Shown: positions 1-64,000 of the stretch, piece by piece
How positions within the stretch are numbered: the stretch's first letter is position 1
Layout: each line of letters starts with the position of its first letter
Source of the DNA: Candidatus Terraquivivens ruidianensis
GTDB taxonomy: Archaea; Thermoproteota; Nitrososphaeria_A; Caldarchaeales; Wolframiiraptoraceae
Reading direction: 5' to 3'
DNA: 64,000 nucleotides
Assembly: GCA_023267975.1 (NCBI GenBank)
Contig: JALNLA010000001.1
Location: forward strand, 124,001-188,000
The notes under the pieces: model-generated
The model's input: the letters and a program-made list of their open reading frames with translations, nothing else
Database searches by the model: none
Told to the model about the DNA's origin: nothing
Position numbers and translations under genes: made by a program

Positions 1-213
1 GTAACCATCGCGCTCGAATATACCTATTAACTCATGACCCATTTTTCTTACCCAAAGAGGTATATCCTGCTTTGAGGTGCTGTCCGATGCGTAAACGGAA
101 ACAACATCGCCAACGTCAACCTCCCTTATCGTCTTCACCAACTCTATCAAAGGACCTGGGCAGAAGCTACCCCTTGCATCGACAACCCTATTCACTTTTA
201 TTTCTCCTGACAT
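1..213 (-). CDS. TusA/SirA-like sulfur carrier protein (C-terminus beyond window edge)
   Basis: The 71 visible residues begin MSGEIKVNRVVDARG and carry a Cys-Pro-Gly-Pro motif near residue 18, the CPxP signature of TusA/YeeD-family sulfurtransferases in which the cysteine carries a persulfide. The family is usually about 75-80 residues, so only a few residues should lie beyond the left edge. It is divergent from the JAMM protease gene, with a 56 bp A+T-rich gap between them. A sulfur-relay role is inferred from the family; the partner is unknown. Confidence 0.8.
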   Translation of the reverse strand, partial: MSGEIKVNRVVDARGSFCPGPLIELVKTIREVDVGDVVSVYASDSTSKQDIPLWVRKMGHELIGIFERDGY

Positions 214-269
214 ACATCGTACCCTGAAACGGTAACAAATCATATAACTTTGTTATTTAAATATTTCAT

Positions 270-731
270 GTGACGATTATATATCGGTACGACCTCTTTG
301 GTGACGGGTTGACGCTCGTAATAAGCAAATCCGAGCTGGATGAGATAATCAGGCACGCTTTGGAGACGTATCCCGAAGAGTGCTGCGGGCTCTTGGTAGG
401 AAGAAAGGACGGCGGAAGGAGTGTCGTCGCTAAAGTTGTCAGGAGCAAAAACGCCTACATAGGAGATAGGAGAAGGAGATACGTAGTCGACCCGTTAGAC
501 ATATACAATGTAGAGAAGGATGCTGAGAAGCAAGGGTTAATGCTGATTGGCGTATACCACTCCCACCCCAACTATCCTGCAAGACCATCGGCCTACGATG
601 CGGAGGTCGCTTGGCCCTCCATAAGGTATCTTATAGTGTCCATATATGATGGAAAGCCTGAGAAGGTTACCGTGTGGCTTTTTAACGAGAAGAATAAGGA
701 GTTTCTTGAAGAGAGCATGGTCGTTCTTTAA
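270..731 (+). CDS. JAMM/MPN+ domain metalloprotease
   Basis: This is a compact single-domain Zn peptidase of 153 residues. The JAMM signature is complete: Glu36/37 in PEECCG, His97-x-His99 in HSHP, then Ser107 and Asp110. Stand-alone archaeal and bacterial members trim C-terminal extensions from ubiquitin-like or sulfur-carrier proteins, or remove such conjugates; the substrate here is not visible. The GTG at 270 follows a TATA-like stretch (252-263). A second TATA-like stretch (277-283) would suit a TTG start at 309, so the first 13 residues are uncertain. Its neighbours are a TusA-like sulfur carrier (divergent) and a radical SAM protein 79 bp downstream, which hints at sulfur-transfer or cofactor chemistry. 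Confidence 0.85.
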   Translation: MTIIYRYDLFGDGLTLVISKSELDEIIRHALETYPEECCGLLVGRKDGGRSVVAKVVRSKNAYIGDRRRRYVVDPLDIYNVEKDAEKQGLMLIGVYHSHPNYPARPSAYDAEVAWPSIRYLIVSIYDGKPEKVTVWLFNEKNKEFLEESMVVL

Positions 732-810
732 ATTTCTTAAAAGTATTAGATTTTTCACCGTTGAAAATTGTGGAAAACTTATTTCTCTCACCAAATCCTG
801 GAATAATCTG

Positions 811-2307
811 ATGAGCGGTATACCGATTTCGCTTGGCTTCGGCGCCATGCGCATCATTCTTTCAAACTCGCAACCAAGAGCGTTAATGAAGAAGAGTTTG
901 GAGAAATGTAATAGATGCGGCAAGAGACCCATAGACATATTTTTCGATGAATGTTTGGGGATTAAGCAAAAGAAGTGCATCATGTGTGCATCGATTGTTT
1001 CTGCGCTTAAATTTTTTACTTTTGTTACTTTGAAGGTACTGAACTCCAACCAGGATTCGTTAGTCAAAGCTTTAAGCGTGCCGTACTGGAGAAAAGGGCT
1101 GACGTCGGCTGTAAAGGGTTTAGCGTGGTTCGGTGCAACGAAACCTTTTGTCACGGGTTCACCACTCTTTGTTGTCTGGAACTTTACGAATAGATGCAAC
1201 CTAAGATGCAAGCATTGTTACCAAAACGCCAGTGCAAGCTTACCAACGGAGCTTACAACAAGCGAGGCGCTCCGTGTTGTTAAGGAACTTTCGGATGCGG
1301 ACGTTTCCTCTATTGCTTTTTCAGGAGGAGAGCCGCTCATCAGGCAGGATTTCTTCAAGGTTGCAGGTAGCGCAAAAGATAGTGGGATGTATGTGACGGT
1401 CGCATCAAATGGCACGCTCATAACAAAGGAGGTCGCTAAGAGGCTTGCCAAAACCATACATTACGTAGAAATAAGCTTAGACAGTATAAATCCAAAAACG
1501 CATGACGAGTTTAGGGGAGTTCCTAGTAGCTGGGATAGGGCAGTTTCCGCAATCAAATACTTGAAGGAAGAGGGCGTTACGGTAGGTGTCGCTACAACCG
1601 TAACCAAACACAATATATCGGAGGTGCAAAAAATGGTCGACTTCGTAGAGGAGCTTGGTGTTGAGTATTTCATATGCTTTAATTTCATACCGACGGGTAG
1701 GGCTATAGAAATCGTTAAAGATGATCCATCGCCGTCTGAAAGGGAGGAGTTTATGAAGTTTCTATACAAGAGGCTGGTTCTCAACATGCTTCAAAATAAG
1801 AGACTAAAACTCTACACGACGGCGCCCCAGTTTGCGAGGGTTGGACTCGAGGCGATGGAAGAAGTCATGAGAGAGGTTTATACGATTGGCCCAACAGTTC
1901 CATGCGTTGAGCCAGTAATACCTACAACGCATTACGCAAACATCCCTGGCATAACACCCGGGGTTGCGGAGTTTATTGGTGGTTGTGGCGCAGGTAGAGT
2001 TTATGCGGCGATAAGTCCAGAGGGCGATGTCCAGCCATGCGTTTTCATGCCCATAAAGCTTGGCAACCTGAGACATGAAAAATTCGAGGAAATATGGCTC
2101 AATTCAAGCATTCTTAACGAACTGAGGGACAGAAGTAAGCTGAAGGATGGGTGCGGGACGTGTTTGTATAAGTTCGTTTGCGGAGGCTGTAGGGCCAGGG
2201 CCTACGGATATTTCGGAGACTATCTGATGCCTGATCCGGGCTGCATCAAGAGGATTTACGAAAGGCCGATTCATGCGTTACAGCTTCAAGGTATGGCAAA
2301 ACGTTAA
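811..2307 (+). CDS. Radical SAM/SPASM-domain protein with N-terminal cysteine-rich motif
   Basis: From ATG 811 the protein has 498 residues. An N-terminal four- or five-cysteine region (Cys33, 36, 48, 56, 59) looks like a zinc ribbon. The radical SAM cluster motif CNLRCKHC lies at about 129-136, followed by the SAM-binding FSGGEP. The C-terminal third is a SPASM domain with seven cysteines (CGAGRVY, QPCVF, CGTC, VCGGC, DPGC), likely binding auxiliary Fe-S clusters. The architecture resembles the AhbC/AhbD/PqqE group of peptide- and porphyrin-modifying enzymes, but the substrate cannot be assigned. The frame is open upstream to 646; that part overlaps the JAMM gene and looks non-coding. ATG 847 and 886 are alternative starts. 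Confidence 0.8.
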   Translation: MSGIPISLGFGAMRIILSNSQPRALMKKSLEKCNRCGKRPIDIFFDECLGIKQKKCIMCASIVSALKFFTFVTLKVLNSNQDSLVKALSVPYWRKGLTSAVKGLAWFGATKPFVTGSPLFVVWNFTNRCNLRCKHCYQNASASLPTELTTSEALRVVKELSDADVSSIAFSGGEPLIRQDFFKVAGSAKDSGMYVTVASNGTLITKEVAKRLAKTIHYVEISLDSINPKTHDEFRGVPSSWDRAVSAIKYLKEEGVTVGVATTVTKHNISEVQKMVDFVEELGVEYFICFNFIPTGRAIEIVKDDPSPSEREEFMKFLYKRLVLNMLQNKRLKLYTTAPQFARVGLEAMEEVMREVYTIGPTVPCVEPVIPTTHYANIPGITPGVAEFIGGCGAGRVYAAISPEGDVQPCVFMPIKLGNLRHEKFEEIWLNSSILNELRDRSKLKDGCGTCLYKFVCGGCRARAYGYFGDYLMPDPGCIKRIYERPIHALQLQGMAKR

Positions 2308-2322
2308 AACATGATGAAAGCC

Positions 2323-2444
2323 GGCTTGCCAGCACGTGGCCCTCGCCTGGGCTCTCGCACCAGACTACCTCCACGCGATGGGGGCTTAGCTTCCGGGTTC
2401 GGAATGGGTCCGGGCGTTTCCCTCCCATCTATGGCCGGCAAGCC
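2323..2444 (-). rRNA. rrf: 5S ribosomal RNA
   Basis: Read on the minus strand, the ends pair as helix I (GCTTGCCGGCC at the 5' side, GCTGGCAAGC at the 3' side). The interior carries the conserved 5S segments GGAAACGCCCGGACCCATTCC, split here by its helix, and GAACCCGGAAGCTAAGC. The length of about 122 nt is normal. It stands alone, unlinked to 16S or 23S genes, in the gap between two protein genes. A T-rich stretch follows its 3' end (read on minus, about 2296-2310) and could terminate transcription. Ends are accurate to 1-2 nt. Confidence 0.95.
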
Positions 2445-2478
2445 AGCTCTATCTTATTAAATCCTTTCTAAAAAGTTT

Positions 2479-2925
2479 TTATGCAGCATTCTCCAAAAAA
2501 GAAAGACCTTTATCCGTTACTCTGTATTTGAAGGGCTTACCTGTCCTAACAACGAGACCCTTCACGTAAAGGCTCTTTAAAATCCTAGACACGTGCTCAC
2601 GACTTCTGTTAAGTTTAGCGCTAAGTTCAGAGGACGAGGATGGCCCCTCGGTTTTCAGGAGTTCCAGCACCCTGTAGCACGTCTGGTTGAAGTCTTCCTC
2701 TGCAGCTACTTTCTCAGGAGCATTAGCTATGTTATCTAACTCGCTCAACCTATTTTCTATCTTACTGAGTGTTTCCTTTATCTTTGCTAATTCGTCGGCA
2801 ACCGTACAGTAATGGCCGGGGCTTGACAATACCTTTTGGGGAGTCCTAGCCCTACGGAGTAGGATGTAGAATATTACGGTCTGCGCGATGAATAACGTTA
2901 CAAAAACGAGGGTTAGAATGTCCAA
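2479..2925 (-). CDS. Membrane-anchored winged-helix protein
   Basis: A single N-terminal transmembrane helix spans residues 3-24 (ILTLVFVTLFIAQTVIFYILL) and is followed by basic residues. A probable coiled coil occupies about 42-66 (DELAKIKETLSKIENRLSELD). A MarR/ArsR-like winged helix follows at about 80-146 (LLKTEGPSSSSELSAKLNRSREHVSRILKSL). The start is TTG, one base after the stop of the upstream 129-residue gene, so the two are probably co-transcribed. An anchored DNA-binding domain suggests signalling from the membrane or chromosome tethering; no ligand domain is seen. The specific function is unknown. Confidence 0.75.
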   Translation of the reverse strand: MDILTLVFVTLFIAQTVIFYILLRRARTPQKVLSSPGHYCTVADELAKIKETLSKIENRLSELDNIANAPEKVAAEEDFNQTCYRVLELLKTEGPSSSSELSAKLNRSREHVSRILKSLYVKGLVVRTGKPFKYRVTDKGLSFLENAA

Positions 2926-2926
2926 C

Positions 2927-3313
2927 CTACTTTCTCGCCTCTGTAAGCTTGAGTAACAGACTAGCTATCGCTTCAGGGTCCCTATTGTTTAAAGTCTCGG
3001 AGACCTGTAAGAACCAAGAGTACGTCGGCAACTCGAGTAAACCGAGGTAGCCCAACAGCAAGACCGTGTAGAGTGCCTTTACCACGTTGTCCATCGCTTG
3101 CTTCTTAGTCCTCAAGAAAGAGCCCTTCGAGACCCCACGGAGCTTTGCTTTCTCTTCCACTACGAGCTTTATGCCTCTGCTCTCGAGTACAAGGTCTATT
3201 AGCAAAGTCTCAAGTTGCTTCTTAGTAAGGGAGCATCTCTCGCTGAGTAATTTGAATATGATGTCATTCTCCCATTGCTTCATCTCATTGAGGAACGTAG
3301 CATCCAATTGCAT
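2927..3313 (-). CDS. Uncharacterised 128-residue helical protein
   Basis: I do not recognise a named family. The protein is predominantly alpha-helical, with a basic middle (LRGVSKGSFLRTKKQAMDNV) and a hydrophobic segment VVKALYTVLLLGYLGLLEL at about 80-98 that could be a membrane-contacting helix. ATG 3313 is preferred over GTG 3316 because AGGTG lies just upstream. It sits directly upstream of the membrane-anchored winged-helix gene with one base between stop and start, so the two probably act together. Codon use resembles neighbouring chromosomal genes. Confidence 0.65.
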   Translation of the reverse strand: MQLDATFLNEMKQWENDIIFKLLSERCSLTKKQLETLLIDLVLESRGIKLVVEEKAKLRGVSKGSFLRTKKQAMDNVVKALYTVLLLGYLGLLELPTYSWFLQVSETLNNRDPEAIASLLLKLTEARK

Positions 3314-3384
3314 CACCTAGTTTACGCTTTTGTAAACCGGAACTATAAATGTGGAATTAATAAATTTCTCATAACAACAAACCC

Positions 3385-3404
3385 CGTAATCCTACAGTAT
3401 TACG
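3385..3404. repeat. Inverted repeat CGTAAT-8-ATTACG
   Basis: A perfect 6 bp inverted repeat with an 8 nt spacer lies about 70 bp upstream of the start of the minus-strand gene at 3313 and 16 bp from the first TGACGTCA palindrome. It could be a dimeric regulator site or a short hairpin. Confidence 0.4.
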
Positions 3405-3420
3405 GTGCTTTGATGTTACG

Positions 3421-3428
3421 TGACGTCA
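3421..3428. promoter_or_regulatory. TGACGTCA palindrome, copy 1
   Basis: A perfect 8 bp palindrome, embedded in ACGTGACGTCATCACC. The same octamer recurs at 3547-3554 in the same intergenic region. Twofold symmetry suits a dimeric DNA-binding protein; the factor is unknown. Confidence 0.4.
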
Positions 3429-3545
3429 TCACCTCCGCCATATGTACTTCGCCTCTGTCATCCTGTGAACTTTTGTAAGTGCAGTCGGTGTAGCTATCTT
3501 AGACTCTGTTATGGGCCATATCATGGGACGTTCGGTTGATGCTAT

Positions 3546-3555
3546 GTGACGTCAC
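3546..3555. promoter_or_regulatory. GTGACGTCAC palindrome, copy 2
   Basis: A perfect 10 bp palindrome containing the same TGACGTCA core as 3421-3428, 126 bp away. Both lie between divergent genes, so a shared operator is plausible. Confidence 0.4.
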
Positions 3556-3885
3556 AGTCGTATTTCAAAAACCTTTGTCTGAAGTTCTCGGTTTTGTTAT
3601 CAATACTCGTTTTTGAAAAATTAAGGCTACACCAACTCTTATTCTCGTTTGTCGCAACAACTCTGACATAGCTCCAACTATGATGTTGTAGGATGGGCTG
3701 AGCCTACATACCAAGCAGGATTGAATACTCCAACAATATATGGGACATATCCGTATATTATGATTTTGCCCAGAAAAGCCTCGTAGGAGCCACGGCTCTA
3801 CGATTGACAGTTTTGTAAACCTGACCTTCATCTTAAATTTGGGGTAGATGTATACTTGAACGTAATCATCTGAGGCGTAAGGGGC

Positions 3886-5019
3886 TTGGCCAACAAAAAA
3901 ATCCGAATAAATCAGCCCGTAATTGATGAGGCAGAGGTGGAGGAGGTCTCCAAGCTCCTCAGGACGGGGATGCTCACTACGTGGCACGGCAGCGGTGAGA
4001 AGGCCGGTGAGTTTGAAAGAAGGTTCGCTTCATACGTAGGCGTCGAGTATGCAATCGCCGTAAACTCTGGAACCGCAGCCCTTCATGCGGCCCTTGCGGC
4101 ATGCGGCATAGGATATGGTGACGATGTCATAGTACCTGCGATGACTTTTGTGGCCACAGCCAACGTCGTGCTCATCCAAGGCGCTAGGCCTGTATTCGTG
4201 GACGTGGCCCCCGAAACGCTTTGCATGGACCCCGAAAAGTTCCAAAATGCAATAACGGAAAATACGAAGGCGGTAATACCTGTACATGTCTATGGATGCC
4301 CTGCCGAGATGGATGCCATAATGGATATCGCCGAGGATAAAGGCCTAATCGTCATCGAGGATGCCGCCCAAGCACATGGGGCAATCTACAAAGGTAGAAA
4401 GGCCGGTAGCATTGGCCATATAGGCTGCTTCAGCTTCTTCGCCAGCAAGAACATGACGACCGGTGAGGGCGGTATGATAACCACCAACGACGCCGAGTAT
4501 GCTAGGAGGTGTAGACTCTTCAGGACGCATGGTCAAGAAGAGGCACACATGGCCGTGATGCCAGGATTAAACTACAGGATGACGGAGTTCGAGGCTGCCA
4601 TAGGCATTGTACAGCTCTCGAAGTTGGACAGATTAAATGACATTAGGACGAGGAATGCAAATATCTTAGGGGGTTATCTTAAAGGCATACCCGCTATCGT
4701 CACACCAACTTTTCCTTTCTACATCAAGCCATCACACTACGTCTACACGATAAGAGTCAAGGGTGGGCTTAAAAAGTCGAGAGATGCACTCCAGAAGTAT
4801 CTCGTGGAGAATGGCATCGAGGCGGCCGTTTACTGGCCGAATCCCGTTCACCTGCACCCGCTCTACATGGGACTCTACGGCTATCAGAGGGGTTCACTGC
4901 CCGTGTCCGAGGAGGCTTCGGACGAGGTACTCTCTTTACCAGTGCATCCCAAAGTGAGTGACGAGGACTTACGCTACATGGCTGAAAAAATCAGGGAGTT
5001 TTTCTCGAGTGACTTTTAG
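3886..5019 (+). CDS. DegT/DnrJ/EryC1/StrS-family PLP aminotransferase
   Basis: The 377 residues match the usual length of this fold-type I family, which transaminates nucleotide-linked keto-sugars. The family landmarks are present: SGTAALHAAL (61-70), the aspartate of EDAAQAHGA (Asp159), and the PLP lysine in FFASKNMTTGEGG (Lys188). The TTG start at 3886 places RINQPVIDEAEVEEV at the normal N-terminus. No sugar dehydratase or transferase is nearby, so the substrate is open. Its stop codon overlaps that of the convergent aconitase-X small subunit (shared TTAG). Confidence 0.88.
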   Translation: MANKKIRINQPVIDEAEVEEVSKLLRTGMLTTWHGSGEKAGEFERRFASYVGVEYAIAVNSGTAALHAALAACGIGYGDDVIVPAMTFVATANVVLIQGARPVFVDVAPETLCMDPEKFQNAITENTKAVIPVHVYGCPAEMDAIMDIAEDKGLIVIEDAAQAHGAIYKGRKAGSIGHIGCFSFFASKNMTTGEGGMITTNDAEYARRCRLFRTHGQEEAHMAVMPGLNYRMTEFEAAIGIVQLSKLDRLNDIRTRNANILGGYLKGIPAIVTPTFPFYIKPSHYVYTIRVKGGLKKSRDALQKYLVENGIEAAVYWPNPVHLHPLYMGLYGYQRGSLPVSEEASDEVLSLPVHPKVSDEDLRYMAEKIREFFSSDF

Positions 5020-5417
5020 CGTCGCTCCACAACTATTTTTCCATCCTCTATCCTTACCCAGTCGCCACTTTTAAATTTGCTAGTGTCAATACAATCAACC
5101 GTGGGTATATCGCTTATTATCGCACCAACGGCAACTATAGGCTCGCACCTCTGGTTTATTATCGCCGATGGTGCCATGCCCTTTCTCTTTAATCTGTAGA
5201 TTATGTAAGAGCCAACCGTCGAGCCCTTTCCGTGTGGAAAGATGAGGACTTTCCCCGCTATGTTCTTCCCCTCTAACTCGTGGCCCCTTTCCCTAATTAT
5301 CCCAGTGTCGGGGTCAACGCCTCCGTAGAAGGATATCGGTTGCGATGAAACTAGCGCCTCACCTTCAGCCCTTCCTCTTTTTATGACCCTACCTTTCAGC
5401 TCTAAGATGTCATTCAT
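5016..5417 (-). CDS. Phosphomevalonate dehydratase small subunit (aconitase X swivelling domain, DUF126)
   Basis: A protein of 133 residues starting MNDILELKGRVIKRG. The conserved GKGSTVGSYIIYRL segment is the substrate-binding serine loop of AcnX small subunits, and INQRCEPIVAVGAIISDIPTVD is also typical. With the large subunit it should dehydrate (R)-5-phosphomevalonate to trans-anhydromevalonate 5-phosphate in the archaeal mevalonate route. ATG 5417 overlaps the large-subunit stop in an ATGA junction, which fixes the start. The downstream end overlaps the convergent DegT gene by 4 bp. Confidence 0.88.
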   Translation of the reverse strand: MNDILELKGRVIKRGRAEGEALVSSQPISFYGGVDPDTGIIRERGHELEGKNIAGKVLIFPHGKGSTVGSYIIYRLKRKGMAPSAIINQRCEPIVAVGAIISDIPTVDCIDTSKFKSGDWVRIEDGKIVVERR

Positions 5418-6595
5418 ATTGTCGCTTCCCTGATGCACTCTTCTGTCGACATCAACCTTACGCATAAATTGTTTAAGTTCCTCGAATACCATGCTCCTTT
5501 AGCTGAGTTCGTAGCAACGACTGTTACGCCCAAATCCTTTACGGGCGCGACTATGGGGCACGTATCACATAGAATCGTGCCACCAGCAACCTCTATAACC
5601 TGCGTTACGCCTAGCCTATCTGCCTCTAGCTTAACGCTCCTAGAACAGCATAGCCAGAGCTTCTTTCTAACCTTTTTTCCACTCAAAGCCGACGCAATCC
5701 CTTTAAGCTCCGTGAGCGAGAGATGGGGACAGCCGAGAAATATCAGGTCCGGATTCGCTTCGGTAGCGTACTCCTCTTTGACGTTCATTATGTCCGATTC
5801 CGTTATCGTAAGTTTCTCCACAGCTTTGTCTGCAGACCGCTCAGCCTCCGGTGTTATGCCCTCCACATGAAACATGGGCACGCCACCGACGCTGGCCAAC
5901 GCTGCGCCTAACGCCTTTAATTCATCTGGCTCAGCATGAAGGATTCCCTTAAAAAGCGGTATACCGTCACCGACGATTCTTCCGACGATGATGCCAAGGC
6001 AAGCAAACTCAAAATCTCCTTTTGGTTGCTGCACCCTAACCTCTACTGTCGGCCGACGGTTTTCCTCAAAGTGCAGGCCGTAGAGGGGTGTCCTACCGGT
6101 TATCGCCGCCGCCAGAGCGCTTATCCCGCTCTCCCTATTCGTCCTAGCACCTATGACGGAATTTGCGTAAACCACGGCCGAGCTCTCACCCCATGCGATG
6201 TGGTCACCCATTCTCGGCTCGTTGCCGACAAAGTATGGCGTGCACGTACAAGTTATCTCGATACCCATCCTACTGTAAACGTCTATCACCCTTAGCTGAT
6301 TCTCCACGAACTCTTTGTCGATGTTCATCGTGCTCCACCTTTCTAGGTCCATGCCTGCGGGGTTGAGCGTCGTCTTTACAAGAACCTTGCCGTCCGACGC
6401 GAGTTCTTCCAAAAACCCTAGCCCATCCTCACCTACGTTGGCGTACGATACGCCTGACACGTGGGCACTAGTTATCGGGACTAACCTCTCGGCGTCGTAA
6501 ATTTTTCCAAGCGCTACAAGTATCTCCATAGCCTTTTGCGCAGCGTATCCGAGCTCGCCAATTAGCATGCGCTCCTCTTCTTTTGAAAGATACAT
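5414..6595 (-). CDS. Phosphomevalonate dehydratase large subunit (aconitase X, DUF521)
   Basis: The 393 residues carry the AcnX hallmarks: CTCTPY near 117-122, WGESSAVVYANSVIGARTNRE, the cysteine of FLGCPHLSL and the C-terminal CDTCP, cysteines expected to bind the Fe-S cluster. It forms the catalytic partner of the small subunit encoded immediately downstream (4 bp overlap). In archaea these proteins were first annotated as hypothetical aconitases and later shown to be phosphomevalonate dehydratase. The adjacent UbiD- and UbiX-type genes support that role over the bacterial cis-3-hydroxyproline dehydratase role of other AcnX members. Confidence 0.88.
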   Translation of the reverse strand: MYLSKEEERMLIGELGYAAQKAMEILVALGKIYDAERLVPITSAHVSGVSYANVGEDGLGFLEELASDGKVLVKTTLNPAGMDLERWSTMNIDKEFVENQLRVIDVYSRMGIEITCTCTPYFVGNEPRMGDHIAWGESSAVVYANSVIGARTNRESGISALAAAITGRTPLYGLHFEENRRPTVEVRVQQPKGDFEFACLGIIVGRIVGDGIPLFKGILHAEPDELKALGAALASVGGVPMFHVEGITPEAERSADKAVEKLTITESDIMNVKEEYATEANPDLIFLGCPHLSLTELKGIASALSGKKVRKKLWLCCSRSVKLEADRLGVTQVIEVAGGTILCDTCPIVAPVKDLGVTVVATNSAKGAWYSRNLNNLCVRLMSTEECIREATI

Positions 6596-6629
6596 TTTAA
6601 TTACACCAATGGACGATGCGTGTCTTCAG

Positions 6630-7928
6630 CTAATTTATGTAGTCCTCAATCTTTATACTTTCCTCTCCCGGTATCTTAGCCTTTCTAAAGAGCTTCGGGT
6701 CAGCGTCTAAACATAGCGTGGCATCTATTCCGGCCTTGCATGTCTTCCGAGTATATTGGTCGGCGGACGGGTCCAAAGAGGAACCGTACTCGTTGGGCTT
6801 AAGCACTAAGCACTTGTCCAGCTGGACTCTTGTCGCCAACGCCCATTCCAGCTCAATCGGGTCGTCGATGTCTATGTCTTCGTCAACGACGATTACGTGC
6901 TTCAGGCTGCCGTGTCCCCTAAATGCTGCCTCTATGGCTTTTCTACCATCATCCTCATGTCTTTTCCTTATCTTAATGGCAGCGTGAAGCCACTTACAAC
7001 CACCGGGCGTTAACCTGACGTCCAAGCACTCGCAGACCTTTCCAACCTCCTTGTATATCGTCGCCTCCCTCGGTGTGCCCATCAAGGTTCTGTGCTCGCT
7101 GCCCGCCAGTAATATTGCTTGGAAGATTGGGTCATGTCTCATCGTCAAGCACTCTATCTCGATGACCCTCTGCTTCCTCACGACATCGTAGGTGCCTGTT
7201 ATGTCAAATATTGGACCCTCATCAACCCATTCGTCTGTTACAACGCCCTCCATCACAACCTCACAATCTGCGGGCACGAGTAACTCGTTCGTCACACACC
7301 TCGTGTACCTCATCTTTCTTAACGAGTTGGCTATGTCCAACTCGCTGAGACCTATCTTCCAAGTAACGGCCGCCGCTATCATGAAGGCAGGATGGTTTCC
7401 GAAAGTTATCGCCACGTTTCTATTGCCCCTGCGTATGAACTCGTCAAGATGTCTTGGAAGTATCCTGGCGACGACCCTGTTCTTACCTATCAGCATTAGT
7501 CTGTGGAAGCTGGCGTTGAACCCGTACTCCTTGTCATGGGCTATGATTATGCTGGCGGTTGCGTAGGGCCCACCGTCGTGCTGGCCAAAAATCAGGAAGG
7601 GCAACTTTGTCAGGTCAGGGTTTCGGTCGACTACTTGTTGGCACGGTGCATCCTCGACGATTTCGCCCTTGCTTGGGTTTTCTATGGCATCGTTCAGCTT
7701 CCTGAGTATAGCATCCTCGTCTACACCCAAGGCTTTTGCAAGAATCCTTCTATTGCCGCAAACGTTTGCCGCCAACTTGAATCCATCGTGTTCCTTAATC
7801 TTGTGAAAGAGCATCGGCTTTCCGTCGAGCTTCTTCATTATTGCGGCTGCCTCGAACTTCGTCGATACAGGCCTCACGATGTTAACGAGCTCTCCTGCCC
7901 TCTTAAGCTCATTCAGGAAATCCCTCAT
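6630..7928 (-). CDS. UbiD-family decarboxylase, probable anhydromevalonate phosphate decarboxylase
   Basis: A 432-residue UbiD-fold enzyme (MRDFLNELKRAGELVNI at the N-terminus; TASIIIAHDKEYGFNASFHRLMLIG and REATIYKEVGKVCE in the body). UbiD enzymes use prenylated FMN to decarboxylate unsaturated acids. The product of the neighbouring phosphomevalonate dehydratase, trans-anhydromevalonate phosphate, is the expected substrate, giving isopentenyl phosphate. ATG 7928 overlaps the UbiX stop as ATGA, so it is preferred to the ATG at 7937. The dehydratase large subunit begins 34 bp further on. Confidence 0.87.
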   Translation of the reverse strand: MRDFLNELKRAGELVNIVRPVSTKFEAAAIMKKLDGKPMLFHKIKEHDGFKLAANVCGNRRILAKALGVDEDAILRKLNDAIENPSKGEIVEDAPCQQVVDRNPDLTKLPFLIFGQHDGGPYATASIIIAHDKEYGFNASFHRLMLIGKNRVVARILPRHLDEFIRRGNRNVAITFGNHPAFMIAAAVTWKIGLSELDIANSLRKMRYTRCVTNELLVPADCEVVMEGVVTDEWVDEGPIFDITGTYDVVRKQRVIEIECLTMRHDPIFQAILLAGSEHRTLMGTPREATIYKEVGKVCECLDVRLTPGGCKWLHAAIKIRKRHEDDGRKAIEAAFRGHGSLKHVIVVDEDIDIDDPIELEWALATRVQLDKCLVLKPNEYGSSLDPSADQYTRKTCKAGIDATLCLDADPKLFRKAKIPGEESIKIEDYIN

Positions 7929-8473
7929 TTTCCCCACCTTTTGTATAAATCGTGCTCGATTCCAAGGATTTCCAGCACCCTCCCGACTATGAAATCAATA
8001 AGGTCTTGGATAGTCTTCGGTGAGTGGTAAAACGTTAGGACCGGCGGTAGCACAACGGCGCCTGCCCTAGTTGCCTTAAGCATGTTGACGATGTATGGTT
8101 CGGCTAAAGGCGTTTCACGCGGTACTAGGATTAGTTTCCTTCTCTGCTTAATAGAGACGAGTGCTGCCCTTACGATCAAGTTTTCTTCCATGCCGTTAGC
8201 GATGGCGGCAAGCGTCTTCATGGAGCACGGAACGACCACCATACCATCAACGAAGAAAGAGCCGCTCGAGAGCGGAGCTTCGAGCTCATCTTCCCGAAAA
8301 ATCTTGTCCGCATATGACTTTACCTTCTTGAGGTCCGCTTCGGCCTGAACGAGGGCTTCGCCGTTCTTGGAGAGAATCAAGTAAATTTGGTGCTTACCTG
8401 CCTTCAAAACCTCCAGTAACCTCTCCGCTATAGGCGCACCTGATGCTCCCGTTATCGCTACGATAATCCTCAT
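7925..8473 (-). CDS. ubiX: UbiX-family flavin prenyltransferase
   Basis: The 182-residue flavoprotein begins with MRIIVAITGASGAPIAERLLE, the Rossmann-like FMN-binding start, and has the family segments DGMVVVPCSMKTLAAIANG, LVPRETPL and MLKATRAGAVVLPP. UbiX makes prenylated FMN from FMN and dimethylallyl (pyro)phosphate. This cofactor is what the adjacent UbiD-type decarboxylase needs, and the two genes overlap by 4 bp. A TATA-like TTTATTAG about 26 bp upstream suggests that the four-gene unit starts here. Confidence 0.93.
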   Translation of the reverse strand: MRIIVAITGASGAPIAERLLEVLKAGKHQIYLILSKNGEALVQAEADLKKVKSYADKIFREDELEAPLSSGSFFVDGMVVVPCSMKTLAAIANGMEENLIVRAALVSIKQRRKLILVPRETPLAEPYIVNMLKATRAGAVVLPPVLTFYHSPKTIQDLIDFIVGRVLEILGIEHDLYKRWGK

Positions 8474-8515
8474 GCAGCTATTCTCGGTGAGGCCAGCTAA
8501 TAAACCTGATAAAGT

Positions 8516-9985
8516 TCATGCTGTGAGCTCTGACGATAGGGCTGCTTCTCCCTTCCTCGTAAGTACATAGACTTTCTTTTTCCTTTCCGACGGGCCTCTT
8601 TCGTTTGCAATCATTACCATGCCCGCAGCCGTCAGCTCCTGTAAATGCTGGTACATGGAAGGCAACGTGATGGACAGACCGAATTCCTGTGTGAGGGCTT
8701 TCCATAAAAGATATCCATGGCTCGGATGCCTTTGCAAAATTTTTAGTATTAGGCGCTTTGTCCTTCCTAATCGGCTGTCTAATGAGGATGCAAGAACGAG
8801 CGCTATAGGGGCCTCCACGGCTGAGCGTTTTATCAGACCCTTGATGGTCGCTGGGTCCTTCAAACCTGCACCCGTTATTATACATACGACTCTGTCAGAC
8901 CTTTCTACTATTCCATCTTCCAAAGCAACCTTAAGGGCTGCTACTGTTGAGGCAGCGGCAGGTTCGGCAAAGATTCCCTCACACTTGGCCAAGAGCCTCG
9001 TGGCCTCTAGTATTCTCTTCTCTGATACTGCTAGAGCGCAACCGTTCGATTCCCTTAGGGCTTTCAGACAGAGTTCTCCTAGCATGGGTTGTCTGACCGC
9101 TATGTCATGGAACGTCATCCCAAGCTCCTTAGACTTAACAGGTTTGTCGAGGTTCTTTCTGAGCGCATCGACTATAGGCGAGCAACCTTTGGCCTGAACG
9201 CCCAGCATCCTTGAATGTGTATCATCTATAAGCCCGATATTGTTCAACTCCCTCAGAGCTTTCCATACCATCGATAGGTGTCCGCCCTCGCCAACAGGTA
9301 CGATGAAGAATTCAGGAGGGGCCCAGCCAAGCTGCTCGCAAACCTCGTACCCAGTGGTTTTTATCCCTTCGAGAAAGAACGGGCTCGTCACGGATATTAC
9401 GTACCATCCCTTATACGGACGCTCCAGTATCCTGATGGCATCGTCGTATGTTTTAACAAAGCTTATCTCAGCACCGCAAACGATGGCCTGATAAAGCTTC
9501 CCTAACTCGATACCTAACGTCGTGTAAATCGTGCAACCTAAACCTGCCTTCGCTGAGTATGCAGCAGCCGAAGCACCTAAGTTTCCCCTGCTCGCGCACT
9601 TGACGCCACGGTAGCCCCTGTTCTTCGCCCTCGTGACTTCGACGGAAACTCCCCTGTCTAAGAAAGAGCCAGTAGGGTTTATTGTCTCGTTCTTCAGATA
9701 CAAGTTCCTGATTCCAAGCTCCTCTCCCAACCTTTCAGCCTTCTGAAGGAAGGTGCCGCCCTCGCCCAAGGACACGATAAGGTCGCTCTCCATGAGTGGT
9801 AGAAAGAACGAATACTTCCACATACTCGGAGGAGTTTTTGCGAGTTTTTCCCTACTTACGACGAACGAGAGTTGGTCGTAATCGTAATCGATAAGTGCTT
9901 GGCTGCCGCAGCTTGGGCAGCGTATCGGGTTTTCTATCCCTTCGATACGTCTACCACATCCTGTGCATGAAAGCCTAAATTTCAC
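8516..9985 (-). CDS. Threonine-synthase-like fold-type II protein lacking the PLP lysine, fused to a PadR-like winged helix
   Basis: GTG 9985 gives 489 residues; a frame open further upstream to 10117 runs through the shared promoter and into the divergent gene, so it is rejected. Order: zinc ribbon with Cys7, 10, 23, 26; a threonine-synthase core; a PadR-type winged helix at about 405-489 (HGYLLWKALTQEFG, SMYQHLQELTAAGMV, VYVLTRKGEAAL). In threonine synthase the PLP lysine sits in PTGSFKDRG; here the segment is PTGSFLDRG, with Leu109 encoded by TTA at 9659-9661. The asparagine motif (CASRGNLGAS) and a glycine-rich phosphate loop (VGEGGH) remain. It is probably a transcription regulator using a dead enzyme as ligand sensor rather than a working synthase. 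It is divergent from an ECF transporter S component. Confidence 0.8.
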   Translation of the reverse strand: MKFRLSCTGCGRRIEGIENPIRCPSCGSQALIDYDYDQLSFVVSREKLAKTPPSMWKYSFFLPLMESDLIVSLGEGGTFLQKAERLGEELGIRNLYLKNETINPTGSFLDRGVSVEVTRAKNRGYRGVKCASRGNLGASAAAYSAKAGLGCTIYTTLGIELGKLYQAIVCGAEISFVKTYDDAIRILERPYKGWYVISVTSPFFLEGIKTTGYEVCEQLGWAPPEFFIVPVGEGGHLSMVWKALRELNNIGLIDDTHSRMLGVQAKGCSPIVDALRKNLDKPVKSKELGMTFHDIAVRQPMLGELCLKALRESNGCALAVSEKRILEATRLLAKCEGIFAEPAAASTVAALKVALEDGIVERSDRVVCIITGAGLKDPATIKGLIKRSAVEAPIALVLASSLDSRLGRTKRLILKILQRHPSHGYLLWKALTQEFGLSITLPSMYQHLQELTAAGMVMIANERGPSERKKKVYVLTRKGEAALSSELTA

Positions 9986-10008
9986 GTAGCCTATATGTAG
10001 GTTGAAAC

Positions 10009-10022
10009 TTATATATTTTGTT
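10009..10022. promoter_or_regulatory. Shared TATA element between divergent regulator and ECF gene
   Basis: ACTTATATATTTTG contains a near-palindromic TATATA. It lies about 29 bp from GTG 9985 on the minus strand and about 24 bp from ATG 10038 on the plus strand. One element could therefore serve leaderless transcription in both directions and expose both genes to the same regulator. Confidence 0.5.
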
Positions 10023-10037
10023 TTCCGAAATTTTTGT

Positions 10038-10757
10038 ATGCAACGCCGCAGCATAATCGTCGCAAAGCTCGCAGTCTTTACGTCGCTGGTTGCCGTTGCC
10101 ACGATGATCTTATCCATCTACGTACCGGCTACCAGAGGCTACTTCAATTTGGGCGAAACGATGATATACTTCACGGCCCTCGTGGTAGGGCCTGGGATAG
10201 CCGCGTTTGCCGGCGGCGTAGGTTCTATGCTGGCCGACTTGGTACTAGGCTACTATTACTATGCTCCCGCAACGCTCCTCATAAAGGCAGCTGAGGGTGC
10301 ACTTGTCGGTTACCTTGTCAGAAAAGTCCCGAAGAAGGGCGGATGGCAGCTTGCGGTGGCGTCTTATGCGCTCGTCGCCGGATATTTTATGCTCATACTT
10401 CTGATAGGAATTACGCTGTTCGTCGGAGAAATCGAGGTCTCTATACTCCCAGTTGGTGAGAGTGCACAATCCTTCATTTTCACGGTTGCGCCCTATTCAT
10501 GGATTGGTCTGGCAGCCTTAGCGGTAGCCACGCCGGTCTACTTTGTCGTTAAAGAAAGGGGGCACGAGGGTTGGTTGATACTTTCCCTACTCCTCGGTGG
10601 ACTTCTTATGGTCTTGGGATACTTTGTGTACGAGCAGTTCTTCTTGGGCGTCGCTGCCCTGGTCGAGATACCCGTGAACCTCGGACAGTCGATAATAGGT
10701 ACGGCGGTCGCGATACCGCTTTACAAAGCATTCAGAAGATTGTACCGAACTGCTTAA
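10038..10757 (+). CDS. ECF transporter S component (vitamin-type substrate-binding membrane protein)
   Basis: The 239-residue hydrophobic protein has about six membrane segments, beginning IIVAKLAVFTSLVAVATMIL. The stretch GETMIYFTALVVGPGIAAFAGGVGSMLADL followed by APATLLIKAAEGALVGYL is typical of S components of energy-coupling-factor importers (HmpT/ThiT/RibU-like group). ATPase and EcfT subunits are not in the window and would be shared. The substrate is a vitamin or cofactor precursor by family, not identified. ATG 10038 is chosen because of the TATA box 24 bp upstream. The adjacent PLP-fold regulator suggests, as inference only, vitamin B6 or a related compound. Confidence 0.82.
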   Translation: MQRRSIIVAKLAVFTSLVAVATMILSIYVPATRGYFNLGETMIYFTALVVGPGIAAFAGGVGSMLADLVLGYYYYAPATLLIKAAEGALVGYLVRKVPKKGGWQLAVASYALVAGYFMLILLIGITLFVGEIEVSILPVGESAQSFIFTVAPYSWIGLAALAVATPVYFVVKERGHEGWLILSLLLGGLLMVLGYFVYEQFFLGVAALVEIPVNLGQSIIGTAVAIPLYKAFRRLYRTA

Positions 10758-10769
10758 GTTTTTGCTCTT

Positions 10770-13700
10770 CTATGAGGGCTGGATGTGGTGATTTACGCTT
10801 TTGCTTTTTACGATTAACTTGATATGGTATTCCTGTAGCGGCTTAATTACAAAGGAGCTCTTCTTTATCTTCTCAATTGCCTTGACAGCGGCCTGGGCTG
10901 CCGCCACGGTTGTTATGTAGGGTACTTTACGTTCTACCGCGACCCTCCTTATTTGGAATTCATCGTCTTTAGAACCTTTGCCCTTTGGAACGTTTATGAT
11001 AAGGTCTATTTTATCAGACTTTATGTAGTCGAGTACGTTTGGACGACCTTCACCAACTTTCGGGATTACTTTAACATCTACGCCCGCGGCAACAAGTACC
11101 TCCGCAGTCCCCTTAGTAGCCAAAATGTTTAGGCCCAATTCTCTCAGTTTCTTAGCTACTGGGACTATGTGTGCCTTCTCGTCGCTCCTCACGCTTATGA
11201 AGACGTTCCCTCCGGTTGGTAGACGTGTATCCGCCGCCAGCTCGGCTTTATAGTATGCCATGCCAAAGTCCTCATTCATTCCCATCACCTCACCCGTCGA
11301 CTTCATCTCAGGGCCTAGCACCACATCCACTCCAGGTAGCTTTGCGAAGGGGAACACCGCCTCCTTCACCGCTATATGGTCTATCTCTGCTGCTTCTCCT
11401 AGGCCAAACTCACTGAGGCGATGACCTACCATAAGCTTCGCGGCAATCTTTGCCAGCGGCACGCCCGTAGCCTTGCTGACGAACGGTACTGTCCTAGAGG
11501 CTCGGGGGTTGGCTTCGAACACGTACACTTTCCCGTCCTTTATCGCAAACTGAACGTTTATCAGACCTACCACGTGGAGTTCCTTCGCTATTCTGCGCGT
11601 GTAGTCCTTCATGGTCTCAATCGTTTCTTTGTCGAGGCTGTAGGGCGGTAGGACGCACGCAGCATCTCCTGAATGTACCCCTGCTTCCTCTATGTGTTCC
11701 ATGATGCCACCTATATACACGTCGTTTCCATCAGAGATAGCGTCGATTTCAGCTTCTATGGCATCCTCTAAGAACTTATCTATCAAGACCGGATGCTCCG
11801 GCGAAACCTTTATCGCCTCTTTCACATACTTGATTAGGGATTCTTCGTCGTATACGATCTCCATGGCCCTTCCTCCGAGAACGTAAGATGGTCTCACCAG
11901 CACAGGATAGCCAAGCTTTTTGGCAACCTCCTTTGCTTCCTCTATGCTCATGGCCGTTCCGTAAGGTGGTTGAGGTATCCCGAGCTTCTCCATGACCTCG
12001 GTAAACCTCTTTCTGTCTTCTGCCCTGTCTATATCGTCTGGAGTCGTTCCGAGAATCCTGACTCCTTGTTTCTCCAGCGGTATGGCCAAGTTTAGAGGAG
12101 TTTGGCCTCCAAGTTGGACGATGACACCTTCGGGCTTTTCTTTCTCGACTATGTTCATTACGTCCTCGAATGTCAGAGGCTCGAAAAACAGCTTATCTGG
12201 GATGTCGAAGTCCGTGCTTACGGTTTCAGGGTTGCAGTTCACCATTATAACTTCGTAGCCATCATCCTTCAGCGCCTTGACGGCGTGCACGCAGCAATAG
12301 TCAAACTCAATCCCCTGCCCTATCCTATTGGGCCCTGAGCCGAGTACGACTACTTTCTTCTTTTTGGTTTTCTGTATCTCGTCCTCATCCTCGTAGCAGG
12401 AGTAGTAGTACGGCGTCTGCGCCTCGAATTCGGCTGCGCACGTGTCTACCATCTTATAGACAGGCACCATGCCCACCCTCTTCCTAAGTTCCCTGACGGT
12501 GAGCTCGTCAGTCCCCAACAAATACGCTATTTGCCTATCCGAGAATCCGAGCCTCTTAGCCTTGCGAAGCAGCTCCCTTGGAATCGTTTTGACCGTGTGT
12601 TTTGAGAGCTCATCCTCCATATCGACTATGTTCTTAATCTTCTGGATGAACCACCTATCGATTTTTGTAAGCTCATAAATCTGGTCGATGTTCATGCCGA
12701 GCTTTATCGCATGCCTGATGTAGAATACCCGATTATGTGTGGGAATTCTGAGATAATCGCGGATGGACCTCACGTCAGGCATCTCCTCGTCCTTCCCATC
12801 GGCTCCCAAACCGTACCTCCCAATCTCCAGCGACCTTATGGCCTTCTGCAAAGCCTCCTCGAAGGTACGACCTATTGCCATCACCTCGCCGACGGATTTC
12901 ATCTGCGTCGTCAGCGTTTTGTCAGCATCGGGGAACTTGTCGAAAGGCCATCTGGGAACTTTAACCACGACGTAGTCTATCGTTGGCTCGAAGGACGCTG
13001 GTGTCTTCTTAGTTATATCGTTTGGAATCTCGTCGAGTGTCAGCCCTATGGCAAGCTTTGCTGCTATCTTCGCTATAGGAAATCCTGTCGCCTTTGACGC
13101 TAACGCCGAACTCCTAGAAACCCTCGGGTTTATCTCTATGGCCATGAAACGGCCGTTTTCTGGGTGTACAGCGAACTGTATGTTCGAGCCACCCGTTTCG
13201 ACGCCTATCTCGCGTATGATTTTTATGGCCGCGTTCCTTAAAACTTGGTATTCCTTATCCGTTAACGTTTGGGCTGGCGCGACCGTTATGCTGTCACCCG
13301 TGTGTATGCCCATCGGGTCCATGTTCTCTATCGAGCAGATAATCACGACGTTATCCGCTAAGTCCCTCATGACCTCGAGCTCATACTCTTTCCACCCGAC
13401 GAGGGATTCGTCAATTATAACTTGCCCTATACGGCTGTAAGTTAAGCCCCTAGCGACTATCCGTTCTAGCTCTTCTCTGTTGTATGCCACTCCACCACCA
13501 GTTCCGCCTAAGGTGTATGCTGGCCTGATAACGACTGGATATCCCAACTCGTTGGCTATCTCGATCGCTTCCTCAACCGAGTATGCCGGAAAGCTTCTCG
13601 GAACAGGAAGGCTTATCCTTTCCATGGCCTCTTTGAAAAGTATTCGGTCCTCTCCCTTCTTTATGGCCTCCAGTTTTGCTCCGATGAGCTCAACGCCGTA

Positions 13701-14030
13701 CTCATCCAAAATGCCCCTTTCTGCAAGCTCAGCTGCTATGTTCAGGCCGGTCTGGCCTCCGAGCGTTGGGAGCAGGGCGTCAGGTAGTTCTTTTTTAATT
13801 ATTTCCGCAACAACCTCAGGGGTTAACGGTTCGATGTATATCCTATCAGCCATCTCAGGGTCGGTCATGATTGTTGCTGGGTTCGAGTTCACCAACACGA
13901 CCTCGTAGCCCTCCTCTTTAAGCGCCTTGCAGGCTTGGCTTCCTGAGTAATCGAACTCGCATGCCTGTCCAATCACAATAGGACCGGAGCCAATAATCAT
14001 GATTTTACGTATATCTTCACGCTTTGGCAT
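10770..14030 (-). CDS. carB: Carbamoyl-phosphate synthase large subunit
   Basis: The 1086 residues are the full length for CarB. It has two ATP-grasp halves ([21 protein letters not shown] near the N-terminus; the second half begins [21 protein letters not shown]) with ATP loops ([23 protein letters not shown]), an oligomerisation region between them, and a C-terminal MGS-like allosteric domain. It makes carbamoyl phosphate for pyrimidine and arginine synthesis. ATG 14030 lies two bases after the carA stop; TTG 14036, overlapping that stop, is the alternative. The 3' end is convergent with the ECF gene, 12 bp apart. Confidence 0.97.
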
Positions 14031-14032
14031 GC

Positions 14033-15136
14033 TCAATCATACTCCTTCATCGTTTTTACAAAATCGTCAAAGAAGAAGTACGTGTCATGGGGTCCAGGAC
14101 CTCCTTCGGGATGGTACTGAACGGACTTTATTGGTAGCTCTTTGTGTCTCACACCTTCAACGGTGTGGTCGTTTAGGTTAATCTGCGTAAGAACCAGTCC
14201 AGCGTCATTGAGGGATTCTTTGGTAACCGCGAAACCATGGTTTTGGGTTGATATGAAGACCCTTCCGGTCTCGAAATCCTTTACTGGTTGGTTTGCACCC
14301 CTATGACCGAACTTCAGCTTGAACGTCTTTGCACCAAAGGCTAACGATATTATCTGATGCCCGAGGCAGATGCCAAAAAGAACTACCTTTCCTGCCAGCT
14401 CCTTCGCGGTACTTATGGTCTCCTTGACCCTAATTGGGTCTCCAGGACCGTTCGATATCAAAACTCCGTCGGGGTCGTAATCGAGTATATTTTTGGCTGG
14501 AGTGTTGTAAGGTACGAGAATTATGTTTGCGTTTTCCCTGAGAAGCCTTATTATACTCCACTTAACTCCGCAGTCGATCAAAACGACGTTCAAGTCTCGG
14601 CCACCCTTTATAAACGTCGGTTTAGAGACTGAAACTTTGTTTACGAGGTCCAGCTCGGTTATTGCTGGCTGTGCCCTCGTCTTCTCAATCATTTCATCAA
14701 CGTTAGGTTCGTCGTTACCCTCGTAGACTATAAGCGTACTTTTCATCGTTCCATAAATCCTGATTTTTTTCGTAAGCATCCGTGTATCGACACCTTGAAT
14801 TCCCGGAACATTATACTCCTCTAAAAATTCCGATAGAGGCTTCTCCGAGCGCCAGTTGCTCGGCGTCTCGCATAACTCCCTAACCACGAACCCCTCTACC
14901 TTTATTCCGTCGGACTCGTAGTCCTCATTACAAACACCGTAATTCCCGATGAGCGGGTAAGTCATCATCAAAATCTGTCCGGCATATGATGGGTCCGTTA
15001 ATGCCTCCACGTAACCAGTCATTCCGGTATTAAAAACCAGCTCACCCATCGCTTCGCCTAAAGCTCCAAAACCCTCACCACGTAGAACTGTTCCGTCCTC
15101 GAGTACCAACAGAGCCTTTTTCCCATTATGCTGCAT
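14033..15136 (-). CDS. carA: Carbamoyl-phosphate synthase small (glutaminase) subunit
   Basis: About 367 residues, normal for CarA. The N-terminal domain opens [18 protein letters not shown]; the class I amidotransferase domain has the nucleophile cysteine in FGICLGHQI and the His-Glu pair in [13 protein letters not shown]. It supplies ammonia from glutamine to CarB, encoded directly downstream. GGTGAG lies 5 nt before the second of two tandem ATGs, so 15136 is favoured over 15139. Confidence 0.96.
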
Positions 15137-15245
15137 CATCCCTCACCTCAGACGACGAGTTTAGAAGTTGCCATTTCGTTTGAATCACGCCGTTTTATTC
15201 CCAAAAGAACGGCACATAATATATATTATGTCCGATTTTGGTAAA

Positions 15246-15941
15246 ATGGGGACAAAAATGTACCAAAATAGGTCAATAGCCCAAGTCGTCAGACACTTAA
15301 TCGATGTCGACGTCTCGCTTCAAGATAGCCTCCAGAGGGGCTACGCAAACTTATCGGCTATGGCGAGGCTTCTGAAACCTAGCGTTGAGAGGTTGGTCGG
15401 AAATAAGGTTAGCTTGGACACGATAATTACGACGTTAAAAAGGCTAAGGGGAACTTACAGCATAATACCATTTAACGTCGCGTACATTATAGCAAAGAGT
15501 ACAGTCAACGTCAGGACTGATGTAGCAAGGCTTTCGTTGAAGAGGGCTCCCGATCTTCTTAAAGCCTCAAGGGGCATCGTGTCCAGATACCAAAAAGGGT
15601 TCGTTCAGGTTCTCGAGGGGCTCTCTACGATTACGCTAGTGTACGACAGCAGTCTGCATGAAAAGATAGCTTCAAGATTCCTTTCGAAGGATATAATCTA
15701 CGAGGACGCGAACATGGCCGCAATAATAGTAAAGAGTCCGAGGGAAATATCCAGCACACCTGGATGCATAGCAACAATCCTTCAACAGATATCGAGGAGG
15801 GGCGTAAACGTTGACGAGATAATTAGCTGCTATACGGATACCATAATCGTGATTAAGCCCAGCGATGTCGGAAGGGCATTCGAGTCGTTGACAGAATTGA
15901 TAACACTTTGCAGGGAAATCGTCTCTAAAGCTTCACCATAA
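15246..15941 (+). CDS. Archaeal ACT-domain protein
   Basis: From ATG 15246 it has 231 residues. The N-terminal half is helical and basic (SIAQVVRHLIDVDVSLQDSLQRGYANLSAMARLLKP, shown here only in part); the C-terminal part GCIATILQQISRRGVNVDEII followed by DTIIVIKP reads as an ACT-like ligand-binding fold. The start is chosen because a palindromic TATA (ATAATATATATTAT, 15216-15229) centres about 25 bp upstream; ATG 15228 lies inside that element. It is divergent from carA. Amino-acid sensing is a family-based guess. Confidence 0.65.
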   Translation: MGTKMYQNRSIAQVVRHLIDVDVSLQDSLQRGYANLSAMARLLKPSVERLVGNKVSLDTIITTLKRLRGTYSIIPFNVAYIIAKSTVNVRTDVARLSLKRAPDLLKASRGIVSRYQKGFVQVLEGLSTITLVYDSSLHEKIASRFLSKDIIYEDANMAAIIVKSPREISSTPGCIATILQQISRRGVNVDEIISCYTDTIIVIKPSDVGRAFESLTELITLCREIVSKASP

Positions 15942-15943
15942 GG

Positions 15944-16387
15944 TTATGGAGATTCTTCAGCCTCGGCGTCACCCATCTCTGAACGTAAAGGCCTGAGCAA
16001 CCTATATTTGACCTGGCTTCCCCCTCCGACCCTCTCAAGCACGCCCCTATTGGCTAAGCGTGAAAGATACGTTGAGGCCGTGCTCAGGCTTATAGGCTCT
16101 CTGTACTCAGCCTCGTAGAGCCTCTGGATTTCTTTTGAGGAAAAGTAATTAAACGGGAAATACCGCTCGATGAGTCTAATGACCTTAACCAGCTTGCTCC
16201 CTTCGACCGCCTGCGGTTGGGTGACCTCAGCGCCGCCGTAAAGCTCGATGAAGTCGGCGAGCTGGATTATCTTGTCTTTCGTGAGTCTACCCTCAAATAT
16301 CAGCGTAACCTTATCGCCGCTCTCGTCGAAAAGCTCCAGCCTGATTCTACGCCTGTTGAAGCTCATGAGGCGAGTGTTCAATCGCAT
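15944..16387 (-). CDS. Winged-helix protein of unknown role
   Basis: The 147 residues comprise an N-terminal beta-rich part (RRIRLELFDESGDKVTLIF) and a winged helix at about 75-130 (FSSKEIQRLYEAEYREPISLSTASTYLSRLANRGVL, cited in part) ending in a wing GGGSQVKYRLL. No ligand or metal motif is evident. ATG 16366 (MSFNRRRIRLE) is a possible later start. It is convergent with the ACT-domain gene, 2 bp apart, and is probably a transcription factor. Confidence 0.65.
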   Translation of the reverse strand: MRLNTRLMSFNRRRIRLELFDESGDKVTLIFEGRLTKDKIIQLADFIELYGGAEVTQPQAVEGSKLVKVIRLIERYFPFNYFSSKEIQRLYEAEYREPISLSTASTYLSRLANRGVLERVGGGSQVKYRLLRPLRSEMGDAEAEESP

Positions 16388-16522
16388 GGAGGGTAATAAC
16401 TCTTCATAATGAGAACGTTCTTTATGCTTTACACATCATACCGTCGTCTTGTCAAAATATTCACGCTGGCCATGTCTAAAAATTACCAAGATGACCGCCA
16501 TAAAGTTTTGGCCATCGTTCGA

Positions 16523-17587
16523 CTACTTCTCTAACCTTATCTCCTTCAGCACATCGTCTTCCCAGATAAACCTGCACCTTGGCTTCGCGTCCAATTGCTT
16601 ACCGATCTTCTGAATGACGGCACCTACTATGAGCGGGAGGGCTATCGTCGCGTCGCAATAAACTTCCGCCTTATGCGCTTCAGTCGAATATTTACCCCAT
16701 GAGACTGCCTCTGAAAGCGTGCTACCGCTAAGCCCGCCCCACTTCGGGTCGTCGGTCGTTATGAGTATGCCGTACTCGTGCCCGAGGCGCATGTCAGCCT
16801 TGGCCGGCCTTTTTAGCAGAACCTCTGCTATGACGGGTATCTGCTGTCCATAATTCCGCGGGACTCCACCGCCGACTATTATTATGCCAGTTTTCTTCGC
16901 CTTCGCAAATATTTGAAATATCTCATAGTTGTCCCTGATGGGGTCTATCCTAAATCTCTCCTTGCCACGCTCTTGCTCGTAACGTTTTGTGAGCGCTATG
17001 CCTAGGTCGCTGTCGTTTAGTGCGGGACAGAATATGGGTACGCCCAGCTCTGCCGCTAAACCTACAAATGACTCATGGTTTTTGAGCTCCTTTCCAAGCT
17101 CGAAAACGAATTCGCGGCTCGAGCAGGTCTTATTTCCTATTCTATCTATGACTTTGAAGACCACATCCTGCTCCTTCCAGAAACCATCCTCTTGGAGGAA
17201 TGTGTCATAAATCCTGCATATCCCCATCTTTCTCAACTCCTCGTCATCGACGTATGGTGACCCTTTGTAGTGAGAGAAGCCAAGGCTCTCGACTACGTCA
17301 TGCGTCACATTCGCGCCGGTCGATATTATAACGTCCACCATCTTTCTCTTCATCATCTCGTTCAGTGTGCCCTTCATGCCAGCAGGAATCATCGCGCCCG
17401 CGAGCGTCAGGAAGACTATCGGCCTGTCGGGGTCTGTCTGCATGAACTCTAATACGCGGAAAGCGCTGTAGAGGTTTCTGCTTTGGTAGGAAGTGTATTT
17501 GAACTGCTCGACCAGTCCCACGAGGTTAATGCTTTCATCAAGTCTGATGGGCCTAATGGGTTCATGAAGGTAGTGGTGTTTGTTCAT
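16523..17587 (-). CDS. Deoxyhypusine synthase family protein
   Basis: The 354 residues match DHS length, with NAD-binding features (TLAGAMIPAGMKGTL, STGANVTHD, IIVGGGVPRNYGQQ, TTDDPKWGGLSG) and the C-terminal SWGKYSTEAHKAEVYCDATIALP region. DHS transfers an aminobutyl group from spermidine to a lysine of aIF5A. In characterised eukaryotic DHS the intermediate-forming lysine is in VKVYADA; the aligned residue here reads as Glu (AEVYCDA), with a lysine two positions earlier. The GAMIPAG/STGAN style resembles the DHS-like branch that includes polyamine-forming relatives, so a homospermidine-type reaction is an alternative. Confidence 0.8.
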   Translation of the reverse strand: MNKHHYLHEPIRPIRLDESINLVGLVEQFKYTSYQSRNLYSAFRVLEFMQTDPDRPIVFLTLAGAMIPAGMKGTLNEMMKRKMVDVIISTGANVTHDVVESLGFSHYKGSPYVDDEELRKMGICRIYDTFLQEDGFWKEQDVVFKVIDRIGNKTCSSREFVFELGKELKNHESFVGLAAELGVPIFCPALNDSDLGIALTKRYEQERGKERFRIDPIRDNYEIFQIFAKAKKTGIIIVGGGVPRNYGQQIPVIAEVLLKRPAKADMRLGHEYGILITTDDPKWGGLSGSTLSEAVSWGKYSTEAHKAEVYCDATIALPLIVGAVIQKIGKQLDAKPRCRFIWEDDVLKEIRLEK

Positions 17588-17753
17588 TTACTTCATTATA
17601 TTTTACGAGAAATTTTGATTTAAATATTTTGCAATCGTTGCTTCTTTGGATAGCCACTTTTGCACCAGCTCCATCCACGTTTTCTATTAATGTCATACAT
17701 AACTACTTAGATTTAAGAAATCCTTATACATTACGATACACTAAGCTTACTTG

Positions 17754-18518
17754 ATGTCGTTCAGGATGCGCTTACCCAACGCAGAGTACTTCGCAGACCT
17801 CATCAAGGCGATATCTGCGGTCGTCGAGGAAGGGACATTTGTCGTTGATGAGAACTCCATAAAGATGGTCTCGATGGACCCTGCGCATATATCCCTGGTC
17901 GACTTTAGGCTGGATAAGGGTGCGGCTGAAGAATATGTATACTCTGAGCCCATGAATATAACAGTTAGCGTAACCGAGCTCCTGAAGTTCTTGAAGAGGG
18001 CCAAGAAAGGTGAGGGCATAACCATATCCTATGAAAGCGACAAGAAGAGATTGACAATCGTATTGGTTGACGCAGCTAGCTCAAAAGAGAGGAGCTTTAG
18101 CATGAGTGCCTTGGAGCCTGTAGCGTCTAGGACAGCCGTTCCGAATCTGACGTTTGAGGCGACTGCAAGGGTTAGCACGGATGCTCTGGTTGACGCAATA
18201 GAGGACAGTAGCTTAGTAAGCGATTATGTTAAGTTTTCCATAAGCCCTGACGCTGTTACCCTTTCGGCCAAAGGCGATGTTGGCGCCGCGCAAATAAAGC
18301 TGAGTAAAGCTGGTGCAAACGTCTATGAAATAAAGGCTGACAAAGAGGTATGGGCAAACTTCAGCATAAACTATGTCGAGAAAATACTCAAAGCTGCCAA
18401 AACCCTATCTGACGAAATTACGATCGAGCTCTCGACGAACAAGCCCATCAGGCTTGAGTTTCCTATCCCATCAGGGAAGTTAGGTTATTTAGTGGCTCCG
18501 AGGATAGAAAGTGCCTAG
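17754..18518 (+). CDS. pcn: DNA polymerase sliding clamp PCNA
   Basis: The 254 residues are typical of archaeal PCNA, with paired repeats, the FKLDKG-like segment DFRLDKGAAEEY, interdomain region and C-terminal IRLEFPIPSGKLGYLVAPRIES. It forms the ring that tethers DNA polymerases and Fen1/ligase. ATG 17754 is preferred to TTG 17751 because CTTATACAT lies 26 bp upstream, consistent with a leaderless message. It is divergent from the DHS-like gene. Only one PCNA gene is seen in the window. Confidence 0.96.
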   Translation: MSFRMRLPNAEYFADLIKAISAVVEEGTFVVDENSIKMVSMDPAHISLVDFRLDKGAAEEYVYSEPMNITVSVTELLKFLKRAKKGEGITISYESDKKRLTIVLVDAASSKERSFSMSALEPVASRTAVPNLTFEATARVSTDALVDAIEDSSLVSDYVKFSISPDAVTLSAKGDVGAAQIKLSKAGANVYEIKADKEVWANFSINYVEKILKAAKTLSDEITIELSTNKPIRLEFPIPSGKLGYLVAPRIESA

Positions 18519-18607
18519 CCTCCATCTGCTAATCAGTCCACGCCGTGTAAAAGGCCCATGGACTCTTTAGCTTCAGGTTTATGGATTAGAGCCGTACCGC
18601 TTCTCGC

Positions 18608-19069
18608 TTATGTCTTGCAGCACCTTCCTGGCGGTATGTCAACACCGTGGGGGCATTTCCTCGGGTGGTTCAGGAACTTGCAGAGGGCCTCAGCCAGCTC
18701 TTCCGTCATATGATGCTCCACGCCGCACACTACCCTTTCGTCGGCCACTATCCCAAGGTGCTTCTCCATCAAGACTTCGAGTAGCCTGGCGTTCCTCAAA
18801 ATCCTACTCGCAATACTATCTCCTAATCCGGTCAGTTTAACCCCGGACCTCCTTCCGTAAGACACGTATCCTTCATGCTCGAGCTTCGATAACATCTGAA
18901 CTACGCTCGATGATGCAACTCCGAGCTTCTTCGCTAAGCTTATCACCCTGACAGGGTCTTCACCAGACTCGTTCAGAAGCTTTATGGCCTTAAGGTACAT
19001 TTCCGCATGTTCCCTTGGCGTAGTCTCTATGTACAGGGTTTCGCGAAGAGGTTGTTCTTTCTTTTCCAC
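18608..19069 (-). CDS. DtxR/MntR-family metal-dependent repressor
   Basis: The 153 residues carry an N-terminal winged helix (VISLAKKLGVASSSVVQMLSKLEHEGYV) and a dimerisation/metal-binding domain with VCGVEHHMTEELAEAL and the terminal CPHGVDIPPG typical of DtxR proteins; there is no SH3 domain. It should repress Fe or Mn uptake genes when metal-loaded. The cysteine in VVCGVEHH occupies the position that tunes Fe against Mn. It is divergent from a stand-alone Lrp-effector gene, with an AGAATCC/GGATTCT pair in the shared gap. Confidence 0.9.
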   Translation of the reverse strand: MEKKEQPLRETLYIETTPREHAEMYLKAIKLLNESGEDPVRVISLAKKLGVASSSVVQMLSKLEHEGYVSYGRRSGVKLTGLGDSIASRILRNARLLEVLMEKHLGIVADERVVCGVEHHMTEELAEALCKFLNHPRKCPHGVDIPPGRCCKT

Positions 19070-19080
19070 GAGGTTAGCAT

Positions 19081-19151
19081 AGAATCCGTTATTAATAAAA
19101 TTATAGAGGGCAGTGTTTATGGAGCGAAGATTAAATAATACTTTGGATTCT
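19081..19151. promoter_or_regulatory. Divergent promoter region with AGAATCC/GGATTCT inverted pair
   Basis: AGAATCC (19081-19087) and its complement GGATTCT (19145-19151) flank an A+T-rich core with TTATTAATAAAATTAT. The pair brackets both promoters of the DtxR and Lrp-effector genes. The symmetry could be coincidence given the 57 nt spacing. Confidence 0.25.
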
Positions 19152-19159
19152 CATTTATC

Positions 19160-19666
19160 ATGAAGGCATTCATTCTTGGGTCCGTAAGCACGAGGAGTGC
19201 GCTCGTGGACAGCTTAAGGGCGGCAAGGAGTTCAAGTCTCGTAAAGGAGGCTTACTTGATATGGGGACCATACGACATGTTGTGTAAAGTGGAGGTTTCA
19301 TCGTTGGGGCAGCTGAACACCGTGCTGGACTTACTTCATGACAGTGAAGTTGTCGACACCAACACCTTAATAGTAAATGAGGAGGGCGGGCTGACGTTTG
19401 AGGTAGAAGATGTCAACAAGATAAAGAAGTGCGCATACATATTCATGAAGCTGAGAAGGCCGGCAGCACCAAGGTTGTGGGATAGTTTCCTGAAAGGTAT
19501 AGAGGATGTCACGGAGGCTCACCAACTCTTCGGCATGTACGATGTCGTTATTTCTGTGAGGGAGGAGGCGAGGGAAGAGTATTTTGAGAGGGTCTTTAAG
19601 AGGCTTTGGCTCCTCACCGAAGTTAACCTTACGTCAACGCACACGTGTTTTACACTCAAAGTCTAA
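19160..19666 (+). CDS. Stand-alone tandem Lrp/AsnC effector (RAM/SAM) domain protein without HTH
   Basis: The 168 residues form two copies of the AsnC_trans_reg ligand domain: residues 1-76 (KEAYLIWGPYDMLCKVEV) and 90-168 (EAHQLFGMYDVVISVRE). Each has the alpha-beta pattern that binds amino acids at dimer interfaces. No DNA-binding helix-turn-helix is present, so it probably modulates full Lrp proteins by hetero-oligomerisation or acts as an amino-acid sensor. ATG 19160 follows TTAAATAATA about 30 bp upstream. Confidence 0.75.
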   Translation: MKAFILGSVSTRSALVDSLRAARSSSLVKEAYLIWGPYDMLCKVEVSSLGQLNTVLDLLHDSEVVDTNTLIVNEEGGLTFEVEDVNKIKKCAYIFMKLRRPAAPRLWDSFLKGIEDVTEAHQLFGMYDVVISVREEAREEYFERVFKRLWLLTEVNLTSTHTCFTLKV

Positions 19667-19713
19667 AAGCTGACAGAAAGCTTAACTTTTGGCGAGCTGA
19701 CCGTGTTGGGTGA

Positions 19714-19787
19714 GGGGCCGTAGTCTAGCATGGTATGATTCGCGGCTCGGGCCCGCGAGGTCCTGGGTTCGAATCCCAGCGGCCCCA
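19714..19787 (+). tRNA. tRNA-Pro (anticodon CGG)
   Basis: A full cloverleaf is readable. Acceptor GGGGCCG pairs with CGGCCCC (19780-19786), discriminator A 19787. D-stem GTC/GAT. Anticodon stem CGCGG/CCGCG closes the loop CTCGGGC with anticodon CGG at 19748-19750. T-arm CTGGG-TTCGAAT-CCCAG. There is no intron and no encoded CCA. Confidence 0.96.
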
Positions 19788-19837
19788 TTGACAGCGTGTA
19801 AGCTTATAACGAGCGCCGCAAACAAAGTTAAGGGCTC

Positions 19838-20245
19838 ATGTTTTCGAACAGCCTAGATGAGTGGCTCAAGCACGAGCTTAAGATGCTTAACATGTCGTTG
19901 CCCGCCCATACCATCCCCCTCAGCGTCCTCTTAAGTTCGGACGAGCCTTGTGTCAAGACTTTGGGTGGAGCGATGCACTACTTTGACAGACGAGAGCTGG
20001 AAGAGTTCAGGAAAATTCTTCCAGAAGGGTTTGACGTATCCCTTCCGTTAATCTTCATCAGGCGAAGGGAGTTGGGAGAAGGGGTCTACATAATTAAGGG
20101 CGAGAAGAGGGAGGCGGAGGCATTTAGACTGGCGCTAGGTCTGTCCAGCATACATAAGGTTACTGAAGGATATTACACGTACAAACCTTTCGTTATCGAA
20201 TTTCTGAGGAGGTACAAGACACTCGGTGTTGTGGGCATATACTAA
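19838..20245 (+). CDS. UPF0216 (DUF61) archaeal protein
   Basis: The 135 residues fit the UPF0216 family found only in archaea: LDEWLKHELKMLNMSLPAHTIPLSVLL at the N-terminus, GGAMHYFDRRELEEFRKILPE, then LPLIFIRRRELGEGVYIIKG. The biochemical role is unknown. It lies 50 bp after tRNA-Pro and may be independently transcribed. Confidence 0.85.
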   Translation: MFSNSLDEWLKHELKMLNMSLPAHTIPLSVLLSSDEPCVKTLGGAMHYFDRRELEEFRKILPEGFDVSLPLIFIRRRELGEGVYIIKGEKREAEAFRLALGLSSIHKVTEGYYTYKPFVIEFLRRYKTLGVVGIY

Positions 20246-20322
20246 CCTGCAAAAACGACAAAAGCGTCCACAATTCTAAACATTTTAGGGGAAAGGGTCT
20301 GCTTAACCCCTTTGTAGGTTTC

Positions 20323-21684
20323 GTGGGCAAAGAGGGCGCTGACGCGATAGGAGTAACCTTAAGGATGCTTAAGGCCGCAAGCTACCAATGGCCGAGCCTA
20401 ACCCTATGGCTGAATGGAGATTTTTTCCGTATAAATAGAGTTGATGAACTAAGCCGCTTAACATTAAGGGGGGATATGTGTCTCTGTTCTGCCAACCCAT
20501 CAATTTTCCAAGACTTTGTCATGGCGCTTGACGGTGAAATCTATAACCTTGGAGGCGATTATGGAATTAGGGAATTATTTACTCTGCTAGATGAGGATTT
20601 GGAAAACCTTCGAGAGCCAAGCAAAATGAAGAGCATAGATGGAAACTATGCGTTTGCTATAATGCATGAAGAGGGCGCTGTGCTTGCAAGGGACCCTATA
20701 GGAATCAGGCCGCTTTACGTCGCATCGGATGGTAGAGGCTATGCATTCGCAACGGAGCAGAAGACGCTTCTAGCAGCAAACTTTCAGGGAATTAGGTCGC
20801 TCAAGCCAGGCCACGTCGCTTTTATGGATAAAGGTAGTTTGCAAGAGTTTGAGGTTTACGGTCTATTGGAGGAGCTCCGGACGCTCCAACCCTTTACCGA
20901 ATCATCTCAGGAAGTTGCATCGATTTTGTTGGAGAGCCTGAGCTGCGCCGTTGCGAAAGCGATAAAAGGAAAGGATGCTGGCGTGCTGTTTTCAGGTGGG
21001 CTTGACAGCTCTATCCTAGCAAAACTCTCGAGCGATTTAGGTGCGAGGCCGAGGCTTCTATGCGTCGGTCTTCCAATGTCTAAGGATGTTTTAAGGGCAA
21101 AAAGGGTTGCTGAGCAGCTTGGGCTGGACCTCCACGTACGTGAGCTGAATGAGAAAGAAATCGAGGAAGTATTGCCGAGCATCGTTCACATCGTAGAGAG
21201 GCCTAACCCGCTTGATGTTTCCATAGCCACCCCGCTGTACTTTGCCTTGAAGGAGGCCATAGAGGCAGGTTTAAATCTTACCTTGGTGGGTCAGGGTGCT
21301 GATGAGTTATTCGCTGGTTACAAGCGATACGAAAAGATTCTAGAACGGGGCGGTTATGAGTCTCTTAAAGATGAGCTGCTAAAGGACGTTTCCCAGCTAT
21401 ACGAGAAAAACTTGGAACGGGACTACAACTTGTACCTTGTAAGCTCCGTTGAACCGGTCTACCCGTATCTTGATGTTGCGGTTATCAGGTGTGCCTTCAG
21501 AATACCTGTCAAGGAAAAGTTAAAGACAGATGCCAGGGGCTATTCACGGAAGTACATCCTAAGGGTCGTGGCTAAGATGCTCGGCCTGCCTGACGAGATT
21601 GTCAGTATGCCAAAGTCAGCAGTTCAGTATGGTTCCGGTGTTTGGAGAGTAGCAAGGCGAGCATTAAAGAGGGCGCGGGATTGA
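20323..21684 (+). CDS. Asparagine-synthetase-like protein without the N-terminal cysteine nucleophile
   Basis: From GTG 20323 it has 453 residues. Residues 1-175 are a glutaminase (Ntn) fold retaining DGEIYN (70-75), DGNYAFAI and ARDPIGIRPLY. The ATP-pyrophosphatase domain has the PP-loop FSGGLDSS (223-230) and GQGADELFAGYKRY. AsnB enzymes begin Met-Cys-Gly and carry RGPD. Here the frame upstream of the GTG reads N-P-F-V-G-F-V-G where C-G-I-x-G-F-V-G is expected, and RGPD is replaced by YQWPS, so no catalytic cysteine is available from any plausible start. Ammonia-dependent synthesis or another amide ligation is likely. CdvB follows about 95 bp downstream. Confidence 0.8.
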   Translation: MGKEGADAIGVTLRMLKAASYQWPSLTLWLNGDFFRINRVDELSRLTLRGDMCLCSANPSIFQDFVMALDGEIYNLGGDYGIRELFTLLDEDLENLREPSKMKSIDGNYAFAIMHEEGAVLARDPIGIRPLYVASDGRGYAFATEQKTLLAANFQGIRSLKPGHVAFMDKGSLQEFEVYGLLEELRTLQPFTESSQEVASILLESLSCAVAKAIKGKDAGVLFSGGLDSSILAKLSSDLGARPRLLCVGLPMSKDVLRAKRVAEQLGLDLHVRELNEKEIEEVLPSIVHIVERPNPLDVSIATPLYFALKEAIEAGLNLTLVGQGADELFAGYKRYEKILERGGYESLKDELLKDVSQLYEKNLERDYNLYLVSSVEPVYPYLDVAVIRCAFRIPVKEKLKTDARGYSRKYILRVVAKMLGLPDEIVSMPKSAVQYGSGVWRVARRALKRARD

Positions 21685-21778
21685 TGTATTTGTGAATTCT
21701 TTCCGTATATCTATACGGAAGATGTGCACTAATATAAAGCGTAAACCGTTAAATTCAGCATTAGGTACACGCGTAACT

Positions 21779-22375
21779 GTGAACTTAGGTAGTCTGTTCA
21801 AACGTAAAAAACCACAACAACCTCCTCCAAAACCCTTGAGGGATAAGCTAAACGAGGTTACCATGAGGCTTACGCTCATAAGTGAGAGAATTAAGCAAAG
21901 GCAAAATCAATACTCAGCTAGAAGTAAAGAGTTGTTCGATGCATGCGTCAAGGCTTTAATGAGTAGCGAAAAGGACAAGGCAATAGTATACGCAAACGAG
22001 CTATCAAACATGAGGAAGACGATGAGTACGGTTATGAAGAGCCAGTTTTCCATCGAGGGGTTAGTCAACAGGCTTCAAACGATTAACGACGTATCTGAAC
22101 TTCGTGAGGTCATATTGCCGATTAAGGGTGTGCTTGACGAGCTTAGGGGCCAACTCTCGGGAATACTGCCGAATGCTTCAAAGAGCATACGTGAGGTAGA
22201 AGAGGCGGTGGAGGACGCTATATATGGAATAGGAACCGTCAGCGATACTATCGTCGAACCGAGTGTCTCTGACGAAGAGGTGAAAAAGATACTGATGGAG
22301 GCTAGCGAAGTGGCTGCCCAAAGATTAAAAAACGAAAAAATGGAAGATTTAAACGAGGCATTGTCCTACCGTTGA
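21779..22375 (+). CDS. ESCRT-III/CdvB-family protein
   Basis: From GTG 21779 it has 198 residues. A basic, proline-rich start (GSLFKRKKPQQPPPKPLRDKL) leads into long amphipathic helices (NEVTMRLTLISERIKQRQNQ; ALMSSEKDKAIVYANELSNM; KSIREVEEAVEDAIYGIG) with the basic-then-acidic charge layout of Snf7/CdvB proteins. CdvB polymers constrict the division neck in TACK archaea. The start is set by GTTAAATTC about 26 bp upstream; the frame is open back to 21692. No MIT-interacting C-terminal motif is obvious, and cdvA and cdvC are not in the window. Confidence 0.78.
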   Translation: MNLGSLFKRKKPQQPPPKPLRDKLNEVTMRLTLISERIKQRQNQYSARSKELFDACVKALMSSEKDKAIVYANELSNMRKTMSTVMKSQFSIEGLVNRLQTINDVSELREVILPIKGVLDELRGQLSGILPNASKSIREVEEAVEDAIYGIGTVSDTIVEPSVSDEEVKKILMEASEVAAQRLKNEKMEDLNEALSYR

Positions 22376-22410
22376 GATCTTCATATAAAAATCCTCGCAT
22401 GATATAAATA

Positions 22411-23151
22411 TTGGTTTATTACGAAAACCTGACGAGAAAATTGCTGGTGGACGCCCACTCCCATCTTTACGAGTTTAAAAACCCTGAAAGGTTTAGGAAC
22501 ATAGCCATAATTGTGGTCGCGGAGGACTACCATACAAGCTTAGAGGCACTAAGGTTGGGTGAGAGTCTAGATAACGTGTCTCCCTCTGTAGGAATCCACC
22601 CTTGGAAACTTTTAGAGGTTAGTGATGACGAAGTTAAAGAAGTTTGTAGGCTAATTGGTAGAGGGGGCGTCAAGTGTATCGGTGAGGTTGGCCTCGACAA
22701 GCGCCATGCCAAAGCGTCTTTCGAAAGACAGATGGAAGTATTTGATACTTTTGCGAGGCTTGCGTTTGAATATTCGCTACCGATGAACCTGCACTGTCTT
22801 GATGCTTGGCAGAAAACTTTAGACATACTTCTTAAAAGGGACGTGTCCAGGGCGCTCTTCCACTGGTACACCGGTCCGCTGGATTTGTTAGAAAAGATAT
22901 CATCGGTAGGTTACTTTGTATCAATAAACCCAATGGGTGCTATTCAGAAGAGGCACAGAGAGGTTGCACGGTTGACGGATATACGTTCGATATTAACGGA
23001 GAGTGATGGCCCATACGTGTACAGGGGCGTACGACTTGAGCCTCCGATGGTAGAGAATTCTCTGACCGTTATAGCCGAGGCGAGGGGAATGTATAGAGAG
23101 GTTGTCGAGGAAAGGGTCGCTGAAAACTTCAGAAAGTTTTTAGGAACTTAG
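22411..23151 (+). CDS. TatD-family metal-dependent hydrolase
   Basis: The 246-residue TIM barrel has the metal motif DAHSHLYEF near residues 14-22, GIHPWKL, GEVGLDKRH, NLHCLDAW, and the terminal aspartate in TESDGPY. TatD proteins are Mg-dependent 3'-5' DNases or related hydrolases. TTG 22411 fits a TATA (TCATATAAAA, 22381-22390); TTG 22441, just before LVDAHSH, is an alternative. It stands upstream of the oxidoreductase operon but is separated from it by 116 bp with its own promoter. Confidence 0.85.
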   Translation: MVYYENLTRKLLVDAHSHLYEFKNPERFRNIAIIVVAEDYHTSLEALRLGESLDNVSPSVGIHPWKLLEVSDDEVKEVCRLIGRGGVKCIGEVGLDKRHAKASFERQMEVFDTFARLAFEYSLPMNLHCLDAWQKTLDILLKRDVSRALFHWYTGPLDLLEKISSVGYFVSINPMGAIQKRHREVARLTDIRSILTESDGPYVYRGVRLEPPMVENSLTVIAEARGMYREVVEERVAENFRKFLGT

Positions 23152-23165
23152 TTACATATGTTAAG

Positions 23166-23185
23166 CTAAATATATATAAATTTAG
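23166..23185. promoter_or_regulatory. Inverted repeat CTAAAT-8-ATTTAG in the oxidoreductase promoter region
   Basis: CTAAAT and ATTTAG flank ATATATAA, so the symmetric element is centred on a TATA-like core about 90 bp upstream of the oxidoreductase alpha start. A second TATA (ACTATATAAAAA) follows near 23200. It could be an operator, or simply A+T-rich coincidence. Confidence 0.3.
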
Positions 23186-23267
23186 GGTATGCTGTACGTA
23201 CTATATAAAAATATGCTAAAATCAACATTAAATATCTGAAAATTTTCGTTTTGGCGAGGTTCTGTAC

Positions 23268-26182
<2,915 letters not shown>

Positions 26183-26214
26183 CCATTTAATCTTCGGATA
26201 AGGTGTTAGATTTT

Positions 26215-27075
26215 ATGAGAGTCGCAAGCTATGAGATAGGTGACGAAAGGGATTACGGCATAGTCTTAAACGGTAAACTTGTGAGGAGGAGTGCGTTAGA
26301 TATCAAGCTTCCAGAGAACATCGTTGACCTTATAGCAGAAAAGGCACTTGTGGAGGCGCTTAAGAGGGACGTACAAAAATTTCAAAAATATGCCGACCCC
26401 TTGGATAAATTCCATCTTCTGCCACCGATTCCGAGTCCAGGTAAGCTCATCTGCTTGGGTTTAAATTACATCGACCATGCCGAGGAGCAGGGCGTGAAAC
26501 CACCCGCCGAGCCGATAATATTCTTCAAGCCCAAGACGAGCCTTACGGGACCATACGATGACATAGTTTATCCGAAGATAGTTAAACAACTCGACTACGA
26601 GGGCGAGTTGGTCGTCGTCATAGGCAAGCGTGGCAAGAATATCCGTGAGGAGGATGCGATGGAATACGTCTTCGGTTACACAGTAATGAACGATGTTTCG
26701 GCGAGGGACATACAGTTTGGTGATAAACAATGGACTCGCGGAAAAAGCTTTGATACTTTTGCTCCATGCGGTCCTTGGATTGTCACCAAGGATGAAGTCT
26801 CCGACCCGCATAGGCTTAGGATACTCACCAAAGTGAATGATGAAGTAAGGCAAAACTCGTCAACGGCCAACATGGTGTTCAAAATACCTCGAATAGTATC
26901 CTCCATGAGTATGGTCATGACCCTTGAGCCGGGCGATATGATATCAACGGGTACTCCGGCTGGTGTTGGATACTTCATGAGGCCCAAGCCTGAGCTATTG
27001 TCCGTCGGAGACGTTGTCGAGATATCGATAGAAAACGTAGGAACGATTAGGAACAGAGTCGTTGGTGAGCGTTAG
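26215..27075 (+). CDS. Fumarylacetoacetate hydrolase (FAH) family protein
   Basis: The 286 residues have an N-terminal subdomain and the FAH catalytic fold with GKLICLGLNYIDHAEE, then FFKPKTSLTGPYDD, the metal ligands in DYEGELVVVIG, and FGYTVMNDVSARDIQ. Members hydrolyse or decarboxylate 1,3-dioxo acids, such as acylpyruvates or oxaloacetate. ATG 26215 is chosen over GTG 26203 because CATTTAATC is about 26 bp upstream. The stop shares TTAG with the convergent AbrB-PhoU gene. Confidence 0.88.
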   Translation: MRVASYEIGDERDYGIVLNGKLVRRSALDIKLPENIVDLIAEKALVEALKRDVQKFQKYADPLDKFHLLPPIPSPGKLICLGLNYIDHAEEQGVKPPAEPIIFFKPKTSLTGPYDDIVYPKIVKQLDYEGELVVVIGKRGKNIREEDAMEYVFGYTVMNDVSARDIQFGDKQWTRGKSFDTFAPCGPWIVTKDEVSDPHRLRILTKVNDEVRQNSSTANMVFKIPRIVSSMSMVMTLEPGDMISTGTPAGVGYFMRPKPELLSVGDVVEISIENVGTIRNRVVGER

Positions 27076-28109
27076 GGTGAGAAAAGGTCTACTGTCATCC
27101 TTGGCTTCGCAACGGATATATTAACTACCATTTCGGAGATATCTGCACTATATTCCGAGATCCTTTTCACGTTGTTGAGTACCGACCTCACCAAGATTGC
27201 GAGCGGTACGTTATGTTTTGAATACAAGAGTTGTATCTCGATGTCCTCTATCCTCTTTGCCAAGTCGTAAGCCCTAATTATAACGTCGTTCGCAAGCTTA
27301 ATGCTTCCTTTCAATAAGGCTGAAAGGGCATCGTTGAACAGCGCGTTGGAAAGCTTACCGACCTCCTCGATAGTTTCTATAACATTGAAATCGTGAGGCT
27401 TTGATGTGTCTACTAGTTTAGCTATAGCCAGCGCATGGTCTGCTGCCCTCTCTATACTCTTGGCGACGAGCATGTATCCAAGACAGTCCTGCTTGCTGGA
27501 AAGCCCTAAAGAGACGAGTATGATGGGGTTAGAAATTGCTAGGTTTAACTGCCTTACTATAAAGTGGTACAGCCTGTCGACCTCGTCATCCCTTATAACT
27601 ATCTCTTGGGCCAGGGACCTATCGCCTTCTGCGAAGGCCGCGAGCGCCTCTTTTTGCATGGCAGAGGCTATCTTGCCCATCCTTTCGATCGCATTCTTTA
27701 ACGGAAGGTTTGCATGGATCGGAAGACACATCGTTGTTATATCTATCGAAGATTCCTCAACTATCTCCACGCCCACGAGCCATCGCCTGATGCTCTCCTT
27801 AACCTTTTGAGCAAGCTCGGGCAAGGGTCTCTCGAACCTTATCCTGATAGTTTCGTAACCCGCTAGGTAGTAGGATATGTAGGCCCTAATGATTTCGTCT
27901 GCCGTGGCTTGGGAAGAGGTTTCTATGCATGCTTCGTTGGGAGGGCCTTTTTTATAGGGCATAACGAAGAGCGTGCCATCGGGTTGCGGCACCATGAGCA
28001 CTTCATCAAGCTTTTTCAAACCGACTGACTTTACCCATTCCTTTGGCAGTGAAACTATTAGCGTCGAGCCTCCAGACAGCTGGATTTTTCTGAGGTATGC
28101 TTGTTCCAT
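27072..28109 (-). CDS. AbrB-type DNA-binding domain fused to PhoU-like domain (phosphate regulator)
   Basis: The 345 residues begin with a SpoVT/AbrB swapped-hairpin domain (residues 1-50: RKIQLSGGSTLIVSLPKEWVK), continue with a linker, and end in a PhoU three-helix bundle pair carrying the E/D-rich metal motifs IVIRDDEVDRLYHFIV and SIERAADHALAIAK. The gene is divergent from pstS with 72 bp between, so it very likely senses phosphate status and controls the pst operon. A TATA near 28135 is 26 bp from ATG 28109. A paralogue sits at 61078. Confidence 0.88.
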   Translation of the reverse strand: MEQAYLRKIQLSGGSTLIVSLPKEWVKSVGLKKLDEVLMVPQPDGTLFVMPYKKGPPNEACIETSSQATADEIIRAYISYYLAGYETIRIRFERPLPELAQKVKESIRRWLVGVEIVEESSIDITTMCLPIHANLPLKNAIERMGKIASAMQKEALAAFAEGDRSLAQEIVIRDDEVDRLYHFIVRQLNLAISNPIILVSLGLSSKQDCLGYMLVAKSIERAADHALAIAKLVDTSKPHDFNVIETIEEVGKLSNALFNDALSALLKGSIKLANDVIIRAYDLAKRIEDIEIQLLYSKHNVPLAILVRSVLNNVKRISEYSADISEMVVNISVAKPRMTVDLFSP

Positions 28110-28147
28110 ACCATAAGGAACATCTATATTTCACTATATATATCTTT

Positions 28148-28167
28148 ACTCCAATATATTTTGGAGT
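28148..28167. promoter_or_regulatory. Candidate pst operator: ACTCCAA-TATATT-TTGGAGT
   Basis: A perfect 7 bp inverted repeat with a 6 bp TATATT spacer straddles the TATA box that lies 25 bp upstream of the pstS ATG. Binding there would block TBP and so repress pstS. The divergent AbrB-PhoU protein is the obvious candidate ligand. Confidence 0.6.
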
Positions 28168-28181
28168 CATAATCTATATAT

Positions 28182-29363
28182 ATGGCAAAGCCTTTGTCGG
28201 CCGACGAGGTAAAAGGCATGCGTAAACAGGGCATCTCAAAAACTATGGCCTTGGGTTCCGCAATCGCAGTCGTCGTGCTCGTCACCTTAGTGGCGCTAGT
28301 CATGTTAGGAGGGGTACTGACACCTACACCAACTCCAACAACCCCAACGCCGACGATTCAATGGCCAGAAAAGCTCTTGGGTGGTGGAGCTACTTTCGTT
28401 AATCCGTTGATGCAGAAATGGGCCTACGAGTTCAAGCAGGAGAGAGGCCTTTTCGGTGTTGACTATCAGAGCATAGGTAGCGGACAGGGAATAGCAAAGC
28501 TTAAAGAACAAGCCGTGGACTTCGCGGCCAGCGATTCTCCACTAAAGGGGAGCGAATGGGAGGAGCTGAAGAACGTTAGGGGAGGCGTTATACAGATGCC
28601 TATAACTATAGGCTCAGTTGTCGCGATATTCAACATACCAGGCGTGGACGAGCTCAAGCTCTCGCAAGAGGTTCTCCTGAAGATCTTCGATGGAGGCATA
28701 AAGAAATGGAACAACCCCCAATTGGTGGAACTTAACCCGCAGCTTAGGAACGTAGACAAAGATATAGTCGTTGTCTACAGGGCGGACAGGAGCGGAACGA
28801 CCTTCGTCTGGACGGATTTTTTGGAAAAGGTTAGCGGGGGAAAGTTTCCGAGGGACCTATCATTCAAGCTTCCGGACGAAGAGGCCGATAAGGCACGCTT
28901 CATAGGCGCTAAGGGTAACGAGGGCGTCACCGAGGCCGTGAGGAATACGCAGTATAGCATAGGATACGTGGAGTTGTCGTATGCTACGCTGAGCGGGTTA
29001 GCCCATGCTATGGTACAAAATAAAGTTGGCAACTTTGTGAAGGCGTCCATGGAAAGCGTAACGGAGGCAGTCAAGTCCATCATCGAGCACGTGAAGTTGC
29101 CAGACCCTCTTGATGACTGGAGCACCATTTCATTAATTAAGTTCGAGCCATCAAGCTCAGGTGCCTACCCTATCGTGAGTTTCAGCTACGTCATGCTATA
29201 CGTTGAGAATTCACCTGAAAAGGCGGCGGCCTTGCATGAGTTCCTAACATGGGTGTATCAAAAAGGACAGAAATACGTCGCCGACGTACCTGGCTATATC
29301 CCTCTGCCGGATAATGCCGTGCAGATCGGCCTGAAGGGAGTTTCCTACATAAAGGCGACATGA
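28182..29363 (+). CDS. pstS: Phosphate ABC transporter substrate-binding protein
   Basis: The 393 residues begin with a cytoplasmic start, one membrane anchor (about 22-46, ALGSAIAVVVLVTLVALVML), a Thr/Pro linker (TPTPTPTTPTPT), then the PstS fold: GGGATFVNPLMQKW, IGSGQGIAKL, FAASDSPL, YRADRSGTTFVW. No lipobox cysteine is seen, so it is held by the uncleaved or signal-like anchor. First gene of pstSCAB-phoU. ATG 28182 fits a leaderless start downstream of the TATA in the operator. Confidence 0.96.
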   Translation: MAKPLSADEVKGMRKQGISKTMALGSAIAVVVLVTLVALVMLGGVLTPTPTPTTPTPTIQWPEKLLGGGATFVNPLMQKWAYEFKQERGLFGVDYQSIGSGQGIAKLKEQAVDFAASDSPLKGSEWEELKNVRGGVIQMPITIGSVVAIFNIPGVDELKLSQEVLLKIFDGGIKKWNNPQLVELNPQLRNVDKDIVVVYRADRSGTTFVWTDFLEKVSGGKFPRDLSFKLPDEEADKARFIGAKGNEGVTEAVRNTQYSIGYVELSYATLSGLAHAMVQNKVGNFVKASMESVTEAVKSIIEHVKLPDPLDDWSTISLIKFEPSSSGAYPIVSFSYVMLYVENSPEKAAALHEFLTWVYQKGQKYVADVPGYIPLPDNAVQIGLKGVSYIKAT

Positions 29364-29379
29364 AGGTTGGTGGGCCCAC

Positions 29380-30288
29380 ATGGCCGTAGTAAGAAAATCT
29401 ATCTTTATTTTTCTTGGAAGTTTCGCCTTATTTTTAGTCCTCATCCTACCGTTCTACTTCTTCGGTGAACTTTACGGTGCTTCTGAGTTCTTTTCAAAGT
29501 TCTCTTTTCTGGATTTTATTTTGGGTCAAGAGTGGAGCTTACCTGAGCAGAAATACGGTGCGCTTCAAGCTGTTTACGGCACCCTGATGACGGCAGGTTT
29601 GGCACTGCTGATCACTACACCCATAAGCATAGCGGCGGCAGTAGCCATGTCTGAATTGCTACCCGAATGGTTGTCGGAAAGGCTAGGGATAATTGTCGAC
29701 ATGATAGCGGCGATTCCGAGCGTCGTAATAGGGCTTTGGGGGGTCTTGAGCTTGGGGCCATTCCTCTCCAACACTCTTTACAGGTTCTTGGTAGAAAATT
29801 TGGGCTTCTTACCAATATTCCAAGCCAAGACGTTGACGGCGTATAACAAGCTGACCGCGGCGCTCATGCTCGGCTACATGATAATGCCTTTCGCCGTGTC
29901 TGTCATAAAGGAAAACCTACGCCTAGTGCCCATGGAGATAAAAGAGGCGGCGTATGCACTCGGGCTCACCAAATGGGAAGTCGTACGTATTACGTTAAGT
30001 TATATCAAGCCAGGAATATTTGCGGCGCTCATGTTGGCGCTTGGAAGAGCGGTAGCAGAGGCCGTGGCTGTTTCCATGGTAATAGGCAACACATGCAGCT
30101 TTTCGGTCTCCCTATTGGAGCCAGCGTGCACATTAACCACGCTCATAATCAACAACTTTGCCGAGGCGACGGGTACTGAAGGCGCAGCCCTTATAGGGCT
30201 TGGTTTGGTCCTCTTCGTGATTTCGATTTCAATTGTCCTCGTGTCCAGATTGATATACAATAAGTTCTTTGGAGGGTATATGAGATGA
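29380..30288 (+). CDS. pstC: Phosphate ABC transporter permease PstC
   Basis: The 302 residues have about six membrane helices and the permease coupling motif (EAAYALGLTKWEVVRITL). A glycine-rich helix follows (GIFAALMLALGRAVAEAVAVSM). It begins 16 bp after pstS, and its stop overlaps pstA as ATGA. Confidence 0.95.
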   Translation: MAVVRKSIFIFLGSFALFLVLILPFYFFGELYGASEFFSKFSFLDFILGQEWSLPEQKYGALQAVYGTLMTAGLALLITTPISIAAAVAMSELLPEWLSERLGIIVDMIAAIPSVVIGLWGVLSLGPFLSNTLYRFLVENLGFLPIFQAKTLTAYNKLTAALMLGYMIMPFAVSVIKENLRLVPMEIKEAAYALGLTKWEVVRITLSYIKPGIFAALMLALGRAVAEAVAVSMVIGNTCSFSVSLLEPACTLTTLIINNFAEATGTEGAALIGLGLVLFVISISIVLVSRLIYNKFFGGYMR

Positions 30289-31142
30289 ACTTGAAAAAGC
30301 TCAGGGACACACTTTACACAAGTTTGGCATACCTGTCCCTTTTGCTGCTGATCATTCCACTAACTTGGATATTTTTTGAATGTATCATGAAAGGAGGGTA
30401 CTACATCGTCAGCAGACCCGTTGAGTTCTTCATGGACATAGGCAGGCCGCCAGGCGTCGAGGGTGGTGGTATAGGACACGCAATACAGGGCTCCCTCTAT
30501 ATGTTGGGCCTGGCACTCTTGGTAGGTGTGCCGGTGGGTGTGTTCGCTGGCATATACTTGGCCGAGCGTAAGAACAGCCCTATAGCCAAGGCGGCCCGTT
30601 TCATGAGCGATATCTTGGTCGAGTTTCCCACGATACTTGTTGGCATCGTCACATACATATTCTTGGTGTCGAAAGTTACTGGTATACTGGCAACAGGTCC
30701 AGCAGCCTTCGCTGCATCGTTCGCGCTAGCCCTAATCATGATACCCATAGTTGCTAGGAGCGTCGAGACAGCATTCCTGACTATACCGAACGAGATTAGG
30801 GAGGGCGCGTATGCCCTTGGCCTTTTGGACAGGCAGACCATCTTCCGCATACTCCTGCCCGCGGTTAGGGCCGGCGTTGTTACCGCCATACTGATAGGAC
30901 TTGCGAAGATAGCCGGGGAGTCCGCGCCCATAATAGTCAGCAACGGTGTCAGCAACTTCTGGTTCAGCAGGTGGACCGAGCCGGCGGCCTCCATGCCGGT
31001 CCTTATATACGTCTACGGGTTATCACCCTTCAAAGAGTGGCAAACCCAAGCATGGGCAGCATCCCTGCTACTCCTGCTACTAATAATGGGAGTTGGATTT
31101 TTAGCTAGGCGGTTTACTAAGAAATTGTGGGCAGGTGCGTAG
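30285..31142 (+). CDS. pstA: Phosphate ABC transporter permease PstA
   Basis: The 285-residue multi-span permease has a coupling loop (REGAYALGLLDRQTIFRILL) and the GLAKIAGESAPIIVS segment typical of PstA. Its start overlaps the pstC stop by 4 bp, and pstB starts 3 bp after its own stop. Confidence 0.95.
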   Translation: MNLKKLRDTLYTSLAYLSLLLLIIPLTWIFFECIMKGGYYIVSRPVEFFMDIGRPPGVEGGGIGHAIQGSLYMLGLALLVGVPVGVFAGIYLAERKNSPIAKAARFMSDILVEFPTILVGIVTYIFLVSKVTGILATGPAAFAASFALALIMIPIVARSVETAFLTIPNEIREGAYALGLLDRQTIFRILLPAVRAGVVTAILIGLAKIAGESAPIIVSNGVSNFWFSRWTEPAASMPVLIYVYGLSPFKEWQTQAWAASLLLLLLIMGVGFLARRFTKKLWAGA

Positions 31143-31145
31143 AGT

Positions 31146-31934
31146 TTGTTGGATAACGTAGCCGTCAGCGTGAAGGACTTGCATGTCAGCATAGATAAAA
31201 AAGAGATACTTAAGGGCATTAGCATAGACTTCCCGAGACACGCCGTTACTGCCATAATAGGACCATCCGGCAGCGGAAAGACTATGCTGTTAAGAAGCAT
31301 CAACAGACTTATCGAACTATTGCCAAATGTAAAGGTTTCAGGGAAAATCTGGGTCAGGATAGAAAACAAATTCCATGAAGCCTACGTGCTCGACCCACAT
31401 TACCTGAGACGAAAGGTGGGCTATGTATTCCAGAAGCCCAACCCGTTTCCCCATCTCTCAATCTTAAAAAACATGACTATCGGGCCTATGCTGAACGGAA
31501 TAGCTAAGGGTAAGGAAAGCTTAGAGAGGCTGGCGGAGGAAAAGCTGAGGGAAGCCGGACTGTGGGACGAGGTAAAGGAGAGGTTGAACGATGCGGCATG
31601 GAGGTTGAGCGGTGGCCAGCAACAGAGGCTTTGTATTGCAAGGGCCCTTGCGCTCGAGCCAGAGATTATACTTTTTGACGAGCCGACGACTGGTCTTGAC
31701 CTATACAACACAAAGAGAATAGAGGAGCTCATGGTCCGACTGAAGGAGAAGTACACGATTATAGCCGTTACGCACAGCGTCGACCAAGCTGGTAGAATAG
31801 CCGACTTTATAGCGTTTATTTACAACGGTAAACTGATAGAGTTCGGCTCAACTGCCTCCGTACTCAAATCTCCAACTAATGAGTTGACGGAGTTATTCAT
31901 AACGGGCAAGGTTCTGGATGGTGTAAAAGTTTGA
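31146..31934 (+). CDS. pstB: Phosphate ABC transporter ATPase PstB
   Basis: The 262 residues carry Walker A GPSGSGKT, signature LSGGQQQR and Walker B IILFDEP, with the H-loop in VTHSVDQ. The start is one of two tandem TTG codons (31146, 31149). It overlaps phoU by 4 bp. Confidence 0.95.
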   Translation: MLDNVAVSVKDLHVSIDKKEILKGISIDFPRHAVTAIIGPSGSGKTMLLRSINRLIELLPNVKVSGKIWVRIENKFHEAYVLDPHYLRRKVGYVFQKPNPFPHLSILKNMTIGPMLNGIAKGKESLERLAEEKLREAGLWDEVKERLNDAAWRLSGGQQQRLCIARALALEPEIILFDEPTTGLDLYNTKRIEELMVRLKEKYTIIAVTHSVDQAGRIADFIAFIYNGKLIEFGSTASVLKSPTNELTELFITGKVLDGVKV

Positions 31935-32566
31935 AGAGGCTTTTGGATGATTGGTTAGAAAAACTCACCAATATGATCTTGGACATGGCATCGATTAGTA
32001 GCAAGGTCGTCGAGATGGCTATCGATAGTTATGTAAGTGGGCGCGACGTTTCCAAAGATGTGTTTCAGACATCCCATCAGTTGCGTATTTTGGAGGATGA
32101 AACAGTAGAGCTAGGCATGGAGTTAATCGCCAGGTACCAACCCGTCGCAAGCGACCTTCGTTATATCCGCTCATGTATGGAGATAGCATATGGCTTCTTA
32201 AGATACGGTAGATATGCTTACGACATATCCCAGGTCCTCAGCATGTTCGGTGATTTGAGCGAATGTGAGAAAGAAATAATCCAAGAAACGGGTAAAAAAG
32301 TATGTGAGATGATACGCATAAGCGTAATTGCCTTCAAAAACAAAGACATTGAACTAGCTAAAAAATTAGAGCTAATGGATGACGAAGTTGACAAGGCTTA
32401 CATAGGTTTTGTTAAACATGCCATTGAGAGACCCACGTCCGGAAAGAAGTGCGATATTGCCATAACGCTGATCTTGCGTTACTTGGAGAGAATAGCTGAC
32501 CATGCCACCTATATAGGTGAGTCTGTAGAGTACATCATAACCGGCGAAAGACCTATCAGACGATAA
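31931..32566 (+). CDS. phoU: PhoU phosphate signalling protein
   Basis: The 211 residues are two PhoU repeats with acidic metal motifs (ELMDDEVDKAYIGFVKH; RYLERIADHATYIGESVEYI). It links Pst transporter activity to regulation. TTG 31931 overlaps the pstB stop. It is the last gene of the operon; the next gene is convergent. Confidence 0.92.
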   Translation: MKRLLDDWLEKLTNMILDMASISSKVVEMAIDSYVSGRDVSKDVFQTSHQLRILEDETVELGMELIARYQPVASDLRYIRSCMEIAYGFLRYGRYAYDISQVLSMFGDLSECEKEIIQETGKKVCEMIRISVIAFKNKDIELAKKLELMDDEVDKAYIGFVKHAIERPTSGKKCDIAITLILRYLERIADHATYIGESVEYIITGERPIRR

Positions 32567-32582
32567 GCCACCACTACTTCGG

Positions 32583-33788
32583 CTAGCTAGGCCCTACGTG
32601 TCCTATGCTTGTTTGGACGATTACTGTCTTAAGGCCAGCGTCTTCCAGCACTTTCTTTACACGCAACATCTCGCCATGGTTTGGTCTCCTGATGCTTCGC
32701 CTCCTAAAACTGGGAAAGTAGTCCAGTACGGTTACCTGAATTCTCGGGTCGATTGACGCTATAATCTCACCTATCTCGACAAGTTCTTCGAAGCCCATCC
32801 AAGCAGCGTTATATGCTATACCAACTCCGAGGTAAACACTTTCAGAATATTTTTCAAATACGTACTTCACAGCCGACCAAGACCTCTCAAAATATTCCCT
32901 TGCGCGTTCCACATCCTTTAAGCCAGTTATCTTCATGTAAGTTTCTAACCTTCCAGCCTTTGGCTCTATTCCTATGGTATTACATCCTGCTTCCACAAGC
33001 TCGTCCACGTAGTCTTGCGTCAAAATCGTTCCGTTGCTATCGAGGTGTAACCTAAAGCCGCTACCCAAGCGCTTTAGTTCTTTGAAGAAGTTTATGAGCC
33101 ATCTTCTGTTAAGGGTAGGCTCCCCTCCACTTATAGCCAGCCCTTTGGTCCTATACAACTTGCCGCAAACTGCTAATATCCTAGCTGCTTCAGACGGTGA
33201 AACTGCACCCGAAGAGTTGTCATAAGTTATGCGCCAATTCTGGCATTGAGGGCATCTCAGATTGCATCCAGCGGTCCATATGGCAGCCTCGACGTAGGAT
33301 GCCCTACCTACTTCCCACCATGGTGTTGCTTTGCCTCCAACCAAGTGCGGCTCTGGCCCGTGGATTATCCTCAAGGGCTCAATTTTCTCAACGTCAAGCA
33401 CAACCTCCATACCATCTCTGACAGGCGTTATGCATGTCCTTTCGAGTGCACCGTCTATTATGACTGCGCATGCCCAGCACCCTCCTATGCCACAAGGGAC
33501 TGCGATACCTTTCTTCCAAGGTTCTGAAAAGACAAACCCCGATAGCTTTAATGCTTCTTTAAGCGTTATTCCTGAGGGGACGGCGTACTTAACACCATCT
33601 ATTTTAATAGTTACGTATTTCGAAGGGCGCATAACCTCTAAAATCTTCTTGGCCTCGTAGGGGCAGGCGTAGTAGCAGGATAGACATCCGGAGCATTCGT
33701 TTCGGCTACGACAAACGTTAACTTCTCTGCAAAAACCACAATCCATGCATTTTGCTGCATCGGTGATGACAGCATTCCTTGTTAACAA
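32583..33788 (-). CDS. Radical SAM protein with ferredoxin-like [4Fe-4S] and plant-type [2Fe-2S] domains
   Basis: The 401 residues hold four possible Fe-S sites. Residues 14-43 have two four-cysteine sets (Cys14, 17, 20, 26 and the canonical CSGCLSCYYACP). Residues 57-119 form a plant-type [2Fe-2S] domain (Cys99, 104, 107, 119). The radical SAM motif CNLRCPQC follows at 175-182, with SGGEPTLNRRW. The rest resembles pyruvate-formate-lyase activases and AmmeMemoRadiSam-type proteins. The electron-wire architecture suggests it is reduced by a protein donor. The substrate is unknown. TTG 33788 is the proposed start. Confidence 0.78.
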   Translation of the reverse strand: MLTRNAVITDAAKCMDCGFCREVNVCRSRNECSGCLSCYYACPYEAKKILEVMRPSKYVTIKIDGVKYAVPSGITLKEALKLSGFVFSEPWKKGIAVPCGIGGCWACAVIIDGALERTCITPVRDGMEVVLDVEKIEPLRIIHGPEPHLVGGKATPWWEVGRASYVEAAIWTAGCNLRCPQCQNWRITYDNSSGAVSPSEAARILAVCGKLYRTKGLAISGGEPTLNRRWLINFFKELKRLGSGFRLHLDSNGTILTQDYVDELVEAGCNTIGIEPKAGRLETYMKITGLKDVERAREYFERSWSAVKYVFEKYSESVYLGVGIAYNAAWMGFEELVEIGEIIASIDPRIQVTVLDYFPSFRRRSIRRPNHGEMLRVKKVLEDAGLKTVIVQTSIGHVGPS

Positions 33789-33817
33789 TGCGCCTTATAT
33801 GAAACTTCTTAATGTCT

Positions 33818-34636
33818 TTAAATAAATCCTTTGTTGCATATATCCCGCAGAATTCTTAGGACCTTATCCCTGCTTAGCAACAAGTAATCCCTGTCCATTG
33901 AGTGAACCTCTAACGTGATGCTTCCGTCGTACCCTAAACCTTTAAGTTCGGATAGAACTTCTTGCCAACGTATCCTACCCACACCTATCGGCAGATGTAA
34001 GTCTCCCGAGCCGAAGTTATCGCTTAGGTGAACGTGACCTATCCTACTACCAAGCGCCCTTATGAACTTCGTTAACGCTTCGCCGTCACCATGGTAGTTC
34101 GTGAATGCGTGACCTATATCAAGCGTGGCCTTCATTTTCTTTGAATCAAGTAGCCAGAGTAGTTCGCTAAGCTTCGCAGCCTTGTCGTCCGTGTTCTCCA
34201 GCATAACCACTATCCCATACCCTTCTGCTTTCTCTTTTATTTCATCCAAGCTTAACGAGAAGGTTTTGAGCATCTCGTCCCGATTTTCATCGAAGTATTT
34301 CGAGGGCAGCCCCTCAGCAAACTCTGCATGCACAACTATCTTGATTGCGTCTAAAGCCCTTGCCACTTCTATGACCTTTAACATCTCTGAAACATAGCAA
34401 GCCCTTACACTTGGGTAGGGATGACTGGGGTGGAAATACCAAGGCATGTGGCATACGATATCTAGCCCATTTTTCCTGAGTGTGCCCCTTATCTCTTTGC
34501 ATAGGGGTAACAGTTTTTCTGGCATGGTCTCAGGATACTCAGCCGTTATCTCTAAAAAATCGAATTCGTTATTTATGGCAAATTCGACTTCGTTTAGTAT
34601 CGGTAGCCAAGGATTGTTCATGAGACCCATAATCAT
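33818..34636 (-). CDS. Sugar phosphate isomerase/epimerase-like TIM-barrel protein
   Basis: The 272 residues show the AP-endonuclease-2/xylose-isomerase-like barrel: FDFLEITAEYPE, VCHMPWYFHPSHP, KIVVHAEF, MLENTDD, TLDIGHAF, HVHLSDNFG and LEVHSMD, all plausible metal-site strands (Glu, His, Asp, Glu). The substrate could be a sugar or a DNA abasic site; the isomerase reading is favoured because no endonuclease IV-specific motif is seen. It is on the same strand as the radical SAM gene, 29 bp upstream of it. Confidence 0.78.
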   Translation of the reverse strand: MIMGLMNNPWLPILNEVEFAINNEFDFLEITAEYPETMPEKLLPLCKEIRGTLRKNGLDIVCHMPWYFHPSHPYPSVRACYVSEMLKVIEVARALDAIKIVVHAEFAEGLPSKYFDENRDEMLKTFSLSLDEIKEKAEGYGIVVMLENTDDKAAKLSELLWLLDSKKMKATLDIGHAFTNYHGDGEALTKFIRALGSRIGHVHLSDNFGSGDLHLPIGVGRIRWQEVLSELKGLGYDGSITLEVHSMDRDYLLLSRDKVLRILRDICNKGFI

Positions 34637-34672
34637 ACTTTCAGCAAATCCTAAGGTAGCCTAAAATCATTT

Positions 34673-36151
34673 TTAACTGAAAAACTTTAGCTTTGCTGAC
34701 ATATCGGCCAAGTTTACAAGTACAGCAGTTCCAACCGTCGGGTTAAGGCCAGCGCTTTGTTGGAACGACGTTTGTTCCTGCCAGCATCCCGAGTTTATGA
34801 GTAGCACGCCCTTGTAGGACTTAACCCCGGCCACGTGCACATGGCCCGTGCAAAGTATGTCGGGCACGTCCTCAATAACCAAGGGGTCGCTATCGAGTGG
34901 CAGGATGGGTGTATTCTGACCATAACATGGTGCCAGATGTCTGACATGTAGCATGGCTTCGAGGACGTTGCCTATATTCTCGCGTAACGTACTATACGAA
35001 ACACTTGGTAACATCTGGATTAGGTCATCAAGACTTTGGCCATGGTATAGATGCAGGAGCCTATCTCCGATTAAAATTTTTGCGGGGTTTCCGACAAACT
35101 TTAGCTTACGCTCGTTTTCTAGGATTTTTTTGTAAACCTCTGGAACTGGGGGTTGAGGTAGCGCTTTCCTAACAGGCTCATGGTTACCGGGTAAATATAC
35201 GAGCTCGATGTGCTTGGGGACTTCTGTTAAAATTTTAGCCGCTATACTGAATTGCTCGTTTACCGATATAACCTCGAGCTCCTTTTCCTGCCCAGGATAT
35301 ACGCCTACGCCGTCTACCAGATCTCCGCATAGAACTATGCACCCTATCCTTTTGACCTCACCGTCCCTGCTCCTGTTTATCCAATCAAGAAAGGACTCGA
35401 ACAAATCTTTTCGGAAATTTTTGCTTCCGATGTGAACGTCAGATATGAGGCACACATACATGTCGGGCCCTGACGATGGCCGCTTTTGGTTTATTGGAAC
35501 ATCTGGCTGTATGATGTCTTGAACGAGGATTGTATCGTTGACCTTTCTCAGCCTCATACCCACCACACAGTCAACCAGCACCATCTCAGCTTTTGCTAGA
35601 ACATCCCCGGTCTTCTTTGGAACCAAAACTGTTGCGCTTGCTGAAGGATCTTCGCATTTCAGCAAGAGAGCCTTCTCCGTGTCCCTTCTATCCAAAACCA
35701 TAACTGCGGCAGGAGCGTCTTGATCTTTCTTCATCTTTATGATTTCAGATAAAGGTATGAATTTGATACCTCTATCTTCAAGTATTTTCCTGAGCTTCAT
35801 GTAACGACTATGGAAGTACCTGTAGAATTCTTCAAGATGTCCTTCAATCATGACGTCCTCAGGGTAATGTTGGATGACTTGGACCTCAGGATATGCGTAC
35901 GTAGGAGGCTCCTCTTCACGTACAGGCGTGTATTCCTGTAATTTTCTCGTCTGCTGAACGACCGACCCTATAAGCTCTGCATCGAGTACCATGCGGTACG
36001 GGTCCATCTTCCTTACATAATCTATCACAGTGTTCAGCGTCCCGATAGGGTCTTCCGATGTCCTCAAGATTTTTAGGGCTTCCTCAGTTAGATGATAGCC
36101 ATTCTTTAAGGCCGTTAGGATTATTTTTCTATCGTTGTTTAAAATCACCAA
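34673..36151 (-). CDS. polB: DNA polymerase D small subunit (DP1)
   Basis: The 492 residues end in a calcineurin-like phosphodiesterase fold: LISDVHIGSKNF, VLCGDLVDGVG, YLPGNHEP, CTGHVHVAG. These metal ligands are intact, as expected for the 3'-5' proofreading exonuclease of PolD. The N-terminal 140 residues and the OB-fold region are as in DP1. It sits just downstream of orc1/cdc6, an arrangement also seen near origins in Thermococcales. The large subunit is not in the window. Confidence 0.93.
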   Translation of the reverse strand: MVILNNDRKIILTALKNGYHLTEEALKILRTSEDPIGTLNTVIDYVRKMDPYRMVLDAELIGSVVQQTRKLQEYTPVREEEPPTYAYPEVQVIQHYPEDVMIEGHLEEFYRYFHSRYMKLRKILEDRGIKFIPLSEIIKMKKDQDAPAAVMVLDRRDTEKALLLKCEDPSASATVLVPKKTGDVLAKAEMVLVDCVVGMRLRKVNDTILVQDIIQPDVPINQKRPSSGPDMYVCLISDVHIGSKNFRKDLFESFLDWINRSRDGEVKRIGCIVLCGDLVDGVGVYPGQEKELEVISVNEQFSIAAKILTEVPKHIELVYLPGNHEPVRKALPQPPVPEVYKKILENERKLKFVGNPAKILIGDRLLHLYHGQSLDDLIQMLPSVSYSTLRENIGNVLEAMLHVRHLAPCYGQNTPILPLDSDPLVIEDVPDILCTGHVHVAGVKSYKGVLLINSGCWQEQTSFQQSAGLNPTVGTAVLVNLADMSAKLKFFS

Positions 36152-36184
36152 CTAAGCTTCTGACCTTATATTGAAAAAGAACAT

Positions 36185-37462
36185 TTATATGTTGTGTTTT
36201 TTGAGAGAGGTGGGTACGTACCCTAACATGTTCGAGAGTACTTCGTCCTTCTCAAAGACGCCCACGACTTCGTCCAAGGGTAATGTGAGGAATACCTTTC
36301 TGGTTCTGCCGTACCTCCCGAGACTTACGAGCTCGCAATCCAATACCCCCAGCATGTTTAGCTCTGACAGTAGGCTACTTGTCCTTCTATCTGTCAGAGG
36401 CTCCATGCCGAGTAGCTCGCATAACTCTTTGTAGACCGTGTATAGGGTTCCTGAGGTTATCTCGTTTCCGTTTTTCATTGCTAACACTACGGAAAGTAAA
36501 ACTAGCTTACTATGTAAGGGAAGGGATGATAGCGCCTCGAAGACCCTTCCTCTCTCGATTATTCCTTGGGCTACCCTCACGTGTTTTTCCTCGACCTTCT
36601 GAGTTCCAGCCCTCTCTGCTACCTCGCCAGCCACCCTCAGTAAGTCTAGGGCTCTCCTAGCATCGCCGTGCTCTGCGGCCGCAAGCGCGGCGCATAACAT
36701 CACTATATCTTGAGAAACAGCGCCGTCATTAAAGGCAAGGGCGGCCCTCTCGCTCAGGATGTCCACAAGCTCGGAGGCTGTATATGGATGAAAGACTATC
36801 TCCTCTTCGCTTAGGCTACTCAGGACCCTAGGGTCGAGCATCTCCTTAAACATTAAGTCGTTTGATACACCGACGAGTGCGACCTGCCCGCCATCAAGGG
36901 ACTCGTTAACCCTTGTGAGTTCATAAAGTAAATCATCACCAAAATTTTTGATAAGGATGTCGACTTCGTCTAAACAAACTATAACCATTAAGTTGGATGA
37001 AGAAAGATTGGACACAAACCTGTTGAATACTTCAGCCTTCGATAGACCCGTGAATGGTACTTTTTGCCCTATCGCCGTACAAAGCTCTGCTAACACCCTA
37101 TACTCCGTACCAACCATTCGGCAGTTGATGTAAACGAATTTTAAAGGTAAATTATTACGGATCGTCTCTTCGTTAAAACGTTTAAACGTATGCTTAACCA
37201 CAGCCGTCTTGCCCGTGCCTGTTTTACCATATATGAAGACGTTCGATGGTCTGGCGTTGTTAAACGATGGGGCGAGTATTTCACCCAGCTGCCTGATGTG
37301 TTCCCATCTATGTGGTAGGTTGTTGGGTAGGTAGTCCGACCTCAGAACATTCCTATTCTTAAACAATCCTTTTTTAGATGATGTGGATATAAGGTCAGAT
37401 AATGGATCTAGCCGAACACCCCATTCCTTCCATTGGAAGTTTGATTCTCTGTTCATTATCAT
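36185..37462 (-). CDS. cdc6: Orc1/Cdc6 origin-recognition initiator
   Basis: The 425-residue AAA+ protein has Walker A GKTGTGKT (79-86), Walker B VCLDEVD (about 160-166), sensor regions (GVSNDLMFKE) and a C-terminal winged helix (SGTLYTVYKELCELLG, RTSSLLSELNMLGVLD). It binds ORB repeats and loads MCM. It is transcribed away from the 650 bp intergenic region carrying two ORB-like repeats, as at many archaeal origins. Confidence 0.95.
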   Translation of the reverse strand: MIMNRESNFQWKEWGVRLDPLSDLISTSSKKGLFKNRNVLRSDYLPNNLPHRWEHIRQLGEILAPSFNNARPSNVFIYGKTGTGKTAVVKHTFKRFNEETIRNNLPLKFVYINCRMVGTEYRVLAELCTAIGQKVPFTGLSKAEVFNRFVSNLSSSNLMVIVCLDEVDILIKNFGDDLLYELTRVNESLDGGQVALVGVSNDLMFKEMLDPRVLSSLSEEEIVFHPYTASELVDILSERAALAFNDGAVSQDIVMLCAALAAAEHGDARRALDLLRVAGEVAERAGTQKVEEKHVRVAQGIIERGRVFEALSSLPLHSKLVLLSVVLAMKNGNEITSGTLYTVYKELCELLGMEPLTDRRTSSLLSELNMLGVLDCELVSLGRYGRTRKVFLTLPLDEVVGVFEKDEVLSNMLGYVPTSLKKHNI

Positions 37463-37608
37463 TCATCTCTTCTTTTTGAATAAAGCGTTATTCTCTGTAT
37501 GGTTATAAGGTATTTTATGAAAAAATTTCTTGGTTTATTTTTTTCAATAAAAAATTCTAACATTATTAAACATCGAACCCATCAAAGACCGAGGGTTGGA
37601 AACTCCAA

Positions 37609-37633
37609 CTTCCATGAGAAACCAAGGGGTGTA
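37609..37633 (+). repeat. ORB-like element 1
   Basis: Contains TTCCATGAGAAACC then AAGGGGTGTA, matching the archaeal origin recognition box layout (TTCCA...GAAAC...AGGGG with a G-string). It matches element 2 at about 20 of 25 positions when that is read on the minus strand. Confidence 0.72.
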
Positions 37634-37781
37634 CCCCCTTACATCGAAACCTTGGAAAAAAGTAAAACTTTACAAATTGAGAATGGATAAAAGTCCAAAC
37701 AACTAATAAGTTTGTTTTCCAGCGATTTTTTACTAAAAATACCCATATACTTATCGTTCACAGTTAACAACCTTGGCTTTA

Positions 37782-37806
37782 AACACCCCTCCATTTCTCA
37801 TGGAAA
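37782..37806 (-). repeat. ORB-like element 2
   Basis: Read on minus it contains TTTCCATGAGAAAT then GGAGGGGTGTT. It faces element 1, so the pair point their G-strings inward over the A+T-rich core, the geometry seen for Orc1-bound ORBs flanking an unwinding element. Confidence 0.7.
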
Positions 37807-38115
37807 GTGAACGAGTACGTAAGAAGATATCTTTGAAGGTTTGTGAAGAAAGTAGTGAATTAAGAATTACATAAATCGAGAACAACTTTAAGCACTCTAA
37901 ATGATAAACTTTACTCATTTAATGGAAGAAAACCTATCAGCAATTAGTTGGAATAATCAAAGATTGGCGAAGCGGGCACCCATCGCGGACACAACTCCTA
38001 CAAAAATCGGGTTCACATAATGTTAATGTATACTATCCGATACTCAGAGCTTACATACAAATAGATTATATCCATATTACAAAGTAATTTTATACAGGAC
38101 CCAAAACTTCACAGG

Positions 38116-38478
38116 CTATTTACGTAACTTCTCTTTTAAACTTTCACTCTGTGAAAGGACCCCTAAGAGGGCAGAAAGCGTATCCGCTACGTTTTTTATA
38201 TCTGAGGGTTCCGTAAGCCTTGAAAGGAGGCCGGAAAGTTGCTCCAGTTTTTCGGCGACAACGGTGCTCAAATTGTTTAGGGTGTAGGGCAGCATAGCAC
38301 CCACAACTTCCGAATTTTCCCTTATTTTAACAACCTTTTTATTACACTTTAAGCACCACAGTTCCCCCTTCACCTCAAAAATCGGGCTTGAGCACACGGG
38401 GCATATCTCAGGCGTCAGCTTTGCACCAGACTTTAGGGCTTGGGACATGCGCTGAATGTCCTCATCCTTCATACTCAT
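38116..38478 (-). CDS. UPF0148 (Sjogren/scleroderma autoantigen 1-like) zinc-ribbon protein
   Basis: The 120 residues start with a helical segment (MSQALKSGAKLTPEICPVC) and a four-cysteine ribbon CPVC...CLKC as in UPF0148. The C-terminal half is helical. The family function is unknown. ATG 38472 is an alternative start. It faces the origin region with its 3' end. Confidence 0.82.
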   Translation of the reverse strand: MSMKDEDIQRMSQALKSGAKLTPEICPVCSSPIFEVKGELWCLKCNKKVVKIRENSEVVGAMLPYTLNNLSTVVAEKLEQLSGLLSRLTEPSDIKNVADTLSALLGVLSQSESLKEKLRK

Positions 38479-38524
38479 GCCTTACTCATTAAATACCATC
38501 GGATGAGTGTATTTAACCGTTAAA

Positions 38525-39502
38525 TTACCAAAATTTAAACAACCTGAAGAGCACGGAAACATAACTCTTTACTCTTTCAGGCCTAAACGAGTTTGACGTC
38601 TCATCTATCTCCCTTATTTCATCATCATTCAACTTCCATCCAACGGCGCCGGCGTTCATTTCTACATGGACGGGTCTTTTCGCACCCGGTATCGCAACGA
38701 CAGTAGGCTCCTTTGTTAACCAATTGAGGGCCACTTGCGATATATGCTTCCCCCGCCGCTCGGCAATAACACGCAAGTTCTCGAGGATCTTACTCGCTCT
38801 TTTCAGGTTTTCAGGTGAAAATAAAATATCGAACCGTCTCAGAAGGTCTTTAGGAACATTTCCGGGTGCATATTTCCCAGTCAGTATGCCCTTAGCCAAA
38901 GGACTATAGGCTATGATCGTAATCTTTTCCCGTCTAGCATAAGGTAGCAAGTCCCTTTCGATTTTTCTATTTAACAAATTATATTCTACTTGGTTTGAAA
39001 CGATTTCTTCCGAGGAGAGTGCCTCCTGCGCCGTCTTTAATCGACTGAGTGAAAAGTTGCTGACGCCTATACACTTCACCTTCCCCTCCTTGACCAGTCT
39101 CTCCATAGCCCTCATCGTTTGCTTTATGGGAACAAAGGGATTAGGCCAATGTACCTGGTAAAGGTCTATCGCGTCAACTCTTAACCTCCTAAGACTCCTC
39201 TCGGCCGCTTTAATAACTCTGTCATATGAAAGGTTGCTGACCCATACTTTTGTGGCTAAAAAGACCTCTTCTCTCCTATCCGCTATGGCCCTTCCAACGA
39301 CCTCTTCGGATTTTCCCTCGCCATAGACTTCTGCGGTATCTATGAGGTTAATTCCTAACTCTATGGCCCGATGAATCGTAGCTATAGCATCGGACTCGTT
39401 ATAATCTTTACTCCATCCCCAGAGCCTCGTCCCTATTTGCCAAGTACCGAGTCCTATCGCAGAGACCCTAAAACCACTTTTACCCAGCTCGACGTATTCC
39501 AT
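38525..39502 (-). CDS. Aldo/keto reductase
   Basis: The 325-residue TIM barrel has the AKR catalytic tetrad: Asp in INLIDTAEVYGEGKSEE, Tyr of VYGEG, Lys in FLATKVWV and His in YQVHWPNP. The NADPH-binding end IPGAKRPVHVEMNAGA is also present. The substrate is unknown. It is divergent from the VIT-like membrane gene. Confidence 0.92.
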   Translation of the reverse strand: MEYVELGKSGFRVSAIGLGTWQIGTRLWGWSKDYNESDAIATIHRAIELGINLIDTAEVYGEGKSEEVVGRAIADRREEVFLATKVWVSNLSYDRVIKAAERSLRRLRVDAIDLYQVHWPNPFVPIKQTMRAMERLVKEGKVKCIGVSNFSLSRLKTAQEALSSEEIVSNQVEYNLLNRKIERDLLPYARREKITIIAYSPLAKGILTGKYAPGNVPKDLLRRFDILFSPENLKRASKILENLRVIAERRGKHISQVALNWLTKEPTVVAIPGAKRPVHVEMNAGAVGWKLNDDEIREIDETSNSFRPERVKSYVSVLFRLFKFW

Positions 39503-39586
39503 GCTCGTTTCTTAAAATTATAAACAAACACTAATTAAATACCTTAATCTCACACCGTCCTAAAAATTCCTAAGAGGAGAGGCATC

Positions 39587-40063
39587 ATGAGAAAGCCCCT
39601 CTTGAAGGGTTTGGGTTTTGGCATAACCTCTGGGGTGATAACTGCTCTGGGGTTATTGATAGGTCTCATATCCGGGACGCACTCCAAGTTGGCGGTCATA
39701 GGCGGTATATTGGCGTTGGCCGTTGCTGACTCCCTATCGGATGCGGTAGGAATTCATATCTCAGAAGAGGCGGAGAATGAGCACGGAGCTAAGGAGATAT
39801 GGGAAGCCTCGACCTTTACACTACTATCAAAGTTTGGACTTACGGTCAGTTTTATCGTACCAGTTCTGCTTTTTAACTTACAAGAAGCAATTTACTGGAG
39901 TATAGCGTGGGGTCTTATCACGCTCACAGCATTCAGCGCACACATGGCTAAGTCGCAGGGTAAGAGTGTACTTAAAGTTGTAGGAGAGCATGTCATGATA
40001 GCGGCCTTGGTCATAGTGCTGGCCCACGTTGTAGGCTCAGCAATATACGAAGCACTCGGCTAA
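39587..40063 (+). CDS. Small VIT1/CCC1-like membrane protein
   Basis: The 158 residues form about four membrane segments. The segment GFGITSGVITALGLLIGLIS and ALAVADSLSDAVGIHISEEAENEH resemble the start of VIT/CCC1 iron or manganese transporters, including the acidic residues after the second helix. It is shorter than canonical VIT (five helices), so transport of a divalent metal is only a family-based guess. ATG 39587 has AGAGGAGAGG upstream as a Shine-Dalgarno-like site. Confidence 0.65.
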   Translation: MRKPLLKGLGFGITSGVITALGLLIGLISGTHSKLAVIGGILALAVADSLSDAVGIHISEEAENEHGAKEIWEASTFTLLSKFGLTVSFIVPVLLFNLQEAIYWSIAWGLITLTAFSAHMAKSQGKSVLKVVGEHVMIAALVIVLAHVVGSAIYEALG

Positions 40064-40090
40064 AGCTAAAAACTTTTAAACAGTAAGCTT

Positions 40091-40225
40091 TTCCTCATAC
40101 ATGAAGCTGGGGCGGCCTACTTAGACCAAGATGTAGTGGTTGACGGTAACCTGATAACCAGCAGGGCATGGCCTGACTTACTTGCTATAATACGTGAATT
40201 CATAAGAAGTAAGTTGATTCCTTAA
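40091..40225 (+). pseudogene. Remnant of a PfpI/DJ-1 family peptidase (C-terminal fragment)
   Basis: In frame, FLIHEAGAAYLDQDVVVDG continues NLITSRAWPDLLAIIREFIR and ends KLIP-stop (TAA 40223-40225). This matches the C-terminus of PfpI/YhbO proteins, whose usual wording is D-x-x-VVVDGNLITSR. The catalytic Cys/His core is absent and only about 44 codons remain, with no start codon or promoter. It marks decay or deletion at the left edge of the methyltransferase island. Confidence 0.72.
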
Positions 40226-40437
40226 ATTTTTATTCATCATTACCTCAACGTATCTTTTATCGAACAACTCTCCACCCGCATTTCTTTACACGTTAAATCT
40301 CGCTTTTTCATATTCCTAAGCGCCCAAACTTTACGAGATAATCTGTTATAACGTTTTGGTTTACTTCTATCCATAATTTATTTAGACAATTTTTAGATTT
40401 GACATCATATACATCATTGTTCGCTATAAAATCACTT
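40226..40437. other. A+T-rich intergenic gap
   Basis: About 210 bp of A+T-rich sequence between the PfpI remnant and the methyltransferase 3' end. No gene, RNA or repeat is recognised. Confidence 0.5.
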
Positions 40438-41421
40438 TTAGTTATTCCACCATTTTATGCTTTCTTTATATTGTCTTATATCCTCCTCTTTTGCTGGCTT
40501 TCTAAATATGAAAAGATGCTCGTAATAGAGCAAGTAGAAATCCATATAGTATTTTTTATTTTTGTCTATGTTTACCCAACATTCATCTGCTACTTTTGTT
40601 AACCCTCCCCATTTTTCCCGCGTTGTTTTAGTTTTCCATTGATATTTTATCACATCTTCTCTGAGGATGAAACCGGCCTCAAGGAAGGCCTGCATTGTTC
40701 TGAAGGCGATTGGAACATGGTGCCTTCGTCTTCTCGTATCTCCTACAAGTATTGCGCAAAACCTTCCCGGTTTTAATACTCTATAGCTTTCCTTCGCTAT
40801 TTCTCTCATTCCATTTATGTATTCATTAACACTATGCATTGTTGATAGGTCTCCTGGTATTCTATCATTTTTGTTATAATGTATGATGCTTGCATATGGT
40901 GGATGTGTAGCTATAAGGTCAATAGATTCATCCTCAATTAAATTGAGGTTTCTTGCGTCTCCAATGTATGTTTTTATTTTAGTCTTAGGAAAATTAGGGT
41001 CAAGCGGGTTGTATTCAAAGTTTAGCCTATCAAGTGTGAGCATAATGCAGTTGATGTTTATGTCGACTCCGATGGCGTCTCTCCCGAGGAGCTTGCATTC
41101 TATTAGGGTTGTTCCTGAACCACACATTTGGTCTAAAACTGTTTCACCAGGTTTTGAGTATCTGAGTATTATGTTTCTTGCCATTTGAGGTGGCCAATTT
41201 CCTCTGAAATTTCCTTGATGTGTCGCCCATGTTCCTCTTTCCGGAAAAGACCAAACATTTGTGGTTTCAAGCTCGAAGTTTTTGGGTTGAAACTCTTTGA
41301 TTTTTTTAGGTTTTCCAATCTTAATCTTTACATTTTCTATTGTTACTTCGTCATGAGTTTTTACGAATTCTTCGTAGTCTTTATAGGTTATTTCTTTCAT
41401 GCTCATGTATCTTTCAGACAT
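40438..41421 (-). CDS. DNA (N4-cytosine/N6-adenine) methyltransferase
   Basis: From ATG 41421 the protein has 327 residues. It has the SAM-binding motif DQMCGSGTTLIE, then IGVDININ, GDAR and the catalytic motif IV THPPYASI (the (S/D/N)PPY motif, preceded here by His), so amino-methylation of DNA is expected. The ATG overlaps the stop of the RHH gene (ATGTCTGA), so the two form one unit; in-frame codons upstream to 41472 lie inside the RHH gene. The region is richer in A+T than its neighbours, suggesting horizontal acquisition. No recognisable restriction endonuclease is adjacent. Confidence 0.85.
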   Translation of the reverse strand: MSERYMSMKEITYKDYEEFVKTHDEVTIENVKIKIGKPKKIKEFQPKNFELETTNVWSFPERGTWATHQGNFRGNWPPQMARNIILRYSKPGETVLDQMCGSGTTLIECKLLGRDAIGVDININCIMLTLDRLNFEYNPLDPNFPKTKIKTYIGDARNLNLIEDESIDLIATHPPYASIIHYNKNDRIPGDLSTMHSVNEYINGMREIAKESYRVLKPGRFCAILVGDTRRRRHHVPIAFRTMQAFLEAGFILREDVIKYQWKTKTTREKWGGLTKVADECWVNIDKNKKYYMDFYLLYYEHLFIFRKPAKEEDIRQYKESIKWWNN

Positions 41422-41575
41422 TCTTAACACCTTTGCTGTTTTTCCGTATCCAATCACGAATCGCTTCTTCAACGGCCTTTTTCAAAAATCCTTTTTTAGC
41501 CTCAAATTTTTCCACAGCCACCCTTCTCAATTCCCTTTCAAGGTTATCATCTATCTCAAGGTTTATTTTTCCCAT
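41414..41575 (-). CDS. Ribbon-helix-helix-like small protein (53 residues)
   Basis: It starts MGKINLEIDDNLERELRRVA and continues FEAKKGFLKKAVEEAIRDWI. A short beta strand and two helices fit the CopG/Arc-type RHH fold common in antitoxins and small repressors. It is co-transcribed with, and overlaps by 8 bp, the methyltransferase. A TATA-like ATTTAAAG about 30 bp upstream supports the start. It may be the controller of the methyltransferase unit. Confidence 0.75.
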   Translation of the reverse strand: MGKINLEIDDNLERELRRVAVEKFEAKKGFLKKAVEEAIRDWIRKNSKGVKNV

Positions 41576-41663
41576 CTTAATCAACTATAGATATCTTCCT
41601 TTCTACATTTAAAGTATTCTTGGCAATATTTAAACAAAAAGAGCTAATCCTTACGAAAAAGCA

Positions 41664-42215
41664 ATGAATATGCTTGACGCGTCCAAAATCTTACGAAGTC
41701 TGCAACTTGGTCAACGCGTGGAAATGTATAGAGGTGTAAGAGGAACCATCGTTTCAGCAACTCGCACAGACAAAATTTGCCCACATGACTTCGCTGTCGG
41801 TTTAAAGACTCCTGGTAGAGATGAATTTTATCCTACACATATTCGCCTGTTATTTGACTTATACTTAAAGCGGCTTTCCAACGAAAAAGAGTCTCATCAA
41901 CTTTTTTGTAAACTTGAAAAAGTCTATGATGGAGATGATCCAGAGCTTTTGGCTCCTGAAGTCCTGAAGCTAGGTTTTCCGATGAAATTAGATGATTCTG
42001 ACATTAACTTGTATTATGCACAACTCTTAATGATTGAGCAGGATTTTAATTACGGACCACAAGGATGTAAAAAGTCAAGGTTGAATCCTCCAAGGGAGTT
42101 TTTAATGCGCTTCATTAGATGGGTTGCCTCCGGAGACGAAGAAGTAGATAAAATAATTTTCTGTGCCGTTCGCAATAAGCCGCCACCTTCCAAATATGCC
42201 ACACGACTCATTTAA
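41664..42215 (+). CDS. Uncharacterised protein divergent from the methyltransferase
   Basis: The 183-residue protein begins MNMLDASKILRSLQLGQRVE. I cannot name a family with confidence. Visible features are a beta-rich start (VEMYRGVRGTIVSATR), DKICPHDFAVGLKTPGRDEF and a helical C-terminal half with LMIEQDFNYGPQGCKKSRL followed by PPREFLMRFIRWVASGDEE. A GCAATATTTAAAC element lies upstream. Its A+T-rich composition and divergence from the RHH-methyltransferase pair suggest membership of the same module, possibly as its nuclease or specificity partner; that is inference. Confidence 0.7.
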   Translation: MNMLDASKILRSLQLGQRVEMYRGVRGTIVSATRTDKICPHDFAVGLKTPGRDEFYPTHIRLLFDLYLKRLSNEKESHQLFCKLEKVYDGDDPELLAPEVLKLGFPMKLDDSDINLYYAQLLMIEQDFNYGPQGCKKSRLNPPREFLMRFIRWVASGDEEVDKIIFCAVRNKPPPSKYATRLI

Positions 42216-42298
42216 GTTTACATATTGTTAAGAGTTATATCAATATCAACGATGGAAATGCACATCGATTAAGATGTTAAGCGCATGAGAGCAGGGAG

Positions 42299-43492
42299 CT
42301 AAACGAGCGTTAAGGCGATTAAAGAGGCTATAGTTACGGCAGCCGCAGGCAGCATGTACCTATAAGCGCTTGTGATGTTGGTTTTTAGGTACTCTGCCGT
42401 GAAAACAAGGCAAAGGTGGAACGGTGAAACTGTGTAACCTATAAACGCGGAGCCGTAAATTAGAGCAACGTCATGTACAGTTAGTACCATTCCGGCTGCA
42501 AATGTAGCAAATGAGAGAGCAATGGCCCCGGATATCGAAGCTAACACGTAACCTAAAAAGAACGGAAGCAACATTTCAAAGATGAGCGGTGGAAACATAA
42601 GGCCGAGCATGCTAATCGATGCTGGCACGTTGGTGCTTGTAATGAGCCCCTTTAACAACATGGCAGCGTAGAGCACGAGTGCTATGGTTAACGTCCTCTT
42701 ATCCATGAACGATTTTAGGACGCTCGTCCCCCTTGGCTTACCTATCAGCAACAGGCTAATTATGCCGATCAAAGTTCCTAGAGCTATACCGTACAATCCC
42801 ATGTTAAGAATTATGGCTAAAATTGTAGCTACTGCGACTGCTAACATGAAGGGAACAAGCGACATCCCACTCGAGCGCCGTCCAACAAGCCTTACCTCCG
42901 TCTGTCCCCTCTTTCTCATAAGCAACGGATACCCACACACAAACATTACAAACATCGACGGAAGCAAAAACACTATCAGGCTTGAAAGATTAATGGAGGC
43001 TAAGGCAGCCGTCAATATGAGCGCATCGTTGATTGGACACGCAAAAAGTAACGTATGTCTGTACCATACGTTTATGAAAATTTTCTCGCTCTTATTTAAC
43101 TCAAGGTCGTTACCAATCATATTAACAAAGGGCGCAGAGAGAAGGGCACCGCCCGCTATAGGTAGAAGGCCTAGGAATGAAGGAATTGTTATTGCAAGAA
43201 GCTTAAGGTTTCGAACCTTTGATACAATGTAAGACTGAGCTTCGTCGATCAACTTGGTGGCGGAATAGAGATTTACGAAGAAAACAATCTCTATTGCGAC
43301 TACTATCAGCAAAACTGTCGTTTCATTAACAAGCGTTAAAAACATTATACTGAGCACTTTCTGAATTGGTTGTGTCATGAAACCAAAGAATAAAGTGCCC
43401 AAAAACAAGGATATGCCGATGTTAGTCTTAAAGAGAACAATCGCAATGAGAATCGCTACGAGCGCTCCAATCAAGAAGATTAATTGCTCCAC
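42299..43492 (-). CDS. DUF401 family integral membrane protein (IT-superfamily-like transporter)
   Basis: The 397 residues are hydrophobic with about 10-12 helices. Conserved stretches SFLGLLPIAGGALLSAPFVN and VWYRHTLLFACPIND, and the C-terminal GSAFIGYTVSPFHLCLVFTAEYL, are typical of DUF401. Substrate unknown, likely an organic anion or peptide by superfamily. It lies on the same strand 39 bp downstream of rpl4, which may be read-through. Confidence 0.85.
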   Translation of the reverse strand: MEQLIFLIGALVAILIAIVLFKTNIGISLFLGTLFFGFMTQPIQKVLSIMFLTLVNETTVLLIVVAIEIVFFVNLYSATKLIDEAQSYIVSKVRNLKLLAITIPSFLGLLPIAGGALLSAPFVNMIGNDLELNKSEKIFINVWYRHTLLFACPINDALILTAALASINLSSLIVFLLPSMFVMFVCGYPLLMRKRGQTEVRLVGRRSSGMSLVPFMLAVAVATILAIILNMGLYGIALGTLIGIISLLLIGKPRGTSVLKSFMDKRTLTIALVLYAAMLLKGLITSTNVPASISMLGLMFPPLIFEMLLPFFLGYVLASISGAIALSFATFAAGMVLTVHDVALIYGSAFIGYTVSPFHLCLVFTAEYLKTNITSAYRYMLPAAAVTIASLIALTLV

Positions 43493-43531
43493 ACGTTCAA
43501 CTCCTTTGTCTTCTGCCGTTTTTTAAAAGCC

Positions 43532-44365
43532 TTAAGTTAAGAGTTTTTCCAACTTTGAATCGAGGGACAATAACGCCGACTTTGACCATATCACAAGCCT
43601 TGCAGGTCTCGCTCCTGGTGCCAAATGTAACACGCTCAAATCGCCCAGTTTGGTAAAGCCAACGCCGGGAAGGCTTGAAATCGCCTTTGCTACGCCCCTG
43701 TCATTTAAACAGACTATTAACGGACCGACTCTGTGTTTGTACCTTCTACCCCTCATCTTCCCCTTTCCAGCCCTGATTTTCTCCCTTTCACACCTCTCCA
43801 ACTCCTCCTTAAGACCAAGCCTCTCTAAGAATCCCCTTAACTCCTTCGTTTTACTGATGCTCTCTATATCGTCCGTAACGACTATCGGAAGCCTTAAACC
43901 ATCAGGAAGTTTATGGCCCCTTGACCTTACTGTCTCGGGTATGGCCGTGAACGCAATCGCTGACAGCAAGGATGCGAGCTTCTCCTTCCTGTTCAACTTC
44001 TTGTGGATTTTCTTCTCAGGTTTTGGTGGGTGCGTGGGTCTGCCGCCGACGGCAGAAGGTACAAATCCACCCGCCGTCGATTTTCCTGTACCAGCGCCTC
44101 TGATCCTGGCTATCCTCGCCATACCGTAGCCCGGACCCCAAGACTCCACAGAGTACTTATGAGCAGAGGCCTTTGAAGCACCCTTAGGCTGAAGTACATG
44201 CGTCATTAGATGAACGTATGCTCTCTTAACAATGTCCTCACGCGGCGGTGCATCGAAGACCCTTGGCAACTCCACCAACTCAACCTCCTTACACTCGAGG
44301 TTCAGTACTGGAACCTTAGGTCTTTGTCCCTTTTGAGACGTTAGCAGGTAAGACGTTATGCTCAT
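43532..44365 (-). CDS. rpl4: Ribosomal protein uL4 (L4)
   Basis: The 277 residues are an archaeal-type L4, with GAGTGKSTAGGFVPSAVGGRPTHPP forming the extended loop into the exit tunnel and KGKMRGRRYKHRVGPLIV in the C-terminal part. It follows L3 by 4 bp. L23, L2 and S19, normally next in archaea, do not follow. Confidence 0.96.
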   Translation of the reverse strand: MSITSYLLTSQKGQRPKVPVLNLECKEVELVELPRVFDAPPREDIVKRAYVHLMTHVLQPKGASKASAHKYSVESWGPGYGMARIARIRGAGTGKSTAGGFVPSAVGGRPTHPPKPEKKIHKKLNRKEKLASLLSAIAFTAIPETVRSRGHKLPDGLRLPIVVTDDIESISKTKELRGFLERLGLKEELERCEREKIRAGKGKMRGRRYKHRVGPLIVCLNDRGVAKAISSLPGVGFTKLGDLSVLHLAPGARPARLVIWSKSALLSLDSKLEKLLT

Positions 44366-44369
44366 GCTA

Positions 44370-45353
44370 TCACACCTGTATCAATGTAATGCGAGGAGGC
44401 TCATGATGGGTGGGCGGTCTCGCCGCAACCCTTAACACGATGGGCCTTTTCGGCGTACCGGGAACACTCCCTTCTAAGACTATTGCGCTACTACGCACTA
44501 TACCAAACTTATGAAAGCCGCCTTTCGGTGTAAGCTTGGGTCCATCGTTTTCCAACTTGAGCACTCTCTTGTTGAACTCCGTCCTGCGGTGGAATCCCGT
44601 TTGTCCTGACCTGGGCGAGGTGTACATTACGTACGCTGGCTTCCAAGGCCCGATAGCGCCGACACCTCTTCTCGTCTTTCTGGATTTCCTAGGCAGTATC
44701 TTGACACCGTATCTTTTGACGACACCTTGGAATCCCAGCCCGGTTGTGACGGCGATTACATCCACAAACTCGCCCTCTCGGAATACTTCAAACGGCGATA
44801 ACTCCTTACCAAGCTTTGAGAGGGCATAGTCCAAACATTTTTGGACGTCGTCGCCACCGACCTTCACCTCGAGTATATCGGGTTTTTTCTTAGGAAGCTT
44901 GACGAATTTAGGTTGGGACGCTATTATCAGCCTAACCTCTGATACTTCCTTCCTGAACTCTCCTATACGGCCCAGCTTCTCGTCTTCGTTGGACCTGAGC
45001 GTAACTATCTTTCTGTCAATCTCGGAAGGAAGGTTCTTGCTCCATATCTTCGTCAGCTCTACCAACCTCCCCCCCTCATCTTTGTAGAGGACTATGCCCG
45101 CGACTATCGCTGATGGTGCCGAGAGTATCGTTGCGACTTTCTGTATCTCGATCCCCTGCGTCGGAGAGCTGGGGGTCGTGTCCACGTAGTAAACCGAAGT
45201 TACGCCAGATTTGTATGCCAAAAAGCCCAAAGGTCTTGGCTCTCCCTTATAATCGGGCCAATACTTTACCTTAGGCACTAAATGTCTAGCTCTGCCCCTA
45301 GGCAGGAATGCCAGCGAGCCCCTCCTTGGTGCAGACTGCTTTCTATGGCCCAT
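44370..45353 (-). CDS. rpl3: Ribosomal protein uL3 (L3)
   Basis: The 327-residue protein begins MGHRKQSAPRRGSLAFLPRG and contains TTGLGFQGVVKRYGVKILP and SGQTGFHRRTEFNKR, the conserved L3 centre near the peptidyl transferase site. It is the first gene of the L3-L4 pair, with a 76 bp upstream gap that ends at the Lrp gene. Confidence 0.97.
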   Translation of the reverse strand: MGHRKQSAPRRGSLAFLPRGRARHLVPKVKYWPDYKGEPRPLGFLAYKSGVTSVYYVDTTPSSPTQGIEIQKVATILSAPSAIVAGIVLYKDEGGRLVELTKIWSKNLPSEIDRKIVTLRSNEDEKLGRIGEFRKEVSEVRLIIASQPKFVKLPKKKPDILEVKVGGDDVQKCLDYALSKLGKELSPFEVFREGEFVDVIAVTTGLGFQGVVKRYGVKILPRKSRKTRRGVGAIGPWKPAYVMYTSPRSGQTGFHRRTEFNKRVLKLENDGPKLTPKGGFHKFGIVRSSAIVLEGSVPGTPKRPIVLRVAARPPTHHEPPRITLIQV

Positions 45354-45429
45354 CTTCTAGCACCGGGTCGTTCGCTAATGAAAGTCTTGACAGATAACAC
45401 AGCAAAAAGGGCAAGATAAATACTTTCTA

Positions 45430-45885
45430 TCAATCTTCACCCCTCAAAGGATGCCTAGGGTCTTCTTTGACTATGCCCAGCACTAAATGCGTGAGCGTCC
45501 TTTCAACGTATGGTATCGAGAGGAGCCACTTCACAAACTTGTTAAGCTCCCCTCTACTCTTGAACCTCGCTACTATTATGGAGTCCGTCTCACCCGTCAC
45601 GTCATATACGCCGCTTACGTTCGGCCTCTCGGCCACTTGGCGCTGAACCTCTATCAGCTTTCCCTTAGAGATGGTCAGCTCTATTATGGCTGTGATCTCG
45701 TAGCCCAACTTCTCATAGTCCACGAGGGTCGTGTAACCCTTAATGACGCCCTCCTTCTCTAAAGCTGTCACCCTCGAAGCCACGGTCGCAACCGATATTC
45801 CAAGCTTCTTCGCTATGCTCCTGTAGGATGCCCTTCCATCCTTAACCAGTTCACGGATTATTGCCAAATCTATGCTATCCAGCAT
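45430..45885 (-). CDS. Lrp/AsnC family transcription regulator
   Basis: The 151 residues have an HTH (SYRSIAKKLGISVATVASRVTALEKEGVI) and a RAM domain (GKLIEVQRQVAERPNVSGVYDVTGETDSIIVARF). This is a full-length Lrp, which could partner with the HTH-less protein at 19160. It is divergent from the HD-hydrolase gene. Confidence 0.93.
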   Translation of the reverse strand: MLDSIDLAIIRELVKDGRASYRSIAKKLGISVATVASRVTALEKEGVIKGYTTLVDYEKLGYEITAIIELTISKGKLIEVQRQVAERPNVSGVYDVTGETDSIIVARFKSRGELNKFVKWLLSIPYVERTLTHLVLGIVKEDPRHPLRGED

Positions 45886-45976
45886 ACATGATGCCTAGAA
45901 TCCTAGCTCTTGCTTGTTATAAAAGTCTTAGTAGAAAACCAAAATCCTACCTGTCTAGGGAAATGGATTGTAAGTG

Positions 45977-46540
45977 ATGGGCTTGTCGGAACATAAACCG
46001 GAACTATTGCTAAAATTCCTTGAGTACGTTTATGCGTTGAAGGGGATAAGAAGAAAGGGTTGGACAAAAAGGGGTATTCCAAGGGTCGAATCGGTTGCAG
46101 ACCACACTTTTAGTCTCGCTTTGCTGTCTATGGTATTGGCCGACATGAAAGGTCTTGACACGGAGAAGGCGATTAGAATGGCGTTGCTCCATGACCTTTG
46201 CGAGCCGGTAACCGGTGACTTGACGCCGAAAGATAGGGCTAAGCTTGGCATCGAAAAGTCCATAGAGGAAGAATACAGAGCGATTGAACTCGTCCTTTCG
46301 TCCTTACCGCCAGAACTTACCAAAAATTACCTCGACTTATGGAAGGCATACATTACTGGGTCTACGGCCGAGGCGAAACTCGTAAGGGAGCTGGACTGTC
46401 TCGAGAGGGCCATACAGGCCGTCAGGTATGCGAAGAATACCCGCCTCAAGAAGGCTCTAAAGCCCTTTTGGGAGGAATTTTTAAAGACCTCGCAAGACGT
46501 CTTTCTTCGTAGCATAATGCAACACGTTATCAAGGATTAA
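45977..46540 (+). CDS. HD-domain hydrolase (YfbR/HDDC2-like 5'-deoxynucleotidase)
   Basis: The 187 residues carry the HD-fold metal residues: His in ESVADHTFSLALLS, His-Asp in LLHDLCEPVTGD, and Asp in RELDCLERAIQA. The family hydrolyses deoxynucleoside 5'-monophosphates. ATG 45977 is preferred over GTG 45974. Confidence 0.85.
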   Translation: MGLSEHKPELLLKFLEYVYALKGIRRKGWTKRGIPRVESVADHTFSLALLSMVLADMKGLDTEKAIRMALLHDLCEPVTGDLTPKDRAKLGIEKSIEEEYRAIELVLSSLPPELTKNYLDLWKAYITGSTAEAKLVRELDCLERAIQAVRYAKNTRLKKALKPFWEEFLKTSQDVFLRSIMQHVIKD

Positions 46541-46624
46541 AGAGCAACGTATGCCTTCTTCGCCCCCTCCTTTTGAGCCGAAAGAATCCGTGTTTAAATA
46601 GAGCTCTCAAGTTAGAATAGAGTG

Positions 46625-47692
46625 ATGGATCTTCTGCTTAGTCTCGAGATGATAGCGAAGTATCCGTTCACGAAAGCGGCCAAGGAGTACGTCTCATCCC
46701 TCCGCATAGATGTAGAAAGTTTAGGGAGCCCTGAATTCTCTCGCATTTACGAGAGGGCGAAGTTTAGGGTCGAGGAGGCGTTGGAGAAAGGTGGTAGGTC
46801 ATACGAGATCGGCGATGCAAGGGCCATCATGGATAGAGACTTGGAGGTCGAGCTTCTATCATTTCCCCTAGCCCTATTCATGGTCGCAGCCCTTGATGAC
46901 GATTTCGCATCAAGAAGGTTTGGGCTGGCCGAAGCCATCAGGGCCGAGACTCTCCTATCGAACGAGAGGCCAGAAGTAATCGAGGCCTTAGCTACGGAAG
47001 AGCTGGGTCTTGACCTGAAGAAAGTGAAGAAGAGACTCGACAAGGATTACGAACTCGCGATACATTTCACGGATTACCTTAAAGAAGCCTCTAAGTTTAA
47101 CGCAAAGGAATGGAAACTCGTCAACAGGTATCTAGAAAATGGTTACGTTTACATAACTCAAAGAGAGCTAGCCAGGTTGATGAGGAGCTCAATCGAACGG
47201 TACGTATTAGCAAGAATAAAAGCAATCGGAAATGTGAGACCACCAGAGTATATGCAAGAGTTCATCAAGGAGCAGAAGGATAAGTTACTCGCAAGGAAGT
47301 ATAAGATAGAGAAGCTCGCCTCTGGTATATCGCCAGACAGCTGGCCGCCATGCATGAAGGCACTTCACCAAAGCCTCACGAAGGGCGAAAGCTTGTCCCA
47401 TTTTGCCAACTTTGCACTCGCATCGTTTTTACTTAACGTGGGTATGAGCGTGGACGACGTCGTGAGCGTTTATGCCAACAGAAGTGACTTTGACGAAAGG
47501 GTTGCGAGATATCAGATCGAACACATAGCGGGCATGAAGGGCAGTAGGACAAAGTACACAACGCCGTCATGCGGCACGATGCAGACGCATGGTTTATGCA
47601 TCGAGCAAGGCAGGCTTTGTGGTGGAGTAAAGAATCCGCTGTCTTACGTCAGGAGATTCGGGCGGTTCAAACCTAAAGCTACCAATAGTTAA
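46625..47692 (+). CDS. priL: DNA primase large subunit
   Basis: The 355 residues match archaeal PriL. Four cysteines expected to bind the [4Fe-4S] cluster are visible in PPCMKALHQSL, TPSCGTMQTHGLC and GRLCGGV. It pairs with PriS (not in window) to start primers. ATG 46625 is used rather than GTG 46622. Confidence 0.95.
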   Translation: MDLLLSLEMIAKYPFTKAAKEYVSSLRIDVESLGSPEFSRIYERAKFRVEEALEKGGRSYEIGDARAIMDRDLEVELLSFPLALFMVAALDDDFASRRFGLAEAIRAETLLSNERPEVIEALATEELGLDLKKVKKRLDKDYELAIHFTDYLKEASKFNAKEWKLVNRYLENGYVYITQRELARLMRSSIERYVLARIKAIGNVRPPEYMQEFIKEQKDKLLARKYKIEKLASGISPDSWPPCMKALHQSLTKGESLSHFANFALASFLLNVGMSVDDVVSVYANRSDFDERVARYQIEHIAGMKGSRTKYTTPSCGTMQTHGLCIEQGRLCGGVKNPLSYVRRFGRFKPKATNS

Positions 47693-47699
47693 ACTATGT

Positions 47700-48260
47700 C
47701 TACTCTTTTAATACACTCGCTATTTTGTCAGCCAGCTTTAGCAACCTCTCATGCTCACCCTTTCCCATAATTTCCTTCTCAACCTTCTCGAAGTTCTCCA
47801 TGAGAAATATCTCATCATCCTTCTCAGTCATGAGCTCGTCGGCTATCTTGAATAGTATGTTGTCCTCTTTCATTATGTGCTGGCTTAGCATATTCGCATA
47901 GGCCTGCGCGTTTTCGGCTATGACCTCCGCTGCCTCGAGTGAACCCTCTCTGTAACTCGGGAGTGCCTCGACAATAGCCTTCCTGTAGCTCCTGCCCAGC
48001 TCGTGCTCGTATAGCATAACACCTATCGGCCCACCTTCTTTGGGAACACCCTTCTGCTCCATCCATTTGAAGAGCACCCTTTCCTCCTTTCCGTGGTGGC
48101 ACTTGTCGGCGAAGTTTCCCATGAAGTCCGCTATTTCCTCTATAAGGTACGGGTCAACCCTTTTGCGTTCTGAGAGCGCTCGCCCGACCCACCCCATCGT
48201 TGCTATTACTTTCTCTATCGCCCTGTGCTCGCTTTTTAATACCTCTGTTGGTGTACTCAT
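47700..48260 (-). CDS. Hemerythrin HHE-domain protein
   Basis: The 186-residue four-helix bundle has the expected ligand set: EHRAIEKV, DKCHHGKEERVLF, LYEHELGRSYR and SQHIMKEDNILFKIA (His/Glu di-iron site). Members sense or bind oxygen or NO, or store iron. It fits an organism exposed to oxygen, as does the nearby superoxide dismutase. Convergent with priL, 7 bp apart. Confidence 0.9.
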   Translation of the reverse strand: MSTPTEVLKSEHRAIEKVIATMGWVGRALSERKRVDPYLIEEIADFMGNFADKCHHGKEERVLFKWMEQKGVPKEGGPIGVMLYEHELGRSYRKAIVEALPSYREGSLEAAEVIAENAQAYANMLSQHIMKEDNILFKIADELMTEKDDEIFLMENFEKVEKEIMGKGEHERLLKLADKIASVLKE

Positions 48261-48330
48261 GCACGTTCAGCTATAATGCTGTTATATTAGTTTTATATTA
48301 AATTAAAATAGCCGTCAGCCGTCGAACTTC

Positions 48331-48822
48331 TTGTTGAAACTCAAAGCTGCTCCAAGGCTACCAAGGCTATATGGCCCTGAAAAAGTTAAGGAGATTTCAA
48401 GGGATTTCTCTGGCGGTTACTTGCTGCTGATTGGGCTATCCAGAGCAGTTAGGGTAGCTTTCGGCTCTGCGGGCACGATACTCCTGAAGCCAGGCTACTA
48501 CGTCTACGCAGGCTCGGCCATCGGGAAAGCTGGATGGAGACTCCTTCGTCATGTAGGCCCTTTCAGAAGAAGACCCCATTGGCACGTAGACCGACTTCTG
48601 AACAAACGGGCCGCAAAGGTTTTAGCGATAGGTATTCTACCGTCTAAAAGGAGAACGGAATGTGCGCTTTCGCACGGGGTATCCCTGATGGCAGACTATA
48701 GTTTGGTCGGCGTGGGCTCGACTGACTGCGACTGTCCATCTCATCTACATTACTTCAAAAAGAGGTCCGAGGCTGTGGCAGCCATCAAAAAAGCCATCAT
48801 TAGAGCAAAGGTAGGCCATTAG
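48331..48822 (+). CDS. DUF123 family protein (GIY-YIG-like fold)
   Basis: The 163 residues match DUF123: GGYLLLIGLSRAVRVAFGSAG, LKPGYYVYAGSAIGKAGWRL, RPHWHVDRLL and a cysteine-containing end TDCDCPSHLHYF. DUF123 is often found alone or fused to endonuclease III, and a nuclease or Uri-like fold is proposed for it. TTG 48331 suits a TATA about 30 bp upstream (TTATATTAAAT). Confidence 0.82.
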   Translation: MLKLKAAPRLPRLYGPEKVKEISRDFSGGYLLLIGLSRAVRVAFGSAGTILLKPGYYVYAGSAIGKAGWRLLRHVGPFRRRPHWHVDRLLNKRAAKVLAIGILPSKRRTECALSHGVSLMADYSLVGVGSTDCDCPSHLHYFKKRSEAVAAIKKAIIRAKVGH

Positions 48823-48875
48823 ACTTCATGCTCCAAAAACTTTTTGTCCCAAAATTCATCTTGAATGTTTGGTTG

Positions 48876-49415
48876 ATGGGTATGGGGTCGGAGGTTGAGC
48901 CGCGTATAGAGCTCGTGAAGGGTGATATAACTGATTTGGATACGGATGCTATAGTTAACGCTGCCAACAGCAGCCTGAAGATGGGAGGCGGAGTGGCCGG
49001 TGCTATACTCAGAAAAGGAGGCTACGAAATTCAAAGAGAGTGTGACAAGATAGGTTACTGCCCTGTAGGTGGTGCGGTTATTACAGGAGCAGGTAAGTTG
49101 AAGGCTAACTACGTGATACACGCTGTTGGTCCAAGATACGGCGAGGGCGATGAGGATAGGAAGCTGAAAGATGCGACACTCAACAGCCTCAGGCTGGCGG
49201 AACAGTATGGCCTGAAGAGTATAGCCTTTCCAGCGATATCGACTGGAATATTCGGTTTCCCGAAGGACAGGTGCGCCAGAATTATGGTGCCGACAGTAGC
49301 TGAGTTCTTAGAAAAGGAGGCAAAGAGTCTCAAGAGGATAGTCTTCTGCCTTTACGATGAAGAGACCTACAGAATCTTCGAGAAAGTGTTAGAAGGGGTT
49401 AGAGCGAAGAAGTGA
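48876..49415 (+). CDS. Macro-domain ADP-ribose-binding protein
   Basis: From ATG 48876 it has 179 residues. The macro-domain motifs are clear: VKGDITDLDTDAIVNAANSS, GGGVAGAILRKGG, TGAGKLKANYVIHAVGP and PAISTGIFGFP. Members bind or hydrolyse ADP-ribose or O-acetyl-ADP-ribose. Upstream codons back to 48828 are hydrophobic and probably not translated. Confidence 0.92.
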   Translation: MGMGSEVEPRIELVKGDITDLDTDAIVNAANSSLKMGGGVAGAILRKGGYEIQRECDKIGYCPVGGAVITGAGKLKANYVIHAVGPRYGEGDEDRKLKDATLNSLRLAEQYGLKSIAFPAISTGIFGFPKDRCARIMVPTVAEFLEKEAKSLKRIVFCLYDEETYRIFEKVLEGVRAKK

Positions 49416-49421
49416 TGTTAG

Positions 49422-50306
49422 TTACCTTCTTGCTAGGTCAGTTATCAGCTCCCTATGCTGCTTCATCATATCATAAAGCATGCTTACGGCAGTCCAGGGT
49501 AGAAGCCTCAGCCTCTCTTTTATCCTAACAAACGCTCCCCTGATGCGTGGTGTAACCAGCTTCTCAGCCCTTAAGATATCCCCCTCGTCTTCCAATACGA
49601 GGTAAAGCTGCTCCGGCCCCCACATATCGTAAGCATGTGAGAGGCTTGAGAGAGCATGGTCAACGTTCTTACTTAACTCTACCTCGAATACTTTCATAGG
49701 CCTGTGCTCTTCATAATCTCTCCAAGTTACATCATAGCGATATGTGCCATCAGGACTCCACTCTTCGGTTTTTGATACAAAGCCCAGCATATCTCCGATT
49801 TCCTTCAGCATAGATTTTAGCTCATCATGGGTAGGTCTCTTAACTTCCCGCCTCTCTTCAGGAGGTAGTTGTGGTCTTTTAGCCGTCATCTCATTTGCTA
49901 TTAACTCGTAATCTTCTGCGCTTATGGGCCTTCCATGGTTAGCTGGCCCTCCTTGCGTTCCCATTAAACGGAGCCAAAAGTAATTCACATTCAAAAAACT
50001 TAACCTATCTTTTAAAAGCCGAACGTCAACCTCGCCGAGCTTAACCATCTGAAGCCTAACCTCATAAGGGTATAGTTTTTTCTCCTCTCTACGCTCGTCA
50101 GCCCATCTCAGCTCATTCGTTCTATGCCACTCACTCGTGACTTTAAAAATACCGCCGAAAATTCCCCTACCAACTACGTAGAAGACTATATCATCACCTT
50201 CCTTAACCTTCTCTGTGGCAATTTTAGAGTACGTGGCCCAGATTTGCTCCCTTTTTACTATGTCCCAGTTCTCTTCAGATACAGGCCATACCCAATAACT
50301 AACCAT
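49422..50306 (-). CDS. EVE (PUA-like) domain protein with PD-(D/E)xK-like C-terminal domain
   Basis: The 294 residues start with an EVE domain (1-140: YWVWPVSEENWDIVKREQIW, GDDIVFYVVGRGIFGGIFKV), a reader fold known for modified bases. Residues 155-294 contain DVTWRDYEEHRPMKVFEVELSK, with Asp192 then E-x-E (208-210) in a strand-turn-strand order like PD-(D/E)xK nucleases, followed by SSLSHAYDMWGPEQLYLVLED. A modification-dependent restriction nuclease is the best reading; the catalytic lysine is not certain. Confidence 0.65.
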   Translation of the reverse strand: MVSYWVWPVSEENWDIVKREQIWATYSKIATEKVKEGDDIVFYVVGRGIFGGIFKVTSEWHRTNELRWADERREEKKLYPYEVRLQMVKLGEVDVRLLKDRLSFLNVNYFWLRLMGTQGGPANHGRPISAEDYELIANEMTAKRPQLPPEERREVKRPTHDELKSMLKEIGDMLGFVSKTEEWSPDGTYRYDVTWRDYEEHRPMKVFEVELSKNVDHALSSLSHAYDMWGPEQLYLVLEDEGDILRAEKLVTPRIRGAFVRIKERLRLLPWTAVSMLYDMMKQHRELITDLARR

Positions 50307-50419
50307 TTCTGTTGGCGTATGATGCCGCCAAACTATTTATGCGTTATCCCGCTTACATTTTCGGTTTTGCATGTCTTAGTAAGCAGTATAACTAAAAATA
50401 AATGTAGGGGAGTTATGTG

Positions 50420-51019
50420 CTACAAAACCTTAGACAGTCTTTTCTCTGCATTACTCCAATTTACTATGTTCCACCATGCATCTATGTATGCCTTCCTATC
50501 GTTCTTATACTGAAGGTAGTAAGCATGCTCGAAAGTGTCGAGAACCAAGAGCGGAACGGCGCCGGGCACGAGCTGGTTGTTGTGCTTCTCAATCTGCAAG
50601 ATTATCAGCCTATCGCCCTCAGAGTCGTAGGCCAAGAGGCCCCAGCCTGAACCCTCGGCCGTTGCGGCCACCGAGCTTAATTGTGCCTTAAAACTTTCGA
50701 AGCCGCCTAGGTCTTTATCGATTCTGTCAGCCAAGACGCCGCCTGGCTTTCCGCCACCCTTCGGGCTCATGTTCTCCCAATAGATTGAGTGAAGTATGTG
50801 GCCCGACAGGTTGAACGATAAGTCGCGGGCTACGGCTTTGAAGTCTATCGTCTCGCCAGTCGCCCTTGCTTTCTCCAACTTTTCGACGGCTGCGTTTGCA
50901 CCATTCACGTAGGCTAGGTGGTGTTTATCATGGTGAACCCTCAATATTTCTTCCGACAAGTGAGGCTCGAGGGCATTGTAGGGGTACGGTAGCTCTGGAA
51001 GGATATATTTTTTAACCAT
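50420..51019 (-). CDS. sod: Superoxide dismutase (Fe/Mn type)
   Basis: The 199 residues have the metal ligands in ILRVHHDKHHLAYVNG, LSGHILHSIYWENM and LDTFEHAYYLQYKN, and the GSGWGLLAYD segment. It dismutates superoxide. Metal preference cannot be settled by reading. The SufBC genes lie upstream on the same strand. Confidence 0.96.
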   Translation of the reverse strand: MVKKYILPELPYPYNALEPHLSEEILRVHHDKHHLAYVNGANAAVEKLEKARATGETIDFKAVARDLSFNLSGHILHSIYWENMSPKGGGKPGGVLADRIDKDLGGFESFKAQLSSVAATAEGSGWGLLAYDSEGDRLIILQIEKHNNQLVPGAVPLLVLDTFEHAYYLQYKNDRKAYIDAWWNIVNWSNAEKRLSKVL

Positions 51020-51111
51020 AACTCTATTATAATTTTAATGTATTTTAAGTCTTTCTCTACACAAAGAAGTGGATTCTTACGTTCTTTCTGCCTATTGGCC
51101 CTAGCCAGCGA

Positions 51112-52302
51112 TTAATGCGCCCTCGAGGCCGACTCAACTATCCTACGTATCTCCTCGTTTAGCGTAGCCGGTAGACCGAATATGCTTACGTCCATGAATC
51201 CCCTAACGAGGAGAGCCTCAGCCTCTTCCTCGGAGAATCCCCTAGCCATTAGGTATTCTATCTGCTCCTTCGCGATTTTTCCGATAGCGGCCTCGTGGGT
51301 CAGCTCGACGCCCCTTACTTCTGCGTCCAGCCTCGGGATGGCATGTATCGAAGCCCTATCCGAAAGCAGCAAACCTCTGCACTCAATATGCCCTTTGCTA
51401 TCATCACTCCTTCCGACGAGCAGGCCCCTTAAGTAAGCCTGGGCACTATCCGTAGCTATCGCCCTTGACACTATCTCCCCCCGCGAGCCTTTACCGTCGA
51501 GCACTATCTTCGTGCCCACATCGATGTAACTCCCATCCCTAACATAGAGAATAGAGTTGAACCTAGCCTTGGCACCTTCTCCTATGCAGTACGCTACTGG
51601 ATACATCTGCAGACTCCTGACAGGACTTAGGCAGACATAGTTGCTGACGAACGTCGCACCTTCTTCGACTAAGATGGCAGTCCTAGGTCTAGCGTCAAAC
51701 TCAGAAGCCCAGTTATGTACCATAGTGAAGGTCAGCTTTGCGCCCCGTTTGACGTAAATCTCCGTGATGCCGACATGGAGACCTCGGCTGACACTCGGGT
51801 GGATAGTACAACCGGTGATTATCTGTGCATCGGAGCCCGACTCGGCGACTATGACGTTGTGGACATTCTGGTTGAACTTGTCGGTCGAGATGAATAGGCA
51901 TGCTTGGAGAGGGAACGTCAGCTTTTGGCCTTCGAGAATCCTGACGAAGTAACCATCATCCCAATCCTTATCGGCGAGCTCTGTAAATTCGTCCGCTCCC
52001 CTGTCGGTGAGTCGCCAGAAGTAATCTTTAAGCCATTCATGCCGTTGGAGCGCCTGCCTCATGCCTATTATCTCGAGCTTGCCCCCAAAAATCCTCTTAA
52101 TCCCATGAAATATAGGTACGTCGTCTATTTGGAAGTATGTTCCAGACCTATTCTCCTCATCGAGCCTTACGCCGACCTGAAGGGAGCGCTCGGTCACATC
52201 GCTGGGAAGACTCGTGAGAGGGCAGGGAGTCCACCTCTTAACGCCTCTAATAAACTCTCGTATGTTTGGTGCTGGAACTTTATCTTCCTGCGATACGTTC
52301 AT
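51112..52302 (-). CDS. sufB: SufB/SufD-family Fe-S cluster assembly scaffold
   Basis: The 396 residues form the beta-helix core of SufB/SufD: HVGITEIYVKRGAKLTFTMVHNW, SLQMYPVAYCIGEGAKARFN, KGHIECRGLLLSD, VELTHEAAIGKIAKEQIEYLMARG. Only one SufB/D-type gene is present, so it likely forms a homodimer scaffold with SufC. Its start overlaps the sufC end by 23 bp. Confidence 0.9.
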   Translation of the reverse strand: MNVSQEDKVPAPNIREFIRGVKRWTPCPLTSLPSDVTERSLQVGVRLDEENRSGTYFQIDDVPIFHGIKRIFGGKLEIIGMRQALQRHEWLKDYFWRLTDRGADEFTELADKDWDDGYFVRILEGQKLTFPLQACLFISTDKFNQNVHNVIVAESGSDAQIITGCTIHPSVSRGLHVGITEIYVKRGAKLTFTMVHNWASEFDARPRTAILVEEGATFVSNYVCLSPVRSLQMYPVAYCIGEGAKARFNSILYVRDGSYIDVGTKIVLDGKGSRGEIVSRAIATDSAQAYLRGLLVGRSDDSKGHIECRGLLLSDRASIHAIPRLDAEVRGVELTHEAAIGKIAKEQIEYLMARGFSEEEAEALLVRGFMDVSIFGLPATLNEEIRRIVESASRAH

Positions 52303-53026
52303 GAAGCTCCCTCTTGCCCATCAGGAGACACTTTTCGCACCAACCATAACCTTCGTGGAGTATCTGTGTAAGAATGCTGAGCGGGTTGCCCGAGCAAGCT
52401 ATCGTTCCGTTTATTATAACGTGGCCCTTACTTACGTTCAGGTAGCGGAGAATGTAACCCGTGTGCGTTATCAGTATACCGGTGCTCTCAGCTAAGTAGT
52501 TGTTCAGGACCTTTCCAATTCTCTCAAGGTTCTCGACATCGACACCCGAGTCCGGCTCGTCGATTAGCGCAAAATCTGGCCTTTGGGCGAACAGCTGGAG
52601 CATCTCTGAGAGCTTCACCTCACCTCCAGAGAAGTCAACGTTTAGGTCCCGGTCGAGAAATTCGTGTTTTAGGCTCAGCGCCCTGATAAGGTTTTCTAAT
52701 CCATCCCTCGACTGACCGAGAAAACTGTTCAGGATGTCTTTGAGCTTGACGCCCCTAAGCGCTGGCGGACTCTGGAAGACGACGCCCATGCCAAGCTTTA
52801 CCCTCTCGTTTATAGGCATATCCGTGATGTCTTTCTCCTTGAAGTATATCCTGCCCTTGACGACCTTGTAATTGGAGAAGCCGAGGATTGTCTTGATCAA
52901 AGTAGACTTTCCTGAACCGTTAGGGCCGAAGAGGACGTGCGTCTCTCCTTTAGGAACTTCTAGCGTAAGGTCTTTTATGATAGTCTTACCGGTGGTCTCG
53001 ACCGTTAAATCCTCAACCCGTAGCAT
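52280..53026 (-). CDS. sufC: SufC Fe-S assembly ATPase
   Basis: The 248-residue ABC ATPase has Walker A GPNGSGKST, signature DFSGGEVKLSEML and Walker B FALIDEPDSGVD; the extended Q-loop and lack of a permease are typical of SufC. It is the first gene of a two-gene sufCB unit. Confidence 0.95.
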   Translation of the reverse strand: MLRVEDLTVETTGKTIIKDLTLEVPKGETHVLFGPNGSGKSTLIKTILGFSNYKVVKGRIYFKEKDITDMPINERVKLGMGVVFQSPPALRGVKLKDILNSFLGQSRDGLENLIRALSLKHEFLDRDLNVDFSGGEVKLSEMLQLFAQRPDFALIDEPDSGVDVENLERIGKVLNNYLAESTGILITHTGYILRYLNVSKGHVIINGTIACSGNPLSILTQILHEGYGWCEKCLLMGKRELHERIAGR

Positions 53027-53237
53027 GACGTTAGCACCCGACTCGATGCTACCTTCATTATTAAGTACATAACACGCTTAATATACCCTTTATCGGGTAA
53101 CCCCGGCCTAAAGGCTTGTTTGATACGGGCTGGGTTAGTTTCTTGTCACGTATCCTTGAATTAGTTACGTTTGCACTGCAGAAAAAATTCCGCATAATGG
53201 CAACTAAACTTGGATAAGAATGAGAAGAGGAGGTGCT
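53027..53237. other. Intergenic region between sufC and rpl30
   Basis: About 210 bp without a supportable gene. It includes TTAATATACCC near 53078, a probable TATA for sufC transcription on the minus strand, and a run of imperfect repeats with no RNA signature I can name. Confidence 0.45.
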
Positions 53238-53251
53238 GGTACCATGGTACC
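53238..53251. repeat. Perfect 14 bp palindrome GGTACCATGGTACC
   Basis: It directly abuts the rpl30 stop codon, at the end of the 17-gene ribosomal block. It can form a 7 bp stem without a loop, so it is more likely a protein-binding site than a hairpin terminator. Confidence 0.45.
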
Positions 53252-53743
53252 CTAAGACATTCTTACCGCTAGGCTGTTTATTTCTTGGCCCCTGTACCCA
53301 AACTCTCCCTTATCCTTGAAGGGCCTCTTAATGCTGTGCTTAAAGCCCTTTCTTGGCGGGTGCAGCCTGAAGAAAGGCCTCAGTCCCTTTTCCTTCAGTT
53401 GCGATAGTGTAACTTCCCCAGAGAATATCTTCTCGGCCAACTCATCGATTGAGTTGAAGCCTAGGGCTTTAACGCGCTCATCGTCGAGCCTCTTTCCACC
53501 ATCCAACTCTCCCTTCTTCACCAAGAGCCTTTTCACGGTCTCTAACGTGGGCTCACCCCACGTTACGTAGCGTTGAACCTTTCTTAACATACCAAGGGAG
53601 CTTGACGTGTTTCTGACAATCGTGGCATAGTTGGCCCTCGGCAGATTCAACATCCTAAGCGTTGACAGCACTTCCTTGCTTGCTCCGACTGAGCCCCTTA
53701 CCCTCACCGCTAAGAACGTATTCAGGCTTACGTCCAAAAGCAT
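53252..53743 (-). CDS. rpl30: Ribosomal protein uL30 (L30)
   Basis: The 163-residue archaeal L30 has FLAVRVRGSVGASKEVLSTLRMLNL and HPPRKGFKHSIKRPF near its C-terminus. It is the last gene of the ribosomal block. L15 and SecY, which usually follow, are absent. Confidence 0.95.
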   Translation of the reverse strand: MLLDVSLNTFLAVRVRGSVGASKEVLSTLRMLNLPRANYATIVRNTSSSLGMLRKVQRYVTWGEPTLETVKRLLVKKGELDGGKRLDDERVKALGFNSIDELAEKIFSGEVTLSQLKEKGLRPFFRLHPPRKGFKHSIKRPFKDKGEFGYRGQEINSLAVRMS

Positions 53744-53749
53744 GCACCC

Positions 53750-54370
53750 CTAAAGCGTCTTCCAAAGGGACGGTAAAACTATCTTGTTCGTGTTCTTGAG
53801 GGCCATGTACGTTGCACCGACCACGGAGAGCGTAGTCCTAGTCTCCCCATAACTCCTAGTCCAGCAGTCCTTTATGCCTGCCATATCTAAGACAGCCTTC
53901 TGCATATCGCCCGCCACGATGCCTAAGCCTCTTGGAGCAGGAATCAATGTTATCTTCACACTCCCATACTTCCCCTCAACTTTTGTCTCGAGGCTATGTG
54001 GCTCGTTGCATGCGCACTCCCAGCTTCCGCACCCTCTCCTTACTGGGATTATATTGAGTTTTGCCTGATTTATCGCCTTCTCTATGGCCGGTACAATATG
54101 GACAGATTTCCCCGTTCCTATTCCAACGTATCCGTCCTTATTACCCACCACGACGACTGCTTTGTACCTCCTCTTCTCACCTGCATCCGTCTGCTTTTGG
54201 ACTAGCTTTATGTCCAAGACTTCTTGCTCTAGATTCGGCAGAAGTATATCGACTATCTGAGGCTCCGTTATCTTATAATGGTTTGAAAAGATTTCGTCTA
54301 TGGATGTTATCTTCCCATCTCGCACAAGCCTACCGAGTTCCGTCTTGGGTACCCATTCCGTCTCGCTCAC
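53750..54370 (-). CDS. rps5: Ribosomal protein uS5 (S5)
   Basis: The 206-residue protein has the double-stranded-RNA-binding part GEKRRYKAVVVVGNKDGYVGIG and the C-terminal APRGLGIVAGDMQKAVLDMAGI. It is 6 bp upstream of rpl30 and overlaps the L18 stop. Confidence 0.96.
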   Translation of the reverse strand: MSETEWVPKTELGRLVRDGKITSIDEIFSNHYKITEPQIVDILLPNLEQEVLDIKLVQKQTDAGEKRRYKAVVVVGNKDGYVGIGTGKSVHIVPAIEKAINQAKLNIIPVRRGCGSWECACNEPHSLETKVEGKYGSVKITLIPAPRGLGIVAGDMQKAVLDMAGIKDCWTRSYGETRTTLSVVGATYMALKNTNKIVLPSLWKTL

Positions 54371-54945
54371 TTTGACCCCTCCAAGAGGATTTTCTGCTTA
54401 ATCTCTTCTACGTGTGCCTCAAGCCTCGAATAAGCTTCCTTGTCGACTTTTGTAAAAGTTTTCATAAAAGGCTCTTGGGGAATCTTCTCAAAATACTGCC
54501 TTATGTGTGCGCCCTTAAGACGTTCTTCAGAAGGGAGTACTTCCTCACTAACTGGTACCTCGATACCAGCGTCTATTACGCCTTTGATGACGGCATATAG
54601 TCTGGATGCTTTTGAAAAGAGACCTAAGTCTGCTATAAGCTCCCTCACGCCCAAGGCCTTTATCCTCGTGCCTACAAGGACTCCTGTCAGGTAAGCCGCT
54701 GGTGTATTCTTCAACCCTCCCCTCCAACCCAATTTCCTAAGCTCCTTAGATATGGCCGTTACCAAAGTCCTATCACCGCCAGATAGGCTCTGGACCGCTT
54801 GGACGATTATGTATCTGTTCGTCCTTCTAATAACCAATCTTGGCAAGCCGGACTTTATCAGCTTTAATCTTTTCCTGTAATTCGTTAAAACCATGCGTCT
54901 TCTTTTTGGAGGGGTACGCTTAAGCAGGGCCGCGGATGCGCACAT
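54367..54945 (-). CDS. rpl18: Ribosomal protein uL18 (L18)
   Basis: The 192 residues have the 5S-binding domain RLKLIKSGLPRLVIRRTNRYIIVQ and archaeal C-terminal extension. The ATG immediately follows the L19e stop (TAA-ATG). Confidence 0.95.
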   Translation of the reverse strand: MCASAALLKRTPPKRRRMVLTNYRKRLKLIKSGLPRLVIRRTNRYIIVQAVQSLSGGDRTLVTAISKELRKLGWRGGLKNTPAAYLTGVLVGTRIKALGVRELIADLGLFSKASRLYAVIKGVIDAGIEVPVSEEVLPSEERLKGAHIRQYFEKIPQEPFMKTFTKVDKEAYSRLEAHVEEIKQKILLEGSK

Positions 54946-55386
54946 TTACACGAAAACCCTCCTTAGCAGCTTGTTCTGCTTTAAGTAGTCCATCATGGCG
55001 TTCACGGACTTGAAGACCCCGCTCTTTACCATTTTGTAAACCTTCCGGTAAACGCCTTCCTCGAGCATCTTCGAGTCCCTGAGCTTTTTCAGGGCTTTCC
55101 GCTGTGCCCTAACCTTAAACATCCACTGCGCCTTTCTCGGAACTATGGAGTGTTTTCCGCCCTTTCTGCTACCGGGTCCCTTACGCTTTTTCCTTTCGCG
55201 CAACCTCCCCTTGCTTATACCCTTCTCCTGAAGTTTGTATATTGCGCCATCCTCTATTAGCCGTTTTATTTCTTCTCTGGATATTGCTGCCTCTATCTCA
55301 TCAAGCTTTTCCTCATCAAACCTAACCCTGCTTTCACCGCATTTCAAAAGTTCTGCTGCTAACCTCTTCTGAAGTGTAAGGCTCAC
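54946..55386 (-). CDS. rpl19e: Ribosomal protein eL19 (L19e)
   Basis: The 146-residue protein has the diagnostic GRLRERKKRKGPGSRKGGKHSIVPRKAQWM region (quoted in part) of eL19. It overlaps the L32e stop by 4 bp. Archaea and eukaryotes only. Confidence 0.95.
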   Translation of the reverse strand: MSLTLQKRLAAELLKCGESRVRFDEEKLDEIEAAISREEIKRLIEDGAIYKLQEKGISKGRLRERKKRKGPGSRKGGKHSIVPRKAQWMFKVRAQRKALKKLRDSKMLEEGVYRKVYKMVKSGVFKSVNAMMDYLKQNKLLRRVFV

Positions 55387-55850
55387 TCCTCTCCCTCCTT
55401 AAACTGTGGTGGTGGATTCAGGACTTTTATTCCCCTTTCGCGCGCGGCCTCTGCTATACGCACTTTCTTTAACCTTCCAACGTTAGCCGCAATCCTTATG
55501 GCCTGCCTACTCGGGTCTATGCCCTCCAAGTCCTCTGGTCTACTGACTAAGACTTCCTTGAAACCAGATGGATGCAAGCCTCTGAAGTCCTTATCACCTC
55601 TGTAGCCTACTTTAACGAGGGGTGGCGCACCACTCTTTTGTAACCTCATCCTACTATCTTTTCCCCTCGGCCTTCGCCATACCTCATCAAGTCGCTTATA
55701 CCTCCAGCTCTCTTGTCTGACAAACTTTGGTCTTTCCTTTCTCTGCTCTATCACGCGCTTCGGTACCTTCACAGCCGCTTTCTTCGTGATTATTGTCCTC
55801 TCAGCTGAGGCCGTCGTTTCTTCCTGAGGTTTAGACGATTCATCGTTCAA
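55383..55850 (-). CDS. rpl32e: Ribosomal protein eL32 (L32e)
   Basis: The 155 residues have a charged, unstructured start and the eL32 core FVRQESWRYKRLDEVWRRPRG, YRGDKDFRGLHPSGFKEVLV. The TTG start overlaps the L6 stop (TTGA). Confidence 0.95.
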   Translation of the reverse strand: MNDESSKPQEETTASAERTIITKKAAVKVPKRVIEQRKERPKFVRQESWRYKRLDEVWRRPRGKDSRMRLQKSGAPPLVKVGYRGDKDFRGLHPSGFKEVLVSRPEDLEGIDPSRQAIRIAANVGRLKKVRIAEAARERGIKVLNPPPQFKEGEE

Positions 55851-56404
55851 GCCTCAATCCCCTCAACCTTCTGGTATACGTATATACCATCAAGGAACTT
55901 CCTTGGGTCCTTTTTCTTGGTACGTGTAGCCTTTTCTATATTTGTGGCGGTTTGTCCAACTGCATGCTTATCTATGCCCGATACTATCACATCATCGCCT
56001 TTCACGACGACCTTAGTATTGCCGACAATCTTCGCACGCCTTTTGTACTTCTCGCCTATGAAGTTCTCGATTATCACCTCATTTCCTGATACCTTCACGC
56101 TTATGGGGAAGTGTGAAGCGACAACCTTCATTTTATATGTGAAGCCCCTCGTAACGCCCGTTATCATGTTTCTAATGATGGATACGGCTGTGCCTATTAT
56201 TCCCCTCCCCCTCCTTTTATTATCTGGGGCTCTCACTACTATCTCTTTATCATTCTCTAGGAATAGCTCTATGCCCATGTGCGAAAAGTCGTACTCGTTT
56301 GAACCCAACTTTCCTGAAACCTTAAGCTTAAAGCCTTCCAAGCTCACCTTCACGTCCTCAGGTACCCGTATCTTTTCCTCAAGACTTTCCGCCTTAATAG
56401 ACAT
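55847..56404 (-). CDS. rpl6: Ribosomal protein uL6 (L6)
   Basis: The 185-residue protein shows both L6 repeats (KVSLEGFKLKVSGKLGSNEYDF; VKVSGNEVIIENFIGEKYKRRA). ATG 56404 overlaps the S8 end by 11 bp; TTG 56410 is the alternative. Confidence 0.95.
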   Translation of the reverse strand: MSIKAESLEEKIRVPEDVKVSLEGFKLKVSGKLGSNEYDFSHMGIELFLENDKEIVVRAPDNKRRGRGIIGTAVSIIRNMITGVTRGFTYKMKVVASHFPISVKVSGNEVIIENFIGEKYKRRAKIVGNTKVVVKGDDVIVSGIDKHAVGQTATNIEKATRTKKKDPRKFLDGIYVYQKVEGIEA

Positions 56405-56783
56405 AACCAAGCAGCCTTCCTCCTATCCCGAGAGACTTTGCCTCGATATGAGATATAACTCCTTTCGGTGTAGTTATTATCAGAATACCGATTCCCTTGC
56501 CTGGTAGGTATCGCTTCTCCCACTCCTCAAACCCATCTTTTCGAACGCTATAATGGGGCTTTATCGGGGCTGACCTGTTAATCCTACCGAGAAGCTGTAT
56601 CCTGAATTTTCCACCCCTACCGTCTTCTACGTATTCAAACGCACCTACGTAGCCATGTCTTTGGAGCACTTTCAGTACGTTCGCAATAAGCTTTGAAGCC
56701 GGATAGATACACTCCCTGTTTCTGGCCATTTCATTATTCTGTATTGTTGTGAAAAGACCTGAAATTAAGTCGTGTCTCGTCAC
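56394..56783 (-). CDS. rps8: Ribosomal protein uS8 (S8)
   Basis: From GTG 56783 it has 129 residues, beginning TRHDLISGLFTTIQNNEMARN, a normal S8 start, and ending in IITTPKGVISHIEAKSLGIGG. GAGGTGA lies just upstream as a Shine-Dalgarno site, which fixes the start 10 bp after the S14 stop. Confidence 0.95.
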   Translation of the reverse strand: MTRHDLISGLFTTIQNNEMARNRECIYPASKLIANVLKVLQRHGYVGAFEYVEDGRGGKFRIQLLGRINRSAPIKPHYSVRKDGFEEWEKRYLPGKGIGILIITTPKGVISHIEAKSLGIGGRLLGYVY

Positions 56784-56793
56784 AAAACTCACC

Positions 56794-56955
56794 TCACTCG
56801 TAAACCTTGAAGCCCATCTCAAGAGCCACCTCGTTTATGCAACGTCTGCATAGATAGAGCTTGTACTTCCTTATCACACCGTCCGTGGTACCGCAACGCC
56901 TACACTTCACAACACCTTTCCCAAATTTTCTGTTCTTCGGTGGTTTATGCCTCAT
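56794..56955 (-). CDS. rps14: Ribosomal protein uS14 (S14, zinc form)
   Basis: The 53-residue protein MRHKPPKNRKFGKG...VKCRRC continues to YLCRRCINEVALEMGFKVYE. Two CxxC pairs form a zinc site. The start overlaps the L5 end by 11 bp and the stop precedes S8 by 10 bp. It is often missed because of its size. Confidence 0.95.
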   Translation of the reverse strand: MRHKPPKNRKFGKGVVKCRRCGTTDGVIRKYKLYLCRRCINEVALEMGFKVYE

Positions 56956-57487
56956 ACTCCTCACCCGCTATCTTGACGTTAAAAACTTGTTTAACGTACT
57001 CCATTGTCTCCTCCGGCGTTATCCTGTGACTCTTGCCCACGTTAGACTTTGCCCTCCTTCTCAACGAAACTCTAAGGCCGGGTCTCGAGATATGCACGCA
57101 GACGTCCATGCCAATCGTTCCGAGCGCAGGGTCGTACTTTGTGCCGGGAATATCCAGATGTTCCTTAATTCCGAAAGAAAAATTACCGTTAGAATCGAAG
57201 CTAGATGCCTTAAGCGTATTGTTAACGGCCTTCAGTACCTTAGTTAAAAATTCGATGGCCTTTTGCCTTCTTAGTGTAACCCTAAGGGCTATGGGCTCCC
57301 CTTTATGAATTCCGAACCCCTTAACGGTCTTCTTTGCCTTTCTAGTCTGCGGCCTTTGACCTGTCAGACTCTCGAGTATCTTGGCCGCCCTCTCCAACTT
57401 AGCCCCACTTTCGCCTACTGAGCAATTAACAGTAACTTTCTCTATTCTCAGCTGTCTCATTACGTTGTTGGTTTCTAACAGGCTCAT
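56945..57487 (-). CDS. rpl5: Ribosomal protein uL5 (L5)
   Basis: The 180 residues have IEKVTVNCSVGESGAKLERA and FGIKEHLDIPGTKYDPALG. It binds 5S rRNA. The ATG overlaps the S4e stop (ATGA). Confidence 0.96.
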   Translation of the reverse strand: MSLLETNNVMRQLRIEKVTVNCSVGESGAKLERAAKILESLTGQRPQTRKAKKTVKGFGIHKGEPIALRVTLRRQKAIEFLTKVLKAVNNTLKASSFDSNGNFSFGIKEHLDIPGTKYDPALGTIGMDVCVHISRPGLRVSLRRRAKSNVGKSHRITPEETMEYVKQVFNVKIAGEEYEA

Positions 57488-58203
57488 GCCAAGGTCACCA
57501 TAGGAGCACCCTCACCGACTACCATGATGTATGAAAGGAGTGTTGTTACTTTACCGTCCTTGGTGTCGAGGGTAGCAGTCGGTTTAGATGGATAAGCGAC
57601 ATCCTTCCTAACCTCGATTATTTTACCATGTCTACCCTCTTCCGGCCCCCTAATTATAAGAGCGTAATTCCCCTCAGAAAGTTTTAGGTGTTTGGTTATG
57701 TTCTTCTCAGGGAACGATATAAGCAAAGAATCTCCAGTCTTATACGATAAGACATCAGCACTAACTTCCTTAAATCTGAAGTTATTACCATCATGAAGTG
57801 TTATTTGAAGATGCCCATCGTTCACGTGCATCTTTCTGATAATTTTACAGATTTTCAGCTTAGCCTCATCTTCTTGTATTTTGACTAAACTGAGGCCTTT
57901 TCTATAAGCTGGTACAATACGAAAATGTTCACCAGTTTCAGGTAGCGAGACGATGTCCATGAGACCGATAGGAAACTTATGATCTCTCACGACCCTCCAG
58001 TCTACGAGTACTTTTCTTTCCTTAATTATCTTCTTGGCCTCAACCATCGTCTCTGCGTATTTGATATGGTCCCTTAGCAATACGCTAATGGGTATGCAAC
58101 TATCAATCGGATGAGGGCCTGGAGACGGTTTGGCAACAAATTTGGCGGCTTTTATGGGTACGTCAAAATGCCGCGGAGCTGCAAACCTCTTCAAGTGACT
58201 CAT
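57484..58203 (-). CDS. rps4e: Ribosomal protein eS4 (S4e)
   Basis: The 239 residues show HLKRFAAPRHFDV, the S4-type RNA-binding ERKVLVDWRVVRDHKFPIGLMD and a KOW-like end (GPEEGRHGKIIEV). Archaeal/eukaryotic-specific. It lies 6 bp after L24. Confidence 0.96.
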   Translation of the reverse strand: MSHLKRFAAPRHFDVPIKAAKFVAKPSPGPHPIDSCIPISVLLRDHIKYAETMVEAKKIIKERKVLVDWRVVRDHKFPIGLMDIVSLPETGEHFRIVPAYRKGLSLVKIQEDEAKLKICKIIRKMHVNDGHLQITLHDGNNFRFKEVSADVLSYKTGDSLLISFPEKNITKHLKLSEGNYALIIRGPEEGRHGKIIEVRKDVAYPSKPTATLDTKDGKVTTLLSYIMVVGEGAPMVTLA

Positions 58204-58209
58204 GCCGTT

Positions 58210-58584
58210 CTATCCTCCCTTAGTCTGTTTAGCCTCTAAGGCCTGTTTTCTATACTTATCCTCAAGGTTCAGCGATGTTATGATCACGTTTGATGCATGT
58301 ATAGGTCTAGGCTTAACACGACCGTCAGCCCTCTTTATCGTGACGTTTTCAACATACACTGCCTGCTTTTCCCTATTGACACCCGTCACTTTACCCTCAA
58401 TACCCTTAAACTCCCCTACGAGTATCTTAACAGTATCGCCCTTTCTTACAGGGAACGACCTCCTACCGTACTTCTCCCTAAGTTCAGGAGAAAGATGGGC
58501 CGACATGAGCTTAGAAAACCTATGATGAGGAGCATTATACACGTACTTCCTTTGTTTTCCGGGTTTCTTCGATAAAACCTTCAC
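58210..58584 (-). CDS. rpl24: Ribosomal protein uL24 (L24)
   Basis: The 124-residue protein has a KOW motif (GDTVKILVGEFKGIEGKVTGVN) preceded by RRSFPVRKG. It lies 10 bp after L14. Confidence 0.95.
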   Translation of the reverse strand: MKVLSKKPGKQRKYVYNAPHHRFSKLMSAHLSPELREKYGRRSFPVRKGDTVKILVGEFKGIEGKVTGVNREKQAVYVENVTIKRADGRVKPRPIHASNVIITSLNLEDKYRKQALEAKQTKGG

Positions 58585-58594
58585 CCAACCTCAC

Positions 58595-59038
58595 CTACAC
58601 TATAATACTGGCGGCATTTGCTATTCTCGGCCACCTCTCGGCTGCCTCTTTCGCCACTGGGCCCTTTATTTCCGTGCCCTTAAGTCCACCGTCTGGCGTC
58701 ATCAGGACAGCGGCCGTATCTTCAAAGAATATCCAAGTACCATCTGACCTTCTGTAAGGCTTTTTTTGTCTTATAATGACTGCCTGCGTCACCTTCTTCC
58801 TAAGGTCTATGGGTCCTTTCGCAACGGTAACAGAGACTAGGTCACCTACACACGCGGCAGGTTGACGTCTCAGCCTGCCTTTATAACCATGCACCTGCAC
58901 TATCCTTAGCACACGTGCCCCTGTGTTGTCTGCACATGTGATATGAGCACCGACGTTTATTGTCCTAGGTATGTTCGGCCTCCTTTCAAGCACGCCCACA
59001 GCGGCAACTGCCCTAGACTTCTTAGCCAACCTTACCAC
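58595..59038 (-). CDS. rpl14: Ribosomal protein uL14 (L14)
   Basis: The 147 residues contain the L14 core [22 protein letters not shown] and [16 protein letters not shown] 59038 overlaps the S17 end by 17 bp; TTG 59029 is an alternative. Confidence 0.95.
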
Positions 59039-59366
59039 CTCCTAGCCTTTCTATAACTACGAAGCTGACGGTTTTGCTGATAGGTCTACATTCGGCTATT
59101 TTCACTAAATCACCTGGCCGAGCCTCTATACATGGTGGGCAATGGGCTGATATGTTGCTCTTTCTTCTCTCGTACCGTCTGTACTTCTTCACGTATTTCA
59201 GATAATCCCTCCTCACAACTATGGTGTCCTTCATCTTTTTCTTGTAAACAGTACCTGTAAGAACGATTCCCCTAACCTTCAGGTGACCGTGAAACGGACA
59301 TAACTGGTCATCGCACACCCTCTCAGGAGGCTTTACTTGAATGCCTATGTTCTTTACACTCACCAC
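59022..59366 (-). CDS. rps17: Ribosomal protein uS17 (S17)
   Basis: The 114 residues have the OB-fold S17 core [21 protein letters not shown] and [26 protein letters not shown] 59366 or 59363; the start overlaps the Rpp29 stop. Confidence 0.95.
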
Positions 59367-59650
59367 TTCCTCACCACCTTTTTCAACCTGTCCTCAGGTC
59401 TCCCGAGTAGAACTGTCCCGTCAACCTTAACACATGAGCCATCCGGAAGCTTGAACGAGAACATGCACGCGGTCTTCGGAAAAAGTCGCTTTCCTTTAGG
59501 TGATTGCACATCGAGCATATTCTTGGTTTCACCTACGACGATTCCAGAGAACTTCGGTTGCTTTCCATGCTTCCATTCCACATCAACTTTTAGACCTAGC
59601 AACTCATGCCTTGTAACATTTTTTGCCGTAAGCTCAACGGGTAGCTGCAT
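59360..59650 (-). CDS. rnp1: RNase P protein subunit Rpp29 (POP4)
   Basis: The 96-residue Sm-like barrel has GLKVDVEWKHGKQPKFSGIVVGETKNM and GTVLLGRPEDRLKK, the signature of archaeal Rpp29. It aids tRNA 5' processing. Its usual place between L29 and S17 is kept. Confidence 0.92.
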   Translation of the reverse strand: MQLPVELTAKNVTRHELLGLKVDVEWKHGKQPKFSGIVVGETKNMLDVQSPKGKRLFPKTACMFSFKLPDGSCVKVDGTVLLGRPEDRLKKVVRKW

Positions 59651-59852
59651 GTCTCCTCATCCTCCTTTCCCTAAGTATGGTGAGTATTCGGGCAATCCTC
59701 CTCCTAATATTACGTACTCTTGCTGGCTTCTCGACCGCTCCACCCGCCGCTACCTTGGTCATAAGGTCCCTATACTCCACTCTAAGGCTCTCGAGTTCCT
59801 TCAACAGTTCCTCGTCGTTCATGTCTCTTAATTCCTTAAGCTCCTTGATCAC
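59634..59852 (-). CDS. rpl29: Ribosomal protein uL29 (L29)
   Basis: The 72-residue two-helix protein (ELRDMNDEELLKELESLRVEYRDL then RNIRRRIARILTILRER) overlaps S3 and Rpp29 by 17 bp each. GTG start at 59852. Confidence 0.93.
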   Translation of the reverse strand: MIKELKELRDMNDEELLKELESLRVEYRDLMTKVAAGGAVEKPARVRNIRRRIARILTILRERRMRRHAATR

Positions 59853-60474
59853 CTTCTTTCACCGGGCCCTCTACCTGCTTGGACTGATGAATCTTGACCT
59901 CTTCTGGTAAGGGCGTGTCTGGAGGATATATAGAGACCTTTATGCCATGAAGGCCCGTCTTGAGTAAAACGCTCGCCATTCCCCTTTTAACGTACTTCTC
60001 TGCAGGCTCGCCAGACTTTGGCATGATTCCCTCGCTGTACTTCTCGCCCCTTGCTCTAGCCGAGGTCAACTTTCCACTAATCTCTATCTCAACACCCCTC
60101 GCACCGGCGTCCATGATTCTCTTTAGTGCCCAGAAGGCCACGCGTCTATACCTTGCACCCCTCTCAATAGCTGATGCTATACGTTGAGCCATGACGTAAG
60201 GGTTAAGCTCCGGGATTTCTACTTCGGCGACGGTTACCTGCGGATTCTCGACACCAAATCTACTCTCTAGCACGCTGGATACCTCCTTTATGACGCGCCC
60301 CCTAGGTCCTATGACGCGTCCTGGCCTCATAGCATATATAGTAACCCTTGTGCCGATTGGTGTAAATGCTATGTCAACGCCGCCAAAGATTGCGTCCTTA
60401 AGCTCCTCCCTCAGATACTCTTCTATTTCATGCTTTTGGATGCTTGTTTTAAGTAACTTTTTGATTGCCGACAT
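59836..60474 (-). CDS. rps3: Ribosomal protein uS3 (S3)
   Basis: The 212 residues have a KH domain (RPGRVIGPRGRVIKEVSSVLE) and the S3 C-terminal domain (GARGVEIEISGKLTSARARGEK). It starts 3 bp after L22. Confidence 0.96.
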   Translation of the reverse strand: MSAIKKLLKTSIQKHEIEEYLREELKDAIFGGVDIAFTPIGTRVTIYAMRPGRVIGPRGRVIKEVSSVLESRFGVENPQVTVAEVEIPELNPYVMAQRIASAIERGARYRRVAFWALKRIMDAGARGVEIEISGKLTSARARGEKYSEGIMPKSGEPAEKYVKRGMASVLLKTGLHGIKVSIYPPDTPLPEEVKIHQSKQVEGPVKEGDQGA

Positions 60475-60477
60475 CGA

Positions 60478-60933
60478 CTACGTCGCCTCACCTATTACTT
60501 CTATATGAACAAGCGTTTTGAAATACGGTGAAGACCTGCCGAACGCTCTCTCGATATACTTCCTCATAATCCTGCCTTTGTGGGCAGCTGCATGAATTAT
60601 CTTAACGCTCTCGGGCGATAGGCCCTTAAACTCCGCATTCGCCTCCAAACTCTCCAACAACTTTAACATTCTACGGGCAATCTTGACGGGATATCCACCG
60701 GGCCCGTTTGCGGCCCGTTTATGGCCCCGCTTCTTACTGTAGCGTTTATAAGGAATCACACGTCTCCCATTAATAACATCTTCCATAAGCCGCTTTGCTT
60801 CATCCAGCCTTAAGCCTACAATCGCTCTGCAAACTTCCCTCGAAAATTTTGGAGAGAGGTCTGCCTCTCTGAGGCTAGCCTTGACCGTCCTGTCCGGGTC
60901 CAGTCCTTGAATCGAGTATCCCCATTCTGGCAT
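60478..60933 (-). CDS. rpl22: Ribosomal protein uL22 (L22)
   Basis: The 151-residue protein begins MPEWGYSIQGLDPDRTVKAS and includes RKRY-like YKRYSKKRGHKRAANGPGGYPV. It is the first gene of the block: S19, L2 and L23 are not upstream, and a TATA-like stretch lies in the 144 bp gap before a divergent gene. Confidence 0.95.
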   Translation of the reverse strand: MPEWGYSIQGLDPDRTVKASLREADLSPKFSREVCRAIVGLRLDEAKRLMEDVINGRRVIPYKRYSKKRGHKRAANGPGGYPVKIARRMLKLLESLEANAEFKGLSPESVKIIHAAAHKGRIMRKYIERAFGRSSPYFKTLVHIEVIGEAT

Positions 60934-61077
60934 AACTCGTGCTAGTTGCCCTAGCTGAACGTGGTAGTAATAAACCTTTTTAGCGCAAAAACGTTAGAAA
61001 GCGGCCTTTTACCCAGAAAGGGTCTTAGGATGCCGAAAAACGTTTTTAGCAGCCTGCTGTACCTAAATTGAGAAATA

Positions 61078-62079
61078 ATGCCACCTCACAAAAGGGTCTT
61101 ACAGCTCACTGGCGGCGGCTCATATGCGATAACTCTCCCGAAGAGTTGGGTTAAGAGGCTGGATATCGCAGAGGGTGCTACACTCAGCATCGATGTGTTA
61201 GAGGACGGCTCTCTGCTTATAACGCCCGAGGGCAGGCAGCCTACTAGGAACCCAACCGAAATAATAATAAAAGATAGCCCGGCGGTCGTGAGGGACATAG
61301 TCGGCGGTTATCTGATGGGCTTTAACACGATTAAGTTAAAATCGTTAAAGCCATTCAAGAGCGAGACGGTTAGTGAAATAAGAAAATGTGTAAGGAGGCT
61401 TGCTGGGGCCGAGATAATCGAAGAGTTACCTGACAGCATAGAAATCCAGATATTGCTCGACCCCGAAGCCATAACTCCAGATAAGGTTCTAAGACGCATG
61501 AGCTCACTCGTCAGCAGCATGGTGTCAGATTCTTTAACATCGGTCATGAATGGTGATTTGAACCTAGCCGAGAAGAGTTTGCAACGTGATGAGGAAGTTG
61601 ACAGACACTACTTCACGCTCGTTAGGATAGTACGACTTGCAGTAAGGGACCCAGAGATTGCTAGGAAAGTGGAGCTCTCTCAACTCAGGCTAATGGACTT
61701 CAGGCTCGTTGCAAAATTTCTTGAAGATAGTGGTGACCATGCCGCCTTGATATCTATAGATGTCATAAAAAACAAAGGTCCACAAATACCCGAAAATCTG
61801 CTAAGTACTTTCAAGCAACTGAGTAACAACATCACAAAAACCGGCATGGAATCAATAGAGGCTTTTCTCTCAGAGGACGTCTCTTTGGCTCTCAAGGTCT
61901 TAGAAAACAGGAGCGAGTACAGCAAGCTCTATGAAATGGTACTTTCCTCCCTGAATTATGTGCCCTATGAAATTCGAAACTATATGACAAAGATCATCTT
62001 AAACATTGATAGAATAAATGAGAACAACATAGACATCACTGAGCTGGCAGCTCCAATAACTGTCAAAAGCTTATTATGA
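61078..62079 (+). CDS. AbrB-type domain fused to PhoU-like domain, second paralogue
   Basis: The 333 residues repeat the architecture of the gene at 27072: an N-terminal SpoVT/AbrB domain (RVLQLTGGGSYAITLPKSWVKRLDI) and PhoU repeats (LQRDEEVDRHYFTLVRI; LEDSGDHAALISIDV). It is not next to transporter genes, so its regulon is unclear. It is divergent from rpl22. Confidence 0.85.
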   Translation: MPPHKRVLQLTGGGSYAITLPKSWVKRLDIAEGATLSIDVLEDGSLLITPEGRQPTRNPTEIIIKDSPAVVRDIVGGYLMGFNTIKLKSLKPFKSETVSEIRKCVRRLAGAEIIEELPDSIEIQILLDPEAITPDKVLRRMSSLVSSMVSDSLTSVMNGDLNLAEKSLQRDEEVDRHYFTLVRIVRLAVRDPEIARKVELSQLRLMDFRLVAKFLEDSGDHAALISIDVIKNKGPQIPENLLSTFKQLSNNITKTGMESIEAFLSEDVSLALKVLENRSEYSKLYEMVLSSLNYVPYEIRNYMTKIILNIDRINENNIDITELAAPITVKSLL

Positions 62080-62142
62080 GCTCGCAGCAAACCATCATAA
62101 TACATCAACAGGAAATCTTAAATTCTACAGATAATAGTCTTT

Positions 62143-62817
62143 ATGACAATGATAACGATAAAATGGCTCGGTCATGCAGCATTTGAGATTAAAATGGCTG
62201 ATAAAATAATTCTAATCGACCCCTTCTTGAGGGATAACCCTCAGGCAGCGATAAAGCCTGACGAAATCCAGAAGGTTGACGCAATAGTGGTAACGCATAA
62301 TCACTTTGACCATTTTGCTGATGCCGTCGAGATAGCCAAGAAGCACGGTGCCAACATTATCGCGGTCTACGAGACTGCTAATGCGGCAGCAGAGCAGGGT
62401 GTTGAGAAGACTGTAGGGCTTAACGTCGGCGGTACGGTGAAGTTGGACGGGCTGTCCATTACCTTAACGCCCGCTTTCCACTCGTACACATCAAACCCAT
62501 CTGGTGTTGTGTTATCTGACGGTAAGGTATCGGTTTACCATGCTGGTGACACTTCACTCTTTGGCGACATGAGGTTGATTGGTCAACTATACAAACCTCG
62601 CGTGGCACTCCTGCCGATCGGAGGCTTTTACACAATGGGCCCGTTAGAAGCAGCTATGGCCGTAGCGCTGATAAAACCTAAGGTCGTAATACCGCATCAC
62701 TATGGAGCGTTTGACATAATAAAGCAGGACCCGGAGGAATTCGCAAAACTTGTACGAAGAAAGACAAAAGGTGTAAAGGTTGTGACATTGAAGCCCGGCG
62801 AATCTTACGAATTCTAA
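62143..62817 (+). CDS. UPF0173 metal-dependent hydrolase (metallo-beta-lactamase fold)
   Basis: The 224 residues have THNHFDHFADAVE (HxHxDH), a later HAGDT and PHHYGAF, giving a dinuclear metal site. UPF0173 proteins are common in archaea and bacteria without a known substrate. ATG 62143 or 62149. Confidence 0.9.
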   Translation: MTMITIKWLGHAAFEIKMADKIILIDPFLRDNPQAAIKPDEIQKVDAIVVTHNHFDHFADAVEIAKKHGANIIAVYETANAAAEQGVEKTVGLNVGGTVKLDGLSITLTPAFHSYTSNPSGVVLSDGKVSVYHAGDTSLFGDMRLIGQLYKPRVALLPIGGFYTMGPLEAAMAVALIKPKVVIPHHYGAFDIIKQDPEEFAKLVRRKTKGVKVVTLKPGESYEF

Positions 62818-62959
62818 AAATATGCTATGACGTGGAAGTAAATACCTCATATTTTTTACGTCCTGAAGATTCTTACTACATGAACAGCTCTGTAACGTAT
62901 GATTTAGCGTAATCCTTTAATTTTTCTGAAACCCCCTCAATCATGGAAGGTAATGACTC
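62818..62959. other. Intergenic gap with TATA-like element before the reductase gene
   Basis: A 142 bp gap. CCTTTAATTTTT near 62913-62924 is TATA-like. ATGGAAGGTAATGA lies just before the GTG at 62960 and provides GGAAGG as a Shine-Dalgarno site about 10 nt from the start. Nothing else is recognised. Confidence 0.4.
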
Positions 62960-63970
62960 GTGAGCCTCTCTCATGAGATAGACAAAGACGTCTACGACAT
63001 CACTATAGTCGGCGGCGGACCAGCTGGCCTATTTGCTGCCTTCTATTCTGGTATCAGGAACATGAAAACAAAACTAATCGAGGCATCCCCTCACCTTGGC
63101 GGTCAACTTGCAACTCTTTATCCTGACAAGTATATATACGATGTGCCCGGCTACGTAAAGATACCTGCACAGGAGTTAGTTAAGAAGTTAGAAGAACAGG
63201 CTTTGCAATTTAACCCAACTGTAATATTAAACGAGAAGGTTATCGCTTTAAGACGTTTAGAGGAAAAACTCATAGAGCTAGAAACCACGAAAGGGCTTCA
63301 TTACAGCAAAACCGTTTTGCTTGCAACTGGTGCGGGTGCAATATCCATGAAGAAACTCGGAATACCGAGCATCGAGAGGTTTGAGGGAAAGGGCGTTTAC
63401 TACTCGGTCACAAATAAGTGGGCATTTAGGGGCAAAAAGGTTATGATAGTCGGCGGCGGTGATTCCGCCATTGATTGGGCATTAAATCTAAAAGACATAG
63501 CGTCCGAAGTAATGCTCGCTCATCGTAGGGCGGTCTTTAGGGCACAAGAAGCAAAAGTGATGGAAATCTTTCACTCGGATGTCCGTATGCTTATTCCTTA
63601 TATTGTAAAGGATGCGCATGGCACAGAAAAATTAGAGACCGTTACGCTGATTAATACGGAAACAGGCGAAGAAATTACTTTAGAGGTTGATGCCCTCATA
63701 CCGCAAATTGGTTATGAAATGGATAACTCGCTTTATAGGAGTTGGGGACTTGACGTGGATGAGCGTGGTGTAAGGGTGAACGGAAGGATGGAAACTAATA
63801 TACCTGGTGTCTTTGCAGCAGGAGACATAGCAAGCCCAATAGACTCTATCAAATTAAACTTAATAACCATAGGCTTCTCGCAGGCCATAATAGCCGTCAA
63901 TTGCGCTAAGCATTACGTAGACCCAAGCGCCCCCGTATTCCCAGGGCATACTGCCAAGTTGAGGTTGTGA
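62960..63970 (+). CDS. Thioredoxin-reductase-like ferredoxin-NADP(+) reductase
   Basis: The 336-residue flavoprotein has FAD-binding GGGPAGLFAAFYSGI and NADP-binding VGGGDSAIDWALNL, with a third FAD segment (GVFAAGDIA). The CxxC redox pair of true thioredoxin reductases is missing; this lack and the C-terminal extension mark the YumC-type ferredoxin/flavodoxin-NADP reductases. It may exchange electrons with ferredoxin reduced by the 2-oxoacid oxidoreductase at 23268. GTG start. Confidence 0.85.
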   Translation: MSLSHEIDKDVYDITIVGGGPAGLFAAFYSGIRNMKTKLIEASPHLGGQLATLYPDKYIYDVPGYVKIPAQELVKKLEEQALQFNPTVILNEKVIALRRLEEKLIELETTKGLHYSKTVLLATGAGAISMKKLGIPSIERFEGKGVYYSVTNKWAFRGKKVMIVGGGDSAIDWALNLKDIASEVMLAHRRAVFRAQEAKVMEIFHSDVRMLIPYIVKDAHGTEKLETVTLINTETGEEITLEVDALIPQIGYEMDNSLYRSWGLDVDERGVRVNGRMETNIPGVFAAGDIASPIDSIKLNLITIGFSQAIIAVNCAKHYVDPSAPVFPGHTAKLRL

Positions 63971-64000
63971 GGTCTAAAACAAATCAACATAATGCGGAAC

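Follow-up and report, generated by a model that had tools for sequence, protein, structure and literature searches.

Known archaeal vitamin regulators include RbkR and ThiR, in which a helix-turn-helix is fused to a domain of cofactor metabolism, and known PadR proteins are small stand-alone dimers. The MocR/PdxR regulators (GabR, PdxR, TauR) fuse a winged helix to a sensor derived from a PLP enzyme, the helix being of GntR type and N-terminal and the sensor a fold-type I aminotransferase. The regulons of PdxR comprise pdxST, pdxK and pdxU, the same kinds of target as the neighbours of the fusion gene described here, and archaea are said to have no MocR regulators (PMC5320631). Vitamin B6 transporters have been called mysterious in most species, and two of the three that are characterised, PdxU and PdxU2/HmpT, belong to PF07155 (PMC9997740); HmpT, represented by the structure 4hzu_S, is a reported pyridoxamine carrier (PMC4860826).

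The window, i.e. the whole 64,000-nucleotide stretch of DNA analysed, contains a gene that resembles several of these systems. Like MocR its product joins a winged helix to a PLP-enzyme-derived sensor, but the helix is PadR-type and C-terminal, and the sensor is a fold-type II threonine-synthase domain without the PLP lysine; an N-terminal GntR helix and a fold-type I domain were sought in the fusion protein and neither is present. It shares with ThrC (including the NCBIfam families NF004170 and NF006050) the zinc ribbon, the fold-type II core and most PLP contacts, but differs in the missing lysine, the added PadR domain and the B6-gene neighbours. Its C-terminal domain matches the PadR family (PF03551), although here it is joined to a large enzyme-derived sensor, and as in RbkR and ThiR an archaeal helix-turn-helix is fused to a domain from the metabolism of the same cofactor, whereas theirs are riboflavin kinase and ThiN domains, serving other vitamins and not of a PLP-enzyme fold. 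The divergent neighbour is a PF07155 protein, as are HmpT and PdxU, with HmpT its nearest solved relative. A literature search outside the subscription journals found no description of a threonine synthase-PadR fusion or of an archaeal B6 regulator. The features of the locus are as follows.

8516-9985, minus strand: ThrC-like/PadR fusion protein, 489 aa (translation; PALP and PadR in one frame; congener orthologues)
9908-9967, minus: N-terminal zinc ribbon (Cys7, Cys10, Cys23, Cys26), cysteines kept in 94-98% of 52 fusions
9650-9679, minus: NPTGSFLDRG, residues 103-112, from alignment to T. thermophilus threonine synthase
9659-9661, minus: Leu109 codon TTA, in place of the PLP lysine (aligned to Lys61)
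9581-9583, minus: Asn135, aligned to T. thermophilus Asn87, kept in 90% of fusions
9278-9292, minus: Gly-rich phosphate loop GEGGH, residues 232-236, aligned to ThrC GNAGN, G232 kept in 94%
8873-8875, minus: Thr371, aligned to T. thermophilus Thr317, kept in 88% of fusions
8534-8749, minus: PadR-type winged helix, residues 413-484 (PF03551)
9990-10001, unstranded: palindromic putative operator CCTATATGTAGG (consensus CCTAYATRTAGG), the sole exact site in the genome
10008-10019, unstranded: near-symmetric TATA element, AAAATATATAAG on the minus strand, conserved as ATATATAA in the genus alignment
10038-10757, plus: ECF transporter S component, PF07155 (90 bits), HmpT-like by profile, proposed vitamin B6 importer

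Architecture of the fusion protein

The fusion gene starts with GTG at 9985 and encodes a zinc ribbon, fold-type II core and PadR domain in that order. A 533-aa open reading frame from 10117 was rejected as the gene, being too long and overlapping the divergent promoter and gene, while GTG 9985 fits the relatives. Pfam places PALP at residues 71-372 (222 bits) and PadR at 413-484 (45 bits), both above their cut-offs (27 bits for PadR), and finds no domain besides. The nearest solved sequence relative is the threonine synthase 2zsj (E 5e-62), identity to solved threonine synthases is about 37%, and the AlphaFold model (pLDDT 86.8) has threonine synthases as its top PDB fold matches (TMt 0.85). 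The PadR region has its best PDB sequence matches among PadR-family proteins, though weakly (3hhh, E 8e-4). In the model it shows the helices and wing strands, and the chain, built as a single copy, ends with one helix (477-488), which was compared with the C-terminal dimerisation helices of PadR.

Alignment sets Lys61, Asn87, Thr317 and GNAGN 187-191 of T. thermophilus threonine synthase against Leu109, Asn135, Thr371 and GEGGH 232-236. In that enzyme Lys61 binds PLP, with Asn87 contacting its O3' and Thr317 its N1. An earlier note on this DNA, made from the letters alone, had described a PLP-lysine-less threonine-synthase-like protein (SFLDRG) with the Asn motif and phosphate loop kept and a PadR-like C-terminus, a description borne out on each point by the alignment, the conservation figures above and the Pfam match. 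It had also named a read error at 9659-9661 as a possible source of the missing lysine. This can be set aside: TTA is two changes from Lys, so that one base error cannot restore it, and all five congeners read SFLDRG too. Two further ThrC-like proteins in the same genome carry the lysine (SFKDR).

Loss of the lysine across the fusion clade

All five congeners carry a full-length orthologue of the fusion in the corresponding position (78-84% identity), and full-length relatives that are 36-46% identical come from further families within the order and the phylum. The nearest named record is Candidatus Terraquivivens; others are from Pelearchaeum, Caldarchaeum, Bathyarchaeota, Brockarchaeota, Nitrososphaerales and Thermoplasmata, and, among Asgard archaea, Thorarchaeota, Hermodarchaeum and Lokiarchaeota. 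In a tree of core columns, from which the Lys column and the PadR region were taken out, the fusions form one clade (support 99/95), apart from the Lys-bearing synthases; the clade extends across Thermoproteota and also includes records from Asgard archaea and Thermoplasmata.

The PLP lysine is absent from 60 of the 61 fusion loci examined. Position 109 is Lys in all 24 true threonine synthases and in only 1 of 52 fusions, making it the most divergent position of the core; the change is less complete at every other conserved core residue, and unfused ThrC proteins keep SFKDR. The earlier note had singled out the replacement by Leu. The loss itself is conserved but the residue is not: Leu, Ile, Met, Val, Ala or Thr in an aliphatic/polar clade, Asn or Ser in further members, and Arg in a sister clade, whose members are labelled threonine synthase by NCBIfam NF004170. 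Fusion homologues that retain SFKDRG, which that note held would count against its reading, number one in 61. This sole fusion reading SFKDR (L112, 4662-6074) is nested inside the Arg clade, so its lysine has probably been regained. We think it quite probable that the lineage descends from a duplicated threonine synthase through loss of the PLP lysine and addition of a PadR winged helix at the C-terminus. In one family, f14, an Arg-type fusion is the divergent neighbour of a true threonine synthase that has the lysine (L100, L105, L108 and L220; genomes G053, G088, G130 and G224), perhaps a trace of the founding duplication, perhaps another target.

B6-gene neighbours and a shared palindrome

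The S component at 10038-10757 has a single PDB relative in profile searches, 4hzu_S (HmpT, E 4e-22). HmpT Glu41 is kept in it and HmpT His84 corresponds to an invariant Lys, so its vitamer preference may differ from that of HmpT. A PF07155 S component is adjacent to the fusion, divergent or directly downstream, at 41 of 61 loci, with divergent S components also at the Asgard members; both the domain order and the ECF neighbour noted earlier are thus found in other archaea. At six Arg-clade loci (L092, L093, L094, L102, L104, L130) the fusion is followed, in this order, by an S component, a double ABC ATPase and then a T-like membrane protein, which together make a whole ECF transporter. The genome of the window carries two EcfT-like proteins, which the S component could use, and a ThiD-type kinase. 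At five loci in separate parts of the tree (L123, L145, L147, L212, L213) the fusion is instead divergent from pdxS-pdxT, and at about one third of the sampled fusion loci neither an S component nor pdxS is adjacent.

Three further arrangements were observed. A short, more diverged Lys-less ThrC-like form belongs to pdxS-pdxT operons or clusters in several archaeal families (G206, G131, G136, G201, G168, G194, G225; coordinates L228:4409-5533, L229:5017-6159, L284:4593-5720, L285:1308-2399, L286:3969-5114, L287:4016-5155 and L289:791-1954). Most copies read NPTGSYADR or SDR, and the C-terminus is winged-helix-like, although a Pfam PadR match was sought and none was found; the regulator may thus exist in two forms, this being the second. 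An AIR-synthase-superfamily protein, scoring between HypE and ThiL, lies repeatedly downstream of the S component (L128:9504-10514 and nine other loci). In the window, a gap of 42 bases separates the fusion gene from downstream genes of the same orientation for UbiX, UbiD and two aconitase X subunits (5016-8473, minus). This block is conserved in the congeners, resembles the anhydromevalonate-phosphate branch of the archaeal mevalonate pathway and may share a transcript with the fusion gene.

The 12-bp palindrome CCTAYATRTAGG occurs exactly once in the genome, at 9990-10001, where it (CCTAYATATAGG) lies within an invariant block of the genus alignment, between the TATA box and the fusion start codon. 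It likewise occurs exactly once in each of the five congeners, always in the gap between fusion and S component. Eleven more distant genomes also have it at the fusion, whereas hits to the reversed control pattern are scattered; the window control was searched with one mismatch. Aliphatic-clade upstream regions (n = 61) hold the exact site in 25 cases and a site with at most two mismatches in 39, and exact palindromes are found in none of the 25 Arg-clade upstream regions, for which no common operator was found. The sites remote from the fusion carry the most weight. In G035, in which fusion and S component are unlinked, the sole exact site precedes the S-component gene on another contig, and in G085 exact sites precede an unlinked S component and, by 49 bases, an unlinked pdxS. 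In L212 and L213 exact sites lie in the gap that separates the fusion from pdxS, and L123, L145 and L147 have a common variant, CCATATATGG. Matches away from B6 genes (G007, G027, G038, G053, G054, G058) look like chance. A general promoter element is ruled out, since each genome of the genus holds a single exact copy. The regulon deduced from these sites would comprise the fusion gene, the S component and pdxS-pdxT.

Each start codon is some 25-28 bases away from the TATA element, which makes leaderless transcripts probable in both directions. The earlier note had described a symmetric TATA serving both genes: a near-symmetric TATA is present, at 10008-10019, and its two-way use for fusion gene and S component is plausible, but the key element appears to be the palindrome, which that note had overlooked.

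Phylogenetic profiles were drawn over 250 genomes of the phylum, with 73 carriers of the fusion among the matches listed, a few weak fusions perhaps counted as non-carriers. On the matches listed, PdxS is present in 10 of 73 carriers against 108 of 177 non-carriers (p 2e-12), or 3 of 30 against 16 of 31 at the family level (p 7e-4), and the ThiC control is not significantly associated with carrier status at the family level. An S component is present in 68 of the 73 carriers among the matches listed. S component and PdxS largely replace each other (S component only 114, PdxS only 100, both 18, neither 18; p 1e-31, or 2e-7 at the family level), and in genomes without PdxS the S component is found in 87% and 85%, regardless of ThiC. 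HMP/thiamine was rejected as the vitamin, as the S component tracks PdxS and not ThiC. The genome of the window has just one PF07155 S component by profile and no match to PdxS, ThiC or RibH, from which we predict that the organism must import B6, precursors of thiamine, and riboflavin.

A predicted regulator of vitamin B6 acquisition

With good confidence we regard the fusion as a dedicated archaeal regulator of vitamin B6 acquisition that would sense PLP and act, probably, as a repressor, and, as part of the same reading, the S component at 10038-10757 as an importer of B6 vitamers. The earlier note's proposal of a fold-type II counterpart of MocR controlling import, and sensing PLP, an amino acid or a vitamin precursor, is supported at the level of genomic evidence. 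Its candidate ligand is narrowed to vitamin B6 by the HmpT-like S component, the adjacency to pdxS-pdxT and the single putative operator shared by the promoters of fusion, S component and pdxS. In the proposed mechanism a copy of threonine synthase would have lost its lysine, and therefore the Schiff base and catalysis, while retaining the pocket that holds the ring and phosphate of PLP and adding PadR. When PLP is plentiful, this putative ligand would bind in the pocket reversibly and non-covalently, and the loaded protein would grip its predicted site, the palindrome between TATA box and start codon, blocking its own gene and the divergent S component, or pdxS-pdxT where B6 is made. As PLP falls the block would be released, PLP serving as co-repressor. 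This sign of control is favoured because a protein on the palindrome would cover the start site of the fusion gene.

The same kind of regulator could instead serve riboflavin or another cofactor, imported by the S component and sensed through a remodelled pocket. The Pfam name of PF07155 is that of a riboflavin S component, neither the genome of the window nor most S-component carriers have RibH, and the S component is rarer where RibH is present; even among PdxS-positive genomes it is commoner without RibH (15/40 against 3/78). Since RibH is depleted where the S component occurs, the profiles alone do not single out B6. However, where RibH is lacking, genomes with PdxS still tend strongly to be without the S component (present in 15 of 40 with PdxS against 108 of 123 without, p 1.5e-9), its only PDB relative is HmpT and not RibU, and the PLP pocket residues are kept in the fusions. 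Fusion and operator are moreover found on pdxS-pdxT promoters, and because of these palindrome sites at pdxS we prefer B6 over riboflavin, which we consider unlikely.

The origin of the sensor domain in threonine synthase, and the f14 loci at which the fusion faces a true threonine synthase, would also suit a sensor of threonine, O-phosphohomoserine or an amino acid-PLP adduct that controls amino acid metabolism, the B6 genes being controlled solely because those enzymes are supplied with PLP. This appears distinctly improbable, as that adjacency is confined to one sampled family and fits an origin by tandem duplication, neighbours and operator sites elsewhere are B6 genes, and no internal aldimine can form without the lysine. 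It is more doubtful still, to the point of being very improbable, that the protein is a threonine synthase working without the canonical lysine and fused to a regulatory domain. NCBIfam models do call it threonine synthase (NF006050, 303 bits, equal to the cut-off), but the lysine is replaced by several residue types in one clade, the aliphatic/polar one, and by Arg in its sister, and the genome carries the two other SFKDR ThrC-like proteins.

A B6-sensing repressor, the preferred reading, has several implications. It is likely that the fusion represents an archaeal lysine-less PLP-sensing factor independent of MocR/PdxR, which would identify a B6 regulator in several phyla together with a B6 importer. 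If this is correct, archaea would have a candidate B6 regulator and importer with a defined putative operator and a candidate ligand, and the "threonine synthase" annotations in many archaeal genomes would be corrected. Two unrelated PLP-enzyme folds would then have become PLP sensors, one in bacteria and one in archaea, and in the archaeal case removal of the catalytic lysine would be what makes cofactor binding reversible.
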